Numbered from the stretch's first letter, positions 1 to 64,000 are shown. The stretch: DNA of 64,000 nucleotides from Halopelagius inordinatus (GCF_900113245.1 NZ_FOOQ01000002.1:842881-906880); one strand, 5' to 3'. Notes: generated from the sequence alone by a model not told the origin. Numbers and translations are program-made.

Positions 1-46
1 CCGCACCCGTCCGAACGCTTTTGGCGCCGGGCGTCCCCCCTCTCGC

Positions 47-973
47 ATGGCGATTGGCGACGTGAAGGCCGTACCCGGCCACGACGACATCTACTACTTG
101 GACACCGGGATGTACGACACCGAAGCGTACGGGTCCGTCTACATCGTGGACGCCGACCGGCCGACGCTGGTCGATTCGGGCATCGGGACGCACTACGAAC
201 GAACCCTGGAGGCTCTCGACGAGGTGGGAATCGACCGAGAGGACGTCGAGTTGATACTCCCGACGCACATCCACCTCGACCACGCGGGCGGGGCGGGATA
301 CCTCGCGGAGGCGTGCCCGAACGCGACGGTGATGACCCACGAAATCGGCGTCCCGCACCTCGTGGACCCCGAACGCCTCGTCGAGGGGACGAAAGCCGCC
401 GTCGGCGACCAGTGGACGTTCTACGTCGACCCGAAACCGGTCCCCGAGGGGCGAATCGAACCGCTCTCCGACGGCGACGAGATATCGCTCGGCGACCGGA
501 CGCTCGACGTGATCGAAGCGCCGGGGCACGCGCCGCACCAGACGATGTTCTACGAACCCGGCGGGGAGGTGCTCTTTACCGGCGACGCCGCGGGTATCTG
601 GGTACCCTCGACGCGCGACATCCGCCAGACGTCGCCGCCGTCGCAGTTCGACCTCGAAGCCTGTCTGGCGGACGTTCGGACCATCGAGGAACTGTCGCCC
701 GAGACCCTCTGTTTCGGTCACTTCGGCCCCAGAGAGTACGACGACGACCTGATGGAGGCGTACAAGCGAACGCTCGTCGAGTGGGTCGAAGCGGTCAGGC
801 GGAAACGCGACGAACTCGGCGACGACGACGCCGTCGTCGAACACTTCGCCGAACACACCGAGATGATAGACGTGTGGGGCGAGACGAAAGCCCGCGAGGA
901 GGAACGCCTGAACACCCGGGGGGTCCTCGGCTATCTCGACTGGCGGGCGAAACAGGACGAAACCGAGGAGTGA
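47..973 (+). CDS. MBL-fold metallo-hydrolase
   Basis: A 308-aa protein of the metallo-beta-lactamase superfamily, probably a cytoplasmic zinc hydrolase (glyoxalase II-like). The metal-binding motif THIHLDHAGG lies near residues 73-82. Further ligands are visible as the His in APGHAPH, the Asp in FTGDAAG and the His in CFGHFGP. The C-terminal 80 residues are helical and charged. The substrate cannot be deduced. It stands alone ahead of an acyl-CoA synthetase, with 116 bases between them. The ATG is preceded by a TTTT-containing stretch about 28 bases upstream, which would suit a leaderless transcript. Confidence 0.9.
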   Translation: MAIGDVKAVPGHDDIYYLDTGMYDTEAYGSVYIVDADRPTLVDSGIGTHYERTLEALDEVGIDREDVELILPTHIHLDHAGGAGYLAEACPNATVMTHEIGVPHLVDPERLVEGTKAAVGDQWTFYVDPKPVPEGRIEPLSDGDEISLGDRTLDVIEAPGHAPHQTMFYEPGGEVLFTGDAAGIWVPSTRDIRQTSPPSQFDLEACLADVRTIEELSPETLCFGHFGPREYDDDLMEAYKRTLVEWVEAVRRKRDELGDDDAVVEHFAEHTEMIDVWGETKAREEERLNTRGVLGYLDWRAKQDETEE

Positions 974-1089
974 CCCGGCGTCGGCGGGCGTAAAACAACT
1001 CCTTTCGAGGGACGGCCAGTTCAACGACGAACAACGTTCGACTACACGAACGTGCATCGTTTTACGTGGGGAACGACCGAGTGAGGAGT

Positions 1090-3078
1090 ATGGACTGGCG
1101 GGACGCCGAATCGGCCTTCGACGACGAGGCCATCGGCCACACGACGCTTTCGAGAATGTTCGAAGACAGCGCAGAGCGGAACGCAGAGCGCGTCGCCCAA
1201 CGGTACAAAGGCGGCATCTACGACCGGTCGCTCGTCGGACGCGGCGTCGTCCCCGAAGCGCCGGACGGCGACTACGCCGACCTGACGTACGGAGAGATGC
1301 GCGGCGTCGTCCGCGCCCTCGCGGCGGGCTTTCGCGAACTGGGCGTGACGACGAACGACCGCGTGGGAATCTTCGCGCACACGCGGATGGAGTGGGCACA
1401 GTGCGACTTCGCGCTCCTCGCCGCGGGTGCGGCGGCCACGACGGTCTACACGTCCTCTTCGGAGCGACAGGTGCGGTATCTCCTCGACGACCCGAACGCG
1501 ACGGGCGTCGTCGTCGAGAGCGCGGACCACCTCCGGCGCGTTCTCGCCGTCGAAGACGACCTGGACCTCGAGTTCGTCGTCGTGATGGACGAGATACCCG
1601 ACGGAAGCGGGATGGCCGGGGCCGTCCGCGACAGAGACGACCTGCTGACTCTCGGCGACGTGCACGAACTCGGCGCGGCGGCGTTCGACGAGGCGACGTA
1701 CGAGGGGTGGCTCGACGAACGCGACCCGGAGGACCTCGCGTCTCTCATCTACACGTCGGGGACGACGGGGACGCCGAAGGGCGTGCGACTCTCCCACCGG
1801 AACTTCCGGTCGAACGTCAACCAGTGTTACCGGCGGTTCGGACCGCGACCCGACAAAGGCGACGCGCCACGCATCGCTCCGGGGTCGGTCACGCTGTCGT
1901 TCCTGCCGTTGGCGCACGTCTTCGAACGCCTGGCGGGACATTACCTCATGTTCGCGGCGGGCGCGACTGTCGCGTACGCCGAGAGTCCCGACACCCTCAG
2001 AGAGGACTTCCAACTCGTCGAACCGACCACGGGGACGAGCGTTCCGCGGGTGTACGAGAAACTGTACGATGCCATCCGCTCGCAGGCCTCGGAGTCGCCG
2101 CTGAAAGAGCGAATCTTCGAGTGGGCCGTCGACGTGGGGCGACGCCACCACGAGAGCGACGCCCCCGGCTACCTCCTCGAAGCCCAGCGCAGACTCGCTG
2201 ACAGACTCGTCTTCGAGCAGGTTCGAGAGGCCCTCGGCGGCAACATCGATTTCTTCATAAGCGGCGGCGGGAGCCTCTCTGCGGACCTGTGTGCGCTGTA
2301 TCACGCGATGGGGCTGCCGATTCTGGAGGGCTACGGGCTGACGGAGACGTCGCCCGTCATCGCCGTCAACCCCGTCGAGGAGCCGAAAGTCGGGACCATC
2401 GGACCCCCCGTAGAGGACGTCGAGGTGAAGGTAGACGACACCGTCGTCGGCGACGACATCCGGGGCGCGGCGGGCGGCGACGTGGGCGAACTGCTCGTCC
2501 GCGGCCCGAACGTGACCGACGGCTACTGGAATCTTCCCGAGGAGACGGCCGCGGCGTTCGACGGCGAGTGGTTCCGGACGGGCGACATCGTCGAACTCCG
2601 CCCGGACGGCTACGTCGCCTTCCGAGAGCGAGCAAAGCGGATTCTCGTCCTCTCGACGGGGAAGAACGTCGCACCAGGCCCCATCGAAGACGCCTTCGCC
2701 TCCAGTTCGGTGGTCGAACAGTGCCTGGTTTTGGGCGACGGCAGGAAGTTCGTCTCCGCGCTCGTCGTCCCGAACTTCCAGGGCGTCCGCGAGTGGGCCG
2801 AAAGCGAGGGGATAGACCTTCCGGAGGACGCCAGAGACCTCTGTCGAGACGACAGAGTGCAGGCGCGGGTGGACGCGGAGATAGACCGCGTCAACGAGTC
2901 GCTCGAGTCCTACGAGCGGATAAAGCAGTTCCGCCTCGTCCCCGAGGAGTTCACGGAGGAAAACGAGATGATGACGCCGACGATGAAAAAGAAGCGACGG
3001 AACATCCTCGACCGGTACGCAGACCAGATAGATATGCTGTACCGCGACTCCGACGACGGGGACGAACGACCGGCCTGA
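1090..3078 (+). CDS. AMP-dependent long-chain acyl-CoA synthetase
   Basis: A 662-aa ANL-superfamily enzyme that activates a fatty acid with ATP and CoA. The phosphate-binding loop YTSGTTGTPKG sits near residue 220, GYGLTETSPV near residue 420 and WFRTGDI near residue 495. The C-terminal lysine region, with many Lys and Arg residues (MKKKRRNILD), matches the FAA1-type long-chain subgroup. I chose the ATG at 1090 over a GTG at 1066 because a purine-rich GAGG stretch precedes it and the first eight codons of the longer form are not protein-like. A thiolase lies in the same neighbourhood (5.9 kb), so a role in fatty-acid degradation is plausible. Confidence 0.93.
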   Translation: MDWRDAESAFDDEAIGHTTLSRMFEDSAERNAERVAQRYKGGIYDRSLVGRGVVPEAPDGDYADLTYGEMRGVVRALAAGFRELGVTTNDRVGIFAHTRMEWAQCDFALLAAGAAATTVYTSSSERQVRYLLDDPNATGVVVESADHLRRVLAVEDDLDLEFVVVMDEIPDGSGMAGAVRDRDDLLTLGDVHELGAAAFDEATYEGWLDERDPEDLASLIYTSGTTGTPKGVRLSHRNFRSNVNQCYRRFGPRPDKGDAPRIAPGSVTLSFLPLAHVFERLAGHYLMFAAGATVAYAESPDTLREDFQLVEPTTGTSVPRVYEKLYDAIRSQASESPLKERIFEWAVDVGRRHHESDAPGYLLEAQRRLADRLVFEQVREALGGNIDFFISGGGSLSADLCALYHAMGLPILEGYGLTETSPVIAVNPVEEPKVGTIGPPVEDVEVKVDDTVVGDDIRGAAGGDVGELLVRGPNVTDGYWNLPEETAAAFDGEWFRTGDIVELRPDGYVAFRERAKRILVLSTGKNVAPGPIEDAFASSSVVEQCLVLGDGRKFVSALVVPNFQGVREWAESEGIDLPEDARDLCRDDRVQARVDAEIDRVNESLESYERIKQFRLVPEEFTEENEMMTPTMKKKRRNILDRYADQIDMLYRDSDDGDERPA

Positions 3079-3220
3079 CCGACCCGTCCGTTTTCGAGCA
3101 TTCGCGTGGTTTCGTCACGTTTTCCGGACAGGCATCCAGTTCCGTCCCCGGAAAGAGCGTCTGAAATGTATGGACTTATGCGTGTTCGTCGCATCGCCCC
3201 AGTCACATGGAGGTGTCATA

Positions 3221-5092
3221 GTGGCTACCGCCGAAGGTGCGAATCTTATCCCTATCGTCGCGGCCATCATCGGTATCGGAGTCGTCTCACAGATCCTCTC
3301 CGACCGATTCCAGGTTCCGAGCGTCGTCTTCTTGCTGTTCTCCGGAATCGTCCTCGGCCCGGAGGTACTCGGAGTCATCGGTCCGGGTTCGTTCGGGAAC
3401 GCGCTCTCGGCCATCGTCGGCCTCTCGGTCGCGATAATCGTCTTCGAGGGTGCGTTCCACCTCCGGGCGTCGAAACTCCGGGAAGCGCCGTCAGCCACGC
3501 TCGGGTTGGTGACCGTCGGCGCGGTGTTATCGCTCCTCGGAACGGCCGTCGCGGTTCACTTCCTACTGGACGCCGCGTGGCCGATTTCCTTTCTCATCGG
3601 CGCGTTGCTCGTCGCCACGGGACCGACGGTCATCACGCCGATTCTCGAAGTCGTCCCGGCGCGGGACCGAGTCGAGGCGGCGTTGGAGGCGGAGGGTATC
3701 GTCAACGACGTGACGGCCGCCATCCTCGCCATCGTCATCTTCGAGGCCATCATCTCCGGCATCACCAGCGCTCCGGAACTGCTCACCCTGTTTGCCGAAC
3801 GTCTCGGGGTCGGCATCCTCGTCGGCGGACTCGTCGCGGCGACCGTCTACTACGCGCTCCGGTACGTCGACCTCTCGCCGGGGAACGCCCCGCAGAACGC
3901 GCGATTGCTCGTCCTCGCCGGCGCACTCGTCGCCTACGGTGCCGCCGACACGATTGCGACGGAAGCCGGCATCGCCGCGGTGGCGACCGCCGGTATCCTC
4001 CTCGCCAATCTGGACGTGCCCTACGAGGAGGACATCTCCGCGTTCAAGGGGGACATCACCCTCCTCGTGCTCTCGTTCGTCTTCATCGCCTTGGCGGCGC
4101 TCTTGCAGTTCGAGACCCTCCTCGCTCTCGGCGTGGGCGGACTCGGCGTCGTCGTCGCCGTCGCACTCGTGGTCCGACCGCTCGGCGTCTTCCTCTCGAC
4201 CGTCGGCGACCGGTTCAGCCGACAAGAGCGGACGTTCATGAGCCTCGTCGGACCGCGCGGCATCATCCCGGCGTCCGTCGCGACGCTTTTCGCCATCGAA
4301 TTTCGTGCACAGGGGCTGACGGAGGCCGCCGACCTCCTCGTCGGAACCGTCTTTCTCGTCATCCTCGCGACAGTCGTCCTCGAAGGCGGGTTCGCCCGCC
4401 GAATCGCAGAATACCTCGACATCATACCAATGCGTGTACTCGTCATCGGAGGCGGAAAGGTGGGCAGAGAGCTCGCCGCCCGCCTCGAAAACCGCGGAGA
4501 GAACGTAGTGTTGATCGATCAAAACCAAGAGGCCGTCGAAATCGCCCGCAACGACGGGTTCACGGTCCACAAAGGCGACGGCACCGACACGGACGTGCTC
4601 CGCTCGGCCGGGGCGGAGAACAGTCGCATCGTCGTCGCCGCGACGGGCGACGACGACGTGAACCTGCTCGTCGCCCAACTCGTCAACTCGAAGTTCGACC
4701 CCGAGACCATTCTCGCGCGGGCGAACAACCCCGACAACGTGGACGCGTTCGAGGAACTCGGCGTCCGGACCATCTCGGCGACCCGCGCCACGGCGCAGGC
4801 GATGGACAACTACATCGAACGGCCGGCGATGATGGACTGGATGGGCGAGGTCGGTCACACCGGCGACATCCAAGAGGTCGAACTGACGGCCGAAGAGCAC
4901 GTCGGACGCACCGTCCGCGAAGTCGGGCCGGAACTCCCCGAGGGATGTATCATCGTGTTGGTCGCCAGAGACGGAAACACGCGCGTTCCCACCGCCGACT
5001 TCACGCTACAGAGGGGTGACCGAATCACGGTCATCGGCGCCAACGAATCGGTTCGCGAGGCGCTACAGTACGTCCACCCCGACGACCGGTAG
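3221..5092 (+). CDS. Cation/proton antiporter with C-terminal TrkA domains
   Basis: A 623-aa protein in two parts. About residues 1-395 form a hydrophobic CPA-type Na+(K+)/H+ exchanger domain with roughly 12 membrane segments. From residue 404 there is a TrkA-N nucleotide-binding domain (VIGGGKVGRELAARLENRG, acidic end of strand 2 at VVLIDQN), then a TrkA-C domain from about residue 545. This is the KefB/NhaP2-like fusion in which a cytoplasmic Rossmann domain gates transport. The GTG at 3221 is preferred over the ATG at 3170 because GGAGGTG lies 6 bases upstream and the exchanger domain begins immediately after it. Confidence 0.9.
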   Translation: MATAEGANLIPIVAAIIGIGVVSQILSDRFQVPSVVFLLFSGIVLGPEVLGVIGPGSFGNALSAIVGLSVAIIVFEGAFHLRASKLREAPSATLGLVTVGAVLSLLGTAVAVHFLLDAAWPISFLIGALLVATGPTVITPILEVVPARDRVEAALEAEGIVNDVTAAILAIVIFEAIISGITSAPELLTLFAERLGVGILVGGLVAATVYYALRYVDLSPGNAPQNARLLVLAGALVAYGAADTIATEAGIAAVATAGILLANLDVPYEEDISAFKGDITLLVLSFVFIALAALLQFETLLALGVGGLGVVVAVALVVRPLGVFLSTVGDRFSRQERTFMSLVGPRGIIPASVATLFAIEFRAQGLTEAADLLVGTVFLVILATVVLEGGFARRIAEYLDIIPMRVLVIGGGKVGRELAARLENRGENVVLIDQNQEAVEIARNDGFTVHKGDGTDTDVLRSAGAENSRIVVAATGDDDVNLLVAQLVNSKFDPETILARANNPDNVDAFEELGVRTISATRATAQAMDNYIERPAMMDWMGEVGHTGDIQEVELTAEEHVGRTVREVGPELPEGCIIVLVARDGNTRVPTADFTLQRGDRITVIGANESVREALQYVHPDDR

Positions 5093-5122
5093 TCGCGGCG
5101 GGGACTCGCGCCTCGGCGGCGT

Positions 5123-5788
5123 TCACCCCTCGTCGCCGCGACGTCGAAACGCCGCGGCGGCGGACGCCGCAGTCACGCCGAGGACGCCCGCGACGGCGTC
5201 GAATCCGGGAATCGCTCCGCCGGTTTCCGTCCCCGGTGCCGCGGGCGTCCCGACGTCGCTCGCTTCGACTTCTTCGACTCCGAGCGTCACGAAGTCGCTC
5301 GGACACTCGGACTGACTGTTTATCACGAGTACGCTCCCCGAGTCGATGACGGTGCCCTGTTGGGTGGTCGTGTAGAGCGTCACCTCCTCTGAGGGTCGGT
5401 CGCCCGTCGTCTCGAAGATGGTGGCGTCGAAGGCGGTGATGTCGTCTTCCGCGCCCACGAAGTTGCAGTCGCCGACGCCCGTGGCGTCGGCCTGACGGTC
5501 GAATCCGGTCACCTGAAGAAACAGGCCCACGTAGTTCGACTGGTCGAACGTCGGCGCGTCCGTCGGCAGGGCGGCCTGTGTGGTCACCGGTTCCGCGGTG
5601 TCGTCGGTCTCCGGCGGCCCCGTCTGTGACTCTCCCGTGGTCTCGGCTTGGGCCGCCGCGCCGCCGACGAACGCCGGAAATGAGGCGGCGACACCGGCGG
5701 TTGCGGCGCCTCCGAGCAGTCGTCGGCGCGTCACCGTCTGTGCGTCCCGACCCGACCCAGAACCGTCTGTTCGGTGTCCGTCGGTCAC
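5123..5788 (-). CDS. Tat-exported PGF-CTERM surface protein
   Basis: A 221-aa secreted protein. The N-terminus carries a twin-arginine signal (TRRRLLGGAATAGVAA) followed by an AQA-type cleavage region. The C-terminus has the tripartite PGF-CTERM sorting signal: IPGF, a hydrophobic stretch of about 18 residues, then an Arg cluster (FRRRGDEG). In haloarchaea this signal is processed by archaeosortase A with transfer to a membrane lipid, so the mature protein is probably lipid-anchored on the outer face. The middle (about residues 60-180) is a Thr/Asp-rich beta-type domain I do not recognise. It is convergent with the antiporter gene, 30 bases away. Confidence 0.8.
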   Translation of the reverse strand: MTDGHRTDGSGSGRDAQTVTRRRLLGGAATAGVAASFPAFVGGAAAQAETTGESQTGPPETDDTAEPVTTQAALPTDAPTFDQSNYVGLFLQVTGFDRQADATGVGDCNFVGAEDDITAFDATIFETTGDRPSEEVTLYTTTQQGTVIDSGSVLVINSQSECPSDFVTLGVEEVEASDVGTPAAPGTETGGAIPGFDAVAGVLGVTAASAAAAFRRRGDEG

Positions 5789-5853
5789 GGGAGGTCGTTC
5801 GTCCGGAAGGCCGAAAAGAATCGTGGCCGACTTCGGCCGCCGGTTCAGCCGAC

Positions 5854-6987
5854 TCAGCGGCTGAATTCGATGGCCGCGCCCTGACCGAACCCGACGCAGA
5901 GCGTCGCGAGTCCGCGCTCTTCGTCGCGCTTTATCATCTCGTGAATCAGCGTCACCGGGAGGCGCGCGCCGGACGCGCCGAGGGGGTGACCGAGGGCTAT
6001 CGCGCCGCCGTTGACGTTGTATCGGTCTTCGTCGATACCGAGTTCGTCGCGGGCGTAGACGGCTTGACTGGCGAACGCCTCGTTCAGTTCGACGAGACCG
6101 TAGTCCGAGATATCGCGGCCGCTACGTTCGAGGAGTTGCCGCGTCGCCGGCACCGGACCGATACCCATCACCGTCGGGTCCACCCCGGCGACGGCGTTCG
6201 TTCCGACCTCCGCGAGCACGTCTAAGCCGTTTTCGTCCGCGAACTCCCGACTCGTGACGAGAACCGCCGCCGCGCCGTCGGTTATCTGCGAGGAGTTGCC
6301 CGCGGTGACGGTTCCGTCGCCGGTGAACGCGGGCGAGAGGTCCGCGAGCGCTTCGACGGAGGTGTCGCGGCGGATTCCTTCGTCGTCGGTGACGACGCCG
6401 TCCTCGGTCTCTATCGGGACGATTTCGTCGTCGAAGCGACCCGATTCGGTCGCCTCCGTCGCCCGACGGTGACTCCGGACGGCGTACTCGTCTTGCTCGT
6501 CGCGGGAGACGCCCTTCTGTTCTGCCACCTTCTCCGCTGTCATCCCCATCTGGAGTTGGAAGATGTTGTACTTCTCCGACAGTTCGGGGTGGAGATGCTG
6601 GTAGGAGTCGCCGTCCATCGGGACGCGACTCATGCTCTCGACGCCGCCCGCGATGATGCACTCGCGGTTCCCCGCGGCGATGGCGTCGGACGCGGAGATG
6701 ATAGACTGCATCGAGGAGGCGCACCAGCGGTTGATGCTCGTCGCGGGCACGCCCTCGCCGAGTTCCGAGAGGAGGGCGATGACCCGCGCGACGTTGTTGT
6801 CCTGTTCGCCGCGTTGCTGTGCGACCCCCCACATCAGGTCGTTCACGTCGGCGCTCTCTACTCCGGTCTCTTCCAGTATGTGGTCGATAAGAGCGACCGA
6901 AAGGTCCTCGCTTCGCGTGTCTTCGAAGACGCCGCCGGCCTTTCCGAACGGGGTTCGGTACGCGGCCGCGATGACTGGCGTAGGCAT
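5854..6987 (-). CDS. Thiolase (acetyl-CoA C-acyltransferase)
   Basis: A 377-aa thiolase. The acyl-accepting Cys is in NRWCASSMQS near residue 85, the catalytic His in ALGHPLGASG near residue 338 and the second Cys in TLCVGFGQG near residue 367. It would cleave 3-ketoacyl-CoA or condense acetyl-CoA. An in-frame ATG lies 27 bases further upstream at 7014. The ATTTAT at 7014-7019 sits about 27-32 bases before the ATG at 6987, the expected TATA position for a leaderless transcript, so I prefer 6987. The lack of an adjacent DUF35/OB-fold partner gene favours a classical degradative thiolase over the archaeal HMG-CoA-linked acetyltransferase complex. Confidence 0.92.
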   Translation of the reverse strand: MPTPVIAAAYRTPFGKAGGVFEDTRSEDLSVALIDHILEETGVESADVNDLMWGVAQQRGEQDNNVARVIALLSELGEGVPATSINRWCASSMQSIISASDAIAAGNRECIIAGGVESMSRVPMDGDSYQHLHPELSEKYNIFQLQMGMTAEKVAEQKGVSRDEQDEYAVRSHRRATEATESGRFDDEIVPIETEDGVVTDDEGIRRDTSVEALADLSPAFTGDGTVTAGNSSQITDGAAAVLVTSREFADENGLDVLAEVGTNAVAGVDPTVMGIGPVPATRQLLERSGRDISDYGLVELNEAFASQAVYARDELGIDEDRYNVNGGAIALGHPLGASGARLPVTLIHEMIKRDEERGLATLCVGFGQGAAIEFSR

Positions 6988-7050
6988 ACTCTCGGTTCGA
7001 ACGTCTGTAGCCATAAATGGGGCAGAACTCGAAGGAGAACGCACGGAGTT

Positions 7051-7206
7051 TCACGTGTCCGGGGTTTCACGGCGGACGCCGCCTCGGGCGTCCGCGACGG
7101 CGAACAGTTCCGGCGCGACGTCGGCGGAGGCGTGCTGTCTGGTTCGCGTCGCCTCCGACCGGTCCGGTGCGGCGTCGTTCGCCGCGGACGACTCCCCGTC
7201 CGGCAC
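7051..7206 (-). CDS. Possible 51-aa protein downstream of nirA
   Basis: A short frame starting with GTG 4 bases after the nirA stop codon and running 51 codons. The translation begins MPDGESSAANDAAPDR and ends GGVRRETPDT, and third codon positions are strongly G/C. Tight spacing to nirA suggests translational coupling at the end of the nitrite reductase transcript. I recognise no family. GC-rich DNA gives long open frames by chance, so it could be spurious. Confidence 0.4.
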   Translation of the reverse strand: MPDGESSAANDAAPDRSEATRTRQHASADVAPELFAVADARGGVRRETPDT

Positions 7207-7210
7207 CGTC

Positions 7211-8974
7211 TCAGTCGTCCGCCGTCCCCGTCGCGTCGGCCGGCGACACCTCCTCGTCGTCGGCGAACGGATACCACGCCTGTTTGGCGTCGTACATGTA
7301 CGGGTCTCGGTAGTCGGTCTCCTCGGGTTCGGCGAGTTCGACGATGGATTCGGTGCCGAACGCGTCGACCCACTCGCGAAACGTCTGGCCGTCCTCGCGG
7401 TGGGCCGCGAACGCTTCCAGTAGGTTTCGAAGCGCGCCGGGCACCTCGTCCGCGGGGACGCGTTGGCGAACCCACTCGACGAACGAGGGGTCCTCGCCGA
7501 CGCCGCCGCCGACGCCGATGTCCAACGCTTCGACCATCTGACCGTCCTTGCGCGCGCGCATCCCGAACAGGCCGATGTCGGCGGTGTTGGCCTGCCCGCA
7601 GTCGGCGGTACAGCCCGAGTAGTGAATCTTGATGGTCTCTACGTCGTCAGGGAGGTTCACGTTCTCGGTGAGCCACCTGAGCAAAAGCGCCGTCCGGGCT
7701 TTCGTCTCCGTCAGCGCCAGCGAACAGAACTCCGTACCCGTACACGCCATCGCGCCGCGAGTGAACGGAGTCGGCTCGGGTGTGTACGTCTCCAAGAGCG
7801 GTTCCGAGAGCAGAGCGTCGAGTTCGTCGTCCGGAACGTCCACCACGATGGGGTTCTGCCGACGAGTGAGTCGAACCTCCCCGGAGCCGTACGCGTCCGC
7901 GAGGTCGGCGAGCGCTATCGCGTCCCGGGCGGGCATGCGTCCCACGGGGACGCTCAGGCCGACGTAGTTCCGCCCGTCGTTTTGGTCGTGGACGCCGACG
8001 TGGTCGGCTTTCCCCTCGTCCGGCGACCGACCCGCGTTGTAGGTGTACTCCTCGCGGAGGCTCTCTCCGGCGCGTTCGAGTTCGAAATCGACGTACTCGG
8101 CCTGCAACAGGTCGCGGATTTCCGCGGGGCCGCGGTCGTCCACGAAGAAGCGCGCTCGGTTCTTCGAGCGAACGTCTCTGTCGCCGTGGTCGTGGTAGAG
8201 TCGTACGAACCCGCTGACCACCTCGTACGCCTCGTCTTCGTCCGCCACGAACACGTCGAGAGGGCGGGCGACGCGGGGTTCTCGGCTGCCGAGTCCGCCG
8301 CCGACGCGGACGTTGTAGCCGAGGACGGTCTCTCCCTCGACGTCCTTGCGCGCGGGTTCGAGGCCCACGTCGTTGATGCTGTCTTGGGCACAGCCCTCGT
8401 GACAGCCGGTGACGCTGATGTTGAACTTCCGCGGCATGTTCGCGAGAGCGTCGTCGTCGCGAAGTTCCTCTTGGAACCGGTCGAGAAGCGGCGTCGTGTC
8501 CACGAGTTCACCGGCGTCCTTGCCGGCGACCGGACAGCCGACGATGTTGCGCATCGTATCGCCCCCGGCCGAACGCGTCGAGACGCCCACGGACTCCAAC
8601 GTCTCCCATATCTCGGGCACGTCCGAGAGGCGAATCCAGTGCAGTTGGACCGACTGCCGGGTCGTCAGGTCTATCCAGCCGTTGCCGAACTCGGGGTTCG
8701 AGACGGGGCCTCTCGCGTAGTCGCGGGCCACCTCGGCTATCGTGCGGAGTTGGTCCGGCTTCAGGCGGCCGTCCGCGTTCGTCAACCGCATCATGAAGTA
8801 GCCCTCCTGCCCGGTGCGCTGGTGGAAGATACCCCAGAACTTGAACCGGGTGAACCACTCCTCGCGTTCGTCCTCCGGGATGGACTCCCAGCCGTCTTCC
8901 GCGAACTCCAGAATCTTCTCGCGGACGGCGTCGCCGTACATCTCCTCTTTGTACGCTTCTTTCTTATGCGCCAT
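7211..8974 (-). CDS. nirA: Assimilatory ferredoxin-nitrite reductase
   Basis: A 587-aa siroheme and 4Fe-4S enzyme of the nitrite/sulfite reductase family. It reduces nitrite to ammonium with electrons from ferredoxin. Two half-repeats are seen, each with a ferredoxin-like domain and a catalytic domain. The cluster ligands are ACTGTEFC (C-x5-C) and GCTADC (C-x3-C) near residues 405-450. TRQSVQLHW and TRRQNPIVV are the matching siroheme-contact segments. Together with mobA and nasA upstream on the same strand it forms an assimilatory nitrate block like that of Haloferax mediterranei (there called nasD). It has its own upstream region with a motif shared with nasA. Confidence 0.92.
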   Translation of the reverse strand: MAHKKEAYKEEMYGDAVREKILEFAEDGWESIPEDEREEWFTRFKFWGIFHQRTGQEGYFMMRLTNADGRLKPDQLRTIAEVARDYARGPVSNPEFGNGWIDLTTRQSVQLHWIRLSDVPEIWETLESVGVSTRSAGGDTMRNIVGCPVAGKDAGELVDTTPLLDRFQEELRDDDALANMPRKFNISVTGCHEGCAQDSINDVGLEPARKDVEGETVLGYNVRVGGGLGSREPRVARPLDVFVADEDEAYEVVSGFVRLYHDHGDRDVRSKNRARFFVDDRGPAEIRDLLQAEYVDFELERAGESLREEYTYNAGRSPDEGKADHVGVHDQNDGRNYVGLSVPVGRMPARDAIALADLADAYGSGEVRLTRRQNPIVVDVPDDELDALLSEPLLETYTPEPTPFTRGAMACTGTEFCSLALTETKARTALLLRWLTENVNLPDDVETIKIHYSGCTADCGQANTADIGLFGMRARKDGQMVEALDIGVGGGVGEDPSFVEWVRQRVPADEVPGALRNLLEAFAAHREDGQTFREWVDAFGTESIVELAEPEETDYRDPYMYDAKQAWYPFADDEEVSPADATGTADD

Positions 8975-9029
8975 CGCGAATCACCGACGGAGTCTCCGCC
9001 TTCGGTTGCGTGTGCGTGTGAACGTTCAT
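8964..9029 (-). CDS. Possible leader peptide (uORF) of nirA
   Basis: A 21-codon frame with an ATG 55 bases upstream of the nirA ATG. The predicted peptide starts MNVHTHTQPKAETPSV. Its TAA stop overlaps the start of nirA by 11 bases, so ribosomes ending the uORF would meet the nirA start. It lies downstream of the promoter-like motif at 9085-9099 and would therefore be inside the transcript. Regulation is inferred from the arrangement only. Confidence 0.35.
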   Translation of the reverse strand: MNVHTHTQPKAETPSVIRDGA

Positions 9030-9084
9030 TCGTCGGTGATGGCTGTGGCAGCCACGCACATAGTGTTAACCGTTGAAAAACAAA

Positions 9085-9099
9085 ACATATGAGCATATA
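9085..9099 (-). promoter_or_regulatory. Promoter-like nas box upstream of nirA
   Basis: Read on the minus strand it is TATA, five variable bases, then ATATGT. The identical pattern with the same spacing occurs upstream of nasA at 12220-12234. It sits in a locally AT-rich stretch about 110 bases before the nirA ATG. It may be the TATA element plus an operator for a nitrogen regulator. Confidence 0.55.
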
Positions 9100-9161
9100 T
9101 TCCCGGCTTCTTCGTATTTATAATCACCAGTGCAGAATATAAGGTGGTTTACTTCCACTTC

Positions 9162-9187
9162 TCGAAGTCAAAAGTTGACATCTTCGA
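9162..9187. promoter_or_regulatory. Nested inverted repeat between mobA and nirA
   Basis: Outer arms TCGAAG and CTTCGA enclose inner arms TCAA and TTGA, with an asymmetric 3-base bulge. It lies in the 313-base mobA-nirA gap, about 65 bases further from nirA than the nas box. No T-run follows on the minus strand, so an operator is more likely than a terminator. The rest of the gap shows AT-rich TATA-like stretches and no gene apart from the possible uORF. Confidence 0.4.
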
Positions 9188-9287
9188 ACGGGTATAACGA
9201 ACGATGATTAACTATTCCGCGCGGAGAGCCGCCGGGCTCCGGTGCGGCGAGAACGCGCGAAAAAAGACGGGAGGGGGAATCGACCCC

Positions 9288-9941
9288 TCACTCGCGCGCG
9301 ACGGACCCGAGGTCGGCGCGCGTGTCCACGTCACGGAGGATGCCCGGCGCGCCGTGCGCGGCGGCGGTCGATTCGGAGACCACGGCGGGCGATAGCGCGG
9401 ACACGAGGCTCCGAAGGTCGTGTCGTCCGTCTCGGAGCGTCTCGGTGCAGACCACCTCTCCGGCGCGGACGTGCACCGCCAGCGGAAGCGGGTCGACCAT
9501 CCCGTTCCACCGGACGACGGCCCCGACCGACCCTCGCGCGCGGGCGCGAAGGTGAGCGAGGAACGTCGTCGTGAGCGCCGGCATGTCGCAGGGGACGGCG
9601 ACGGCGTACCGACAGTCGGTGTTTCTGAGCGCCGTTCGCAGACCGAACAGCGGACCGCGGTCCGACATGGGGTCGGGCGCGAACGTCACCGGGACGGCGA
9701 CGTCCGAGAGGGCCGCCGCGAGAGAGTCGCGTTGGTCCTCCCGGCAGTTGACGACGAGGTGGTCCACGAGGGGTTCGAGCGTGTCCGCGACGCGGGCGAC
9801 GAGTGGGACGCCGTCGAGCGATGCGAGAGCCTTGTCGCCCCCGTCGAAGCGCGTCGAACGGCCGCCCGCGAGAACGATGCCGGCGGTCCCCGCGTCGAGT
9901 CGCCGCGCGTCGGGGGCGCCCGCAGTCTCCTCACGCGCCAT
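9288..9941 (-). CDS. mobA: Molybdenum cofactor guanylyltransferase (MobA type)
   Basis: A 217-aa nucleotidyltransferase that attaches GMP to molybdopterin to make the MGD form of the cofactor needed by nitrate reductase. The GTP-binding signature GIVLAGGRSTRF followed by GDKALASLDG lies near residues 22-44. CDMPAL near residue 118 is the metal-binding Asp motif. It follows nasA by 75 bases on the same strand and corresponds to nasC of the Haloferax mediterranei cluster, so it probably matures NasA. Confidence 0.88.
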   Translation of the reverse strand: MAREETAGAPDARRLDAGTAGIVLAGGRSTRFDGGDKALASLDGVPLVARVADTLEPLVDHLVVNCREDQRDSLAAALSDVAVPVTFAPDPMSDRGPLFGLRTALRNTDCRYAVAVPCDMPALTTTFLAHLRARARGSVGAVVRWNGMVDPLPLAVHVRAGEVVCTETLRDGRHDLRSLVSALSPAVVSESTAAAHGAPGILRDVDTRADLGSVARE

Positions 9942-10016
9942 CTGTCGTGCGTCGCGCGCCGTCGAGGGGTCGTTCGGAGGCGCGTCTCCCCCGGTACCGC
10001 CGACGAACGACCGGCA

Positions 10017-12149
10017 TCAGTCGTCCGCCTCCGCGGAGAGGGCGGTCCGTCTCGACTCTCGCGTCGGGTGGAGGAGGCGAACGGCGCACTGCTTGAAGTT
10101 CGGCTCCTTCGAGTGGGGGTCCACCGCGGGGACGGTGAGGCGGTTCGTCGCGGGGTGGTGGATACTGCACCAGAGCATCCCTTCCGGAACCGTTTCGTCG
10201 GGTTCGACCACCCCGGAGACGGTGCCGCGCCGGGAGTCGACGAGCGTGGTCGGGCGGTCGTCGTCCGCGTCCGAATCGGCGTCATCGCCGTTCGGAGCCT
10301 CGTCGAGTGCGTCCGCGTGAGCGTCGAGCGTCCGCGGCGCGGCGCGGATTTCGAGGGGGTCCGGGTCGGCCACCTCTCTGGACCGAACCCCCGTGTTGTA
10401 TCCGTCCTCCTCGCGGGCGGTGGTGAGAACCAGCGGGAAGTCGTCGTCCGCGGGTTCCGGAAGGTCCGGCGCGTCGAACGCCAGCGTCGAGACGCGCGCC
10501 TTCGAGGACGGCGTCTCGAACGCCCACCCGCCGTCGGTCCGGTAGCGGTATCCGCCCGATGAGGAGAGAGTCGGCGCGGGCCACCGAACCGCGCCCTCCG
10601 CGTCGAGTCGGTCGTAGGAGATACCGGCGCAGTCGGCCTTCGTCCCCGCCGTGAGCGCTCGGAACTCGTCGAACACCGCCTCGGGGTCGACGCTCGGGTC
10701 GGAGAGCAGACCCGGCGAGACGCGGCGGGCCACCGAGGCGACGATGTCGAGGTCGGTTCGAACGCCCGTCGGCAGGTCCGTCGCCGCCCGGACGCGCGAG
10801 ACGGTTCGCTCCATGTTCATCGTCGTCCCTCCCTGTTCGCCCCACGTCGCCGCCGGGAGAACCACGTCGGCCAGTTCCGTCGTCTCCGTCCGGAAGGCGT
10901 CCTGCGCGACGAGGAACGTCTCGTCGAGGGCCTCTCGCACCCGGTTCGCGTCGGGGAACCCCACCGCGGGGTTCGTCGCGACGGTCCAGACGACGGCGGG
11001 GTCCGAATCGAGCATGGAGACCGGTCCGGGGCCGGGGTCGTCGGGGAGGCGTTCGACCGGGACGTCCCACGCCTCGGCGACCGCCCGCCGTTCCTCGGGG
11101 TCGTCGAAGTCACGGTGTCCCGGCCACGACCCCTTCGAAGAGCAGACGCGCGTCCCCATCGAGTTCGCCTGTCCCGTCAGCGAGAACGGTCCCGACCCGG
11201 GGCCGAGGTTGCCGGAGGCCAGACAGAGGTCGACGAGTGCGCCCGCCGTCGCCGTCCCGCGGACGCTCTGGTTGATTCCCATCCCCCAGTAGAGGAGCGT
11301 CCGGTCTTCGAGGGCGTCCGCGAGGCGGTCGACGTCCCCGGTTTCGACGCCCGCGGCGTCGGCGGCGGCGGCGACGGTCGGAAGCGACGCGCGGAGTTCC
11401 GCGAACCCCTCGACGTTGTCGGCGACGAACGCCTCGTCGACGCGGTCGGTCTCGACCAGTCGGGCGAGAACCGCCTTCGCGAGGGCCAGGTCGCCGCCCG
11501 GGGAGGGTTGGACGTGGCCGTCGGCGAACCCGGCCGTCTTCGTCTCCACGGGGTCGACGACGAGGAGTTCGCCGTCGGTGGCGGCGTCGGCTATCCACCG
11601 GAACATCACGGGGTGGGCGACGGCGGGGTTCGCGCCCCAGACGACGTGGACGTCGGCGTCGGGAACGTCGTCGTACGTCGGCGGCGGCGCGTCGCTTCCG
11701 AACGCGTTGTAGTAGGCCGTGACGGCGCTCGCCATGCAGAGCGTCGTGTTAGCGTCGTACATCCGGGTCCCGATTCCACCGCGGGCGAGTTTCCCGAGGG
11801 CGTACGCCGCCTCGTTCGTCTGTTGCCCGCTTCCGAGGACCGCCACCTCGTCGGGGTCGGCGTCGCGGGCCTCTCGGAGGCGCACCGCGACGGTAGAGAG
11901 GGCGTTCTCCCACGTCGTCGGGACGAGTTCGCCGTCGCGCCGGACGTGCGGCCGGGTCAACCACTTGCCCTCGGGGTTCGCGGACTCGCGGATACCCCGT
12001 CCGCACGCGAGGCCCTGGTTGACCGGATGGGAGGGGTCGCCGCGGACCGATTCGACGCCGGCGCCGTCCGCTCTCTCCCTGTGGACGTGGCCGCACCCGA
12101 CCGCACACCGCATGCACGTGGTCGAAACCTGCCTCACCACTGCGACCAC
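10017..12149 (-). CDS. nasA: Assimilatory nitrate reductase catalytic subunit
   Basis: A 710-aa molybdopterin oxidoreductase. The N-terminus holds the 4Fe-4S motif (CMRCAVGC, with a fourth Cys in GLACGRGI near residue 48). The molybdopterin domains cover about residues 60-520 and a MopB C-terminal dinucleotide-binding domain begins near residue 590. Length and single-cluster architecture fit the NasA group that reduces nitrate to nitrite in the cytoplasm. No Tat signal is visible, in line with an assimilatory role. The start is a GTG; further GTG codons 3-4 codons later are possible. The region just before the stop is Asp-rich. Confidence 0.9.
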   Translation of the reverse strand: MVAVVRQVSTTCMRCAVGCGHVHRERADGAGVESVRGDPSHPVNQGLACGRGIRESANPEGKWLTRPHVRRDGELVPTTWENALSTVAVRLREARDADPDEVAVLGSGQQTNEAAYALGKLARGGIGTRMYDANTTLCMASAVTAYYNAFGSDAPPPTYDDVPDADVHVVWGANPAVAHPVMFRWIADAATDGELLVVDPVETKTAGFADGHVQPSPGGDLALAKAVLARLVETDRVDEAFVADNVEGFAELRASLPTVAAAADAAGVETGDVDRLADALEDRTLLYWGMGINQSVRGTATAGALVDLCLASGNLGPGSGPFSLTGQANSMGTRVCSSKGSWPGHRDFDDPEERRAVAEAWDVPVERLPDDPGPGPVSMLDSDPAVVWTVATNPAVGFPDANRVREALDETFLVAQDAFRTETTELADVVLPAATWGEQGGTTMNMERTVSRVRAATDLPTGVRTDLDIVASVARRVSPGLLSDPSVDPEAVFDEFRALTAGTKADCAGISYDRLDAEGAVRWPAPTLSSSGGYRYRTDGGWAFETPSSKARVSTLAFDAPDLPEPADDDFPLVLTTAREEDGYNTGVRSREVADPDPLEIRAAPRTLDAHADALDEAPNGDDADSDADDDRPTTLVDSRRGTVSGVVEPDETVPEGMLWCSIHHPATNRLTVPAVDPHSKEPNFKQCAVRLLHPTRESRRTALSAEADD

Positions 12150-12219
12150 TCACAGCGGGTATTCGACTCTCTTCCCCTGTTCTCCTGTTCGAACATACAC
12201 CGTTTCACAGTATTACGAG

Positions 12220-12234
12220 ACATATGCGAGTATA
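12220..12234 (-). promoter_or_regulatory. Promoter-like nas box upstream of nasA
   Basis: On the minus strand it reads TATA, five bases, ATATGT, matching the box before nirA. It is 71 bases upstream of the nasA GTG. TAATCGTTGAA follows at 12241-12251, and a near-identical TAACCGTTGAA lies beside the nirA copy at 9067-9077, though on the other flank of the box. Confidence 0.55.
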
Positions 12235-12383
12235 AATCGCTAATCGTTGAACAGATAAGTTGCCCGTGTACTGTTCGGTAGTGGGGGTCAGACCTTGGTG
12301 ACGTATAACCGATATAAGGTGCCGAGAGCGTCCTCGACGGCGGTTCGTCGGACGCGGCGGCGAGGGCGAAGGCTCTTCGACGG

Positions 12384-12390
12384 TCTTAAG
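12384..12390 (+). promoter_or_regulatory. TATA-like element of the AAA ATPase gene
   Basis: TCTTAAG lies 26-32 bases before the ATG at 12416, the spacing of a leaderless haloarchaeal promoter. A second TATA-like element (GATATAAGG) occurs at 12311-12319 and could give a longer leader. Between 12235 and 12310 lies the divergent nasA promoter region. Confidence 0.45.
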
Positions 12391-12415
12391 CGTTCGTGGA
12401 CGGAACTTCTTACGG

Positions 12416-13807
12416 ATGAGTAATCGGGCTCTCGAGGTAGTCGAATTTCTCCTCACGGCTCATCTCTACGGGGAAAACCGGGGGTTAGACGAGAACGACC
12501 TGCCGCCGCGGTATCGGCGGGTGTTCTGGTCGGAACCGGAAGATGACGCCGAGACGGACGAAGACGCCCCAATCGGTATCGAGCGACCGCTCGTGGTTAC
12601 CGAGAGTACGGCGAGAAAAGCAACTGGCGTGGAACATCCGTGGGACGCGATTTCCGACCTGATGTTCACCCAAAAAGAGGACTTCTCCGGCCGCATCTCG
12701 CTGACGCAGCCCGAGATGGCGACGGAGTGGTATCTCGAACGGGCCGAACCCGACCGGTTGGAGACGAACCCAACCATCGCGGCGACCGTGGAGGACCGCG
12801 ACGACGTGGACGTCACCCACGCCGAGGCGCGCGAACGCACCCGGCCGATTCAGGCCGACCGAGTCTGGATAGACAGCCTCCTCGACCAGTACTTCGACGA
12901 GGAAGAGGACGCCGAGATGCTGGACTTGGTGCAGGTCCGCGCGCCCGAAGAGATAGAGATGACGCTCGAAGACTTGGTCCTCACGCAGGACCAAGAGGGC
13001 GAGATTCAAAAGCTGATGAAGGCCATCGAACACCGCGAGTACCTCGCGGACATCGGCCTGCGCGAGATAGGGAAGATTCTCTTCGTCGGTCCGCCGGGGA
13101 CCGGTAAGACCACCGTCACGCGCGCTCTCGCTCACGAACTCGGGCTCCCGTTCGTCGAGGTGAAGCTCTCGATGATAACGAGCCAGTATCTCGGCGAGAC
13201 GGCGAAGAACGTCGAAAAGACGTTCGAGGTGGCGAAACGGCTCTCGCCGTGTATCCTCTTTATCGACGAGTTCGACTCGGTGGCGAAGACCCGCCGGTCC
13301 GACGAACACGCCGCACTCAAGCGCGCGGTCAACACCCTGCTGAAGAGCATCGACGACATCTCGCTCATCCGCGACGAGGTCATCCTCATCGGCGCGACCA
13401 ACCACCCGGACCAACTGGACTCCGCGGCGTGGCGTCGCTTCGACGAAATCGTGAACTTCCCGAAGCCGGACCGCGGGATGCGGTCGGACATCCTCCGCAT
13501 CATCACGAAGCGGATGGACGTCGCGGAGTTCGACCCCGACGCCGTCGCGGACCGCACCGAGGGACTCACCGGGTCGGACCTGCGGATGGTGCTCCGAGAG
13601 GCCGTCCTCGAAGCCCTCACCGAAGAGCGGATGTCGCTCACCCAAGAGGACATCATCGACGCAGTCGAGGATTTCGAGGAACGCGACAACCTCAAGAACA
13701 TGAACATGATGTCGGACGGCGAGCAGTTGGTCGCGGGCGACGGCAGCGGTCACGACGACGACGAGGGACACGACCACGACCACGACGAAGGGCACGACCA
13801 CGACTGA
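12416..13807 (+). CDS. AAA ATPase with His/Asp-rich C-terminal tail
   Basis: A 463-aa single-module AAA+ ATPase. Residues 1-200 form an acidic N-terminal domain without a recognised fold. Walker A (GPPGTGKTT) is near residue 225, Walker B (ILFIDEFDS) near residue 282, sensor 1 (LIGATNH) near residue 325 and an Arg-rich WRRFD segment near residue 340. The AAA lid domain runs to about residue 430. The tail after that has repeated GHDHD units (6 His in the last 19 residues). The ATPase core resembles CDC48/FtsH/proteasomal ATPases but the protein lacks the CDC48 N-domain and a protease domain. Role unknown: remodelling or chaperone function is inferred. It stands between the divergent nasA promoter and an EamA exporter. 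Confidence 0.85.
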   Translation: MSNRALEVVEFLLTAHLYGENRGLDENDLPPRYRRVFWSEPEDDAETDEDAPIGIERPLVVTESTARKATGVEHPWDAISDLMFTQKEDFSGRISLTQPEMATEWYLERAEPDRLETNPTIAATVEDRDDVDVTHAEARERTRPIQADRVWIDSLLDQYFDEEEDAEMLDLVQVRAPEEIEMTLEDLVLTQDQEGEIQKLMKAIEHREYLADIGLREIGKILFVGPPGTGKTTVTRALAHELGLPFVEVKLSMITSQYLGETAKNVEKTFEVAKRLSPCILFIDEFDSVAKTRRSDEHAALKRAVNTLLKSIDDISLIRDEVILIGATNHPDQLDSAAWRRFDEIVNFPKPDRGMRSDILRIITKRMDVAEFDPDAVADRTEGLTGSDLRMVLREAVLEALTEERMSLTQEDIIDAVEDFEERDNLKNMNMMSDGEQLVAGDGSGHDDDEGHDHDHDEGHDHD

Positions 13808-13901
13808 GGCGACTCGACTCGCCGTTTTCTCTCGACGGCACGGACCCGCGCGACACCGCCGAACCGAGACGACTAATTGTCCGGCGGGCGGTTAGTCGTC
13901 C

Positions 13902-14828
13902 GTGAACCGCCGCTTCGTCACCGTCGGCCTGTTCGGAACGCTCGCGACGCTTTGGGGTCTCTCCTTTCTGGCCATCTCGGTCGGTCTCGAAGCGCTCGAA
14001 CCGGTGCTGTTCGCGGCGTTCCGGTACGACCTCGGCGCGGTCTTGCTGTTGGGCTACGCCCTCTTCAGCGGTGCGACGTGGCGGCCGACGGACCGCGCGA
14101 ACGCCACGGCCATCCTCGGGGGCGGCGTGTTCCTCGTTGGGATGAACGCGTTCCTGTTCGTCGGCCAGCAGACCGTTCCGAGCGGTGTGGCCGCCATCAT
14201 GCAGAGTCTCATCCCCATCGCCACGTCCATCTGGGCGCTCGGACTCCTGCCGGAAGAACGCGTCTCGCCGGTGGGAGCCGTCGGCATCGGTCTCGGATTC
14301 CTCGGCGTCGCTCTCATCGTCCGCCCGGACCCCGCGAACCTCCTCGGTGACCGCGTCGTCGGGCGACTGCTCATCCTCGTACAGGTCGCGGGCGTCGCGT
14401 TGGGCGGCGTCCTCATCCAACGGGCGCGCCCGACGCTGGACAACGCCGCGCTGTCGGGGTGGTCGATGCTCGTCGGCGGACTACTCCTCCACGCGGCCAG
14501 TATCGGCGTCGGCGAACCGTTCGCGCTCCCGGCCACCGTCGAGACGGGGGCCGCAGTCGCGTATCTCGGTATCTTCGCCACCGCCGCCGCCTTCTTCATC
14601 TACTTTCACCTGTTGGAGACGCAGGGCGCCCTCGAAACGTCGCTCGTCGCGTATCTCGTCCCGGTGGTGGCGACTGTCGTCGGCGTCGCGGTGCTCGGCG
14701 AGACGGTTACGCTCGCGACGCTCGCGGGCTTTCTCGTCGTCTTCGCGGGGTTCGTCGTCCTGAAGCGGCGGGCGATAGCCGACCTCGTGAGCGAGACGGC
14801 CGGTGCGGTCGGACGGGCGGGCGACTGA
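13902..14828 (+). CDS. EamA/DMT-family transporter
   Basis: A 308-aa integral membrane protein with about ten hydrophobic segments arranged as two EamA repeats (about residues 8-140 and 150-290). Members export amino acids, nucleobases or other metabolites; the substrate here is not predictable. It starts with GTG. The repeat-end signatures LLPEERVSPVGAVGIGLGFL and VLGETVTLATLAGFLVVF (an acidic residue followed by a small-residue helix) are typical of the family. Confidence 0.88.
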   Translation: MNRRFVTVGLFGTLATLWGLSFLAISVGLEALEPVLFAAFRYDLGAVLLLGYALFSGATWRPTDRANATAILGGGVFLVGMNAFLFVGQQTVPSGVAAIMQSLIPIATSIWALGLLPEERVSPVGAVGIGLGFLGVALIVRPDPANLLGDRVVGRLLILVQVAGVALGGVLIQRARPTLDNAALSGWSMLVGGLLLHAASIGVGEPFALPATVETGAAVAYLGIFATAAAFFIYFHLLETQGALETSLVAYLVPVVATVVGVAVLGETVTLATLAGFLVVFAGFVVLKRRAIADLVSETAGAVGRAGD

Positions 14829-14887
14829 CTCCCGCGCCGAGGCGCTTCGACTACGCTTATCAACCGGCGGAGACGTACATCGTGACG

Positions 14888-15712
14888 ATGCGGGTCACTC
14901 TCCTCGGCACGGGCGACACGACGGGAACGCCGACCGTCGGGTGCGACTGCGACACCTGCCGGTCGGCGCGCGAACGCGGCGTCGAACGCAGTCGCTTCTC
15001 CGTCCACGTCGAGAACGAGCGAACCGACGAGTCGCTTCTGGTGGACTTCAGCCCCGACTTCCGGCACCAGTTCCTGACGCGCGACGTTCCGCTCCCGGAC
15101 GCGGGCGTCGTGACGCACGTCCACTTCGACCACATCGACGGCCTCGGCAACGCCTACCGGGTGTTCGACCGTCTGCCGGTTCACGCGGCCGACGAGACGG
15201 ACCCCGAAACCGGCGAGAGCGTCGCCGAAACCGTCGCCGACAAGTACGACTACCTACAGCAGGTGAGCGTCCACGACCACGCGCCCCTAGAGCCGTTCCG
15301 CGTCTGCGGGCTGGAGTTGACGCTCGTTCCCGTCGACCACCCGCCGCTTCTCTGCTACGGGCTGGCGGTCGAAGACCCCGAGACGGGCGCGAAACTGTCG
15401 ATATCCGGCGACACGAACTACGCCGTCCCCGAAGCGTCCCGCAACGCGCTCAGGGACCCGGACCTGTTTCTCGCGGACGCCATCGTCCCGGCGTCGCTCT
15501 GCGAACACCACCCGCTCGGCGGTAAACATCACGACGACGAGGGTATCCCGCGCACGTTCGGGACGAAACACATGACGAGAGAGGGCGCACTCGCGTTGGC
15601 CGACGACCTGAACGCGGCGCGGACGCGTCTCGTCCACACCGCGCATTTCTACCCGTCCGACGAGGCGTTCGAAGAACCGCTGGCGGTGGACGGTGAGACG
15701 TACGACCTCTGA
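14888..15712 (+). CDS. PhnP-like MBL-fold phosphodiesterase
   Basis: A 274-aa metallo-beta-lactamase protein. The N-terminus has the GCDCDTC cysteine cluster (structural zinc) that marks the PhnP/cyclic phosphodiesterase group. THVHFDHIDG near residue 77 is the catalytic metal motif; later ligands are in SGDTNY and HTAHFYP. PhnP opens 5-phosphoribosyl 1,2-cyclic phosphate, but haloarchaea often lack a C-P lyase operon, so a related phosphodiester substrate is equally likely. The reading frame is open far upstream; the ATG at 14888 is chosen because it begins the beta-strand MRVTLLGTGDTTGTP common to the family. Confidence 0.85.
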   Translation: MRVTLLGTGDTTGTPTVGCDCDTCRSARERGVERSRFSVHVENERTDESLLVDFSPDFRHQFLTRDVPLPDAGVVTHVHFDHIDGLGNAYRVFDRLPVHAADETDPETGESVAETVADKYDYLQQVSVHDHAPLEPFRVCGLELTLVPVDHPPLLCYGLAVEDPETGAKLSISGDTNYAVPEASRNALRDPDLFLADAIVPASLCEHHPLGGKHHDDEGIPRTFGTKHMTREGALALADDLNAARTRLVHTAHFYPSDEAFEEPLAVDGETYDL

Positions 15713-15733
15713 ACGAGAGCGTCGCGGGGGGTG

Positions 15734-16744
15734 TCAGACGAACCGGTCGAGTCCGCTCTGCCGTCGAGCGACGCCCTCGGCGTCTGCGACCCACGGGGTC
15801 CGGGCGTCTCGGAGGGCGGCGGCGTCCACGTCGGGCGCGTCCCCGTCCTCGCGCGCCGCGCAGTCTGCGCCGCACTCCCGAGAGGGGTCCACGATGCGGT
15901 CGAACTCCGAACACCGCGGTCTGCCGTCGGCCGTCGCGTCGGCGTGGACGCAGGACGGGAGGTCGTACGTCCGCCAGCCCTTCCCGTAGGCGCGTTCGGC
16001 GACGCGGCGTCGCGCGCGCGCCTTCTCGTCTGGGGAGACGACCGCCACGTCCGTCCGGAGCGGCCGTTCCGCGACGAGTTCGACGCCCGGTCGGTCCGTC
16101 GGGAGGGGCGTCGCCTCCCGTCTGACCGTCCGGTCGCCCGTCTCGGGGTCGAACCGCCAGACGCCCACCTCCTCGGGCAGGCGGTTCAGGTGGGCGCGGG
16201 TGACGTAACTCTCGGTGGCGAGGACGACGCGGTCGAAGAGACCGAGGCTCACGTCGGTCCGCAGTTGGCGTTCGAGTGCGCCCGGCGCGTCCAAGTCGGG
16301 CTTGTTCTCTATCCCGACGAGGCCGGAGAACCACTCGGTCGGGTAGTGTGTCGTCCGGCGCACGTACTCGCGGGCCCCGCGGCGTTCGCGCTCGAAGAAG
16401 CCGCTCTCGACCGCTCTCTCGACCGCGGTTCGGGCCGCCTCGGGAGAGCAGTCGAACGCGTCGCGCCAGTACACCGCCCGCCCGACGCCGACGTCGCTCT
16501 CTATCGCCCGTCCGGGGATGGCGTCGGCGGTAATCGCCGTTCGCTCGTCGAACCGCGGCCCCGGAACGACCGCGCAGATGTCGGCGATGCGGCGGCCGGG
16601 AGCGACGACTGCGGAACCGAGTTGTCGGCCGAGGACCCACTCTTCGTCCGATTCGAGGTGGGCGCACAGCGCGACTTCGAAGGCGAATTCCCGCGTCCGG
16701 TCGTCCGAGACTGACACGGGGGACTCTCCGTGCGGCGCGGACAA
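15734..16744 (-). CDS. DUF5787-like protein, possible PD-(D/E)XK nuclease with Cys cluster
   Basis: A 336-aa haloarchaeal protein that I recall as the DUF5787 family. An Asp in RIADICAVV near residue 54 and GIENKPDLD near residue 148 have the D ... E-x-K spacing of a PD-(D/E)XK nuclease core. Four Cys residues (SCVHAD, PRCSEF, RECGADC) cluster near residues 275-305, which could bind zinc or an iron-sulfur cluster. Basic segments lie between the two parts. It is convergent with the PhnP-like gene. Nuclease activity is inferred from motifs only. Confidence 0.6.
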   Translation of the reverse strand: MSAPHGESPVSVSDDRTREFAFEVALCAHLESDEEWVLGRQLGSAVVAPGRRIADICAVVPGPRFDERTAITADAIPGRAIESDVGVGRAVYWRDAFDCSPEAARTAVERAVESGFFERERRGAREYVRRTTHYPTEWFSGLVGIENKPDLDAPGALERQLRTDVSLGLFDRVVLATESYVTRAHLNRLPEEVGVWRFDPETGDRTVRREATPLPTDRPGVELVAERPLRTDVAVVSPDEKARARRRVAERAYGKGWRTYDLPSCVHADATADGRPRCSEFDRIVDPSRECGADCAAREDGDAPDVDAAALRDARTPWVADAEGVARRQSGLDRFV

Positions 16745-16950
16745 AAGCGCCTCGCCGGACCGCCGATAGATGATGACGGGGAGACGACACGAGAGTCCGG
16801 TGGCGTCCGAGAGACAGTCACGAAATTCGGCACTCCGGAACGACCGCCGAAACTCGCGGACTGCGGCCCGGCGTCGGTTGCAATCGCCCGGGAGATGTCG
16901 GATAGGAGAAAATAACTACTTTAGTGAATACGCCTCACCTCCGCCGACGG

Positions 16951-17793
16951 ATGCACCCCGGAAACGAGCGGACACGAACGAATCGAGACGGGACAGAGGA
17001 GACGAATCGAGTGAGGAGGCGGGCGTATCTCGGACTCGCGGCGACTGCGGCGGCGTCCGCACTCGCCGGATGTACCGGCGAGGAGGCGACGGTGAGTGCC
17101 GCGCGGCGGCCACCGCGAGTCCCCGAGGGCCGGATAGACGACGGCGGGTGGGAGCAGATGGACGACGTGACGGAGGACCCGGCCTTCGAGCAGTCGGTCG
17201 GACCGGTGACGCTCACCGCATCCACGCGGACGCTCCTGTACGAGGACACGACGCTTCGGACGGAGATAGCCGACGAGACGTTGGGTCGCGCGGACGCGCA
17301 ACTCGCGACGTTCTTCGCCACGCGGGCGACGTTCGACCCCGACATTACGAGTCTCCCGGCGGGCGCGGGGCGACAGCAACTCCTCGACAGAGTCGAGAGC
17401 CAATCGCGGCGGGCGTTCACCTCGCGCATGGAACAGGCGGGCCTCACGGGCGTCGAACGGGTCGACGAGGAGACGATGGAGACGGCGTCGGGCGCGGAGG
17501 CGCGACTGACGAACTTCGAGGCGGCGTACGCGTTCGACGGCTTCTCCGTCGGGTTCGGCGACCGGAAGATAACCATCGACGGCGGCGAGATACCCGTCGC
17601 GGGCCACCTCGCGGCGTGGATAGGGGACGACTCCGTCCTCGTCACGGGTGGCGCCTACCCCGCCGAGAACTTCGCGCGGGAGGTGACGAAGACGCCCTCG
17701 GAGGCCATCTCTCTGACCGTGGACGTGGATTTGGGCCTCGACCCGGAGACGTACCGCGAGGAACTGTTCGGCCTGATGAAGCGGGTTCGGTAA
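16951..17793 (+). CDS. Tat lipoprotein, DUF6517-like
   Basis: A 280-aa exported lipoprotein. After a polar n-region come twin arginines (RRRAYLGLAATAAASA) and the lipobox LAGC, so the mature protein would start with a lipid-modified Cys. The rest is a soluble domain (about residues 55-278) with repeated TDE-rich strands, resembling haloarchaeal DUF6517 proteins as I remember them. The ATG at 16951 is preferred because CTTTAG lies about 29-34 bases upstream. A GTG at 17011, directly before the twin arginines, and a GTG at 16924 are alternatives. No neighbour suggests a function. Confidence 0.75.
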   Translation: MHPGNERTRTNRDGTEETNRVRRRAYLGLAATAAASALAGCTGEEATVSAARRPPRVPEGRIDDGGWEQMDDVTEDPAFEQSVGPVTLTASTRTLLYEDTTLRTEIADETLGRADAQLATFFATRATFDPDITSLPAGAGRQQLLDRVESQSRRAFTSRMEQAGLTGVERVDEETMETASGAEARLTNFEAAYAFDGFSVGFGDRKITIDGGEIPVAGHLAAWIGDDSVLVTGGAYPAENFAREVTKTPSEAISLTVDVDLGLDPETYREELFGLMKRVR

Positions 17794-17963
17794 CCGCGTC
17801 GTCGTCGAACCGCGGGTTCACGCCGCGCCGACGGAGACGACAGATACTCCCTACTGCGGGGAGTTCACACGTCACGGGCCGTATAGCGGCCGCCCCGCGA
17901 CTATAACAGCAACTTTATCAGGCGTTCGGAGCGAAACTTCCCCAAGATTACTTCAAGAGGTCA

Positions 17964-19196
17964 ATGGTGACGCAAAATCCACAACAACCGGAGGTGAACA
18001 TCGGACTCGTCGGTCACGTAGACCACGGCAAAACGACCCTCGTACAGGCGTTGTCGGGGTCGTGGACCGACCAGCACTCGGAGGAGATGAAGCGCGGAAT
18101 CTCCATCCGACTCGGGTACGCGGACGCGACGTTCCGCCGAATTCCCGGCGCGGACGAACCGGAGTGCTACACGGTCGAAGAGACCGACGAGGAAGGAAAC
18201 GAGACGGAGATACTGCGAACGGTGTCGTTCGTCGACGCACCGGGTCACGAGACCCTGATGGCGACGATGCTGTCGGGCGCAGCGATCATGGACGGTGCGG
18301 TGCTCGTGGTGTCGGCCACGGAGGACGTGCCGCAAGCGCAGACGGAAGAGCACCTGATGGCGCTCGATATCATCGGTATCGAGAACATCGTCATCGCCCA
18401 GAACAAGGTCGACCTCGTCGACCGCGACCGGGCCGTCGAGAACTACGAACAGATCCAAGAGTTCGTGAAGGGCACGGTCGCAGAAGACGCCCCCATCGTC
18501 CCGACGAGCGCACAGCAAGGCGTCAACGTTGACCTCCTCATCCAGACGATAGAAGAGGAGATTCCCACGCCCGAACGCGACGAGGGCGAGGACGCGCGGA
18601 TGTTCACCGCGCGGTCGTTCGACATCAACCGCCCGGGCACGACGTGGGAGGACCTTTCGGGCGGCGTCATCGGCGGGTCCGTCGTCGACGGGAAACTCTC
18701 GGACGGCGACGAACTCGAACTCCGCCCGGGGCGGGAAGTCGACGAGGGCGGCCAGACCGAGTGGCGGCCCATCACGACCGAGATTCGCTCGCTGCAGGCG
18801 GGCGGCCAGACGGTCGACGAAGTCCGGCCCGGCGGCCTCTGCGGCGTCGGGACCGGCCTCGACCCGAGTCTCACGAAGGGCGACGCCCTCGCGGGACAGG
18901 TCGCGGGCGAACCCGGCACGCTTCCGCCGACGCGAGAGGAGTTCACGATGGACGTCGAACTCCTCGACAGAGTCGTCGGCGAAGACGAGGATTCGGTCGA
19001 AGAGATTTCCACCGGTGAACCCCTCATGCTCACTGTGGGGACGGCTACCACGGTCGGTGCCGTCACGAGTGCGCGAAGCGGCGAAGCCGAAGTGTCGCTG
19101 AAGCGTCCCGTCTGCGCCCAAGAGGGCGCGAAGATAGCCATCAACCGGCGCGTCGGCGCGCGGTGGCGGCTCATCGGCATCGGGACGCTGAAGTGA
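17964..19196 (+). CDS. eif2g: Translation initiation factor aIF2, gamma subunit
   Basis: A 410-aa GTPase that carries initiator tRNA-Met to the small ribosomal subunit. G1 (GHVDHGKT) is near residue 17, G3 (VDAPGHE) near residue 91, G4 (QNKVD) near residue 147 and two beta-barrel domains follow from about residue 210. The effector segment near residue 45 is intact ([11 protein letters not shown]). GAGGT lies a few bases before the ATG and a TATA-like ACTTTATC about 45 bases upstream. It heads a block of information genes (PIN protein, rpo7, spt4). Confidence 0.97.
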
Positions 19197-19229
19197 GGAC
19201 GGAGACGTGACCCGGACCCGGAGGGAGGC

Positions 19230-19613
19230 GTGACGACGGTCATCATGGACACGAACGCACTGATGGCACCGGTCGAACTCGACGTGCGACTGTTCGAGGA
19301 ACTCGACCGGATACTCGCCGCCGACCTCGACCTCGTCGTCCCCCGTGCAGTCACGGCGGAGTTGGAGAAACTCTCCCGCGGGGGCGGCACAGAGGGCGTG
19401 GCGGCCAGCGTGGGCGCCGACCTCGCCGCGGACCGGTGTCGCGTCGAAGCGACCGACGCACAGTACGCCGACGACGCAGTCGTCGAACTCGCAGAACGCG
19501 GGTGCGACTACGTCGTCACGAACGACAAGCCCCTTCGGGACCGACTGCTCGAACGCGGCGTTCGAGTAATCGGTATAAGGGGTCGGGACAAACTCGCAAT
19601 AACGGAACCATAG
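19230..19613 (+). CDS. PIN-domain protein, Fcf1/Nob1-like
   Basis: A 127-aa PIN-fold ribonuclease candidate. Acidic metal-binding residues are in IMDTNALM (residues 5-12), in VTAELEKL and in YVVTNDKPLRDRL near residue 94. In many archaea a PIN protein of this kind sits between aIF2-gamma and the RNA polymerase subunit gene, as here, and is related to rRNA-processing nucleases more than to plasmid VapC toxins. It starts with GTG, 33 bases after aIF2-gamma, and no antitoxin-like gene precedes it. Confidence 0.85.
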   Translation: MTTVIMDTNALMAPVELDVRLFEELDRILAADLDLVVPRAVTAELEKLSRGGGTEGVAASVGADLAADRCRVEATDAQYADDAVVELAERGCDYVVTNDKPLRDRLLERGVRVIGIRGRDKLAITEP

Positions 19614-19621
19614 CCAATACG

Positions 19622-20200
19622 ATGTACAAACGGGTACGACTCAAGGACACAGTCGAGGTCCCGCCGGAGCATCTCGCTGACGTGACCCCGAACCGGGTCA
19701 AGCGACTCCTGCAGGATAAGCTCGAAGGACGGATGGACGAAGACGTAGGCAGCGTCGTGAGCGTCGTGAACGTACACGACATCGGTGAGGGAACGGTCCT
19801 CCCCGGCCGCGCCGGCGTCTACTACGAAGCAGAGTTCGACGCGCTCACCTACGACCCCAACATGCAGGAGGTCGTCGACGGAGAGGTCGTCGAAGTGGTC
19901 GAGTTCGGCGCGTTCGTCGGAATCGGTCCGGTCGACGGACTGCTGCACGTCTCGCAGATATCGGACGAGTACCTCGCCTACGACGGCGAGAACCAGCAGC
20001 TCGCCTCGACGGAGTCGGGGCGGACGCTCGGCGTCGGCGACTCGGTGCGGGTCCGCATCGTCACGAAGAGCATCGACGAGCGGAACCCCCGCGACTCGAA
20101 GATCGGTCTCACGGCGAAACAGCCGGGACTCGGCAAACACGGCTGGCTCGAAGAGGACCGTCAGAAAAACGAGGCGGCCACCGGAGCGGAGGGGAGTTAG
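19622..20200 (+). CDS. rpo7: DNA-directed RNA polymerase subunit Rpo7 (E')
   Basis: A 192-aa subunit forming the polymerase stalk with Rpo4. The N-terminal domain (MYKRVRLKDTVEVPPEHL) is followed from about residue 80 by an S1 RNA-binding domain (GEVVEVVEFGAFVGIGPVDG). It binds emerging RNA and helps promoter opening. A TATA-like GGTATAAGG lies about 45 bases upstream inside the end of the PIN gene. The spt4 ATG follows the stop codon without a gap, so both are probably co-translated. Confidence 0.96.
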   Translation: MYKRVRLKDTVEVPPEHLADVTPNRVKRLLQDKLEGRMDEDVGSVVSVVNVHDIGEGTVLPGRAGVYYEAEFDALTYDPNMQEVVDGEVVEVVEFGAFVGIGPVDGLLHVSQISDEYLAYDGENQQLASTESGRTLGVGDSVRVRIVTKSIDERNPRDSKIGLTAKQPGLGKHGWLEEDRQKNEAATGAEGS

Positions 20201-20398
20201 ATGGCGAAGCCGCGTCTCGCCTGCCGGGAGTGCCACTACATCAACCAACCGGACGCGAACGTCTGCGAGAGTTGCGGCGCGACCACACTCACGGAAGACT
20301 GGGCGGGGTACGTCGTCATCACGCACCCCGAAGAGAGCGAGATAGCAGAGGAGATGAACGTCAACGAACCCGGCGGCTACGCGCTGAAGGTTCGCTGA
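20201..20398 (+). CDS. spt4: Transcription elongation factor Spt4 (RpoE'')
   Basis: A 65-aa zinc protein. Four Cys residues (CRECHYIN and CESCGATT) form the zinc ribbon, and the remainder (WAGYVVITHPEESEIAEEM) is the Spt5-binding sheet. With Spt5 it supports processive transcription. It starts immediately after the rpo7 stop codon, the order seen across archaea. Confidence 0.96.
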   Translation: MAKPRLACRECHYINQPDANVCESCGATTLTEDWAGYVVITHPEESEIAEEMNVNEPGGYALKVR

Positions 20399-20410
20399 CG
20401 CCGAAGAACG

Positions 20411-20947
20411 ATGCTCCGGCTGCCTCGCGACCTTCGCGACGAGTTCAAAACCCCGTTCGGGCCGGTGTACCGCAGCGCGGACCGGCTTCTCGAAGACGCG
20501 GGAGCGCCGATAGTCGCCGTCGGCGACGTCGTCACCTACCACCTCCGCGAGGCCGGACGCGTCCCGGACGTGGCCGTCGTGGACGGGAAGACGAAGCGCG
20601 AAGCCGTCGACGAGACGGTTCGCCGCGCCGTCGCCGACCCCGACGACCCCGTCGAGGTGGCGAACGAAGCCGGAACCATCGGCGAGGAGTTACTGGCCGC
20701 CCTCGAAGCGGCACTCGCCGGGGGCGACGCGCCCGTCACCGTCGTCGTCGAGGGCGAAGAGGATTTGGCGACGCTTCCCGCAGTCGTCGCCGCGCCCGTC
20801 GGCGCGAGCGTCGTCTACGGGCAACCGAACGAGGGGATGGTCCTCGTCTCCGTCACCGAGGAAACGAAACGGGAGATGCGCGAGTTGCTGGCCCGGATGG
20901 AGGGCGACGCCGACGCCGCCCTCCGCGTTCTCGGCGTCGAACCGTAG
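20411..20947 (+). CDS. GTP-dependent dephospho-CoA kinase
   Basis: A 178-aa protein of the former DUF359 family, shown in archaea to phosphorylate dephospho-CoA with GTP in the last step of CoA synthesis. Visible family segments are KTPFGPVYR near residue 14, VAVGDVVTYHL near residue 37, VVDGKTKRE near residue 57 and VVEGEEDLATLP near residue 113, the last holding acidic active-site residues. It follows spt4 by 12 bases and fits the conserved archaeal order leading to S24e. Confidence 0.88.
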   Translation: MLRLPRDLRDEFKTPFGPVYRSADRLLEDAGAPIVAVGDVVTYHLREAGRVPDVAVVDGKTKREAVDETVRRAVADPDDPVEVANEAGTIGEELLAALEAALAGGDAPVTVVVEGEEDLATLPAVVAAPVGASVVYGQPNEGMVLVSVTEETKREMRELLARMEGDADAALRVLGVEP

Positions 20948-21089
20948 CGACGGACCCGAAGCGGTCGAACGCCGCACCGGAGTCGCCGTCCGGACGCCGG
21001 CGTCGGAGCCACGGCCACGCCCGCCCGCGTCTGTTCGTCCCTTCGAAATCCTTTTACTTGCCTCGGGAGCATTTTAACCCAACTGAACC

Positions 21090-21407
21090 ATGGAAATCGA
21101 AGTCATCTCTGAAGATGAGAACCCGATGTTACACCGGAGCGACGTTCGCTTCGAGATAGTGCACGAAGAAGCCTCGCCGTCCCGTCTGTCGGTCCGCGAC
21201 AGCCTCGCAGCGAAGCTGAACAAAGATTCCGACGAAGTCGTGGTCCACGAACTCGCGACGAAGTTCGGCATGCGAAAGACCGTCGGCTACGCGAAAGTCT
21301 ACGACTCGCCCGACTTCGCGCGCGACGTCGAACAAGACTACATGCTCGACCGAAACAAGATAGCTGCCGACGCCGAAGAGGCCGAGGCAGAGGCCGAAGA
21401 GGCCTAA
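21090..21407 (+). CDS. rps24e: 30S ribosomal protein S24e
   Basis: A 105-aa small-subunit protein. It begins MEIEVISEDENPMLHRSDV and contains the typical FGMRKTVGYAKVYDS segment near residue 67. The C-terminus is a short Glu/Ala repeat (AEEAEAEAEEA). TTTTAC lies about 33-38 bases upstream. In the 143 bases before it I see no gene, only GC-rich sequence and this promoter element. Confidence 0.96.
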   Translation: MEIEVISEDENPMLHRSDVRFEIVHEEASPSRLSVRDSLAAKLNKDSDEVVVHELATKFGMRKTVGYAKVYDSPDFARDVEQDYMLDRNKIAADAEEAEAEAEEA

Positions 21408-21448
21408 CTCCGGGTCGAACGGACTCGTAACCCGTCTTCGAATTTTCG

Positions 21449-23044
21449 ATGCGAGTTATCGGAATAGAGGGTACCGCGTGGGCCGCCAGCGCCGCCTTGT
21501 TCGATAGCGACGCCGACGAAGTCGTCATCGAGTCGGACCCGTACGAACCGGACAGCGGTGGCATCCACCCGCGCGAAGCCGCAGAACACATGGGCGAGGC
21601 GATTCCGTCTGTGGTCGAGACCGTTCTCGACAGGGCGGCGGAGACGGCGGAGGGCGAGACAATAGAGATAGACGCCGTCGCGTTCTCCCGCGGGCCGGGT
21701 CTCGGCCCGTGTCTCCGCATCGTCGGCACCGCCGCGCGCGCGCTCGCACAGACGCTCGACGTCCCGCTAGTCGGCGTCAACCACATGGTGGCGCACCTCG
21801 AAATCGGCCGGTACCAGTCGGGGTTCGACTCGCCGGTCTGTCTGAACGCCTCGGGCGCGAACGCGCACTTGCTCGGCTACCACAACGGTCGATACCGCGT
21901 CCTCGGTGAGACGATGGACACGGGCGTCGGCAACGCCATCGACAAGTTCACCCGACACGTCGGGTGGACGCATCCCGGCGGGCCGAAGGTCGAACGCGCC
22001 GCGAGAGACGGCGAGTTCCACGAACTCCCGTACGTCGTCAAGGGGATGGACTTCTCTTTCTCCGGCATCATGAGCGCCGCAAAACAGGCCGCGGACGACG
22101 GCGTCCCGGTCGAAGACATCTGCGCGGGCCTCCAAGAGACTATCTTCGGGATGCTCGCGGAGGTGGCCGAACGCGCCCTCTCGCTGACGGGGACGGACGA
22201 ACTCGTCCTCGGCGGCGGCGTCGGGCAGAACGACCGCCTGCGCGAGATGCTCCGGACGATGTGCGAGCAACGCGGCGCGGAGTTTTACGCGCCCGAACCG
22301 CGGTTCCTCCGCGACAACGCCGGGATGATAGCCGTCCTCGGCGCGCGGATGTACGAGGCGGGCGACACGCTCTCGGTGTCCGAGTCCTCGGTAGACCCGA
22401 ACTTCCGGCCCGACCAGGTGCCGGTGACGTGGCGTGACGGCGAGGAGTCCGTCGCGCGCGCCCCGACCACGGACGGAGCGATTCGCGGCGCGGAGGCGAC
22501 GGTGACAGTCGAGTCCGGACGCGTCGAAAAGCGGCGCGTTCCGAAGACGTACCGTCATCCCGAACTGGACGACAGGCTCCGACGAAAGCGGACGGTCGCC
22601 GAGGCACGCCTGACGAGTCAAGCGCGGCGCGTCGGCGTCCCGACGCCCGTCGTCCGGGACGTGGACCCTACAGAGGGCGTCATCGTCTTCGACTACGTCG
22701 GCGAGGCGGACCTCGCGGGACATCTCACGGCCGACAGATGCCGGACCGTCGGCGAACATCTCGCTCGAATCCACCGCGCGGGGTTCGTCCACGGCGACCC
22801 GACCACGCGGAACGTCCGCGTCGGCGAGGACCGAACGTACCTCATCGACTTCGGCCTCGGATACCACACCGGTCACGTCGAGGACCACGCGATGGACCTC
22901 CACGTGTTCGGGCAGAGCGTCGAGGGGACGGCGACGGAACCCGACCCACTCCTCGGGGCGTTCGAGGCGGGATACGAGAGCGTCGGCGACGACGCGGTTC
23001 TCGCACGCCTGCGGGAGATAGAGGGTCGCGGCCGCTATCAGTAG
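21449..23044 (+). CDS. kae1-bud32: KEOPS Kae1-Bud32 fusion (tRNA t6A synthesis)
   Basis: A 531-aa bifunctional KEOPS component. Residues 1-330 are Kae1 (ASKHA fold), which transfers threonylcarbamoyl to A37 of ANN-decoding tRNAs. The metal-binding HMVAH lies near residue 112 and the nucleotide motif GGGVGQNDRL near residue 252. From about residue 345 comes Bud32, a small RIO-like kinase/ATPase: KTYRHPELD (Lys), VHGDPTTRNV (catalytic loop) near residue 448 and LIDFGLG near residue 465. The fusion is known in euryarchaea. It begins 41 bases after S24e. Confidence 0.96.
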   Translation: MRVIGIEGTAWAASAALFDSDADEVVIESDPYEPDSGGIHPREAAEHMGEAIPSVVETVLDRAAETAEGETIEIDAVAFSRGPGLGPCLRIVGTAARALAQTLDVPLVGVNHMVAHLEIGRYQSGFDSPVCLNASGANAHLLGYHNGRYRVLGETMDTGVGNAIDKFTRHVGWTHPGGPKVERAARDGEFHELPYVVKGMDFSFSGIMSAAKQAADDGVPVEDICAGLQETIFGMLAEVAERALSLTGTDELVLGGGVGQNDRLREMLRTMCEQRGAEFYAPEPRFLRDNAGMIAVLGARMYEAGDTLSVSESSVDPNFRPDQVPVTWRDGEESVARAPTTDGAIRGAEATVTVESGRVEKRRVPKTYRHPELDDRLRRKRTVAEARLTSQARRVGVPTPVVRDVDPTEGVIVFDYVGEADLAGHLTADRCRTVGEHLARIHRAGFVHGDPTTRNVRVGEDRTYLIDFGLGYHTGHVEDHAMDLHVFGQSVEGTATEPDPLLGAFEAGYESVGDDAVLARLREIEGRGRYQ

Positions 23045-23149
23045 CGGTCGTCGCCGACGGCGCGGCGGCGTTCCGAACGTCGCCTCGCGAGGCGCACCGT
23101 TCGAGAGGACACCAAAACGATTTATCGGCCGCCCGCGTAATCGTGTAGT

Positions 23150-23431
23150 ATGGCAGACAAACCGCAGACCGGTGAGATTCTCGGCGTTCCGTACAACTTC
23201 GAGCGACCGTCGATGGGTCGGATGCTCTCGTCGTACTGGCAGCCCGACAAGGGAATGCTCGTCGAGAAGCCGTTCGGAATCGGGTACACGCTGAACATGG
23301 CCAACTGGCGCTCGTGGGTCGCGCTGGTCGTCGTCGGCGTCCTCCTCTGGCAGGAGCGTTCCTCGGGGTCCGACACCGCTGCCGCCGCAGACGAGGACGG
23401 CCCGGTCGAAGTCGTCGTCGACGACGACTGA
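23150..23431 (+). CDS. DUF5808-like small membrane-associated protein
   Basis: A 93-aa protein with the segment GVPYNFERPSMGRMLSSYW near residues 12-30 and FGIGYTLNMAN near residue 44, which I recognise as the DUF5808 pattern. One hydrophobic helix (SWVALVVVGVLLW) follows, then an acidic tail. Function is unknown. ATTTATCGG about 24-32 bases before the ATG indicates a leaderless transcript of its own. Confidence 0.75.
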   Translation: MADKPQTGEILGVPYNFERPSMGRMLSSYWQPDKGMLVEKPFGIGYTLNMANWRSWVALVVVGVLLWQERSSGSDTAAAADEDGPVEVVVDDD

Positions 23432-23481
23432 CCGTCGGACACCGACGCCTCTTTCTCTCGACCCGCCCGACTCCAGAGCGG

Positions 23482-24117
23482 ATGCTCCGATACGTCACGA
23501 CGAATCCGGGGAAGGTCCGCGAGGCGCTTCAGTATCTCGACGAAGTCGAGCGACTCGACTACGACTACACCGAGGTACAAGGCTCAAATCTCGGGCCTAT
23601 CGCCGCCCACGGCGCACGCGAGGCGTACCGACACGCCGGCGAACCCGTCCTCGTGGACGACGCCGGACTGTTCGTCGAGGGGTTCGAGGGGTTCCCCGGC
23701 CCGTACTCGTCGTACGTCGAAGAGACACTCGGCGTCGAAGCGGTCTACCGACTCGTCGAGAGAGAACTGGACGAACCGCGCCGCGCGGCGTTCAAATGCA
23801 CGCTCGCGTACTGCGACGGGACGGAGTTCGAGGCGAGTCCCGACCCGATAGACAGAGATGACCGAACCGCCGCGGCCGCCGCGGGTGCGGAACGTGACGG
23901 CGAGGAGACCGAACTCCTCCCCGTGAGACTGTTCGAGGGAACCGTTCGCGGGCGTATCGTCCCGCCGCGGGGCGACGGCGGGTTCGGCTACGACCCCATC
24001 TTCGAACACGACGGGACGACGTTCGCGGAGATGGACGCCGAAGCGAAGAACGCGGTGTCCCACCGCGGGCGGGCGTTGGCGAAGTTCGGGGAGTGGTTTG
24101 CCGAGCGAACGGAGTGA
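23482..24117 (+). CDS. XTP/dITP diphosphatase (RdgB/Ham1) with an internal insertion
   Basis: A 211-aa house-cleaning pyrophosphatase that removes dITP/XTP from the nucleotide pool. The family motif VTTNPGKVREA is near residue 5, VDDAGLFVEGFEGFPGPYS near residue 58 and GGFGYDPIFE and SHRGRALAKF near the end. Between the LAYCDG strand (near residue 110) and the next strand (VRGRIVPPRG) there is a Asp/Ala/Glu-rich insertion of about 30 residues compared with the usual 185-195-aa length. The stop codon lies inside the first copy of an 18-bp repeat. Confidence 0.9.
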   Translation: MLRYVTTNPGKVREALQYLDEVERLDYDYTEVQGSNLGPIAAHGAREAYRHAGEPVLVDDAGLFVEGFEGFPGPYSSYVEETLGVEAVYRLVERELDEPRRAAFKCTLAYCDGTEFEASPDPIDRDDRTAAAAAGAERDGEETELLPVRLFEGTVRGRIVPPRGDGGFGYDPIFEHDGTTFAEMDAEAKNAVSHRGRALAKFGEWFAERTE

Positions 24118-24220
24118 GCGAGGCAAACCTCGTGAGACGAGCGTAGCGAGTCTCACGGAGGTCCCGCGAGGGAGCGAAGCGACCGAGGGGGAGTGCTCGG
24201 AACGAACGGAGTGAGCGAGG
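24106..24220. repeat. 18-bp direct repeats flanking a hairpin
   Basis: An 18-bp sequence (CGAACGGAGTGAGCGAGG) occurs at 24106-24123 and again at 24203-24220. Between them is a hairpin with arms CGTGAGAC (24131-24138) and GTCTCACG (24150-24157). The whole stretch is built from GAGCG/GAGTG-like words. It could end transcription of the ITPase gene; such GAGCGA-rich blocks are common between haloarchaeal genes. Confidence 0.6.
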
Positions 24221-24261
24221 TGAAGAGCGAACGGAAATATCGGGAGTCTGTACCGCAAGAA

Positions 24262-24765
24262 TCACTCCCGCGGGTCGCGGTCCGGTCCGGGATAGTCGCC
24301 GCCGACGACTTCCGCGTAGAGGCTCTCCGCGTCGAAGAGCGTCGCGAACGCTCGCGGGTGGTGGACGCTCACAGGGAACTGACTGCCGAGCGTCGCACCG
24401 GCCTCCGATGACGTCAGTCGGTCGTCGAACGAGAGGATGTGCATCGCCCCGCCGCGGTACGCCGACCCGAGCGCCGGGTGGTCTTCGGGGGGGTGCGAGA
24501 CGGGGTCGCGCCAGTTTTCGGCTCGCTCTCGCCACGCCTCTGCGAGCGATTCGTCGCCCAGCGATTCGACGACGGCGCGGGCGTCGTCGAGGAGGGGGTC
24601 GCTGGCGACGAGCGTCGTCCACGAGTGCTCGCGGAGGGCGTCTAACGCCTCTCTGGAGTCGTCGTCGCCGAACAGGTCCGCCGCGAGAACGTCGGCGTCG
24701 GCGACGACGCGGGCGGGATTCCGTTCGACGTCCTCGGGGTCGGGGACGTCCGAACCGTCACTCAT
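24262..24765 (-). CDS. PIN-like protein
   Basis: A 167-aa protein with PIN-like hallmarks: RVVADADVLAADLF near residues 19-32 (first acidic pair) and HILSFDDRLTS near residue 109 (late acidic pair). The middle is helical and acidic. A nuclease role is inferred. Its ATG lies inside the end of a 34-aa upstream frame (8-base overlap), which suggests translational coupling. The fold assignment is moderate because no canonical TND motif is present. Confidence 0.6.
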   Translation of the reverse strand: MSDGSDVPDPEDVERNPARVVADADVLAADLFGDDDSREALDALREHSWTTLVASDPLLDDARAVVESLGDESLAEAWRERAENWRDPVSHPPEDHPALGSAYRGGAMHILSFDDRLTSSEAGATLGSQFPVSVHHPRAFATLFDAESLYAEVVGGDYPGPDRDPRE

Positions 24766-24862
24766 CGTCGCCCTCTCGTCGCGAATCGAGCGTCTCGCGC
24801 ACGTCGTCTACCGTCCGCTCGAACGACGCCGCGCGGTCGAACAGGTCGGTCCACGAGTTCAT
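24758..24862 (-). CDS. 34-aa coiled-coil-like small protein
   Basis: A short frame starting at an ATG and encoding MNSWTDLFDRAASFERTV plus a charged helix ending in GDDE. Its stop overlaps the start of the PIN-like gene by 8 bases. It is predicted to be one amphipathic helix. The overlap and halophilic composition support a real gene, possibly a partner of the PIN-like protein. Confidence 0.55.
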   Translation of the reverse strand: MNSWTDLFDRAASFERTVDDVRETLDSRREGDDE

Positions 24863-24913
24863 GCGAGGATGTTCGGTCCGCGGATAGAAGGGCGGTTCGG
24901 TCCTCGAACCCGG

Positions 24914-26014
24914 TCAGGCCGACAGCGCTCGGTCGAGGAGACGGTCAGCGACTGCGCCGACGAGAAACGCCGCGCCGACGTTCGTCAGAAGTCCGACGAC
25001 GCCGACGGCGCAGACGAGAAACAGTCGGTCGCTCCGGGCGGCGGCCCGGGCGAGGTGCCACGCGACGAGAAGGAGGAGGACGCCGAGGAACGCGGTGGGG
25101 AACGCGACGACGACGCCCGCGACGCAGGCCGCCGCGAGGTAGCAGACGCCGAGAAGGACGTTCGCGCCGCCGGTCCGCGCGCCGAAGGCGTGTTTCCCGG
25201 CCAGTCCGCCGCTTCCGTGGCACATCGGCAGGCCGCCGAACGGAACCGCCGTGAGACACATCACGCCCATGCTCCCCGCGAGTCGGTCCGGCGGCACGTC
25301 GGCGTCGAACAGGTCAGAACAGAGAAGCGAGGTGGCGACGGCGGCGTTTCCGGCCGTCATCGCCAGTTGTCCGAGCGTCGCCTCCGCCGCGCCGAGCGTC
25401 GCCGTCGGCGTCACCGGGACGGCGGCGAGAGGAGGAAGCGACGGGGAGACGCCGCCGACGGCGGCGACGGCGACGAGAACGCCAGCGCCGAGGACGAGAA
25501 GCGACGAGAGGCGGGCGCGTCCGGCGGCCGCCGCGAGCGCGACCAGACCGACGGATACGGCCGCGAGCGTCGGGTCGCCCGCGGCGAGTTCGACGCCCGT
25601 CGTCGCCAACAGGAGTGCGACGGCGAGTTGGACGCCGCGAATCGCCGCCTCGCCGACGAGCGACTGGACCCGGCCGAGCACGCGAAAGCGGGCGGCGACG
25701 ACGAGGACCACACCCGCCGCTAAGCCGGCGGCGACGAGTTCGCCCGCGGTTATCGTCCCCGCGATGGCCAGTCCGACGAGCGCCTTCATCGGTTCCACCG
25801 AGAGCGGAAGCCCGTACAGCAGACCCCAGAGAAGTTGGAAGACGCCGAACCAGAGCAACGCGGTGCCGACCGAAATCGGGGTGAGCGCTCCGAGAGCGAC
25901 GACGAGGGGAAGAACCGTCACGGAGTCCCCGAGCGCACCCGCCGCCTCACCGGCGTCGAAGCGGAGCGAACGACCGGTGTGAACGTCGGTGAGACCCATC
26001 GGAGAGTCGCTCAC
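24914..26014 (-). CDS. MOT1-type molybdate/sulfate transporter
   Basis: A 366-aa membrane protein with about ten hydrophobic segments. It holds both signatures of the MOT1 molybdate transporter family: PLSVEPMKAL near residue 70 and GGLPMCHGSGGLAGKHAFG near residue 264. MOT1 proteins take up molybdate with high affinity; some homologues are only putative sulfate transporters. It is divergent from the tupABC genes with 118 bases between, so two different oxyanion uptake systems share one control region. Confidence 0.82.
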   Translation of the reverse strand: MSDSPMGLTDVHTGRSLRFDAGEAAGALGDSVTVLPLVVALGALTPISVGTALLWFGVFQLLWGLLYGLPLSVEPMKALVGLAIAGTITAGELVAAGLAAGVVLVVAARFRVLGRVQSLVGEAAIRGVQLAVALLLATTGVELAAGDPTLAAVSVGLVALAAAAGRARLSSLLVLGAGVLVAVAAVGGVSPSLPPLAAVPVTPTATLGAAEATLGQLAMTAGNAAVATSLLCSDLFDADVPPDRLAGSMGVMCLTAVPFGGLPMCHGSGGLAGKHAFGARTGGANVLLGVCYLAAACVAGVVVAFPTAFLGVLLLLVAWHLARAAARSDRLFLVCAVGVVGLLTNVGAAFLVGAVADRLLDRALSA

Positions 26015-26102
26015 GGGGGCCTCACTTCAACGTTTTCGGTAACCTTCACCGGGTATGTCGCGGGCGAACGAAACCGCGCGGAGTTACGTTTAGAGGAGTA
26101 CA

Positions 26103-26109
26103 TTTATTT
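26103..26109 (+). promoter_or_regulatory. TATA-like element of the tup operon
   Basis: TTTATTT lies 24-30 bases before the tupA ATG, fitting a leaderless start. The 118-base divergent region with the MOT1 gene (26015-26132) would also hold any ModE-type operator; I could not pick out a convincing palindrome by eye. Confidence 0.45.
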
Positions 26110-26132
26110 CGGGCGCTGCCATCGTTGTTCCC

Positions 26133-27158
26133 ATGTCGATACAACGGCGGCGGTTCCTCCAAGCGGCGGGCGTCGGAACGGTTCTCGGTCTCAGCGGATG
26201 CACGAGCGACGAGACGGGATCGACGGCGACGCAGGAAGACGAAACGCAAGACAGCGTCGAGAGCGGAGGGCAGCAGTCGGGAGGGTCAGGCGACAGGGAG
26301 TTGACCCTGGCGACGACGACGAGCACGTACGACACCGGACTGCTCGACGAACTGAACGCGGCGTTCGAGGAGTCGTTCGACGCGACGGTCAAGGCGGTGC
26401 CGCAGGGAACCGGGGCGGCCATCGAGACGGCGCGGAACGGCGACGCCGACGTCATTCTCGTCCACGCCCGCGGCGCGGAAGACGAGTTCCTGCGGGACGG
26501 GTTCGGCGTCAACCGTCGCGACGTGATGTTCAACGACTTCGTCATCGTCGGCCCGGAGGACGACCCCGCGGGAATCGGCGGAACGTCGTCGGCGACGGAG
26601 GCGTTCGCCACCATCGCGGAGACGGAGTCGACGTTCGTCTCCCGCGGCGACGACTCGGGGACGAACAAGAAGGAACTGAACATCTGGGCCGAGTCCGGCG
26701 TCGAACCGTCCGGACAGTGGTACCAAGAGGTCGGAAAAGGCATGGGCGACACGCTGGTGCAGGCGAGTCAATCCGGGGCGTACACCCTCGCAGACCGGGG
26801 GACGTATCTCTCGATGCAGAGCGAAATCGACCTCGTGATTCACGTGCAGGGCCCGCTGAAGGACGGCCCGACCATCCTCAAGAACCCCTACGGCGTCATC
26901 CCGGTGAACCCCGCGAAGTACGACGACGTGAACTACCAACTCGCGATGGCGTACGTCGGCTTTATCACCGGTCCGGAGGGGCAGGACCTGATAGACAACT
27001 ACACGGCGAACGGGTCGCAGTTGTTCTTCCCGAACGCTCTCTCCGAGGAGCCGAACTTCGCGCAGTACGTACCCGAAGACTGGGACGGGTCGAACCCCTC
27101 CCGAGAGGACATCACGTTCCAGTCGTGGGTCGACCAGCGCGTTCCCGAGGACTTTTAA
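26133..27158 (+). CDS. tupA: Tungstate ABC transporter, substrate-binding lipoprotein
   Basis: A 341-aa TupA-type protein. A twin-arginine signal ([11 protein letters not shown]) and lipobox (LSGC) target it outside the cell as a lipoprotein; a Gln/Ser/Gly linker follows. The binding domain starts with [16 protein letters not shown] near residue 57 and includes [20 protein letters not shown] near residue 90, the oxyanion-contact regions of TupA. Tungstate is the expected ligand; molybdate cannot be excluded. It is first in an operon with tupB and tupC. Confidence 0.9.
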
Positions 27159-27182
27159 TCCGACGGGAAGGGAGAACTACCC

Positions 27183-27938
27183 ATGTTTCTCGGCGGCACG
27201 TTGGGGGACCTGAACACGCAGTATCTCGTCAGCATCACGCTCGTCTCGTTGTACGTCAGCACCGCCGCAGTCGTCGCCAGCACCGCCGTCAGCCTCCCCG
27301 TCGCCGTCGCCGTCGCGTTCGGCGACTTCCGCGGAAAGTCGCTTCTCACCTCTCTCATCTCGACGGGGATGGGCTTTCCGAGCGTCGTCGTCGGATTGGT
27401 CGTCCTGCTCACCCTCTCGAACTCCGGTCCCCTCGGCGACTTCGACCTGCTCTTTACCCCGCAGGCGATGATGATTTCGCAGACAATCCTCGCGACGCCG
27501 GTGGTCCTCAGCGTGTCGCTGTCGGCCGTCGAGGCCGTCTCCGCGGACCTGCGCGACGCCGCGTTCGTCGCCGGCGGGACGCAGACGGACGTGGGGCTTC
27601 TCGTCTTGCGCGAGGCGCGGTACGGCATCGTCACCGCCGTTCTCGCCGGGTACGGCCGCGCGATAAGCGAAGTCGGGTCGGTGCTCATCGTCGGCGGCAA
27701 CATCGTCTTCTCGGACCAGACGTCCTTCACGCGGACGCTCACGACGGCCATCACCGTCGAGGCCCGTAAGGGGAACGTCGAGACGGGCATCGCACTCGGA
27801 GTCATCCTCCTGACACTCGTTCTCGGCGTGAACGCACTGGGTTCGCGGTTCCGCGACCGGACGCCCGGCAACTCGGCGTCGGGAAGTCGGGGGCGGGGGT
27901 CGCACGGCCCGACCGGAAACGGAGGGAGCGACAGGTGA
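27183..27938 (+). CDS. tupB: Tungstate ABC transporter, permease
   Basis: A 251-aa permease with about five to six membrane helices. The ABC-coupling EAA loop is visible as [20 protein letters not shown] near residue 139, followed by [13 protein letters not shown] typical of TupB/ModB. It follows tupA by 24 bases. The C-terminal 30 residues are Gly/Ser/Arg-rich and polar. Its stop overlaps the tupC GTG by 4 bases. Confidence 0.9.
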
Positions 27939-28789
27939 CCGACGCCGACCACGCCCGTAACGGCCGCAAGCAGACGGACCGAAAGGGGAGAGACGGAACG
28001 CAGAGCGCCGAACGCGAGGGGACTCGCCTCGCCGCCGAAGACGTGACTCACGGCTTCGGCGGGGGTCCGATATTCGAGTCGGTCGAGTTGGCGGTCGAAC
28101 CCGGGGAAGTGCTCGCCGTCGTCGGTCCCTCCGGGACGGGAAAGACGACGCTCCTGCGACTGCTGGCGTGCTTCCATCCACCGACGGAGGGCGTCGTCAG
28201 CGCCGACGGAACGGACGTGTGGACGCTCTCTCCGGCCGACCGGTTGGCCGTCCGCCGCCGCGTCGGGATGGTGTTTCAGGTTCGGAGTCTCTTCTCTGCG
28301 ACGGCGGCGACGAACGCCGCCTACGGACTGCGCGTCCGCGAGTCGTGGAGCGACCGCCTCCGCGCCGCGATGCGTCGGATCGTCGGCCGCGACTCGGTGC
28401 CCGAGGCGGCAAAAGACGCCCTCTCGACGGTCGGAATGGCCGACAAAGCCGACCGACACGCCTCGTCGCTCTCGGGCGGGGAGGCCCAACGGGTCGCCAT
28501 CGCCCGCGCACTCGCGCCCGACCCGGACGTACTGCTTCTGGACGAACCGACTTCGAACCTCGACCCGCGGAACACCGCGCTCGTAGAGGAGGCCGTCGAG
28601 GCGGCCAGAGACCGCGGTATCGGCGTCGCAATCGCGACCCACGACATGCAACAGGCCCGACGGGTGTCGGACCGCACCGAAGTTCTCTTGGACGGGTCGA
28701 TAGTCGAGTGCGGTCCGACCGACCGCGTGTTCGAGGACCCCGACGACGAGCGAACGCGGCAGTTCGTCGCGGGCGAACTCGTCTACTGA
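27935..28789 (+). CDS. tupC: Tungstate ABC transporter, ATPase
   Basis: A 284-aa ABC ATPase. Walker A is GPSGTGKTT near residue 64, the Q-loop GMVFQ near residue 112, the signature [15 protein letters not shown] near residue 178 and Walker [13 protein letters not shown] near residue 198. The first 30 residues are a charged extension absent from many homologues. There is no C-terminal TOBE domain, so oxyanion sensing probably lies in the downstream regulator. It overlaps tupB by 4 bases (GTGA). Confidence 0.9.
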
Positions 28790-28819
28790 TTTTTACCGCC
28801 GGGGGCCGTCGGGGCGCGT

Positions 28820-29548
28820 ATGGTCGACGACTGGTTCGAGGCGTACCTCGACGCCGACGGCGTCAGTTTCGACGACGACGACGCCGCACTCCTGCGGGCC
28901 GTCTCCGAGACGGGGTCTGTCAGCGCTGCCGCCTCGTCGCTCGAACGGTCGCGTCCCCGGTGTCTCTCGCGACTGCAGGAACTCGAAGACGCGTTGGGGT
29001 CGCTCGTCGAACGCCGTCGCGGCGGGTCCGACAGCGGCGGAAGCGAACTCACCCCCGCCGGGCGCGACGTTCTCGCGCGGTTCGACCGCCTCCACGCCGC
29101 CCTCTCCGGCACCGCGGGCGTCCCCGAGACGATGGCACCCGGAACCGTCACCGGCGTCGAGGGAGAACTGTGCGACGTCGAGACGGAGGCGGGCCGGGTC
29201 CGCGCCATCGGCGACGAGGCGGTTCGAGAACCGGGCCGCCCGGTCCAAGTGAGCGTCAGAGCCGACGCCGTGACGCTTCACGCGCCGGACGACGCGCCCG
29301 CGCCCGGGGCGACGAGTGCACGGAACCGACTCGACGGCGCGGTCGAAGCGGTCGAACGCGGCGACGCCGTCGTCCGCGTCGCCGTGGACGTCGGTTTTTC
29401 CGACCCGTTGTGGGCGCTCGTCACCGCCGATAGCGCGGACCGACTCGGACTCGCTCCCGGTGCGGGCGTCGTCGCGTCGTGGAAGGCGACGGCGACGCGG
29501 GCCACGGCCGTCGAGACGGTCACAGAGAGGGACGGAGAGGGAGCGTAA
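28820..29548 (+). CDS. ModE-like regulator with HTH and two TOBE/Mop domains
   Basis: A 242-aa protein. Residues 1-90 form a winged helix-turn-helix of the ModE/LysR type (LLRAVSETGSVSAAASSL then SRLQELEDALGS and ELTPAGRDVL). Two Mop/TOBE modules follow, near residues 105-155 and 168-235 (NRLDGAVEAVERGDAVVRVA). Such proteins bind molybdate or tungstate through the Mop domains and control transport genes. It lies 30 bases after tupC on the same strand, so it probably regulates this operon and perhaps the divergent MOT1 gene. Confidence 0.85.
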   Translation: MVDDWFEAYLDADGVSFDDDDAALLRAVSETGSVSAAASSLERSRPRCLSRLQELEDALGSLVERRRGGSDSGGSELTPAGRDVLARFDRLHAALSGTAGVPETMAPGTVTGVEGELCDVETEAGRVRAIGDEAVREPGRPVQVSVRADAVTLHAPDDAPAPGATSARNRLDGAVEAVERGDAVVRVAVDVGFSDPLWALVTADSADRLGLAPGAGVVASWKATATRATAVETVTERDGEGA

Positions 29549-29797
29549 TCGGGCGGGACGGGCGGGGGCGCGAGTCCGTGCGTCGGCAATCGATAGGGTC
29601 TGCTCTCGGTGCCCGTTCCGGCGACGTCGCGGGTCACGCGTCCGTCTGACACGGATTTAAGGCGAGTCGTTTCCGATATCCTCCCGGGCGCGCACGACGG
29701 CCTCAGTTCCCATCCTCCCGACGCGCGCCCGGCACACCCACCGGCGGCGCACTCCTCCCCCCCATCGCGCCGCCACCGCTCACGTTCGCTCGACGTG
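29549..29797. other. Intergenic region between convergent genes
   Basis: A GC-rich 249-base stretch between the convergent ModE-like and TrkA genes. I see no gene, clear hairpin terminator or repeat in it. Confidence 0.5.
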
Positions 29798-30460
29798 TTA
29801 CGTCTCGCTTCCGAGAAGCACCGCGCGCACGCTGTCTAAGCCGTCCCGTTCCGTGACGAGAGCGAGTTGGTCGCCCGACTCGATTTTCGTCCCCGGGAGC
29901 GGAATCGTCATCGCCTCTCTTTGCCGCCCGTGGGCGTAGATGATGCCGTCCTCGCCGAGATCGATGTCCGATATCTTCCGGCCGACGACGGGCGAGTCCT
30001 CCGGGACGTTCACGGTCGAGAGTCCGAGTTGCTCGGTCAGGTCGCCGATGGCGTTGAAGTTCCCGCCGAGAAGCGCCGTCTTCGCGCCCGCCGCGCCGAG
30101 TCGTTCGGGGTAGACGACTTCGTCTACGTCGTCTGCGTACTGCTCGTATATCTCCTGTCTGTAGTCCTCGCTGATTCGCATCACGGTCCGACAGCCGAAC
30201 TCCGCGCCGATCATGCACGCCGCGAAGTTGACGTTCGGGTCGCCGGTCAGTCCGCCGACGGCGGTGGCGTCTTCGATACCCGCGCGGCGAAGCACAGACT
30301 CGTTGCTCCCGTCTCCCTCGACGACTTCGAATCCCGCATCTCGGGCGCGTTCGGCTTTCGTGTCCAGGTTGTCGACGACGACGACGTCGTGTCCCTCCTC
30401 TTGCAGCACTCGGGCGGCGCGGGCGCCGACGCGGCCGTACCCCACGATAACGAATCTCAT
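29798..30460 (-). CDS. TrkA-family potassium channel/transport regulator
   Basis: A 220-aa cytoplasmic protein with a TrkA-N Rossmann domain (VIVGYGRVGARAARVLQEEG at residues 4-23; acidic end of strand 2 in VVVVDNLD) and a TrkA-C domain from about residue 140. These proteins bind NAD(H) or ATP and gate K+ uptake. No channel subunit lies next to it, so its partner is elsewhere. TTTTATCC about 24-31 bases upstream of the ATG supports a leaderless transcript. Confidence 0.88.
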   Translation of the reverse strand: MRFVIVGYGRVGARAARVLQEEGHDVVVVDNLDTKAERARDAGFEVVEGDGSNESVLRRAGIEDATAVGGLTGDPNVNFAACMIGAEFGCRTVMRISEDYRQEIYEQYADDVDEVVYPERLGAAGAKTALLGGNFNAIGDLTEQLGLSTVNVPEDSPVVGRKISDIDLGEDGIIYAHGRQREAMTIPLPGTKIESGDQLALVTERDGLDSVRAVLLGSET

Positions 30461-30514
30461 GACAGTACCTGACGACCGCCGAGGATAAAAGCTTGAACGG
30501 GCGTCCGCCGTCGG

Positions 30515-31147
30515 TCAGCCCGCGCGGAGTTCCTCGATTCGGTAGTGGATGGAGTCTACGACGGACGAGAGCGTCCGCGTCCCGAACAGACCGACGAGAA
30601 TCGCGCCCACCGTGTCGAACAGCAGGTCCATGATAGTGTCCTCCAGGCCGTACTGGACGAGCACCGCCTCCGCGCCGAAGTAGTCGGCTCCGAGGCGCAC
30701 GAAGAACTCCAACACCTCCCAGAAGACGCCGAACGCGAGGGTGAACGTGACGATGAACACGAACATGAACCGACGGGGGAGGTAGACGGCGTCCGTGTAC
30801 CGGTCTATCGCCCGCGCGGTGGCGTAGCCGACGCCCGCGACGATTGTCGCAGAGAGGGTGTGCGTGACGTGGTCGTACCACCAGACGTGGTCGTACAGGC
30901 CCAACATCCCGACGGCGTGGAGGAAGACGGCGAGCGTTATCCACAGCGTCACTCCCGGCGACGGGCGGACTTCCCAGTCGTGACTCACGAGGGCGGGGAG
31001 GAACGTGACGGCGAGGGCCAACACGCCGTTGACGACGATGCTGACGTTCCGCGCGAGGAGGCCGGCGACGAGGATGCCGACGATGGCAAACTGCATCGCG
31101 TAGACGGCCAGTTGGCGCGGCGCGAACGTCCGTCGCCGACTGTTCAT
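30515..31147 (-). CDS. DUF2238/YjdF-like integral membrane protein
   Basis: A 210-aa protein with about six membrane helices. The segment WYDHVTHTLSATIVAGVGYA near residue 85 and FGVFWEVLEFF near residue 142, followed by DTIMDLLFDTVGAILVGL, match the YjdF/DUF2238 pattern as I know it. Function unknown. It sits between the TrkA gene and a divergent membrane-bound hydrolase gene. Confidence 0.7.
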   Translation of the reverse strand: MNSRRRTFAPRQLAVYAMQFAIVGILVAGLLARNVSIVVNGVLALAVTFLPALVSHDWEVRPSPGVTLWITLAVFLHAVGMLGLYDHVWWYDHVTHTLSATIVAGVGYATARAIDRYTDAVYLPRRFMFVFIVTFTLAFGVFWEVLEFFVRLGADYFGAEAVLVQYGLEDTIMDLLFDTVGAILVGLFGTRTLSSVVDSIHYRIEELRAG

Positions 31148-31247
31148 ACCCTCACTCTACGAGCCGAGCGGGATAAACGGCCGTGATGTAGGAGTGATAA
31201 CACTTGACACGACAACGTTTTTCCCTTCATCCTCCTACGTGGTGGCG

Positions 31248-31871
31248 ATGATGGCAACAACGCACGCCCTTGCGGGGGTTGTGCTCGCCGTCGTGTTCGC
31301 GACGCTGTTTCCGGAAACGGCCGCGGGGACGATACCGATACCGGTCGTAGCCGCGGCGCTCGGGGGTCTGTTCCCCGACTTCGACCTGTACGTCGCACAC
31401 CGAAAGACGCTGCACTTTCCGGTGTACTTCAGCGTGCTCGCGGTGCCCGCACTCGCCGTCGCCGCCGTCGTTCCCACGACGCTCACGCTGTCCGTAGCGC
31501 TGTTTCTCGCCGCCGCGGCGCTTCACTCCGTGATGGACGCCTTCGGCGGCGGGCTAGAGCTGAAACCGTGGCTGGGCACGTCCGACCGCGCCGTCTACAG
31601 CCACTACCACGGCCGGTGGGTCCCGCCGCGACGGTGGATTCGCTACGACGGCGCGCCAGAAGACCTGGCGGCGGCCGTCGTCTTCGCCGCGCCGACGCTG
31701 TACGTCTTCGACGGTCACGTCAGAACGGGCGTCCTCGTCGCTCTCGGCGTCTCCGCCGCCTACGTAGTCCTCCGAAAGCCGATGGTGACGATAGCCCAAC
31801 GCGTCGTCGACGCGCTTCCGGCGGGCGTGTTGGTGTACGTGCCGAACCGGTTCGTCGAAGACTTCCGCTGA
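31248..31871 (+). CDS. YdjM-family membrane-bound metal-dependent hydrolase
   Basis: A 207-aa membrane protein of the DUF457/YdjM family. The starting motif MMATTHALAGVVLAVV, PDFDLYVAHRKTLHFPVYFS near residue 42 and ALHSVMDAFGG near residue 86 give the His/Asp pattern seen in this putative metal-dependent hydrolase group. About five hydrophobic segments are visible. The frame is open from a GTG at 31194, but the family begins at the THA motif, so the ATG pair at 31248/31251 is preferred. Confidence 0.78.
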   Translation: MMATTHALAGVVLAVVFATLFPETAAGTIPIPVVAAALGGLFPDFDLYVAHRKTLHFPVYFSVLAVPALAVAAVVPTTLTLSVALFLAAAALHSVMDAFGGGLELKPWLGTSDRAVYSHYHGRWVPPRRWIRYDGAPEDLAAAVVFAAPTLYVFDGHVRTGVLVALGVSAAYVVLRKPMVTIAQRVVDALPAGVLVYVPNRFVEDFR

Positions 31872-31938
31872 TTCTTTCGATGCGGGCGCTGGCGCGGTAC
31901 CGCGGTCGGTCCGATAGCCCGCGAACGCCCGCCGCGTC

Positions 31939-32301
31939 TCACTCGACGCCGCGCAGTTCCCTCACCGTCGCCGTCAGAACGCCGTCGGGATAGATTCGCG
32001 TCCGCTCTTCGCCCGCAAGCCGTTCGAGTGGGCCGCTTTCGACGCCGTCGCCGACTCTGGCGACTATCGCCCGGCGGACGCGGACGACGACGGTGAGTCC
32101 CGTCTCCGCCAGCCTCTCGCCCGAGTGTTCGAACGGCGGCGGGAGGTCACCGACGTGGCGCGCGACGCGAAACGCCGACGAGAGCGACGGGGCGTCGACG
32201 TACAGTTCGCCGAACGGCCCCGTAGACACCGTCGCCGTCTCTCCGTCGACGGTGAGCGTCAGGTCCGCTTCGACGCGGAGGACGCTCGATGCGTCGGACA
32301 T
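31939..32301 (-). CDS. Conserved haloarchaeal hypothetical protein
   Basis: A 120-aa protein with alternating polar and hydrophobic strands (LTLTVDGETATVSTGPFGEL near residue 14; TVVVRVRRAIVARVGDGV near residue 70), likely a small beta-rich cytoplasmic protein. No signal peptide or Cys residue. It follows the 75-aa gene by 7 bases and is probably co-transcribed with it. I do not recognise a family. Confidence 0.65.
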   Translation of the reverse strand: MSDASSVLRVEADLTLTVDGETATVSTGPFGELYVDAPSLSSAFRVARHVGDLPPPFEHSGERLAETGLTVVVRVRRAIVARVGDGVESGPLERLAGEERTRIYPDGVLTATVRELRGVE

Positions 32302-32308
32302 CCGTCGC

Positions 32309-32536
32309 TCAGTCGTTCGATTCCGAGGTTCGGACTCGAATCGTCCCGTCGAGTCCCCAGCGGGCGTGTTCGGCGTCCTCGCCCGTCTTGCTCGGAACGT
32401 CCACGGTCATCTCCTCGAACTCGTAGGTTATCTCGGCTCCGCGGCCCGTGAGTCGGTCGTACAACCCGACTGCGAGTTCGGGCCACGTCGTCGTCTCGTC
32501 GATGCGGTCTGACGTCGGAACGTCGTCTGCGCTCAT
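32309..32536 (-). CDS. Small conserved haloarchaeal protein
   Basis: A 75-aa acidic protein (TTTWPELAVGLYDRLTGRGA near residue 15, then EITYEFEEMTVDVP). It looks like a one-domain alpha/beta protein. A TATA-like CTTATG lies 27-32 bases before its ATG on the minus strand, so it heads a two-gene leaderless transcript with the 120-aa protein downstream. The 214 bases upstream (32537-32750) hold this promoter and no gene that I can support. Confidence 0.65.
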   Translation of the reverse strand: MSADDVPTSDRIDETTTWPELAVGLYDRLTGRGAEITYEFEEMTVDVPSKTGEDAEHARWGLDGTIRVRTSESND

Positions 32537-32750
32537 ACGGTATCGACCTAGGACAGAGCCAGCATAAGTAATTGGGACGACATATACGAACTAGTTCTCC
32601 CGGCGATTTCTGCGCGACGTGCCCGTCGAATCCTGATAGACACATCAGTCGAGAATACATAGTCGCGCGTCGCAGAGGGAGACGAGACGAAGTGCGAAGG
32701 GGCGAACACGGCGTCCGCGGGGGCGGCGAGAGCGAGAACCGGTCGAGGGG

Positions 32751-34088
32751 CTACCGGCCGTCGGTGCCCTGCGTCTCGCCGTACGCGCCTTCTTTCCGGA
32801 GTTCGCCGGTCTTCCGCAGGACGCTCGGCGTTCGGCAGACGCCGGGCGCGCCCGTCACCTGCGGCACGGTGCAGTTGTTGCAGTTCTCGCACGTCGCTTC
32901 CACCTCCTCTCCTTCGGTTCGGAGGAGTCGCGCGGCGATTCGGGGTTCGGCGTAGAACGGGCGGCCCATCCCCACCATGTCGCACCGGTTCGCAGAGAGG
33001 AGGCGGTCCATCTCCGTCCGCCGCCGGACGCCGCCCTCCGCGAGGACCGGAATCGAGACGGCCTCACGGACGCGAGCGCAGAACGGTTCGTTCCACGCGG
33101 GGTCGAACGACTGACTCCGCGCGTGGAGTCTGTGCGCGAGGGCGACGAGGCGCGGGCGGAGTCGCCCGCCGAACGCCTCTCGGTAGCCCTCGCGGAACTG
33201 CGACCCCGACCACGCGCGTTCGGGGAACTCGCCGCGAATCAGACTCATGTCCCAGAAGACGGAGCCTTCGACGGGGACGACGGCGTCGAATCCCACCTCC
33301 TCAAGTCGCCGGGCGACGCGGACGCCGTCTTCGACGGAGAGACGGGAGCGAACGACCGAAGGCGACGCCGTCTCGGCGGGCACCTTCGTCACGACGGGCA
33401 CGTCCTCGCCCACCCGCTTTCGAATCTCCTCGTAGACGAGTTCGAGAAACCGCATCCGCTCTCGGAGACTCCCGCCGAACTCGTCGTCTCGGGCGTTGTA
33501 GAACGGCGAGAGGAACTGCTGGACGATGCCCATGTTCGCGCCCGCGATGTGGATTCCGTCGTACCCCGCCGCCACCGCGTGTTCGGCGCACCGGCCGAAA
33601 TCCGCCGCCAGTTCGTACGCCTCCGCCGTCGTGAGAACGCGCGCGTCGTACGAGAGAATCCCCGCCGCGTCGAGCAGTTTCAGCGGCATCGGCAACGGCG
33701 AGACGGCGAGTTGCTCGGGTGCGGAACGCTCCTTTCGGTAGGCGGCGTGCCACGTTTCGAGGCTCCGAATCCCCCCGTGGTCGAGTTGCGCGAGTATCTT
33801 GGCGCCGTGGTCGTGCACCGCGTCGGTGAGAGGTCGCAGGCCGCGGACGAACTCCCGGTCCGCGAAACTCGTCATGTTCGGCGCGACGTGCCCCGTCTCC
33901 TCGCGGACGGGACTGGCCCCCTGACAGATGAGGCCGACGCCCGACGCCGCCGCGGGTTCGAGTTCTTCGCGGAGGACGTCCACCGCGTCGGGCCCCTCGC
34001 CGGCGCACTCTAACAGTGGCGCGCGATAGAGGCGGTTCCGAACGTCGAGTCCGGAGATTTCGATCGGGTCTTCGAGGGCGGGAGCCAC
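32751..34088 (-). CDS. Old Yellow Enzyme-family NADH:flavin oxidoreductase
   Basis: A 445-aa FMN-dependent TIM-barrel oxidoreductase. GAKILAQLDHGG near residue 94, AAGYDGIHIAGANMGIVQQF near residue 170 and SVFWDM are family segments. Near residue 390 there is CENCNNC followed by a fourth Cys 11 residues later, the 4Fe-4S motif of the 2,4-dienoyl-CoA reductase subgroup. The C-terminal FAD/NAD domains of that subgroup (about 670 aa) are absent. The start is GTG with GCTTAATCC about 23-31 bases upstream. The substrate is probably an enone, but this is not deducible. Confidence 0.82.
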   Translation of the reverse strand: MAPALEDPIEISGLDVRNRLYRAPLLECAGEGPDAVDVLREELEPAAASGVGLICQGASPVREETGHVAPNMTSFADREFVRGLRPLTDAVHDHGAKILAQLDHGGIRSLETWHAAYRKERSAPEQLAVSPLPMPLKLLDAAGILSYDARVLTTAEAYELAADFGRCAEHAVAAGYDGIHIAGANMGIVQQFLSPFYNARDDEFGGSLRERMRFLELVYEEIRKRVGEDVPVVTKVPAETASPSVVRSRLSVEDGVRVARRLEEVGFDAVVPVEGSVFWDMSLIRGEFPERAWSGSQFREGYREAFGGRLRPRLVALAHRLHARSQSFDPAWNEPFCARVREAVSIPVLAEGGVRRRTEMDRLLSANRCDMVGMGRPFYAEPRIAARLLRTEGEEVEATCENCNNCTVPQVTGAPGVCRTPSVLRKTGELRKEGAYGETQGTDGR

Positions 34089-34222
34089 ACGCGACAGTAC
34101 GCCCAGAGCGGATTAAGCGTCCCGCCCGGAGTGTCGGCGCGGGGGCGCGGCGGTGGCGACGTCGTCACCCGGTGACGCGGACGCCCGCAAACCGTTAATC
34201 TACCTCGAGGCGACGCGTCCGT

Positions 34223-34414
34223 ATGGCCTGTCCTCACCTCGCGTACCACCGGTCGGCTAACGGCGAGGAGTTCGACGAACCGCGAGCGTACTGCACCGTC
34301 GCGGACCGGTTCGTCCAACCGATGCGCGCCGACATCTGCAACGACCGCTACGGTCTGGACCACGCAGACCACTGCGAGATATACCGCGCCCGCAACGGGG
34401 AGGGAGAGTCGTGA
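34223..34414 (+). CDS. Small Cys/His protein coupled to the BKACE gene
   Basis: A 63-aa protein with Cys at positions 3, 24, 39 and 51 and nearby His residues (CPHLAYHR, CNDRYGLDHADHCEIY), so metal binding is likely. The TGA stop overlaps the GTG of the next gene (GTGA), showing translational coupling. GTTAATC lies 23-29 bases before the ATG. I do not recognise a named family. Confidence 0.7.
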   Translation: MACPHLAYHRSANGEEFDEPRAYCTVADRFVQPMRADICNDRYGLDHADHCEIYRARNGEGES

Positions 34415-35253
34415 CCTACGAGTCGTATCTCGCGGGCGACCCCCTCGTCGTCACCGCGGCGTTGACGGGCGGCGTCCACGGGAAGGAGGCGAACCCGAAC
34501 CTGCCGGAGACGCCCGAGGAGATAGGCAAAGCGGCCGCGGCGGCGGAGGCGGCGGGCGCCGCGGTGGTCCACCTCCACGCCCGGCGACCGAACGGCGAAC
34601 GGTCGTTCGACACCGAGCGTTTTCAGGCGATAGACGACGCGGTGCGGCGGTACGCCGACGACGTGATACTCCAACACTCGACGGGCGGCACCGGCGCGCC
34701 CGCCGAGGACCGCCACTTACCGCTTCGGACCGACCCGCCGCCGGAGATGGCCTCTCTCGACATGGGTCCGCTGAACAGATACGATCACCTGACCAGCGAG
34801 AACACGCGAGCGATGGTCGATTCGCTCCACGACGAGATGCGAGAGCGAGGAATCAAGCCCGAACTGGAGGTGTTCAACGACGGCCACCTCAACGAGGTGT
34901 ACGGCTTGCTGGAACGGCGAGAGGTGGCCGACCCGGTGTACGCGACGCTCATCTTCGGCGGCGGAACGCTCACTCGGCCGCGTCCGCGGAACCTGCTGAA
35001 CGCCGTCGACAACCTCCCCGACGGCGCGCAGTTCAACACGCTCGGATTCGGCCCGCACCAGTTGCCGTTCGCGACGATGGGCGTCCTGTTGGGCGGGCAC
35101 GTCCGCGTCGGACTGGAGGACAACGTCTACTACCGCCGGGGCGAACTCGCAGAGAGCAACGCGCAACTGGTCGAACGGACCGTCCGCGTCGCGGAGGAAC
35201 TCGGGCGTGAAGTCGCCACTCCCTCGCAGGTCCGCGACGTACTCGGCCTGTAA
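34411..35253 (+). CDS. BKACE-family beta-keto acid cleavage enzyme (DUF849)
   Basis: A 280-aa TIM-barrel enzyme of the 3-keto-5-aminohexanoate cleavage family. Members condense a beta-keto acid with acetyl-CoA to give acetoacetate and a CoA ester. Metal-binding HLHAR is near residue 52, HSTGG near residue 90, EVFNDGHL near residue 150 and VGLEDNVYY near residue 230. The substrate class cannot be told. It overlaps the upstream Cys/His protein by 4 bases. An alcohol dehydrogenase follows 298 bases later; between them (35254-35551) I see only the dehydrogenase promoter. Confidence 0.88.
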   Translation: MTYESYLAGDPLVVTAALTGGVHGKEANPNLPETPEEIGKAAAAAEAAGAAVVHLHARRPNGERSFDTERFQAIDDAVRRYADDVILQHSTGGTGAPAEDRHLPLRTDPPPEMASLDMGPLNRYDHLTSENTRAMVDSLHDEMRERGIKPELEVFNDGHLNEVYGLLERREVADPVYATLIFGGGTLTRPRPRNLLNAVDNLPDGAQFNTLGFGPHQLPFATMGVLLGGHVRVGLEDNVYYRRGELAESNAQLVERTVRVAEELGREVATPSQVRDVLGL

Positions 35254-35551
35254 CCGGGCGAGAGCATCCCAGAGGCTACTCGGGTCGCTCCCGTACCTGC
35301 CCGGTATGCCGTCAGCGTTCCCGGACGCCGCCCACGTCGCGGCCGTCGGAAGCGACTCGGCGAGGCGGGCGTCGACGCCGTCGGAGTCGCGCCGCGTCGA
35401 AACGCCGTGCGACATGAGTGAACCGACGGGGTCTCGGTGCGACGTGACGAAACGAGAGAGTTCCCTCACCGGCGCCGAGAAGCCTCGAAAGAACGCAATT
35501 CGGCATCTCCGCTCCCACAGAACTATACCCGTCGGCGGGAGAGAGGGTGGT

Positions 35552-36595
35552 ATGCGCGGACTTGCCAAGACGAGTCGGAGCCACGGTTCGATGGAACTGG
35601 TCGACCGAGAGAGACCGGACCCGGGGCCCGACGAAGCGTTGATAGAAGTCGACTACGCCGGACTGTGCGGAAGCGACGCGGGAATATACGAGTTCGAGTC
35701 GGCGTTCGAACGGATGACGCTCCCCAACGTCATCGGTCACGAGTACTCCGGCCGCGTCGTCGAAGTGGGCGGAGGGGTGACGAACTTCTCGGTCGGCGAC
35801 CGAGTCGTCGAGCGACCGATTCGCGGATGCGGCGAGTGCTATCAGTGCCGAATCGGCGAGGAGAACGTCTGTCAGAACGCGGTCATCACCGGCGTCGACC
35901 ACGACGGAGCGTACGCGGGCTACATCGCCGTGCCGGAGTCGGCGCTTCACCCCGTTCCCGACGACGTGCCGCCGAAACACGCCGCGATAGTCGAACCGAC
36001 GAGCATCGGCGCGCGCGCCGTCATCGAGAACTCCCGCGTCGGCGCGGGCGACCGAGTCATGGTCGAAGGGCCCGGTCCCATCGGCCTCCTCACGGCCCAA
36101 ATCGCCGACGCCCAAGGCGGCGAGGTGGTCGTCGCGGGCGTCGGACAGGACACCGAGTACCGCCTGCCCCTCGCGGAGGAACTCGGCTTCCGGACGATAA
36201 ACGTCGAGAGCGACGATTTGGACGCCCACCGCGAGACGCTGACCGACGGCGTCGGCTACGACGTGGTGTTCGACACGACGGGGCACCCCTCGGGACTGAC
36301 GATGGCCGTAGACGAGGTGCGAAAGGGCGGACAGATAGTCCTCGTCGGCCAGACGGGCGAGACGACGATGCCGTACTCGCCGTTGGTCCGCGCGGAGGTA
36401 GACCTCCAGTGTTCGTACGCCTCGATGTACGACGATTTCGAGCACTCGCTTCGCCTCATCGCCTCCGGCGACGTGGACTGCGAGACGTTCCTCGACGACC
36501 GGTTCTCGCTTCTCGACGCCGACGAGGCGTTCGAGACGTTCGTCTCCGGCGGGACGTGCAAGCCCGTCTTCGACGTCTCCGAACTGCGAGGATAA
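35552..36595 (+). CDS. Zn-dependent alcohol/polyol dehydrogenase (MDR family)
   Basis: A 347-aa medium-chain dehydrogenase. Catalytic zinc ligands are in GLCGSDAG and IGHEYSGRVVEVG; the structural zinc site is CGECYQCRIGEENVC near residue 93. The coenzyme-binding loop is VEGPGPIGLLTAQIA near residue 172. It resembles threonine and sorbitol dehydrogenases; the natural substrate is unknown. The frame is open upstream, but ACTATACCC lies 23-31 bases before the ATG at 35552, supporting that start. Confidence 0.88.
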   Translation: MRGLAKTSRSHGSMELVDRERPDPGPDEALIEVDYAGLCGSDAGIYEFESAFERMTLPNVIGHEYSGRVVEVGGGVTNFSVGDRVVERPIRGCGECYQCRIGEENVCQNAVITGVDHDGAYAGYIAVPESALHPVPDDVPPKHAAIVEPTSIGARAVIENSRVGAGDRVMVEGPGPIGLLTAQIADAQGGEVVVAGVGQDTEYRLPLAEELGFRTINVESDDLDAHRETLTDGVGYDVVFDTTGHPSGLTMAVDEVRKGGQIVLVGQTGETTMPYSPLVRAEVDLQCSYASMYDDFEHSLRLIASGDVDCETFLDDRFSLLDADEAFETFVSGGTCKPVFDVSELRG

Positions 36596-36665
36596 GTCGC
36601 GAACCGTCGGTTCCGCCGCGCTTGCCGGCCGCGCGTTCGACCGGGCTCTCCCCGGGTCGAACGCC

Positions 36666-36803
36666 TCACTCCGTGTCCGCTTCCGGATTCTGCTGGCGTC
36701 GGTACATCGCGGCCATCTCCCACAGTATCTGCTCTATCTCCTCGCCGTCCGCCGCCGTCTCCAGTTGTCTGTAGAGGTCCTCAGAGATGGTCAGTTGGGG
36801 CAT
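36666..36803 (-). CDS. Small ribbon-helix-helix-like protein
   Basis: A 45-aa protein starting MPQLTISEDLYRQLETAADG and continuing with an amphipathic helix (EEIEQILWEMAAMYRRQQ). The short strand followed by a helix with L/I spacing is like antitoxin or RHH-type small regulators of haloarchaea (I recall DUF7557). No toxin-like gene adjoins it. It is convergent with the dehydrogenase gene. The ACTAGTGGTGATTGGTGAC stretch just upstream may hold its promoter. Confidence 0.6.
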   Translation of the reverse strand: MPQLTISEDLYRQLETAADGEEIEQILWEMAAMYRRQQNPEADTE

Positions 36804-36975
36804 TTCACTAGTGGTGATTGGTGACACGGCAAAGTATGTTCGGGCCCGTCGGATTCGGGTGAATCACCGATTTCGAGTGGGGTCGCGGTAGGGGTGAGAC
36901 CGGCGTGCCGGTCGTACCGCGGACGGGCGAACCCGCCGAACACGGGTTTAAACGGAAGCGGTTCGATGAACGCTC

Positions 36976-37608
36976 ATGTTACGACGCGAGGTGCTCCGCG
37001 GCGGTGCGACGATGGGTGCCGTCGCCGTCGCGGGCTGTGCGGGAGATTCGGACTCTCCCGCCTTTCGGGAGGGGTTCGAGGAGGGAATCGGCGACTGGGA
37101 GAGCGGTGCGGCCATCGGCCCGGAAGTCGACATCGAGGAGTTCGAGTGGGAACTCGGGGTGTCCGACGCGGAAGCCGCGACGGGCGACCGGTCGCTGCGT
37201 ATCTGGAACGAGGGCGACTACGACGACGGGGTGACGTGGGGCGTTCACCCGGTCCCCGTCGAGTCCGGGCGGTCCTATCAGGCGACGGTGAACGCGCAGT
37301 TCTGGAGCGAATCGGAGTCGTTCAACACGCTCCGGGACGCCGTGGTGCGCCTCGGACCCGAACCGCCGGACGTAGAGGAGGACTTCCCGCAACCGGGCGT
37401 GAACACGACCGACCTCGGGGAGACGCCGTACGGCGGCCTCCGCGAACCGCTCTGGCTCACCGACGGCTGGCGGGAGTACAGCTTCGAGTGGACGACGCCA
37501 GAGATATCCTCGGAGACGCTCTACGTCGCCCTCGGCACCAGCGTCATCTGGGAGGGCGACGCGACCCACTACGTCGACGACGTCTCGGTCGAACTGGAAG
37601 CGCGATGA
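36976..37608 (+). CDS. Tat lipoprotein with a carbohydrate-binding-like domain
   Basis: A 210-aa exported lipoprotein: MLRREVLRGGATMGAVAVAG then Cys (lipobox VAGC). The mature part begins FREGFEEGIGDWESG and ends in HYVDDVSVELEAR, the outline of a jelly-roll carbohydrate-binding module, with SYQATVNAQFWSES and YSFEWTTPE strands between. Ligand unknown. GTTTAAAC lies 24-31 bases upstream (leaderless). The next gene starts within its stop codon (ATGA). Confidence 0.7.
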   Translation: MLRREVLRGGATMGAVAVAGCAGDSDSPAFREGFEEGIGDWESGAAIGPEVDIEEFEWELGVSDAEAATGDRSLRIWNEGDYDDGVTWGVHPVPVESGRSYQATVNAQFWSESESFNTLRDAVVRLGPEPPDVEEDFPQPGVNTTDLGETPYGGLREPLWLTDGWREYSFEWTTPEISSETLYVALGTSVIWEGDATHYVDDVSVELEAR

Positions 37609-37982
37609 CGACGAGTCTCAACGGCTTGGTCGGTGGCGCGGTGGTGGGGGTCCTCGCCACACTCGCGGCGCACGCTGTCGGCGGGCGGGAGGCGACGGAG
37701 ACGGCCTCGCGGTGGAGAGCGTACCTCGTTCCGGTCGCGTACGGAAGCGCCGCGGGCGGCCTGTTGGTCGCACTCGAACTGTTCGTCCTCGGGATTCTCG
37801 CGGTTCCGCCGTCGAGGGGCGAGGCGCTTACCGTCGCCGTCGCGTGGAGTATCGCGCTTTTGGTCGCCGCACTCGCCGTCCGGCGGTTCGCCCGCGAGAC
37901 CCGGTTCGGGCGACTCCAGCCCAGAAAACTACTGGTGTATCATTGGTGTCCGGAGTCGGACTCGGAGTCCGGATTCGGCTGA
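37605..37982 (+). CDS. Small membrane protein
   Basis: A 125-aa protein with three to four hydrophobic segments (LNGLVGGAVVGVLATLAAHA; VPVAYGSAAGGLLVALELFV; LTVAVAWSIALLVAALAV) and a polar C-terminus. It overlaps the preceding lipoprotein gene by 4 bases, so the two are co-translated. No family recognised. Its end lies 130 bases from the left boundary of the integrated element; that gap holds no gene. Confidence 0.65.
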   Translation: MTTSLNGLVGGAVVGVLATLAAHAVGGREATETASRWRAYLVPVAYGSAAGGLLVALELFVLGILAVPPSRGEALTVAVAWSIALLVAALAVRRFARETRFGRLQPRKLLVYHWCPESDSESGFG

Positions 37983-38112
37983 CGAGGATTACGTGACGCG
38001 GGGTGTCGTCGTTCGTTCTCTACCAGAACGATTAGTGATACGTCCCGTCGTTCGGTGAAAACGAGTCGCTTTCGAGTGTCGGAATTGCGAAGAAGACGGG
38101 CAGATGCCCTGT

Positions 38113-38144
38113 AAGCCTAGGCCGGGATTTGAACCCGGGCTCTC
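38113..38144 (-). repeat. att site, displaced 3' fragment of tRNA-Thr
   Basis: A 32-bp copy of the discriminator, acceptor 3' strand and T-arm of tRNA-Thr(GGT). The match stops before the variable loop and anticodon arm, so this copy is not a tRNA gene. It marks the left end of the integrated element; the original chromosomal tRNA end lies here. Confidence 0.9.
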
Positions 38145-38189
38145 TCCGTCGGGCGATTTGGGGCACGCGGCCCCGCGCCCTCCGGAACC

Positions 38190-38229
38190 GGCTGTACCGC
38201 CTGTCGGTTTAGCTGGCTGTACCCGACAG
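38190..38229. promoter_or_regulatory. Repeats upstream of the integrase gene
   Basis: GGCTGTACC occurs at 38190-38198 and 38215-38223, 25 bases apart. An inverted repeat CTGTCGG (38201-38207) / CCGACAG (38223-38229) ends just before the integrase ATG. They may be integrase arm sites or an autoregulatory operator. Confidence 0.45.
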
Positions 38230-38232
38230 ACA

Positions 38233-39240
38233 ATGAGCCTGAAACCGACTCCGCCGCACGACGCGAAGAATCGCTACCTCAACGACAAGAAGCCCGGCGT
38301 TACCAAGAAGACAATCAAGAATTACCGTACCACCACTCGGCAGTTCTGCGACTGGCTGGACGAGCAGGGTGTCACGGACCTCACCGACCTCGACAGCGAG
38401 ATTATCCAGCGGTACAAGGAACACCGCCTGTCGAACGTGAAGGTCATCACGGCCCGGCAGGACATGATGACGCTCAAGCAGTTCATCGAGTTCTGCGAAC
38501 ACATCCAAGCCGTCCCTCGGGGCATGGCCGACATGGTACGGATTCCTTCCGTGAGCGAGGATGACGAGATTTGTGACGACCTTCTGACCCGGGAAGAGGC
38601 ATCGGACGTGCTGGATTTCCTCGGGAAGTTCGAGTACGCGAGCAACCGTCACGTCACTCTGCTAATCCTCTGGAAGACAGGTATGCGTATGAGTGGGCTT
38701 CGAGCACTCGACCTCGGAGACTTTGACGACGGACGACCTGCCCTCGAACTCCGTCACCGGCCTACATCCGGAACGCCGCTGAAGAACAAAGAGAAGAGCG
38801 AGCGAGACGTACTGATTACGTCCGAGACGGCAGAGGTCCTCCGTGACTACGTGGAGAGGAACAGAGAGGATGTGACAGACGAAGAGGGACGGAAACCGCT
38901 TCTCGCGTCCAAGAGCGGGCGTGTGGTTGAGACGACGATTCAACGCTACGTCTACACCGCGACTCGTCCCTGCTACTACAACGGCGGCGAGTGTCCGTTT
39001 GACCGCGACCCTGAGACTTGCGAGGCAATGTCGTGGAACGCTTCATGCAAGTGTCCGGGTAGCGTCAGCCCGCATGCTCTACGGCGTGGGTATGTGACTA
39101 CTGCTCGAAACGCAGGACAACCAAAAGACGTGACCGGAGAACGTGTGAACATGAGCGGGAAGGTGCTTGACAAACACTACGACAAGGGAACTTCTGCTGA
39201 GAAGGCAGAGAGGCGTCGGGACTACATTAGGGATATTTGA
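38233..39240 (+). CDS. int: Tyrosine recombinase/integrase (XerC/D type)
   Basis: A 335-aa site-specific recombinase. The N-terminal SAM-like core-binding domain covers about residues 20-105 (TIKNYRTTTRQFCDWLDEQG). The catalytic domain holds the first Arg in KTGMRMSGLRALDLGDF near residue 157, HALRRG near residue 281 and the nucleophile Tyr in LDKHYDKGT near residue 317. A Cys-rich insert (CYYNGGECP, CEAMSWNASCKCPG) before the HxxR box is usual in haloarchaeal integrases. It starts 89 bases inside the att repeat. The ATG at 38233 is preferred because the frame upstream of it runs through the tRNA fragment. Confidence 0.92.
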   Translation: MSLKPTPPHDAKNRYLNDKKPGVTKKTIKNYRTTTRQFCDWLDEQGVTDLTDLDSEIIQRYKEHRLSNVKVITARQDMMTLKQFIEFCEHIQAVPRGMADMVRIPSVSEDDEICDDLLTREEASDVLDFLGKFEYASNRHVTLLILWKTGMRMSGLRALDLGDFDDGRPALELRHRPTSGTPLKNKEKSERDVLITSETAEVLRDYVERNREDVTDEEGRKPLLASKSGRVVETTIQRYVYTATRPCYYNGGECPFDRDPETCEAMSWNASCKCPGSVSPHALRRGYVTTARNAGQPKDVTGERVNMSGKVLDKHYDKGTSAEKAERRRDYIRDI

Positions 39241-39316
39241 TTTAGCGATTTCCCATGTCCTTTTGGCACCCAAGGAAGGGGATTAATATGTATTAGAAGT
39301 ATTGTACGGAGTAGAG

Positions 39317-39541
39317 ATGTTTGGAGCATCGTTCGACACTCCTAAATTTGACCAACTGTTGCTCGTGGGAATAGGTCTTTTAGGAGCGATATTTTCTGGA
39401 TATCTTTTCGTACAAGCCCTTTCTACTTCAGATAGCGGGACAATATCTGGTTCCGGAATATATACAGTCATTTTTTATATGCTGTCTCTTGCACTATTTA
39501 TTCGATACAGAGCTTGGCGGCGCAAGCAGCGTGAGGAGTAA
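39317..39541 (+). CDS. Element-encoded small membrane protein
   Basis: A 74-aa protein with two membrane helices (LLLVGIGLLGAIFSGYLFV and IYTVIFYMLSLALFI) and a basic tail (RYRAWRRKQREE). It is 2 bases upstream of the next frame, so both are likely one unit. Codon use is A/T-rich compared with the host. No homologue recognised; it could be a membrane partner of the 183-aa protein. Confidence 0.65.
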   Translation: MFGASFDTPKFDQLLLVGIGLLGAIFSGYLFVQALSTSDSGTISGSGIYTVIFYMLSLALFIRYRAWRRKQREE

Positions 39542-39543
39542 TT

Positions 39544-40095
39544 ATGGGGGAGGAACGTTTTCAATTCGGACTCTGGGACCTTTTGAGTGTTGTATTTGGC
39601 GGTCTTGGTGCTGGTATGGGTGTCGGATTAGCTTTTTTACCGGATTCGCTTCCGGGGTTCCTTTCAATACAGCTCATCGGAGCCATTGCAGTACTCCTTA
39701 CTGTCCTATCACTTCTAATTCAGGCAGTTTCGATTGAAGAGGAAACAGAGGAAACAGAACAAGAAACGGTAGAAGTTCCAGTTTCAGTATATAATAGTCA
39801 TTTGGGAAGCATTCGAGAAGCAGGATATTACGAGGGGCGCTATAATCGATACCGAGAACAGTTAATTACCGAGAGAACAGTTGTTCAAGAAAACCATAGT
39901 CTTGACGAGTACCGGGAAATTAGTAAAAACAGGAATCTTGATGAATTCACCGATACTGGTGACGAGGAAGATGAAGAAGAGGAACAGCACAGTACGGAAG
40001 ATGAGGAAGAGAATACTAATCAATACCCATCACACGTCGAAAAGAAGGTAACGAAGCTTGAAAAAGAGGTAGAGAAGGAACTAGAGTATGAGTGA
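39544..40095 (+). CDS. Element-encoded membrane protein with acidic coiled tail
   Basis: A 183-aa protein. Two hydrophobic helices lie in residues 10-60 (GGLGAGMGVGLAFLP; LIGAIAVLLTVLSLLIQAV). A cytoplasmic part follows with Glu-rich stretches (EEETEETEQETVEV near residue 65; DEEDEEEEQ near residue 140) and a Lys/Glu heptad helix at the end (VEKKVTKLEKEVEKELEYE). It follows the 74-aa membrane protein directly. Function unknown; a membrane-located complex is plausible. Confidence 0.65.
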   Translation: MGEERFQFGLWDLLSVVFGGLGAGMGVGLAFLPDSLPGFLSIQLIGAIAVLLTVLSLLIQAVSIEEETEETEQETVEVPVSVYNSHLGSIREAGYYEGRYNRYREQLITERTVVQENHSLDEYREISKNRNLDEFTDTGDEEDEEEEQHSTEDEEENTNQYPSHVEKKVTKLEKEVEKELEYE

Positions 40096-40234
40096 CACAG
40101 AGCGTTATCTCTCGCAGTCATTTGCATGAGAAGGATTGCGGTAAGCAGGTAACTATCCAGAAGGCGACTGACAACAGCACGTTCGAGTACTGAGGCACAC
40201 CACTTGTCCTTCCATGCTCTCTGGTTCTTCGAGC

Positions 40235-40957
40235 TTAGATGAGTTCCTGTTTCTGTTCCTCAAGATACTCATAGGTCATATCAGATAGCTGGCTGACCAT
40301 CTGAAGAAACAATCTCATCACCAGTTGTACTATTTCGCCAATATCTGCATATGTCATAAAAAACGCAAAATCTTCGCTGTCCCACTCTTCAAATATATCT
40401 TCAACCGTTTCTGCAAATTCCTCAGTTGTTACTCCGTTATCGTTTAGTGCAGCTAATAGATGTCCGAAACCATCAGACATATCTCCGGCGTTATTCATCA
40501 ACTCCGTGAAATCCATTTCCGGATAGGATTCTCGCTGAGCCATTTCAAAAAGCTCGGTCAGAATTTCTATACCCTGCTTCTGGCTGTTGACCTCTGCTAC
40601 ACTACTTGCCTTTGAATATAGCTCAGAGAGAGTTCCAACATGATTCGCGGCTTCATCAGGGACGCCCTCGGGATAATTTCGAGCTTTCACGTACAACTGG
40701 TCAGAGAAATCGCTCAAGTCGCCCAATATCGCGTCGTATCCGATTTCAGACCTCAACCCGGCACGGTAGACTGTTTGGTTCCCTCGGCTGGCCAAGTTTT
40801 GGCAGTCGTCGAACCAGTCCTCAACCTCGGTTTCTGCTTTTCGTTGCTGTTCTCTATAACGTCGCCACTCGTGCCCGCCAACAGCTCCGACCAGTCCACT
40901 TACTATCGGAGTAACCTCCATTACCGGAAAACCTGACAATCCCGCTTGAAGTATCAT
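40235..40957 (-). CDS. Element-encoded 240-aa protein of unknown function
   Basis: A 240-aa protein, convergent with the membrane pair. A short hydrophobic N-terminus (VMEVTPIVSGLVGAVGGHEW) is followed by a long helical, acidic region (TEVEDWFDDCQNLASRG; LSDFSDQLYVKARNYPEGVP) and a C-terminal helix rich in Met/Leu (VQLVMRLFLQMVSQLSDM). The N-terminal segment could be one membrane anchor. I recognise no domain. Low GC relative to the host supports transfer with the element. Confidence 0.65.
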   Translation of the reverse strand: MILQAGLSGFPVMEVTPIVSGLVGAVGGHEWRRYREQQRKAETEVEDWFDDCQNLASRGNQTVYRAGLRSEIGYDAILGDLSDFSDQLYVKARNYPEGVPDEAANHVGTLSELYSKASSVAEVNSQKQGIEILTELFEMAQRESYPEMDFTELMNNAGDMSDGFGHLLAALNDNGVTTEEFAETVEDIFEEWDSEDFAFFMTYADIGEIVQLVMRLFLQMVSQLSDMTYEYLEEQKQELI

Positions 40958-41000
40958 GAATGACTGTTTCGTGAGAAGGTGTTGTTAATCTACCTTACAG

Positions 41001-41096
41001 TCAAGATATGGAGTATTTCTGAGAGAGTTTCTTCTCCGCACGTTCCAGCATCTTCTCTATGCGTCGTAGATTCATCTTTATCAATTTGAGCGACAT
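41001..41096 (-). CDS. Possible 31-aa basic helix protein
   Basis: A 31-codon frame starting MSLKLIKMNLRRIEKMLERA and ending at a TGA, 43 bases upstream of the 240-aa gene on the same strand. The peptide is a Lys/Arg/Leu helix. It lies just downstream of the duplicated module at 41120-41169, whose minus strand carries TTAAAAC. Weak: the size is small and no homologue is known to me. Confidence 0.3.
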   Translation of the reverse strand: MSLKLIKMNLRRIEKMLERAEKKLSQKYSIS

Positions 41097-41119
41097 GTAG
41101 ACAAAATCGGGGGAGTTGT

Positions 41120-41169
41120 CTGAGCGACTAACGTTTATCTGCCATTCTTCGATAGGATTGATGTTTTAA
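41120..41169. repeat. Duplicated module, copy 1
   Basis: Begins CTGAGCGACTAACGTT and ends GATTGATGTTTTAA, with about 20 variable bases between. A copy with the same ends and a 19-base middle occurs at 42503-42551 in the same orientation. On the minus strand the end reads TTAAAAC, TATA-like, and each copy lies upstream of a minus-strand gene. Could be a promoter-operator or plasmid maintenance site. Confidence 0.6.
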
Positions 41170-41175
41170 GCCGAA

Positions 41176-41197
41176 GGAGTGACCGGTCACCAACTCC
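41176..41197. repeat. Palindrome in the element's non-coding region
   Basis: A perfect 12-bp palindrome GTGACCGGTCAC (41179-41190), extended by outer arms GGAGT and ACTCC with a 2-base bulge. It lies 7 bases after copy 1 of the duplicated module. Confidence 0.6.
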
Positions 41198-41217
41198 CTT
41201 TGCCAAATGCGTGGGAG

Positions 41218-41248
41218 GTAGTACCGACTGTAGTACTGCCTGTACTAC
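41218..41248. repeat. Iteron-like GTAGTAC array at 12-bp period
   Basis: GTAGTAC occurs at 41218-41224 and 41230-41236, and its inverse GTACTAC at 41242-41248, each separated by exactly 5 bases. The last two form a 7-bp stem with loop TGCCT. Spacing near one helical turn suggests binding of several protein copies on one DNA face. Confidence 0.65.
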
Positions 41249-41680
41249 GGGTTGAAATATATCCGGTTATAGAATCGGAGTACTATTTCGGTGAACATCA
41301 AGAAGGGCCGCAGCAGCCTATGATAAATGTGATAGAGCGGTGAATCTGTCTGACCTATCTCGGCGTACAACTGTAGGGGGACGGACCAACGCCAGAGACG
41401 ACGGCTCGCAGTAACCGGACACCACACGTTGTCAACCTCTGGGAGAGCGGTATTCACAGTCGAACTGGTGAAGAGTTAAGAATACATCTCACCGGCCACC
41501 ACCTCGCCTGCGGCTCGGGACGGTGGCCGCGGCCTTCTTGAGGAAAACCGCTCTCGCCAATCCATAGCCTGTTGTCAGCACCGGAACTCATAACAGTCCG
41601 AGTATCAGTACCTGTTTTCCGACCTGTTCTACTTACAGTAATGGTAAACGGTTTATATACCCCCTCTCCCACGAGGTCGT
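41249..41680. other. Gene-poor part of the element with a hairpin and a TATA-like box
   Basis: No convincing gene. It contains an 8-bp inverted repeat CGGCCACC (41493-41500) / GGTGGCCG (41522-41529) around a GC-rich 21-base loop, and a TTTATATA box at 41652-41659. The latter reads TATATAAA on the minus strand and could drive a minus-strand transcript through this region. Two minus-strand open frames here (70 and 78 codons) have poor starts and are not annotated. Confidence 0.45.
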
Positions 41681-42292
41681 CTACAACCAACCACTATCTG
41701 CACCGGCGTCAGTCGAACGCCAGTTGAACTGAAGTGCGTCGTCCGTCTGGTAACGGTCGAAATTCGTAGATTCCAACTTTCCGGCGCGAATCCGATGCTC
41801 CACCTTCCCATACACCTTGGCGAATTGTCTCTCAGAGATACCCGATTGTTCCCGTATCTCGGTAAAGAGAGAGTCGTTGGGCTTGGACGCAGGATGGCAC
41901 TTTCGTCCTTTCCCATCTGTATGGACCGTGTACGCACAGACGCAGAATGCAACAACCTCAGCAGGGAACCCCATGTGTTGGAGGTCGAGGCGCGTGAACG
42001 ACTCAATGGCTCTCCGTCTCTGAGATGGCATCATCTCCAGTTTGTCCGAGAGAGTTGCTGCGAGGTCCCTGTTCATTCGATATGTTAGGTATTCGTAGTT
42101 CATTCGGTGACCATTGACCAACCCCTGATTGTTTCGGTCCAGATACTCGTAGTAGTCTCTCTTGTTCAGGGGGTAGTGGTCAGTAAGCCAGTCACCATCT
42201 CCATCCCAGTCTGACCAGCCAATATACGTCGCGTTGTTCGTGTCCGGCTTCACTAATTCGGCATAGGCGTGGCTATCTGCTGTAGCTGTCAT
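41681..42292 (-). CDS. Conserved haloarchaeal plasmid/integrated-element protein
   Basis: A 203-aa protein. The segment ATYIGWSDWDGDGDWLTDHY near residue 21 and KRDYYEYLDRNNQGLVNGHR near residue 45 are, from memory, typical of a family found on haloarchaeal plasmids and integrated elements, sometimes mislabelled RNA polymerase subunit epsilon. The C-terminal half has RRRAIESFTRLDLQHMGFP and a helix-turn-helix-like segment (IREQSGISERQFAKVYGKVE near residue 147). DNA binding or a replication-linked role is inferred. About 210 bases upstream lies copy 2 of the duplicated module. Confidence 0.7.
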   Translation of the reverse strand: MTATADSHAYAELVKPDTNNATYIGWSDWDGDGDWLTDHYPLNKRDYYEYLDRNNQGLVNGHRMNYEYLTYRMNRDLAATLSDKLEMMPSQRRRAIESFTRLDLQHMGFPAEVVAFCVCAYTVHTDGKGRKCHPASKPNDSLFTEIREQSGISERQFAKVYGKVEHRIRAGKLESTNFDRYQTDDALQFNWRSTDAGADSGWL

Positions 42293-42758
42293 AGTAATTC
42301 GTTGAGCCCGAAGTGCGTCAGAGAACTACCTTTCAGAACTATTCGCTAAACTGGTTGGTAGTCAACTGACGATACGAGAAAGCTCTACAATAGAATATGT
42401 GTGCTCAAGCAGTATAGTTCTTTCTTAGAGAGTGTCTGCGGGGGAGAACTGACGAAGAAAGAGAATTGGTCCAGAGGTTAGCTTAAAATTGAGAAAAATT
42501 TGCTGACCGACTAACGTTGTTCGCCTTCGCCTGTGGGGATTGATGTTTTAACCCCTTGGGTGGCGAGCCTTCTCGCTGAAACTCGCATTTAGAAAAACCA
42601 CGGTACGCAGGAGGGTAGTTGCGCACGCGGGTGTCCTTGATATAGAGTAAGAAGCAGCAAAATAATCCGCAAAACGGGTAGAATTGCTACGCTCTAATCG
42701 GCGGAAAAGTTATGGTAGAAGGGCGCAGTCTACGAATTACAGTCAGCGCCGCAGGCGC
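42293..42758. other. Non-coding right arm of the element
   Basis: About 465 AT-richer bases without a supportable gene. It holds copy 2 of the duplicated module (42503-42551) and a small GCGCC/GGCGC hairpin at 42746-42758 against the att site. Upstream sequences for the 203-aa gene lie at its left end. Confidence 0.5.
42503..42551. repeat. Duplicated module, copy 2
   Basis: Begins CTGACCGACTAACGTT and ends GATTGATGTTTTAA, one base shorter in the middle than copy 1 at 41120-41169. Same orientation, 1.38 kb apart. It is followed by ACCCC, which with GGGGAT before it could form a short stem around the TATA-like end. Confidence 0.6.
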
Positions 42759-42790
42759 AAGCCTAGGCCGGGATTTGAACCCGGGCTCTC
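42759..42790 (-). repeat. att site, right copy within the intact tRNA-Thr gene
   Basis: The 32-bp repeat that supplies the T-arm and acceptor 3' strand of the functional tRNA-Thr gene. It is identical to 38113-38144; the flanking base differs on each side. Confidence 0.9.
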
Positions 42791-42831
42791 GTCCTTACCA
42801 AGGACGCGCTTTACCGCTAAGCTACCCAGGC
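42760..42831 (-). tRNA. tRNA-Thr (anticodon GGT)
   Basis: A 72-nt cloverleaf on the minus strand. Acceptor GCCTGGG pairs with CCTAGGC (one G-T pair). The D-arm is GCTTAGCGGTAAAGC. The anticodon stem is CGTCC/GGACG around loop TTGGTAA with anticodon GGT. The T-arm CCGGG TTCAAAT CCCGG is complete. CCA is not encoded. The 3' end is supplied by the integrated element. Upstream CCTAAAGAG (minus strand) is a possible TATA box. Confidence 0.95.
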
Positions 42832-42907
42832 GCGTCTTCTGATAATGCCGAACTCTCTTTAGGCGTTTCGATTCTGAGGCGGTACGACACGGAGTTTCAC
42901 GGGCGGG

Positions 42908-43636
42908 CTATCGGTCCGTCGCCGACGAGGGAACGCGGTCGTCGGACCCCGAGTCCGTGGCCGAAAGCGACGCGATTCGGTCGGTGGTCGCCTCCGAGAA
43001 CGCCGTCGCGGCGGGGACGAGGCCGCCATCGACGTCGCACTCTCGGCCGAGGTCGGTCGCGTACTCCAACAGAGCAGGCGGTGCCTCCCCGCCGGCGGAG
43101 GTGGTTCCGGCGATGACGGCCAACGCGAAGATGTCGGCCTCCAAGTTGCGGTCGAGTGCCGCGGTGTCTGCGCCCTCGCGGCGGCGGTGCGTCTGGTCGC
43201 GTCCGAACGCCCGAACGACTTCGACGGCGCGGGTGGCCGCGTCGGTTCGGGCGAGGAGGTAGAACCCCCGAGCGACGAGTACGTCCGCCGCGAGAACGTC
43301 CAGGTCGGCGGTGATGTCGCTGTCGTCGTCCGTCGTCCACGGAACGTCGTGAGCGAGCGAACGAGTGAGTCGGAGGCCTTCGTAGATGAGTTGTACGCCG
43401 GCGGCCTGTTCGGCGAGTTCGTCGCTGTCACCGGACGCGGTCCGGTGAGCGGTCGGTCCCCGTTCGGCGTCTGCGTCCACGTTCGAGTCGACTGCGCGTG
43501 CGCTCAACAGTGTCAGCACCGCGGGCGTCATCGAGGTGTCCGAGAGGCGGTCGAACAACACCTCTTTGAGGCGTTCGGGTTCGATATCGTCGAGCACTTC
43601 GCGCGCGGCATCGCGGGCCCGCACGGCGTCGTCCAT
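42908..43636 (-). CDS. Conserved haloarchaeal helical protein (DUF7114-like)
   Basis: A 242-aa all-helical acidic protein. Segments QLIYEGLRLTRSLAHDVPW near residue 80 and AADVLVARGFYLLARTDAA near residue 115 recall the helices of polyprenyl-synthetase-like folds, but the DDxxD motifs are absent. I recall the family as DUF7114; function unknown. It is divergent from the enoyl-CoA hydratase gene with 60 bases between them. The C-terminal 30 residues are low-complexity Ser/Asp. Confidence 0.6.
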   Translation of the reverse strand: MDDAVRARDAAREVLDDIEPERLKEVLFDRLSDTSMTPAVLTLLSARAVDSNVDADAERGPTAHRTASGDSDELAEQAAGVQLIYEGLRLTRSLAHDVPWTTDDDSDITADLDVLAADVLVARGFYLLARTDAATRAVEVVRAFGRDQTHRRREGADTAALDRNLEADIFALAVIAGTTSAGGEAPPALLEYATDLGRECDVDGGLVPAATAFSEATTDRIASLSATDSGSDDRVPSSATDR

Positions 43637-43696
43637 CGGCCGAATGTTACGGCGGGAAGGGCAAAGACCTTTGGAAAACCCACCGGAGAACGGTGC

Positions 43697-44401
43697 ATGA
43701 TTCGGACGACGGCGGACGGACGCGTTCGGACGGTGACTATCGACCGACCCGCCCAGAGAAACGCGCTCGAACCGACTGACCTCGACGCGTTGGAGGCGGC
43801 CGTAACGGAGACAGACGCGTCGGAGACGCCCGTGGTCTACCTCCGCGGCGCGGGCGAGGACGCCTTCTGTGCGGGCGCGGACTTAGACGCCGTCGCCGGA
43901 CTGTCGGACCCCGAGGCGTTCGCCCGCCGCGGCCAACGCGCCGCCGCCGCCATCGCCGAGGCGGACGCCGTCGTCGTCGCGGGAATCGACGGGGCGGCGC
44001 GCGGCGGCGGCGTCGAACTCGCTCTCGCGTGCGACGTTCGGGTCGCCACGCCCGCCGCGACGTTCGCCGAACCGGGCGTGCAGTTCGGCCTGTTCGGCGC
44101 GTGGGGCGGGACGGCCCGCCTCCCGCGTATCGTCGGCGAGGGCGAGGCGATGGATTTTGCGCTCTCCGGACGAGTCGTCGGCGCGGCGGAGGCGCGGCGG
44201 ATGGGATTGGTGTCGCGCGTCACCGACGACCCGCGGTCGGTGACGACCGAGATAGCCCAGAACCGCCCCGACGCGCTCTGTGTCGTCAAAGAACGCCTCC
44301 GCGACGACGCCGGAGACGAGGTGCGCGAACGGGCGGAGGCGGAGGCGTTCGGGCGTCTGCACGGCCGTTACGCCGACGACATCGCCGCCGAACGCGAGTG
44401 A
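43697..44401 (+). CDS. Enoyl-CoA hydratase/isomerase family protein
   Basis: A 234-aa crotonase-fold enzyme. The oxyanion-hole segments are DAFCAGADLDAVAGL near residue 55 and IDGAARGGGVELALACDVRV near residue 98; FGAWGGTARLPRIVG near residue 135 holds the position of the second catalytic Glu of true hydratases, here replaced by small residues. The reaction may therefore differ from simple hydration. The frame is open far upstream but the family N-terminus (MIRTTADGRVRTVTIDRP) fixes the ATG at 43697. Confidence 0.85.
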   Translation: MIRTTADGRVRTVTIDRPAQRNALEPTDLDALEAAVTETDASETPVVYLRGAGEDAFCAGADLDAVAGLSDPEAFARRGQRAAAAIAEADAVVVAGIDGAARGGGVELALACDVRVATPAATFAEPGVQFGLFGAWGGTARLPRIVGEGEAMDFALSGRVVGAAEARRMGLVSRVTDDPRSVTTEIAQNRPDALCVVKERLRDDAGDEVRERAEAEAFGRLHGRYADDIAAERE

Positions 44402-44426
44402 GAGCCGAGACCGAAAAGAGAGCGAC

Positions 44427-45260
44427 TCAGGGTCGAAGCGACTCGGGCGCGGGCGGCATGTGGCGCTTGTGTTCGCTCCGTTCGTACAGTTCGACGACGC
44501 GGTCGACCGTCGCCTCGTCGACGCCGAGATGCCGGACGGTGGCCGCCTTCGAGAGAGGGCCGTCCACGTGGAGTGCGAGGACGGCATCGATGGTGTCGTA
44601 GTCGACGCCCATCTCCTCTTCGTCGGTCTGTCCCGCCCACATCTCCGCGGAGGGCGTCTTCGACACCAGGTCGTCCGGGACGCCGAGAGACGCCGCGAGT
44701 TGCCGGACCTGCTGTTTGTAGAGATTCCCGATGGGGTTGCAGTCGACCGCTTGGTCGCCGTACTTCGTGAAGTATCCGAGAAGCGCCTCCGAACGGTTGC
44801 CCGTCCCGAGGACGATCTTGTTCTCGTAGTTTGCGACGAAGTAACCCAACACGGCGCGGGTCCGCACGTAGACGTTCCCGGCGGCCTGTTTGTCGTCTGC
44901 GGCCTCGGGGAACACGTCGAAGAACTCCTCTGCGATGGGCTGGATTTCGATGACGTCGTACTCGATACCGAGCATCTGGGCGACGCGTTCGGCGTCGCTC
45001 ATGTTCTCTTCTGCGTTGACTTCGCTCGGCATCACGATACCGTGGAGGTTCTCTTCGCCGAGTGCCTCCGCGGCGAGAAACGCCGTCGTGGTGCTGTCGA
45101 TGCCGCCGGAGAGGCCGAGGACCGCGCCGTCGGCACCGGCGTCGGAGACGACGTCGCGAACGAACTGGAGAACGTGGTCGCGGGTCGTTTCGAGTTCCGA
45201 ATCAGAAAGCCGGAGGTCGAGTGGCGCCGACCGGCCGAGGACCGTCGTTTCTTCGCTCAT
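44427..45260 (-). CDS. nadE: NAD+ synthetase
   Basis: A 277-aa ammonia-type NAD synthetase that amidates deamido-NAD+ using ATP. The PP-loop GLSGGIDSTTTAFLAAEAL lies near residue 51, GTGNRSEALLGYFTKYGD near residue 152 and KTPSAEMW near residue 200. No glutaminase domain is present, so ammonia is the nitrogen donor or is supplied by another protein. The ATG at 45260 (MSEETTVLG) is chosen over an upstream ATG at 45296, whose extra 12 residues look non-halophilic. Confidence 0.94.
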   Translation of the reverse strand: MSEETTVLGRSAPLDLRLSDSELETTRDHVLQFVRDVVSDAGADGAVLGLSGGIDSTTTAFLAAEALGEENLHGIVMPSEVNAEENMSDAERVAQMLGIEYDVIEIQPIAEEFFDVFPEAADDKQAAGNVYVRTRAVLGYFVANYENKIVLGTGNRSEALLGYFTKYGDQAVDCNPIGNLYKQQVRQLAASLGVPDDLVSKTPSAEMWAGQTDEEEMGVDYDTIDAVLALHVDGPLSKAATVRHLGVDEATVDRVVELYERSEHKRHMPPAPESLRP

Positions 45261-45436
45261 CGACTGCAGATACCGTCTCGGAGAACTAATAGGCACGTGT
45301 TGTCGGCGTTCGGTGGACGAGCGTCAAATTAGGTCGGGTATCTTCGAGTATGTGAGAACTGGGAGCGTCAGAACGGTCGAGATGTCGCTACCGGAAGCGA
45401 GTCGCGCGTCGAAAATCGAGGGGGCCGTCGCGCGGG

Positions 45437-45637
45437 CTAAAGGAGCAGTGCGACGACGGCTAACACGAGGAACACCACGACGAGAATCTTCGCGATGTCC
45501 ATCGACAGTCCGGCGATTCCCTGTGCACCGACTGCGTACGCGACCAGTGCCAGTACGAAAAACACTAGCGCGTAGTAGAGGAAGTCACCGCTGAACTGTA
45601 CGGGCGATAGTACCTGAGCGAACGTTTGCTGAAGCAT
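45437..45637 (-). CDS. DUF1328-type small membrane protein
   Basis: A 66-aa protein with two membrane helices (FLYYALVFFVLALVAYAVGA and IAKILVVVFLVLAVVALLL) separated by GIAGLSMD, the DUF1328/YtjA layout. Function unknown; in bacteria such proteins are stress-linked. A longer open frame exists but the ATG at 45637 begins the recognisable protein. Confidence 0.82.
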   Translation of the reverse strand: MLQQTFAQVLSPVQFSGDFLYYALVFFVLALVAYAVGAQGIAGLSMDIAKILVVVFLVLAVVALLL

Positions 45638-45808
45638 TGGTGTTACTCTCCTGCCCAATATCTCCGGTGTACGGGCCTGTGTCGTCGCCGTTCCCGTTTC
45701 CGTTGGACTCGGGCACGTACAGATACTCCCGTTACCGCAAAGACACCCCTGCCAAACCACTTTGGAAAACGGTTGGATGCCCTGACTGTGTGAATACTTC
45801 CGAGCGGG

Positions 45809-46066
45809 CTATCCGAGGTAGCACGTCGTGTTACACGAACTACACTTGAGGGCGCCGTCGTGCGACAGCATCACCCCGTCCGAGCACTTCGAGCACCGGC
45901 CGCAGATGCCGACGCCCGTCGCCCGTCCGACCGCCTTGAGCGCCGTTTCGAGGTACCGTAGCTGTTCTGTCTGTCGCTCGACTGCGGCCGCTAACGCGTC
46001 GAGTTGGTCGGTCGTGCTGTCTGCGTTTCGGACCATGCTGAGGAGGTTTTCGGTCATATCGGTCAC
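45809..46066 (-). CDS. Small zinc-ribbon protein with N-terminal coiled coil
   Basis: An 85-aa protein. Residues 1-48 form an amphipathic coiled coil (DQLDALAAAVERQTEQLRYL). Residues 54-84 hold six Cys (ICGRCSKCSDG, LKCSSCNTTC), enough for a zinc ribbon. It may be a nucleic-acid or protein-binding adaptor. It stands alone between DUF1328 and Mn catalase, all on the minus strand. Confidence 0.65.
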   Translation of the reverse strand: MTDMTENLLSMVRNADSTTDQLDALAAAVERQTEQLRYLETALKAVGRATGVGICGRCSKCSDGVMLSHDGALKCSSCNTTCYLG

Positions 46067-46373
46067 TGTCTCGTCCGAGTCGGACGCGGTTCTGCCTGTC
46101 TCGAACCGCCTACTCGACCCGTTCTACGCGCCGCGACGGTATCTCTTCTCCACCTACGTACTTCGGTCCTCAGGCCGAAATACCGCCGGTTTGGACGGGG
46201 AAATCGAAGACGACTGAGAGAGAACCGAGGCGGCGTCGCACGGCGGCCGCGGACTCGTCTCGCACTCCGACGGAGTACGTCCGGAGGAACTCCTCTACGA
46301 GTCGCTTCGAGAGTGAATCGCGGTTGACGTAGAGGAACGCGAGTCGAACGAGAGAGGTGGGCGACTCGGTCAG
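46067..46373 (-). other. Gap between catalase and zinc-ribbon genes; open frame after the catalase stop
   Basis: No gene with a valid start is seen. Directly after the catalase TAA, the same minus-strand frame stays open for 67 codons to a TGA at 46170-46172. The translation starts LTESPTSLVRLAFLYVNRDS and has no ATG/GTG/TTG near its beginning. It may be chance, given the high GC, or a remnant. Confidence 0.3.
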
Positions 46374-47237
46374 TTACTCGTCAGCGTCTTCGCCCTGTGG
46401 CGACGGGTTGTTGTGCGTCTCGGGCTTCGAGACCTGTATCCCCGGGTCGTACCCTTCGACGTCCTGTTGGTTGATGAACGAGAACGTCCCTTCCCCGTCC
46501 GGCGCCGCGCCCGACGTCCAGGGCGCTTCTGGGTCCGACTGCCCTTCTACGTCCGTCGCCATGAACGAGTAGTTGAACTCCTGGTTCTCCTCGTCGTCCG
46601 GGAAACTGTCCGGAATCGGGAACACGTCGAACACCTCCTCGGAGTCGCCGAGGTCCTTCAGGATCTGTATCCACTGGTTTTGGTGCATCGTGTCGCGGGC
46701 GATGAGATACGAGAGCATGTCCTTCATCCCGGGGTCGTCGGTCATCTCGTAGAGGCGGCAGGCGAGTTGTCGCCCCGTCGATTCGGCGGCGATGTTCGAA
46801 CACATGTCGGCCGCGAGGTTGCCGGAGGCGACGACGTAGTTCCCGTTGAACGGCACACCGTTGGCGTCGACGAACAGCGGATTCAGACCGCCAGAGAGGA
46901 ACTGCCGAGGTTGGAGTCCGGCGAGGGTCGTGTAGTCGTCGCCGTGTTTCATCTCCTCTTTCAGTTCGACCGGCGCTCCCTGGAGGTTCTTGTGCACCGC
47001 AGTCGAGAGCATCTCGATGTGGCCGAACTCCTCGGTTGCGGTGTTCATGAGCGCCCGTTTGTACGGCATGAACTCCTCAGTCTGCGGCAGACCCGCCGCC
47101 TGCGCCATATACTGCAGCGCAACGCGGAGTTCGCCCTCGACGCCGCCGATGGCCTGCTGTAGCATCTTCGCGAATATCGGGTCCGGGTCTTCGACTTCGA
47201 CTTTGTACTGGAGCTTACTTCCCTCGTGGTAGAACAT
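46374..47237 (-). CDS. Manganese catalase
   Basis: A 287-aa dimanganese catalase that splits hydrogen peroxide. Metal ligands are visible as Glu in GGVEGELRVALQYMAQA near residue 34, Glu and His in ATEEFGHIEM near residue 69, and Glu and His in NIAAESTGRQL and RDTMHQNQWI. The C-terminal 60 residues are a Pro/Asp-rich lasso-type extension. It begins with ATG at 47237; TATATAC on the minus strand lies about 35-41 bases upstream. The 252 bases before it (47238-47489) hold this AT-rich promoter and no gene. Confidence 0.93.
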   Translation of the reverse strand: MFYHEGSKLQYKVEVEDPDPIFAKMLQQAIGGVEGELRVALQYMAQAAGLPQTEEFMPYKRALMNTATEEFGHIEMLSTAVHKNLQGAPVELKEEMKHGDDYTTLAGLQPRQFLSGGLNPLFVDANGVPFNGNYVVASGNLAADMCSNIAAESTGRQLACRLYEMTDDPGMKDMLSYLIARDTMHQNQWIQILKDLGDSEEVFDVFPIPDSFPDDEENQEFNYSFMATDVEGQSDPEAPWTSGAAPDGEGTFSFINQQDVEGYDPGIQVSKPETHNNPSPQGEDADE

Positions 47238-47489
47238 CTATGACACCACCGGAAGCAACAAACCGATATCGTATATATCTGATACGGCATCTGGCTGAGA
47301 GTGCCTCTATCGGAAAATTAACCGGACTACTACGCTCAGATACTTTTGTATGTATGCTGGTATAATCACCGAAGTTGACTAACTGATTGTCATTTTTTCC
47401 GGTTCCGTTTCGGCGAGAGATAGAGACCGGTCGAGAGCGGATTCGACCGTTCGCCCACCGTCCCGACGGAAGTACCCTGAATCGGGCCC

Positions 47490-47723
47490 CTATTCGGACG
47501 ACGCGCCGACGAGAGTCTCGTCTCGCATCCCCTGCTCTAGGGAACGGACGTACTCGTCTGGGTGTTCGAGAACCCACTGCCTCGCGGCGTCGAAGTTGTA
47601 CGTCTCCAACCCGTCGAGTACGTCCTCCGAGAGCATGTCGTGGGTACCCATCTGGCGCATCGTCGTGAGTTCGCAGTGGACCTGACGCGGTACCGTGACC
47701 GGTCCCGTATCGGACTCGCTCAT
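47490..47723 (-). CDS. Small haloarchaeal hypothetical protein
   Basis: A 77-aa acidic protein (MSESDTGPVTVPRQVHCELT; LDGLETYNFDAARQWVLEHP near residue 42). The helical C-terminal half resembles small stress or regulatory proteins, but I recognise no family. The frame is open further upstream; the ATG at 47723 is chosen because the upstream extension is Arg-rich and unlike a haloarchaeal protein. Confidence 0.55.
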   Translation of the reverse strand: MSESDTGPVTVPRQVHCELTTMRQMGTHDMLSEDVLDGLETYNFDAARQWVLEHPDEYVRSLEQGMRDETLVGASSE

Positions 47724-48124
47724 GGGCGTCGTCTCACGCGGCTCGCACTTAGGCTTCAGTATCAGTAATCCCGTCTGTACAGCGGAGAGAACGCTTCTCC
47801 GTCGTTCGTGCCGGTGGTCGGTGCGGGGCGATATCCGACGGCGTTCGGAGTGTACGTCCCGAAGCGAGAAGTCGAACCGCGAGAGAGATAGTGCGTTTGG
47901 GAGTGCCTCTGTCCGCAGTCGTGATTGTCGGCGAGAACGCATATCGTTAGTGGCCACTGCCGTCGGTTCGTCCGGGTACCGCGTCACGGCCCGTGGTCGG
48001 TTCCCCTCTCACCCGAGTCGAGAGCGAAGGGGTGTGAGTTTCGCAACCGATATAAAGCGCGGAGCCGTGGTTTCGAATCGTCGTCTCCACTCTCCGAGTG
48101 CAGACGAAGCGTGACCCGCACGGA
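47724..48124. promoter_or_regulatory. Intergenic region with tRNA-Gly promoter
   Basis: About 400 bases with no gene that I can support. Near the right end, CGATATAAAG at 48047-48056 is a strong TATA-like box about 70 bases before the tRNA-Gly gene, leaving a short 5' leader. The remainder is GC-rich and featureless to my eye. Confidence 0.45.
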
Positions 48125-48195
48125 GCGCCGATGGTCCAGTGGTAGGACATTAGCTTCCCAAGCTAATAGCCCGGGTTCAATTCCCGGTCGGCGCA
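48125..48195 (+). tRNA. tRNA-Gly (anticodon CCC)
   Basis: A 71-nt cloverleaf. Acceptor GCGCCGA pairs with TCGGCGC, discriminator A. The anticodon stem TTAGC/GCTAA encloses loop TTCCCAA with anticodon CCC. The T-arm is CCGGG TTCAATT CCCGG. CCA is not encoded and no intron is seen. Confidence 0.95.
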
Positions 48196-48231
48196 TTCTG
48201 CGACGAACGAAGCGAGACAGGCAGTCGCGTC

Positions 48232-48774
48232 TCAGTCCTCCGCCGTGGTCGTCTCGCAGGCGCCGGGGGTGTCTTCGACCCAAACGCCGAGTTGGCCGTC
48301 GGCACCGATTCGTCCTTCGAGGCCGTAACACGGGAAGTCCGTCTTCTCCGTGGCGAACGTGCGCCACTCCTCGCGTTCGTCGATTCGGAAATGGACCGTG
48401 TAACTCTCCGCGTTCTCGGTCCACGGCCCGTCGACCCGTCTCGTCGTTCCGTCCGAGTCGGTGCCGAGTCGATACGACGACCAAAACGCCACCTCGCCGC
48501 GGCGTTCCACGAGGACGTGCATCGTGTGCGCCTGGTCGTGCAGATTCACCACCCTGACGTAGCCCAGACTCGTTTCCTCGTCGGTCCGGGCCGACGTCGA
48601 GTCGCGTTCGGAGTCAGTCTCCGATTCTTCGCCACCCCCGTCTTCGCCCCCGTCGTCGTCGTTTCGGGCGTTCGTTCCTCCGCACCCCGCGAGGCCCGCC
48701 GCGCCGACGGCGGAAATCGAGAGCAGACGGCGTCGAGAGAGCGTCCGAGAGCTACGGCCGTCGCGTCGGTTCAT
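48232..48774 (-). CDS. Tat lipoprotein of unknown function
   Basis: A 180-aa exported lipoprotein with twin arginines (SRRRLLSISAVGAAGLAG then Cys). A Glu/Asp/Gly/Ser-rich linker (residues 35-65) leads to a beta-sandwich-like domain (GYVRVVNLHDQAHTMHVLVE near residue 73; YTVHFRIDEREEWRTFATE) with two Cys near the end (DFPCYGLEG, GACETT) that may form a disulfide. No family recognised. The ATG at 48774 is the one that gives a normal Tat n-region. Confidence 0.7.
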   Translation of the reverse strand: MNRRDGRSSRTLSRRRLLSISAVGAAGLAGCGGTNARNDDDGGEDGGGEESETDSERDSTSARTDEETSLGYVRVVNLHDQAHTMHVLVERRGEVAFWSSYRLGTDSDGTTRRVDGPWTENAESYTVHFRIDEREEWRTFATEKTDFPCYGLEGRIGADGQLGVWVEDTPGACETTTAED

Positions 48775-48818
48775 GGACGCGACTCCGTAGCAGGGGGCAA
48801 AAGGTTTGCCGTCGAGAG

Positions 48819-49010
48819 TTACAGAGAACAGAGACTGTCGGCGGCGACGTCTCCGATTCGGTCGCCGACGCGGACGCCGGAGTAGACGGGACGCGCCCGA
48901 CGCCACCGAACTGCAGTTCGTCCGGGTGGCGGGGGATGCCGCACGCGCGCCAGTCGCGCGCCGAGGTGGTAACCTCGCGCCCACCCGTCCGTCGGTTCCG
49001 GGTCGGTCAC
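48819..49010 (-). CDS. Possible 63-aa protein overlapping the Nmad3-like gene
   Basis: A GTG start overlaps the stop of the upstream Nmad3-like gene by 3 bases. The product begins MTDPEPTDGWARGYHLGARL and ends YSGVRVGDRIGDVAADSL plus three residues. The ends look like a real haloarchaeal protein, while the middle is Arg/Pro-rich and could reflect a sequencing or mutational frameshift. Translational coupling is likely if it is real. Confidence 0.5.
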   Translation of the reverse strand: MTDPEPTDGWARGYHLGARLARVRHPPPPGRTAVRWRRARPVYSGVRVGDRIGDVAADSLCSL

Positions 49011-49735
49011 CCGAAGAAGTCGTCGAACGCTCGGGAGTCGAGGAGGTCCAGAAGCGTCGCGGTGGCGTCGTCGTCGAACCAGAGGCGGCGACGCCACCAC
49101 GGACCGCGGCCCGAGTCGTTCGAGAGTCGGGTGACGAGTTCGTTCGCGTCCGCACCTGCCGCCGGGGAACTGAGCGGAACGACCCGGTCGAAGAGGCGGG
49201 AGTTCGGCGTTCCGGCGACGAGAACCTTCGCGTCGAACGGGTCGCGCTTGACGTGGGCGTTGTTGGCGAATCGCTCGCGATCGACGGTCGAGAGCGTCTC
49301 GTACTCCTCGCCCGTCACCGCGAACGCCACCTCGAACGCGCCGATGAGGTAGACCCCCCAGTCGGGCGAGAGATACGGTTCGGCCTCGTCGTACTCGCCG
49401 TGGAAGTCGAGCGTCGCGTAAAACAGGAGCCAGTCGCCGGGGTCGAGCGTCGAGAGCGGACCGGCCTTCACCGCGTGGTCGTCGCCGTACGTGTACGACT
49501 CGCAGTACGGATACGTCGCGAACTCCGGGTCGAGGTGGACCGGTCGGTCCATCGCGTCGGACGGGAGTTCGACCGGCGGGTCGAGGTCCGCGTACGTCGG
49601 CACCGTGGCAACGGGCAGGGTGGGTTTTCGTTCCGGTATCGGGACGTAGACGAACGTTCCGTCGGGATACACCGGCCCGCGGACGCCCGGGAGGTTCGTG
49701 TTGGCAGCGACGTTGATGGCTATCGCGCGGGGCAT
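49007..49735 (-). CDS. Nmad3-like (nucleotide modification associated domain) protein
   Basis: A 242-aa protein. The N-terminus AINVAANTNLPGVRGPVYPD near residue 6, followed by GTFVYVPIPE, matches my memory of nucleotide modification associated domain 3. ALDFHGEYDE-like segments (YATLDFHGEYDEAEPYLSPD near residue 105) and WGVYLIGAFEV follow. In bacteria such domains occur in DNA base-modification clusters. No DNA methylase or modification gene is adjacent here, so the cellular role is open. Confidence 0.6.
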   Translation of the reverse strand: MPRAIAINVAANTNLPGVRGPVYPDGTFVYVPIPERKPTLPVATVPTYADLDPPVELPSDAMDRPVHLDPEFATYPYCESYTYGDDHAVKAGPLSTLDPGDWLLFYATLDFHGEYDEAEPYLSPDWGVYLIGAFEVAFAVTGEEYETLSTVDRERFANNAHVKRDPFDAKVLVAGTPNSRLFDRVVPLSSPAAGADANELVTRLSNDSGRGPWWRRRLWFDDDATATLLDLLDSRAFDDFFG

Positions 49736-49799
49736 GGTCGAGAGTACAGACTACGTGGCGGCCGATACCGACGGTTCGAACGCGGAGACGCACGCGCGA

Positions 49800-50129
49800 T
49801 TACGTGAGTCGACCCGCGCAGTTCCAGCACCGGTCGAACGTCCGGTCGGGTTCGTTCTCCACTCCGCACCGGGGACAGAGGCGCGCGGTCGGTCCGTCGG
49901 GCGCGTCGTCCCGCAACTCGGTCGCCTGCAGTCGCGGGACGCCCACCGCGTCGCGTCCCCCGGGTGCGGTCCGGACGTGAGACTCCCCGTTCGACGCGTC
50001 GTCCCCGTCGGCGCCGAACGGCGTCTCGTACTGGACACCCTCGTCGTCGCCGAGGAGGTACCGGTACACCACCAACTGGAGCACCGTGAGGCCGATGGCG
50101 TAGACGACTATCCATCCCCACGCGTCCAT
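49800..50129 (-). CDS. Membrane-anchored zinc-ribbon protein
   Basis: A 109-aa protein: one membrane helix (WIVVYAIGLTVLQLVVYRYL at residues 6-25), a polar Asp/Gly-rich linker and a C-terminal zinc ribbon (CPRCGVENEPDRTFDRCWNC near residues 85-104). This layout recurs in haloarchaeal hypothetical proteins. Function unknown. Confidence 0.65.
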   Translation of the reverse strand: MDAWGWIVVYAIGLTVLQLVVYRYLLGDDEGVQYETPFGADGDDASNGESHVRTAPGGRDAVGVPRLQATELRDDAPDGPTARLCPRCGVENEPDRTFDRCWNCAGRLT

Positions 50130-50208
50130 ACTGTGCTAGACGGTACCAGGGCACTTTATCCTTCGGACGAATCGGCTGATTTTGCCTCGATTCGAACTCG
50201 GACCCCGT

Positions 50209-51114
50209 TCAAGAGGAGTCCGGTTTGGAGAGGTCGCGGCCGAACTCGTCGAACGTCTCGAGGTCGTCGGGGAGGTCGTACGGGATCTTCCGTTCTTCCT
50301 GTCGGTTCGTGAGTCTGTCTTGAATCGGGTCCGCGACGGACTCCCACCCCGGCTTTACCTTCACGCTCTTTGCGGGGATGCCGACGACGATGTGGTGGGC
50401 GGGCACGTCGCCTTGCACCGCCGCGCGCGCGCCGACGACGGCGTTCTCGCCGATTCGGCAGCCCGCGCGGACCATCGAGTCGTAGGTGATTCGGGCGTCG
50501 TCCTCGACGACGGTGTGAAAGTTCTCGACTCTCGTCTGGTCGACGATGTCGTGGTCGTGGCTGTAGACGTGGGCGTTGTCGGAGATGGACACCCGGTCGC
50601 CGATAGTCAGTTTCCCCCTGTCGTCCAAGTGGACGTCGTCGTGGACGACGGTGTTGTCGCCGATGGTGATGTTGTGGCCGTAGGTGAACGTGATACCTTT
50701 GAAAAAGCGGCAGTTGTCCCCGCACTCCTCGAAGAGGTGGTTCGCGAGCATCTGCCTGAATCGGAGCGCAAAGTGGATGTTGTCGGCCATCGGCGTCGCG
50801 TCGAACTGCCGCCAGAGCCACTGCAGGTGTTTCGAGCGCGTGAACGTCGATTCGTCCTTCTCCGCGTAGTACTCCGACTCCAGCGTCGCGTTGCACGGGT
50901 CGTACCCCTGCAGTCGGACGCGTTCGGCCGCGGAGATATCCTCGCCCGCCTGCCACCGTTCGTACGCCTCGCGGTCGCCGTAGAGGTCGACGAGAACGTC
51001 TCTGACGACCTCGCAGGTGTCCTCCTCGGAGGAGAGTCGTTCGTCCACCTCGTCGATAAACGACTGGACGTTCCGCTCCGCCTCCTCGGGGAGAGAGACG
51101 TGGACTTTCGTCAT
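50209..51114 (-). CDS. Left-handed beta-helix acyltransferase
   Basis: A 301-aa protein. Residues 1-125 are a helical region starting MTKVHVSLPEEAERNVQSFI, an RHH-like opening. From about residue 135 hexapeptide repeats form a left-handed beta-helix (ITFTYGHNITIGDNTVVHDD; GKLTIGDRVSISDNAHVYSH), typical of the O-acetyltransferase/LbH group, ending VVGIPAKSVKVKP. The acceptor could be a sugar or an antibiotic-like molecule. The ATG at 51114 precedes the folded N-terminus; the frame runs open to 51306. Confidence 0.82.
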   Translation of the reverse strand: MTKVHVSLPEEAERNVQSFIDEVDERLSSEEDTCEVVRDVLVDLYGDREAYERWQAGEDISAAERVRLQGYDPCNATLESEYYAEKDESTFTRSKHLQWLWRQFDATPMADNIHFALRFRQMLANHLFEECGDNCRFFKGITFTYGHNITIGDNTVVHDDVHLDDRGKLTIGDRVSISDNAHVYSHDHDIVDQTRVENFHTVVEDDARITYDSMVRAGCRIGENAVVGARAAVQGDVPAHHIVVGIPAKSVKVKPGWESVADPIQDRLTNRQEERKIPYDLPDDLETFDEFGRDLSKPDSS

Positions 51115-51332
51115 TGCATCTTGGTTCGCCTCCCGAAGACAAATCGGTTCGGTTGTGCGCAGACGGTGGTGAACCGAACGCGAACTCCCCGAGACGGCAC
51201 AGACGACCCCGCGTATCCGCGAACACGCCGCGTTCGACGGCCGGTTCGCGAGGCGGCGCGAGCGAACCGTCCTCGGACAGGTGTGCCATCGAACACCGAT
51301 GCTCACTTCAGCGCCGTCCGAGAGATACCCCC

Positions 51333-52637
51333 ATGAACGGTGACGACCGACAGACCGCCCCCTCAGACGCGGGGGACCGGTCGGCGTGGACGCGCGACCA
51401 CGCCTCGGGCCTGCGTCGCGACGATTCGAACGTCGCGCCGGTCATCTACCCGGCCGAGAAGCGAGTCGACGACGGACTGCACATCTGGGACACCTGGTTC
51501 CTCAGAGAGCGAGACGGGACTATCGCCGACGTCGGCGGCTACCGAGTCATCGTGGCGTTGACGGCGTCCGCGGAACTGCTCCCGGGGAAGCGCCACGACG
51601 TGGCGACGCTCCGATACTTCTACTCCGAGGACGGGAAACGGTGGGAGACGGGCGGACCGGTGTTCGACGACGAGGCGTTCGGCTCTCGGCAGTGGGCCGG
51701 GTCGACTGTGTACGACGACGGGGACGTCTACTGCTACTACACCGCGGCCGGGCGGGCGCGAGAGAGAGCGCTCTCGTACTCGCAGCGAATCGCTCTCGCG
51801 GAGGGCGGCCGACTGACCGTCGGCGACGACGGCCCGACCATCGACGGCCCGTGGGAGCACTCGATTCTCCTCGAACCCGACGGCGAATGGTACGAGACCG
51901 AAGACCAGTACCGCGGGATGACGTACACGTTCCGCGACCCGTGGTTCTTCGAAGACCCCGCGTCCGGGGAGACGTACCTGCTGTTCGAGGCCAACACGCC
52001 CGTTTCCGAGGGGTCCGACGCCTGCGGGGGCGACGCGGGCGAACAGGAGTTCAACGGGAGCGTCGGTATCGCCCACTCGCCGACGGGCGACCCCACGGCG
52101 TTCGAGTTGCGCCCGCCCCTGTTGGATGCCGTCTGCGTGAATCAGGAACTCGAACGCCCGCATCTCGTCGTTCGCGACGGGACGTACTACCTGTTCGTCT
52201 CCAGTCACGTCCACACGTTCGCGCCCGGGTTGGAGGGGTACGACGCCCTGTACGGGTTCGTCGCCGACGGGTTGCGCGGCGACTACGAACCGCTGAACGG
52301 GCACGGGATGGTCCTCACGAACCCGCGGGGCGCGCCGTTCCAAGCGTACTCGTGGCTGGCGTACGACCACGGCGACGAACTGCTCGCCACCTCGTTTTTC
52401 AACTACCACGAGTACGACCGTCCGACGATGGACGACGTGGCTCTCCTCCCCGAGTCCGAACAGCGCCGTCGCTTCGGCGGAACGCTCGCCCCCACCGTTC
52501 GACTCGAACTCGACGGGGCGGAGACGCGCGTCGTCGGCGCACTCGACCACGGCCACCTACCGCTCCCGCGCGAGAAACTGCCGGAGCCGTGGTGGAGACG
52601 GGCCGGAGACGAACGCGAGAGGCCCGGCGAGTACTGA
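51333..52637 (+). CDS. GH68 levansucrase/invertase-type fructosyltransferase
   Basis: A 434-aa glycoside hydrolase family 68 protein. LHIWDTWFLRE near residue 50 holds the nucleophile Asp, FRDPWFFEDP near residue 205 the transition-state Asp and QELERPHLVV near residue 272 the acid/base Glu. It acts on sucrose, releasing glucose and building levan or transferring fructose to water. No signal peptide is evident at the ATG chosen, so either it is cytoplasmic or exported by an unusual route. It is convergent with the GH32 gene, 17 bases apart, forming a fructan gene pair. Confidence 0.88.
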   Translation: MNGDDRQTAPSDAGDRSAWTRDHASGLRRDDSNVAPVIYPAEKRVDDGLHIWDTWFLRERDGTIADVGGYRVIVALTASAELLPGKRHDVATLRYFYSEDGKRWETGGPVFDDEAFGSRQWAGSTVYDDGDVYCYYTAAGRARERALSYSQRIALAEGGRLTVGDDGPTIDGPWEHSILLEPDGEWYETEDQYRGMTYTFRDPWFFEDPASGETYLLFEANTPVSEGSDACGGDAGEQEFNGSVGIAHSPTGDPTAFELRPPLLDAVCVNQELERPHLVVRDGTYYLFVSSHVHTFAPGLEGYDALYGFVADGLRGDYEPLNGHGMVLTNPRGAPFQAYSWLAYDHGDELLATSFFNYHEYDRPTMDDVALLPESEQRRRFGGTLAPTVRLELDGAETRVVGALDHGHLPLPREKLPEPWWRRAGDERERPGEY

Positions 52638-52654
52638 ATCCGAACGCCGGTCGC

Positions 52655-54856
52655 TCAGCGTTCCCGCGCCTCGAACGCCGCGTCGAGTTCCCACGCGTCG
52701 AGTCCGGTGATTCGGACCGGCCCGCCGCGCGCGGAGAGGGAGACGCCGTCCGCGTCCGCCCGCGTCGGGTAGGCGCGACTCGTGAGACAGCGCCGTTCGT
52801 TCGCGAACAGTTCGAGGACAGAGCCGTCCACGAACGCTCGAAGCGACAGCGAGTCGCCGCCGACGGGCATTCGCTGTTCCTCGGTGTCGGGTACCCCGTC
52901 GAGGGCGCTCTTCGACCGGTCGACGGCGAGTTCGTCGCCGTCGTAGCGGACGACGGTTCGCTCGTTTCTCGCGGGCGACTCGAACAGGCCGAGTTCGAGC
53001 GTTGCCTCGGAACCGACCCGCGCGTCGAACGCGAGTTCGTACGCGTTCCCCGACACGTCGAGCGTTCGAGACTCGGCGGCGGCGAGAGAGACGTCACCCT
53101 CGGCGGCGCGGCGGCCGCGAAGCGCGGTCAGTTCTCGCGCGGGTCGCTGACGGAGTCGCCCGCCTTCGACGGAGAGTTCGCGGGGGACGGTCAGCATCCC
53201 CGACCACCCGGCGTGCCACTGCGCCTCGACGTCGCGGGCTTCGGGCGTCCACCCCCACGCGAGGACGCGCCCGTCGTCCGTTCGCGTCGACTGCGGCGCG
53301 TAGTAGTCTCCGTAGTCGAGTCGCCCGCGGTGCTCGACGTCGAACGACGGGTCGTCCAGCGACGCGGTGCCGACGAAGTACTCGACGTGGCTGTAGTTCG
53401 AGACGTGCAACACCTGTCTGTCGCCGAAGTCGAGCAGTTCGGGGCACTCCCAGACGACGCCGTGGCCCTCCCAGTCGCCGACCAGCAAGGGGCCGACGTA
53501 CTCCCACTCTCTGAGGTTCGGTCCCCTGTAGAGGAGGGCCGCCCCGCCGGTGTCCGCGACGCCCGCGCCGATGAGGTGGTACCACGTGTCACCCTCGCGC
53601 CAGACGTTGTGGTCGCGGAACTCCGCGCGCCAGTCGTCGGTTTCGAGCAGGTCGATATCCCCGTCGGGAGCCGACAAGAGGGGGTTGTCGCCGTGTTTCT
53701 CCCACGTGTCCAGCGTCGGGTCGTCCGTCGTCGCGAGACAGGGGAGTTGGTCGCGCCCGCGGCCGCCGGTGTAGACGAGCGTCGGCGTCCCGTCGTCGTC
53801 GAGGACGGCGCATCCGGACCAGACGCCGTCTCGGTCCGGGCCGTCCGGGTCCGGCGCGAGGGCGACGGGACGGTCCTCCCAGTGAACCAAGTCGTCGCTC
53901 GTCGCGTGGCCCCAGTGGATGGTTCCGTGGAACGGCCCGCCGGGGTTGTACTGGTAGAAGACGTGGTACGTCCCCTCGTACTGGAGGATGCCGTTCGGGT
54001 CGTTCAGCCATCCCGCCGGCGGCGCGAGGTGGTAGCGCGGCCGACGGTGGTCGTCTGCGAGTTCCGCGCGCACCGCGTCGAACCCCTCCGCGTCGTCGGG
54101 TCTGTCGGTGAACCTCGGGCGACGGCGCGCGTCGCCGCCGAGGAGTGCGAGAGCGTTGCGGAGGAGCCTCCGTTGGGCGTCCGCCGCCTCGAAATCCGTC
54201 GTCGAGAGGAAGGTGACTTCCGAGCCGATTCCGTACACGTCGCCAGACCGCGTCTGGCGGGCCGACGAACTCCGTTCGTCAACGTCTCCCTCGCCGACGC
54301 GCCACGCGAACGCCGCTTTCTGGGCGACGTGGAACTCCTCGCCGCGAATCGTGGCGGCGAGTACGTCGCCGGAGGCGGGAAGCGACTGCTCGTACCGGGC
54401 GAACGGCCGCGTCGCCTCCGCGGGTTGGGTGTGGAGTTCGCGGAGGGGAAACCCCTCGAACAGGGGGTGGTCGTCGAACGTGCGCTTCTTTATCAGTCCG
54501 CTCGGTTCCGCGGGCGTCTCGACGCCGACGGCGTCCGGCGCGACGGAATCGACGCCGAACGGGACGACCGCAGAGAGAGCGCGAAGCGTGAGACAGAGGC
54601 CGTTCCCGGAGTCGAGAAACGCTCTCACGGCGTCGGCGCAGGCGGCGGCGTCCTCTCGAACCGAATCGAGCGGGTCGTCTCGGTGCCACCACGCGGCGTC
54701 GAACCGAGAGAGCGACCGGTCGCCGGACGACACCTCGGCGAGGGCGACGCTCTCGACGGATTCGACCGTCCGCTCACACCACTCGCGGGCGGCGCGTTGT
54801 TCGTCGGTAAGTTCGTCCGCGTGCAGGAACGCGACGCGGACCGGCAGTTCGTCCAT
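52655..54856 (-). CDS. GH32 beta-fructosidase with an N-terminal DUF4960-like domain
   Basis: A 733-aa fructan- or sucrose-degrading enzyme. Residues 1-245 resemble a glutamine-amidotransferase-like/DUF4960 domain ([16 protein letters not shown] near residue 54; [20 protein letters not shown] near residue 90). The GH32 five-blade propeller starts with WLNDPNG near residue 283 (nucleophile), EFRDHNVW (RDP-type motif) and [12 protein letters not shown] (acid/base Glu); the C-terminal beta-sandwich ends near 725. No signal peptide is seen. GTTAATAC lies about 24-31 bases upstream of the ATG, a leaderless layout. Convergent with GH68. Confidence 0.87.
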
Positions 54857-55112
54857 CGTCGCTGTCCTTCGAGTGGAGGAGTATTAACTCGTGGTTCGAT
54901 ATCTCTTTTCGGTCTCGGGTCGGGTCGCTCGTCTGTCAGTGGAGAGGTCACCGCCGATAGCGACCGGGGCGTTTCGGTGTAGGTTCGGCTTCGGTAGCGA
55001 CGAACGCGCTACGTAGCGGTCCGTTCGGCGTCACCGAGGCGAGAGTGGTGTGTCACGCGCACCCGAGGCGCGAAAAGGTGGGCTAAAGTGACCCGAACCC
55101 CAACCACGGGAT

Positions 55113-56189
55113 ATGAACTACCGGACGCTGGGCGATTCGGACGTGGAGGTCAGCGAAGTCGGGTTCGGCGCGTGGGTCGTCGGCACCGACTGGTGGGGAG
55201 ACAGGTCGAAGGAGGACTCCATCGACCTGATCCACCACGCGATAGAGCAGGGCATCACCTACTTCGACACCGGCGACGTGTACGGACACGGCCACAGCGA
55301 GGAAGTCGTCGGCGAGGCACTCGCGGAGTACCGCGACGAGGTGACGCTGGCGACGAAGGTGGGCTACGACTTCTACAACAACCCGCAGGCCGGACACGGC
55401 GAACTCCCCAAGGAGATGACGGGCGAGTGGGTCCGCTCTGCGACCGAAAAGAGCCTCGACCGACTCGGCACCGACCACGTCGAACTGCTCCAACTCCACA
55501 ACGCAAACGTCGACGAAGTCGACGAAGACGTGCTCGAAGCCCTCGACGAACTCAAAGAGGAGGGAGTCGTAGACGCCGTCGGATGGGCGCTCGGCCCCTC
55601 CATCGGCTGGCTGGCCGAGGGCGACATGGCCATCACCGAGGAGTTCGATTCGGTACAGCTCGTCTGGAACCTCTTCGAACAGGAGGTCGGAAACCACTTC
55701 CTCGATACCATCGAAGAGACCGGTTCCTCGACGAGTCTCGTCCCGCGCGTGCCGCACTCGTCGGGATTGCTCAACGAACAGGTGACGCCCGAGACGGGCC
55801 ACGACTTGGACGACCACCGCGGCTTCCGCCCCGACGCGTGGTACGAGACGGGGTGGGAGAAGCTAGAGACGCTCCGCTTCTTGGAGCGAGACGGCGAGCG
55901 AACGATGGGACAGGCCGCCATCGCGTACCTCCTGAGCCACGACGCCGTCGCGAGCGTCACGCCGACGTTCCACACGCGCGAGGACATCACCGAGTGGGCC
56001 GCCGCCTCCGACGTACCGAAACTGAGCGACGAGGAGATGGACCGCGTCGCCGACCTCTACGAGGACAACTTCGGAATCGACCGCGACGACGGGATGGACG
56101 AACTCCGCTCGTCGGTCGGCGGCGACGACATCGCGGCCGCGGGCATCGACAAACAGCCGAGTTCGGGGCCGCGCGGTTCAGCGGACTAA
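55113..56189 (+). CDS. Aldo/keto reductase
   Basis: A 358-aa NADP-dependent oxidoreductase of the aldo/keto reductase superfamily. GITYFDTGDVYGHGHSEEVV near residue 49 holds the catalytic Asp and Tyr, LATKVGYDF the Lys and VELLQLHNAN the His position (here LHN). The C-terminal cofactor segment VASVTPTFHTREDI is near residue 285. The barrel is complete; substrate unknown. CTAAAG about 27-32 bases before the ATG fits a leaderless start. The 256-base gap before it (54857-55112) has only promoters of this and the GH32 gene. Confidence 0.9.
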   Translation: MNYRTLGDSDVEVSEVGFGAWVVGTDWWGDRSKEDSIDLIHHAIEQGITYFDTGDVYGHGHSEEVVGEALAEYRDEVTLATKVGYDFYNNPQAGHGELPKEMTGEWVRSATEKSLDRLGTDHVELLQLHNANVDEVDEDVLEALDELKEEGVVDAVGWALGPSIGWLAEGDMAITEEFDSVQLVWNLFEQEVGNHFLDTIEETGSSTSLVPRVPHSSGLLNEQVTPETGHDLDDHRGFRPDAWYETGWEKLETLRFLERDGERTMGQAAIAYLLSHDAVASVTPTFHTREDITEWAAASDVPKLSDEEMDRVADLYEDNFGIDRDDGMDELRSSVGGDDIAAAGIDKQPSSGPRGSAD

Positions 56190-56193
56190 CGCC

Positions 56194-56367
56194 GTGAACC
56201 GAACGACGAAAGCGTTTCTCGCCGTGACCGCGTTCGTCCACGCCGTGTCGGTGGCGTGGGTTCGCCGGGACGCCCGCGGGCGAGAGACCGACGCGTCGCC
56301 GTGGGACCTCCTGACCGCACTCACGGGCGTCTTCGGCCTCGTCGGCTACCTCCGGTCGCGTCGCTGA
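56194..56367 (+). CDS. Small membrane protein
   Basis: A 57-codon GTG-started frame 4 bases after the aldo/keto reductase gene: MNRTTKAFLAVTAFVHAVSV, then a short charged loop (RRDARGRETDASP) and a second helix (LLTALTGVFGLVGYL). Two membrane helices and tight spacing support a coupled gene. No family recognised. Confidence 0.55.
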   Translation: MNRTTKAFLAVTAFVHAVSVAWVRRDARGRETDASPWDLLTALTGVFGLVGYLRSRR

Positions 56368-56408
56368 CCGACGCGGCTCTTTTCACCGAGGGCGACTCAC
56401 GTAGGCGC

Positions 56409-56825
56409 ATGTCGTCGCTCGACACGCTCAGAGACGAGGGGTTCGCCGCGTTCGTCCACCGCCACCCTTGGCAGTTCGCCCTCGCTTTGGCCGTCGCAAC
56501 GGGCGGATTCGCCCTCGTCAACGGCGGGTCGCCGCTGTCGGCGTTCGTCGGCTTCTTTCTCGTCGGTGCGATTCTCGCGCTCGCGTTCTCCTACGCGACG
56601 GACGTAGTCGAGTGGGGACGCGAGCGAGGCGAGTCGGACGAAGCAACCGGGGAGAAAGACGAGGCGGACGACGCGCTCGCGCGCCTCAGAGAGCGGTACG
56701 CCGCCGGACACATCGACGAAGCGGAGTTCGAACGCCGCGTCGAACGACTGCTGGAGACGGAGTCGCACGACGAACTGGCGGCGGACCGAGAGCGGACGCG
56801 GGTCCGAGACCGAGAGACCGAGTGA
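56409..56825 (+). CDS. SHOCT-domain membrane protein, copy A
   Basis: A 138-aa protein. Two membrane helices (QFALALAVATGGFALVNGG; FFLVGAILALAFSYATDVV) precede a cytoplasmic linker and a C-terminal SHOCT motif (ARLRERYAAGHIDEAEFERR near residue 100). SHOCT segments mediate oligomerisation. It has a paralogue starting 98 bases after its stop. Confidence 0.78.
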   Translation: MSSLDTLRDEGFAAFVHRHPWQFALALAVATGGFALVNGGSPLSAFVGFFLVGAILALAFSYATDVVEWGRERGESDEATGEKDEADDALARLRERYAAGHIDEAEFERRVERLLETESHDELAADRERTRVRDRETE

Positions 56826-56922
56826 CCGACGGACAGCGGGTGTCCCGCCGGTCGAACCGAGCGACGCGGACGACCGAACGCGAACCGAAGTTATATTCTC
56901 TCGGTTGACAAATACTCCCGGC

Positions 56923-57348
56923 ATGACTGCCCTCCACGACGCAGGAGAGTGGTTCTCCAGACAGGCCGAGACGCTGAAAGACAACCCCGCTCTGTTGGGC
57001 TTCGTCGTCGCCCTCTGGATGACGACGCTGGTTCTCGTCTCCGGCGGGAACCCCGTGTTGGCGTTTCTCGTGCTCGTTCCGGTGTTGACGGCGACGGGGT
57101 ACGCGATAGACGGCGTCGTTCGGAGGATTTTCGGAGACGGTAGCGACGCCGAGCGTTCGGCCGAACGCGAGTACGAGGCGGAAGACGAAGAACGGGCCAT
57201 CGAACGCCTGCGCAGTCGGTACGCCGCGGGCGAGATAGACCACGACGAGTTCGAACGCCGCCTCGAACGGTTGGTCGAGACGGAGTCGTACGACGAACCG
57301 ACGGCGGACCGAGAGCGGATGCGGATTCGAGAGCGAGAGACCGAGTGA
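56923..57348 (+). CDS. SHOCT-domain membrane protein, copy B
   Basis: A 141-aa paralogue of the preceding gene with the same order: membrane pair (LLGFVVALWMTTLVLVSGG; AFLVLVPVLTATGYAIDGV), charged linker, SHOCT (ERLRSRYAAGEIDHDEFERR) and a shared tail (ETESYDEPTADRERMRIRER). The last 45 residues are nearly identical in pattern to copy A, showing tandem duplication. TTATATT about 27-33 bases before the ATG suggests its own leaderless promoter. Confidence 0.78.
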   Translation: MTALHDAGEWFSRQAETLKDNPALLGFVVALWMTTLVLVSGGNPVLAFLVLVPVLTATGYAIDGVVRRIFGDGSDAERSAEREYEAEDEERAIERLRSRYAAGEIDHDEFERRLERLVETESYDEPTADRERMRIRERETE

Positions 57349-57366
57349 GCGCCCGGAACTCGTCCG

Positions 57367-58887
57367 CTATCGGCGGGCGGGCGAGAACAGCGACTCGAAC
57401 ACCTTCTTCTCGGCGGCCCGGAGGTGCTGGTGGAACGTCGGCGCGGCGACGCCCATCGAGCCCGCGACGTCCTCGCCGGAGGCGTCTCGTGGCCACTCGA
57501 AGAACCCCGCGCGGTACGCGATTTCGAGCGCCGCACGCTGGCGGTCGGTGAGAGACGACGTGAGCGCGTCGCCGGAATCGACGCGTCGGTCGCGTTTAGT
57601 CAGTTGCCGTCGTCGAAGGAGCGTCATCGCGGGGTGCGTCTCGACCATGGCGTCGAGGAGTCGCCGGACGTCGGCGCTCGGGGACAGATGCACCGTGAGG
57701 TGGTAGTCCCCGTCTTCGATGACCGCTCGTTCGACCGACCCACCTAACGAGGCGACGGCCGACAGGACCGGCGGTTCGGAGACGCGGAGTTCGAACGCCG
57801 TCTCGTCGCCGCAGTCGCGGAAGGTGACGCCGTCGTAGAACGGAACCTCGGCGGCCATCGTCCGCACGGTTTCCGCGCCGTCCGGCGTCGTGCGCCCGAA
57901 CAGGACGAACTCCCCGTCTCCTCTCGGGACCGTGTGTTCGTACCTGATCAGTCCGCTCGCCCGCCCCTCGATTCCGAACGGGCCGAGGACGTCCGGCACG
58001 TGAAACTCCAGTTCGACGACTTCGTCGCACATCAGCGCCCGCTTGCGTTCGATAGCCGCGATGGCGTGGCCGACGACTTCGCCGAGTTGCCCGATGAGTT
58101 CGCCCTCCTCTCCCTCGAAAGCGTTCGGTCGGTCGGCGTAGACGTTCAGTACCGCGTAGACGGTGCCCTCGTGGATGATCGGCACCGCCGCGGACGAGCG
58201 AAAGCCGTACCGTCGGACGTGGTCGCGCCACGGGTCGTGGCGGGGGTCGCTGTCGGTTTCGCGCGTCGTCTGGACCTCGCCCGTGTTGAACGCCCTCCCG
58301 GTCGGTCCCCCGCTTCGGTCGTCGGCCGGGTCGACCGATATCGTGACGCCGTCGAGATATCCCTCGACGCCGGCTTCCGTCCGCAGCCTCACCGTCCGGC
58401 TGGCGGAGTCGACGTCGCCGGTCCACGCGAAGAGGTACGACTCGGTGTCGGCGAGGCGTTCACAGACGGTCCGCTCTATCTCCTCGCGCGTGGACTGGTC
58501 GATGACCGCGTCCGTTATTTCCCTGACGACCTGATTGAGACTGTTCAGCGCCGCGAGCCGTTGCTCCTGCCTCTCCATCGTTTCTTCGGCGCGTTGCCGT
58601 TCCGCGGCGTCGACGGGTTCGCCGGAGGACGTGTCCTCGCGGCCGTCGCAGGCGCGGGCCGACTGCTCGGCGGTCGGCGAGGGTCGCCACCAGACGCGCG
58701 CGCTCGCGCCGACCGCCTTCGTTTGGAGTCGGTCGCGTTCGACGAGTCGTTCCAACCGCTCGTAGGTGCTCCGCCGGCCCACGTCGAGGCGGTCCGACAC
58801 CTCGGTCGTCGTCTGCGGGGCCCCCGACTCCTCGAAGAGGGCGAGCGTCTCTCGAAGGCACTCGGTCAACGATCCATCGTCCATCAC
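57367..58887 (-). CDS. Bacterio-opsin activator-type regulator (GAF + BAT + HTH)
   Basis: A 506-aa transcription regulator. An N-terminal winged helix (TTTEVSDRLDVGRRSTYERL near residue 26) is followed by a GAF sensory domain (about residues 110-275; AVPIIHEGTVYAVLNVYADR), a bacterio-opsin-activator domain (290-430) and a C-terminal HTH_10 (LTDRQRAALEIAYRAGFFEW near residue 448; SMGVAAPTFHQHLRAAEKKV). The ligand of the GAF domain is unknown. The presence of HTH elements at both ends is notable. Start may be the first or second ATG (58887/58884). Confidence 0.85.
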   Translation of the reverse strand: MMDDGSLTECLRETLALFEESGAPQTTTEVSDRLDVGRRSTYERLERLVERDRLQTKAVGASARVWWRPSPTAEQSARACDGREDTSSGEPVDAAERQRAEETMERQEQRLAALNSLNQVVREITDAVIDQSTREEIERTVCERLADTESYLFAWTGDVDSASRTVRLRTEAGVEGYLDGVTISVDPADDRSGGPTGRAFNTGEVQTTRETDSDPRHDPWRDHVRRYGFRSSAAVPIIHEGTVYAVLNVYADRPNAFEGEEGELIGQLGEVVGHAIAAIERKRALMCDEVVELEFHVPDVLGPFGIEGRASGLIRYEHTVPRGDGEFVLFGRTTPDGAETVRTMAAEVPFYDGVTFRDCGDETAFELRVSEPPVLSAVASLGGSVERAVIEDGDYHLTVHLSPSADVRRLLDAMVETHPAMTLLRRRQLTKRDRRVDSGDALTSSLTDRQRAALEIAYRAGFFEWPRDASGEDVAGSMGVAAPTFHQHLRAAEKKVFESLFSPARR

Positions 58888-59110
58888 CGGTTCCTCGCGG
58901 GCGAGGGTTATCTACCCTCCGCCGACGGAGGTACGGGGCGAAACCAGACGCACAACCCCTGATTCGCCTCGAAAACGCGGATTCGTCCCGGTAGATCGAG
59001 CGTTCCGACTGATAGGAGCCCCCAACAGTACCTACTCACTAAGACTGAACTCTTAGGCGCGGTTGGTGCCATCGTCGAGACATCCAGCCACCGTCGCTGG
59101 TCGGACACAC

Positions 59111-59437
59111 ATGACACGACTGCCACACGAAAGCACGGGGACGGGCGCGGAATCGGAGTATCTGACCGAAAACGAGTCCCGAAGGCTGTTCAGAGAGGAG
59201 AGATGCAAGACGGCGCTCGACGTCCTCGCGGACCGGACTGTGCCGGTCGAACTCGACGACGTGGCGGCGGCAGTCGCCGAACGGGAGAACGGCGACAGCC
59301 TCGACGACGAGAGCGTACAGCGAGTGGCGCTCAGCCTCCACCACTTTCACCTCCCGAAGATGGCCGCTTTCGGCGTCGTCGACTACGACACGGACGCGAC
59401 CCGAATCGAGTGGTTCCCCGGCGGGTTCACGTCCTGA
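59111..59437 (+). CDS. DUF7344-like winged-helix protein
   Basis: A 108-aa protein. The C-terminal part (VQRVALSLHHFHLPKMAAFG then VVDYD) matches the haloarchaeal DUF7344 pattern, a small wHTH that typically regulates nearby genes. The N-terminus is polar (TENESRRLFREERCKTAL). The ATG at 59111 is preferred over an upstream ATG at 59063. It is divergent from the bacterio-opsin-activator-like gene (223 bases between). Confidence 0.72.
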   Translation: MTRLPHESTGTGAESEYLTENESRRLFREERCKTALDVLADRTVPVELDDVAAAVAERENGDSLDDESVQRVALSLHHFHLPKMAAFGVVDYDTDATRIEWFPGGFTS

Positions 59438-59649
59438 TTCGCCGCGTCTTCGTCCGGACGGCGTAGTAACGCGCTCTGCCGACGCCGAGAGCGGTTCGGC
59501 CACCCGGGGACCGCCTCTGGGGCGTTCGAGGCGACGACGCCGAACCCCTTCGTTTCCATTCGAAACCGCTCGTCGGAGACGCGTCTGACGCGCAGTCGCA
59601 ACGGCGTCGGTCGAAACAAAAATAGAGCGTGCGCTCTCGCTCCGTCGCC

Positions 59650-61185
59650 TCAGGCGAGGAAGACGTGGCGGGGTCTGTCGGCCAACACGTCGCGGCCCCA
59701 CTGGACGGTGTCGCGGAACTCGTCGGACCGGAAGAACGCCATGGCGTCGTCGCGGGCGTCCCACTGACTGGCGATGAACATGTCGTCTTCGTCCTCGACG
59801 TTCACCATCAGGTCGGTGTCTTGGTGGCCGTCCATCTCCGCCAACAGGCCGCCGACGGTGTCGAACTTCTCGACGAACTCCTCGCGGTAGTCGGATTTGA
59901 CCGTGTAGAACATTCCCATCGTCCCGAATCCGGACTCCTCGCCCGCCCGTGAGACGATACCGGGGAGTTCCGAGAGGAATCCGGCGGCCGTCTCTGCGGC
60001 CGACGGCGTGTCCCAGATGCTCACGACGGCGCTTCTGTCGCGTTCGTTCGCCTCGTAGACGGCCGTCTTGACGTGCGTGCCGTAGTGCTCGAAGTTGCCG
60101 CGGAGGCCCTCTACCTCCTCGAACAGGTCGTCCGTCTCCGCTTCGGAGTAGAGGACCGTCGCGTAGACGTCCTCGCCGTGGGGCGTTCCGGCGTAGATGT
60201 TCAGGTCTTCGAGTTCGCCGCGGATGTCGTCGGACTCGTCGTCGCCGCCGTCCTCGCCGTGGGGGGCGTCGCCGTGCGCGCTTCCGCCGCCGTGGCCGTG
60301 TTGGCCGCCGCCACCGTCGCCGTGGTGCGCGGAGTCGCCGTGGGCGTGGCCGTGCGCTTCGCCGTGCGCGCCGCCGTGTTCGCCGTGCGGGGAGTCGTGG
60401 TCGGCCGTCGGCACCGACTCACCGTCCAAGTACGCGCCCAGGTCCGCGGGCGGGAAGCGGCGGCCGACGTAGAACTGGCCGAACTCGCCGTACTTCGAGG
60501 AGACGTCGTCGAACCGCATCTCGTAGACGATGTTTTTCATCTCCACCGGGTCCTCGGCGAACAGGGTGACGCCCCACTCGAAGTCGTCGAACCCGACGGA
60601 GGAGGCGATGACCTGCTTTATCTTCCCGGCGTAGTCGCGGCCGGTGTCGCCGTGGTCGGACATCATCTCCGACCGGTCCTCGAAGGAGAGGTCGTACCAG
60701 TTGTACGTCTCGCCGCGGCGCTTCGACATCGGGTAGAACGCGACGTACTGGTCGTCGGGGATATCGGGCTTCAGTTTCCCCTCGATGTAGTTGCGCAGGC
60801 CGGCGTCTATCTCGTCTTCGTTCCCCTCGAAGTAGTCTTGGGAGACGTACCCCGACACTTCGGTGACCGAGACGTACGACGTGGGTTGCTCCGTGAACGC
60901 CGCGAGAGCCGTCTGCTCGAACTGGCGTTCGGCCCGCGAGAGGTCGTCTAACGTCGGTCGGAGGTGGACGACGAGCAGGTCCGCCTTGTGACCGAGGACG
61001 GAGAAGACGGCGGATGCGCCCTCTTCTGCGTCTTCGACCGCCTCGTGCGTTCGGAGGTGCGCGACGCCCTCCTCTATCGCGCGTTCCCGTTCGTGGGCGG
61101 GCGCGTCGCGCCACGCGTCCCAGTCTACGGTTCGGAAGTCGTGCAGGACGAACCAGCCCTCGTCGGTCGGTGGGGCCTCTGGCAT
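59650..61185 (-). CDS. pitA: PitA-type chlorite dismutase-like/ABM fusion protein
   Basis: A 511-aa two-domain protein known in haloarchaea as PitA. Residues 1-250 are a chlorite dismutase/HemQ-like domain (heme binding; FYPMSKRRGETYNWYDL near residue 150). A linker of about 50 residues holds roughly 13 His within Gly/Asp-rich sequence (GEHGGAHGEAHGHAHGD). The C-terminal ~170 residues are an antibiotic biosynthesis monooxygenase domain (GTMGMFYTVKSDYREEFVEK). Heme or coproheme handling is the inferred role. It is divergent from a PadR-type regulator. Confidence 0.88.
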   Translation of the reverse strand: MPEAPPTDEGWFVLHDFRTVDWDAWRDAPAHERERAIEEGVAHLRTHEAVEDAEEGASAVFSVLGHKADLLVVHLRPTLDDLSRAERQFEQTALAAFTEQPTSYVSVTEVSGYVSQDYFEGNEDEIDAGLRNYIEGKLKPDIPDDQYVAFYPMSKRRGETYNWYDLSFEDRSEMMSDHGDTGRDYAGKIKQVIASSVGFDDFEWGVTLFAEDPVEMKNIVYEMRFDDVSSKYGEFGQFYVGRRFPPADLGAYLDGESVPTADHDSPHGEHGGAHGEAHGHAHGDSAHHGDGGGGQHGHGGGSAHGDAPHGEDGGDDESDDIRGELEDLNIYAGTPHGEDVYATVLYSEAETDDLFEEVEGLRGNFEHYGTHVKTAVYEANERDRSAVVSIWDTPSAAETAAGFLSELPGIVSRAGEESGFGTMGMFYTVKSDYREEFVEKFDTVGGLLAEMDGHQDTDLMVNVEDEDDMFIASQWDARDDAMAFFRSDEFRDTVQWGRDVLADRPRHVFLA

Positions 61186-61321
61186 ACGCTCTAGTTCGGA
61201 GTCCTCCCGTATGGGAGTTGCGAGTCGCCGTCGCGGTTCGAGAATCGACTCCGTCCAGGGTCCGTCTACGGCACTCTCCCGACCGAAACCCTTTCACCCG
61301 GATAGTCGGAAACAACCTCCG

Positions 61322-61846
61322 ATGCGGAAAAGCGGCCCCCCGAAAGGCCTCATTTCGTACGTCGTACTCGAACTGCTCGAGGAGAAACCGAGGTACGGCT
61401 ACGAGATACTCAAAGAGATAACGGAGATAAGCGGCGGCCACTGGGAACCGTCGTACGGTACTGTCTACCCCATCCTCTACAAGTTCGAGGAGGAAGGCTG
61501 GGCCCGGCGGGTCGAACGCGAGGCGGAGTCGGACCGCAAATACTTCGAACTCACGGACGCCGGGAGAGAGGAACTCGCGGAGAAACGCCGCGAGACGGGC
61601 GGGAAAGCCCGCGACTTCGCGGAGGTCATCCTCGGCTTCTACCACGTCTACGTCGGGTTCGCCACCGACGACCGGTTCGAACTCGACGCTCCCGGCGACG
61701 GGTGGCGGTACGACGAGACGTTCAGTTCGTGGGTGATAGAACAACTGATTCGGCACCACGAACGCGACTTCGGCGAGTTCGAGCGAATCGACGCGACGCC
61801 CGAGGAGTTCTACGAACGCGAAGGCGTGGACGAAGACGACGGGTAA
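61322..61846 (+). CDS. PadR-family transcriptional regulator
   Basis: A 174-aa PadR protein. The winged helix has SYVVLELLEEKPRYGYEILK near residue 12, GTVYPILYKFEEEGWARRVE near residue 47 and FELTDAGREEL. The C-terminal half is an acidic helical dimerisation/ligand domain. It is divergent from pitA with 136 bases between and likely controls it. GATTTTCCCTTT-type boxes were not clear; the ATG follows GAAACCCTTTCACCC upstream. Confidence 0.85.
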   Translation: MRKSGPPKGLISYVVLELLEEKPRYGYEILKEITEISGGHWEPSYGTVYPILYKFEEEGWARRVEREAESDRKYFELTDAGREELAEKRRETGGKARDFAEVILGFYHVYVGFATDDRFELDAPGDGWRYDETFSSWVIEQLIRHHERDFGEFERIDATPEEFYEREGVDEDDG

Positions 61847-61850
61847 CCGC

Positions 61851-63668
61851 TCACCCGCCGAGAACCGTCGGCCCGAAGATGAGAACGAGAAGCGACAGCA
61901 ACATCGTCACGCCGACGCTCGTGGTGATGGTTCTGACGAGGGGGTACGGTTCGTCCACCGGGAGGCGAGAGACGACGGCTTCGACGCTCGTCCGCAGGAT
62001 TCGGCCCCCGTCGAGCGGGTACCCGGGGATGCAATTGAACAGCCCGAGTTGGAGATTTATCCACGCCGCCCAAAAGCAGACGTTGGCGAGGAGGAACACT
62101 CCGGTTCCGAGGAAGCCGAACGGCCCGCCGCCGACGGTGTAGAAGTTGAAGACGCTCTGCGTGAAGCCGGGAAAGTTCGGGATGCCGAGAACGAGAGAGG
62201 CAAGCGGCAGGATGAGCGAGACGTACACCGCGCTCAGCGGCGAGTCCGCGACGGCACCGGAGAGTGACGCGGCGTCGGGGCCGCCGTCGCCGCCGAGGAG
62301 TGCGACGTAGGTCCCGGCGGGGTACGACTGGACGCCGAAGTCGGTCAACAGGAGTCCGCTCGTCCCGAACAGGTTCACGCCGAGGAAGCCGCCGCCGTCG
62401 CGCGGGTTCTCGCCCAGCGTCACGTCGTAAGTGTCGAGCGAACCGTCGTGGTAGAGTTCGACCGGCACCGTCTCGCCCGGAGCGATGTCGTCTAAGACGT
62501 TCCCGAGTTCCGTCGAAGAGGTGACGCGCGTTCCGTCCACGGCGGTGACGACGAACGAGTCGTCGGGCACGCCCGCGTCGGCGACGGGGCCGTTCGAGGA
62601 GATAGAGGTCACGTACGCGCCGACCGGAATCGTCACCGTCCCGCGAGAGGTGGTCAACTCGGCGAACCGGTCCTCGCCGACCGCCTCCGAGAAGCCGCGT
62701 TGGGAGTAGACGGGCGTGCCGTTGACCGCCTGTACCTCTATAGGGTCGTCCTCTCCGCTCACGGAGAGGTTCGCGGGATTGCCCGCGACGGTTCCGGCGA
62801 CGACGAGAGAGCGTTCGACCGTCACGGTCCGCGCTTCGCGCTTTGCGGCGCTTTCACCCCCGTCGAGTTCCACCTGCACCGACCGCGCGTCGGTGGCGAA
62901 GAGCGCTCGGTCGAGCGTGCTCTCGTTCGTCACGGGCGTTCCCTCTATCGCGGTGATGCGGTCGCTTTGGCCGATGCCACCGGCGGCGGCGGGCGACCCG
63001 TCGTAGGACCCCGCGACGGCCACGCCGGGCGCGACGCCGATGGAGGCGATGATCGGACCGAAGAGCAAGGCGAACGCGATTGCGGTGACGGCGAAGTTGT
63101 TCATCACGCCCGCGGCGAACATCCGGGTTCGGCCGCCTCTGTCGGTGTCCCGTTGGCTCTCCTCGTCGGGTTCGACGAACGCGCCGAGAGGGAGGACCGT
63201 AAAGAGGAACACGCCCATCGACTCGATGTCGATGCCTTCGACGCGACAGAGGATGCCGTGTCCGCCCTCGTGGACGACGAGTCCGACGAGGAGGCCGAAG
63301 ACGATTTCGGGGGCGACCGAAAGGGGGAGGAAGTCGTTGACGCCCGGGATGACGAGGAAGTTCTGCGGTTGGTTGACCGCGGAGGGCGCGGGCGGGTTCC
63401 GGAGGATGAAGACGCCCTGTACGAGGAGGAAAAAGAACATCCCGAACATGATGACGAGGGCGGCACCGACGCCGAGATTGCTCCACGCTCGCCAGAATCG
63501 CTTCGGCGTCGCGATCCAATCTATGAGGTCGCGCCCGCGTTTCGTGTGTATCGTGGTGAACGGGCCCTGTACCTTCACCGAGGAGGGCAAGAGACCGCGT
63601 CGTCGGAGGAAGAAAGCGGCGAACGAGTACGCCAGCAGACCGACGAGAACCCAAAGTAGGGTGTTCAT
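61851..63668 (-). CDS. Site-2 protease-type membrane metalloprotease (M50)
   Basis: A 605-aa intramembrane protease. Zinc motif VHEGGHGI lies near residue 132 and the second conserved motif YPLDGGRIL near residue 555. Between the two active-site halves are two PDZ-like domains (SGDGVPTTQ-like segments; GVPDDSFVVTAVDGTRVTSS and GIGQSDRITAIEGTPVTNES), which bind substrate tails. It probably cleaves membrane-bound regulators. It is convergent with the PadR gene (4 bases) and divergent from the next gene. Confidence 0.88.
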   Translation of the reverse strand: MNTLLWVLVGLLAYSFAAFFLRRRGLLPSSVKVQGPFTTIHTKRGRDLIDWIATPKRFWRAWSNLGVGAALVIMFGMFFFLLVQGVFILRNPPAPSAVNQPQNFLVIPGVNDFLPLSVAPEIVFGLLVGLVVHEGGHGILCRVEGIDIESMGVFLFTVLPLGAFVEPDEESQRDTDRGGRTRMFAAGVMNNFAVTAIAFALLFGPIIASIGVAPGVAVAGSYDGSPAAAGGIGQSDRITAIEGTPVTNESTLDRALFATDARSVQVELDGGESAAKREARTVTVERSLVVAGTVAGNPANLSVSGEDDPIEVQAVNGTPVYSQRGFSEAVGEDRFAELTTSRGTVTIPVGAYVTSISSNGPVADAGVPDDSFVVTAVDGTRVTSSTELGNVLDDIAPGETVPVELYHDGSLDTYDVTLGENPRDGGGFLGVNLFGTSGLLLTDFGVQSYPAGTYVALLGGDGGPDAASLSGAVADSPLSAVYVSLILPLASLVLGIPNFPGFTQSVFNFYTVGGGPFGFLGTGVFLLANVCFWAAWINLQLGLFNCIPGYPLDGGRILRTSVEAVVSRLPVDEPYPLVRTITTSVGVTMLLSLLVLIFGPTVLGG

Positions 63669-63791
63669 CAGCGGAAGTGAGGGACGCAGCGCTGAAAGAC
63701 GTTCGGATTACGGATCGGCGACGCTCCACCGCGTTCGGGGGGCCTCCGGCCAAAGGAGTATATGACCGGCGAAAGCAGTATCCGACAGTAG

Positions 63792-64000
63792 ATGTTCGAA
63801 AGCACCCACTACGAAGTCAGACAGAAGTTCGGCATCACCACGAAGTACCGCGTCTACGAGGACGACGAGCCCATCCTCGAATCGAAGAAGAAGAAACTGC
63901 GCCTGAAGGAGGACTTCCGTTTTACCGACGCGGACACCGGCACGGAACGGTTCCGCGTGAAGGCAGACAGCGTCCTCGACATCGCCGCGGCCTACGACAT
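63792..64000 (+). CDS. LURP-one-related/scramblase-like protein (partial)
   Basis: Truncated by the window edge after 69 codons. It begins MFESTHYEVRQKFGITTKYR and continues with beta-strands typical of the tubby-like LURP-one-related family, which binds lipids or DNA. TATATG lies 28-33 bases before the ATG (leaderless). Role unknown. Confidence 0.65.
   Translation, partial: MFESTHYEVRQKFGITTKYRVYEDDEPILESKKKKLRLKEDFRFTDADTGTERFRVKADSVLDIAAAYD

Follow-up and report, generated by a model that had tools for sequence, protein, structure and literature searches.

The SNJ2-type integrases of haloarchaea form a known family (PMC8371274) with more than 500 known members (PMC5867852). The IntSNJ2-type integrative elements, which include the pleolipovirus SNJ2 and its relatives (Wang et al. 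2018, as presented in PMC8371274), encode a tyrosine recombinase with SAM-like and Phage_integrase domains, are confined to haloarchaea and insert in tRNA genes. In SNJ2, of 17 kb, an attP-containing ORF lies downstream of the integrase gene (int), and a replication operon arises when the element circularises (PMC13107129). Integrase islands have also been reported in Halorubrum ezzemoulense, for which the available portion of the study describes low GC (40-55%), hypothetical and restriction-modification genes, a position near tRNA genes in many cases and opposing islands that share only the integrase (PMC11078007).

Here we describe an element of 4.6 kb in Halopelagius inordinatus, contained in a stretch of 64,000 nucleotides that was analysed as a whole (the window). 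It likewise encodes a two-domain tyrosine recombinase and lies in a tRNA gene, but it differs from SNJ2 in its smaller size, in carrying a candidate mini-TFB and in its orientation, for int points into the element, its 5' end next to att, and the right arm would come to lie upstream of the gene. Its family, as in the Halorubrum ezzemoulense islands, shares the integrase and little else, whereas neither an att-arm module nor a TFB-like protein is described for those islands in the available portion of that report (PMC11078007). We consider it likely that the locus is a small, probably non-autonomous integrative element, a mobile mini-island carrying cargo. Its features are as follows.

38113-38144, minus strand: left att copy, a displaced 3' fragment of tRNA-Thr(GGT), matching 42759-42790 perfectly over 32 bp
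38145-38232, plus strand: left arm, leader of int, containing a TTTA box (38208-38211) and a dyad ahead of the int start, from the tRNA-Thr clade alignment
38233-39240, plus strand: SNJ2-type tyrosine integrase of 335 aa (Pfam PF00589 and PF02899)
39317-39541, plus strand: ORF for a small hydrophobic protein of 74 aa (79 aa from TTG 39302), hydrophobic stretches recognised by eye
39544-40095, plus strand: ORF183, 183 aa, with a hydrophobic N-terminus and an acidic C-terminus
40235-40957, minus strand: ORF240, 240 aa, no assigned function, homologs in five other genomes
41120-41172, plus strand: imperfect direct repeat of about 52 bp flanking ORF203, copy 1
41681-42292, minus strand: ORF203, putative mini-TFB with a TFB linker-like N-terminus and a single cyclin box (phrog_12649, hhalign and structure matches)
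42503-42554, plus strand: the repeat of about 52 bp, copy 2, upstream of ORF203
42594-42758, plus strand: right arm, conserved among aligned members of the tRNA-Thr clade
42628-42638 and 42675-42685: two direct arm-type-like sites in the right arm, the second degenerate in the window
42759-42790, minus strand: right att copy of the perfect 32-bp repeat, completing tRNA-Thr
42760-42831, minus strand: tRNA-Thr(GGT), the integration target (Rfam tRNA, 70 bits)

The two att copies are identical over 32 nt with a spacing of 4646, an identity that exceeds chance by far for a 64-kb window, and they are the only perfect copies of the tRNA-Thr(GGT) 3' end in the haloarchaeal genome of 14 contigs within which the window lies. 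A perfect 32-bp repeat, with one copy completing the tRNA and the other left as an isolated 3' fragment, had been described in the first-pass annotation, and both points are borne out exactly; the integrase does lie just inside the left repeat, its ATG at 38233 being 88 nt inward instead of the 89 given there. The GC content is 46-52% inside the element (about 50% overall) and 65-70% outside. The annotation had also proposed looking for an uninterrupted tRNA-Thr locus in related genomes. Such a locus was found in a genome of the same genus (G001), where a single copy completes its own tRNA-Thr, the element is absent and the outer flanks are conserved on both sides; about 1.1-1.3 kb of host DNA immediately left of the element cannot be aligned between the two genomes, so this comparison with an unoccupied site holds at the level of the locus and not of the base. 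The tRNA-Thr(GGT) sequence is conserved across haloarchaea. Direct repeats, one of them completing a tRNA, and an integrase beside one end are the marks of a tRNA-targeting integrative element, and the sequence arrangement shows an insertion in tRNA-Thr(GGT) with the tRNA restored. Integration by a tyrosine integrase, as first suggested, is thus strongly supported by the unoccupied locus together with the sister elements in the same tRNA described below.

The integrase contains both the Phage_int_SAM and the Phage_integrase domain, and it is 39.8% identical to SNJ2 Int over 99% of its length and 42.8% identical to HRPV9 Int. It therefore falls within the SNJ2-type group, whose members share at least 30% identity with SNJ2 Int over 60% of the protein (PMC8371274). 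The motifs TGMR, NKEKSER, SPHALRR and KHYDK are present, of which we take TGMR, SPHALRR and KHYDK to supply the catalytic R, HxxR and Y typical of such enzymes. Integrases of this type occur in 257 of the 292 Halobacteria genomes at E<=1e-60. Neither pleolipovirus structural (spike/VP) genes nor a DUF7845 Rep gene is among the Pfam and PHROG matches, and the element does not class as a pleolipovirus or its provirus by these genes.

A search for other elements with the same integrase, also proposed at first, proved productive. The integrase clade (at least 81% identical) comprises 14 elements in tRNA-Thr(GGT) with an intact integrase, each from a different genome; 'intact' here includes the nearly unbroken integrase of L128/L153, which has one in-frame stop near the end. 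Eleven were collected initially and three later through integrase DNA alone, among them L223, whose left att is no longer visible. They measure 2.4-8.5 kb, with a single one of 15 kb. Elements of the same sort, with integrases less closely related, lie in tRNA-Thr(CGT), Ala, Lys and Val. The element in the window is a genuine member of this widespread kind. Among plasmids, a DNA search for relatives matched tRNA fragments only, and a protein search found only integrases below 60% identity.

Between the window and its tRNA-Thr sisters, common DNA is limited to att plus int at the left end and about 100-190 bp next to the tRNA at the right end, in a whole-element comparison for which the three later-found elements were entered for int, att and arm sites only. 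All of the sequence between these two ends is exchanged among the sisters. On the left, a TTTA box and a dyad upstream of int are kept in part of the clade; the dyad is perfect in three members (GGCTGT...ACAGCC) and has altered arms in two (GGTGT...ACACC), while that of the window is imperfect and is deduced from the sisters. On the right, two direct CGGGTGTCCTT-type sites occupy near-fixed positions at about -130 and about -83 from the core. With a loose pattern both sites are recovered in 10 of the 14 elements, one in L090, L156 and L225, and none in L154; the inner site of the window is the degenerate one. The arm sequences share ancestry, so the conservation of these sites is suggestive and not proof of function. 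The right arm and att/int, which would become neighbours after circularisation, look like one attP-int module. Conserved end modules around an exchanged middle, next to an SNJ2-type integrase that retains the catalytic motifs, are what the compared sequences show.

The same comparison bears on whether the locus is a decayed provirus, cut down to int and other remains and now immobile. Relatives in decay do exist (L226 has a broken int and G016 an int fragment), and a tailed provirus discussed below combines the same integrase clade with a mini-TFB homolog. The perfect att repeats, the intact integrase motifs and the conserved arms argue against decay in the window, as do the many sisters of similar size and differing cargo across families, and we regard such a remnant as very improbable.

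The middle of the element encodes ORF240 and ORF203 as well as two small proteins (74 and 183 aa) whose N-termini are hydrophobic. The 74-aa protein is probably a membrane protein, judging from its hydrophobic stretches, and has no Pfam match above the cut-off. The sole homolog found for ORF183 lies in another tRNA-Thr(GGT) element (G279, 25% identity). The ORF240 homologs in five other genomes belong to accessory regions. Three have neighbouring genes matched by PADLOC, as HmaB/HmaC-like, as a CBASS-type cyclase and as DrmC-like. No homologs of ORF240 or ORF183 were found in phages. SNJ2 Orf2/Orf3 accessory proteins were considered for the genes that follow int and rejected, as the two hydrophobic proteins found there have no such match. 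PADLOC gave no significant match for the cargo of the window, which thus includes no defence gene recognised by that search, and Rfam gave no non-coding RNA match other than the tRNA, a below-threshold mascRNA match falling on the tRNA itself.

Among the tRNA-Thr sisters, with genes called by a longest-ORF rule, the corresponding region holds a SIR2-type PDC-S65 protein in L064, type I restriction-modification in L154, a type II methyltransferase and endonuclease in L155, an N6-methyltransferase in L151 and HNH/IIG-like proteins in L152. In elements inserted in other tRNAs we find type IIG-like enzymes (L160 and, by similarity, the cluster members L166, L167, L170 and L093) or, in L168, a cluster matching type I genes. 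Because several sisters carry restriction-modification or SIR2-type genes in their middle, we read the two hydrophobic proteins and ORF240 of the window, by analogy, as a module most likely of benefit to the host and possibly antiviral.

Pfam and PHROG recognised no Rep-type, capsid or transfer gene in the element, and no terminase-like, packaging, capsid-interference or capsid-remodelling gene, as would be looked for in a phage satellite of the PICI or P4 kind, either. A replication initiator was rejected on these grounds, and the initial remark that none is recognisable holds for both databases. The first-pass annotation went on to suggest a satellite or a minimal integrative plasmid. That suggestion receives partial support: a gene for autonomous replication, packaging or a capsid was not recognised, and most sisters resemble islands of exchangeable cargo or defence genes.

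ORF203 matches phrog_12649 (E 1e-22), and its family is present in 31 of the 292 Halobacteria genomes. In an hhalign comparison with 15 haloarchaeal TFBs the family aligned over 148 columns with a probability of 85 and a score of 44.3, covering the linker and the first cyclin repeat in order. By comparison, 150 column shuffles scored at most 18.3, the reversed profile 15.1 and seven control families at most 22.3. The score was 40.7 against TFB repeat 1 and 23.2 against repeat 2. When the alignment is enlarged to 46 family members the overall score of 44.3 falls to 31.9, with no shuffle above 23.1, and single subfamilies give low probabilities. The Pfam TFIIB cyclin-repeat profile PF00382 matched none of 23 family members, and a profile HMM of ORF203 found nothing significant among PDB sequences.

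Structure prediction pointed in the same direction. The AlphaFold2 model of the window protein has a pLDDT of 65.5 overall and 78-92 over residues 71-170, and that of a viral-clade homolog 78.4. The best PDB matches of both predicted models are TFIIB-type cyclin repeats, with residues 52-159 or 62-171 placed on repeat 1; a cyclin-box fold is seen in both, TFIIB chains fill most top ranks, and Z reaches 9.9 and 10.7. Helical folds can reach such Z scores by chance, and Foldseek gave borderline E-values for TFIIB (0.04-0.5 with the better model). Sequence and structure searches nevertheless converge on the same repeat of TFB. Archaeal TFB/TFIIB has in addition an N-terminal zinc ribbon and a second cyclin repeat, both of which ORF203 appears to lack, the hhalign alignment covering the linker and repeat 1 only. 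On the strength of these profile and model comparisons we regard ORF203 as probably a mini-TFB, a TFB that has diverged and that has a single cyclin repeat but no zinc ribbon. In the literature searched, mostly outside subscription journals, we met no account of a protein resembling TFB, whether from elements like these or from viruses of the HF2 type.

Nine of the 14 elements in tRNA-Thr carry ORF203, among them all three that were picked later by integrase alone, and its absence from the other five indicates that it is not essential. Across 18 elements the divergences of int and ORF203 are uncorrelated (Spearman -0.05, Mantel p 0.58), which implies that ORF203 has been reassorted between elements. 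The window element stands out as a variant through its putative mini-TFB and its reassorted end module. The repeat of about 52 bp was considered as a family-wide signal and rejected, both parts occurring in the window only and one related copy lying upstream of a 58%-identical ORF203 homolog in L178.

The several hundred non-coding bases that flank ORF203 and hold this repeat could be invoked for a minimal integrative plasmid, which would replicate autonomously after excision through an unrecognised initiator, either ORF203 or a non-coding origin. SNJ2, once excised, does replicate in the form of a plasmid-like circle (PMC13107129). Against this stand the missing Rep-type match, the resemblance of ORF203 to TFB rather than to an initiator, its absence from five sisters and an Rfam match to the tRNA alone; we consider an autonomous plasmid quite improbable.

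By tblastn the ORF203 family occurs in 49 phage records, mainly of tailed haloviruses. The homologous PHROG_12649 proteins of HF1/HF2/HSTV-2-type viruses are annotated as hypothetical and, unlike ORF203 in its 4.6-kb element, are encoded within virus genomes of 68-78 kb; in HF2 and HSTV-2 the gene lies directly upstream of an ERCC4-type nuclease gene. Among viral contigs the integrase clade was found only in a 58.9-kb provirus with baseplate genes (76% identity), which also carries a mini-TFB homolog beside a gene read as an ERCC4-type nuclease; the contig is trimmed at genes and its att site falls outside the readable sequence. Small islands and tailed proviruses thus share both hallmark genes, a sharing compatible, as far as the sequences go, with a satellite relationship, descent by reduction or a common gene pool.

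ORF203 homologs and the integrase clade both occur in tailed viruses, a link that would be compatible with the satellite suggested at first. In its full form, a satellite of a tailed halovirus would excise on infection, tap or blunt the transcription of the helper through its mini-TFB and be packaged in helper particles. Having no recognised replication or capsid genes would suit such a life, as would the viral homologs and the provirus. Yet terminase-like, packaging and capsid-remodelling genes were not found, no helper came to light, the inheritance of int is independent of that of ORF203, and beyond the 58.9-kb provirus the viral contigs contained no small element of this kind, nor any with an ORF203 relative in a single-protein scan. 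We judge this satellite unlikely. In a broader, rather unlikely proposal, the mini-TFB would be a portable transcription hijacker common to tailed haloviruses and islands, the latter being virus satellites or virus-sensing defence islands in which the TFB-like factor serves to recognise, redirect or obstruct viral transcription and which travel with a helper sharing the tRNA-Thr integrase clade.

Returning to the cargo-carrying mini-island, we infer the steps of its mobility after integration from the layout of its ends. The integrase would excise the island by recombination between the att copies, leaving the tRNA intact either way. Excision would bring the right arm, and the two direct arm-type-like Int sites within it, next to att and int, forming an attP-int unit in which the arm lies directly upstream of both. 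The circle would be transferred passively, by virus packaging, vesicles or cell fusion, and would reintegrate at tRNA-Thr(GGT) in another cell; between transfers the DNA of the element would be replicated by the host. The middle would serve as a cargo bay, and ORF203 would most likely bind TBP/promoter DNA or RNA polymerase and thereby activate or repress promoters of the element and possibly viral ones as well.

The element offers a compact example of how cargo and anti-virus genes may move among haloarchaea, with swappable contents and a fixed attP-int module that recurs at one and the same tRNA in different genera and families. Furthermore, the analysis suggests a function, that of a stripped-down TFB, for PHROG_12649. 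If this is true, mobile elements and lytic tailed archaeal viruses would share a mimic of a general transcription factor, and the mini-TFB would bear on how archaeal viruses and islands control the host RNA polymerase.

Besides the window element, the H. inordinatus genome carries two more sister elements, with related SNJ2-type integrases, on contig C1:

about 811-816 kb, 4.9-kb element in tRNA-Thr(CGT), with mini-TFB gene (L075)
about 314-325 kb, 10.8-kb element in tRNA-Ala(CGC) (L166)

The latter carries as cargo a 1304-aa protein, a member of a type IIG-like restriction cluster. A tRNA-Thr locus of genome G025 (L056; 8982-9038 and 11274-11345) has an intact copy and a truncated 5' part of the gene about 2.2 kb apart; this is another insertion at the same tRNA-Thr hotspot, with a geometry unlike that of the window element. 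The element of tRNA-Thr type in G096 (L226), in which the integrase is frame-broken, is a decayed relative.

The window's probable mini-TFB gene, ORF203, is flanked on both sides by an imperfect direct repeat of ~52 bp, with the pattern CTGASCGACTAACGTT...GGATTGATGTTTTAA and a copy spacing of 1382 bp:

41120-41172, one copy
42503-42554, the other copy

The nearest homolog of ORF203 (L178) has a related motif in its upstream region, and the repeat is possibly an autoregulatory site. The window's integrase clade is also carried by a 58.9-kb tailed provirus, IMGVR_UViG_2639762639_000001 (L204/L209/L210), where the mini-TFB gene adjoins an ERCC4-type nuclease gene.

Related elements with a recurring helicase-like gene mostly lack the mini-TFB. 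Clusters c4 (DinG-like helicase, about 600 aa) and c5 (SWIM domain) were found in L155, L157, L159, L165 and L093, and the helicase-like gene of these elements may represent an alternative module.
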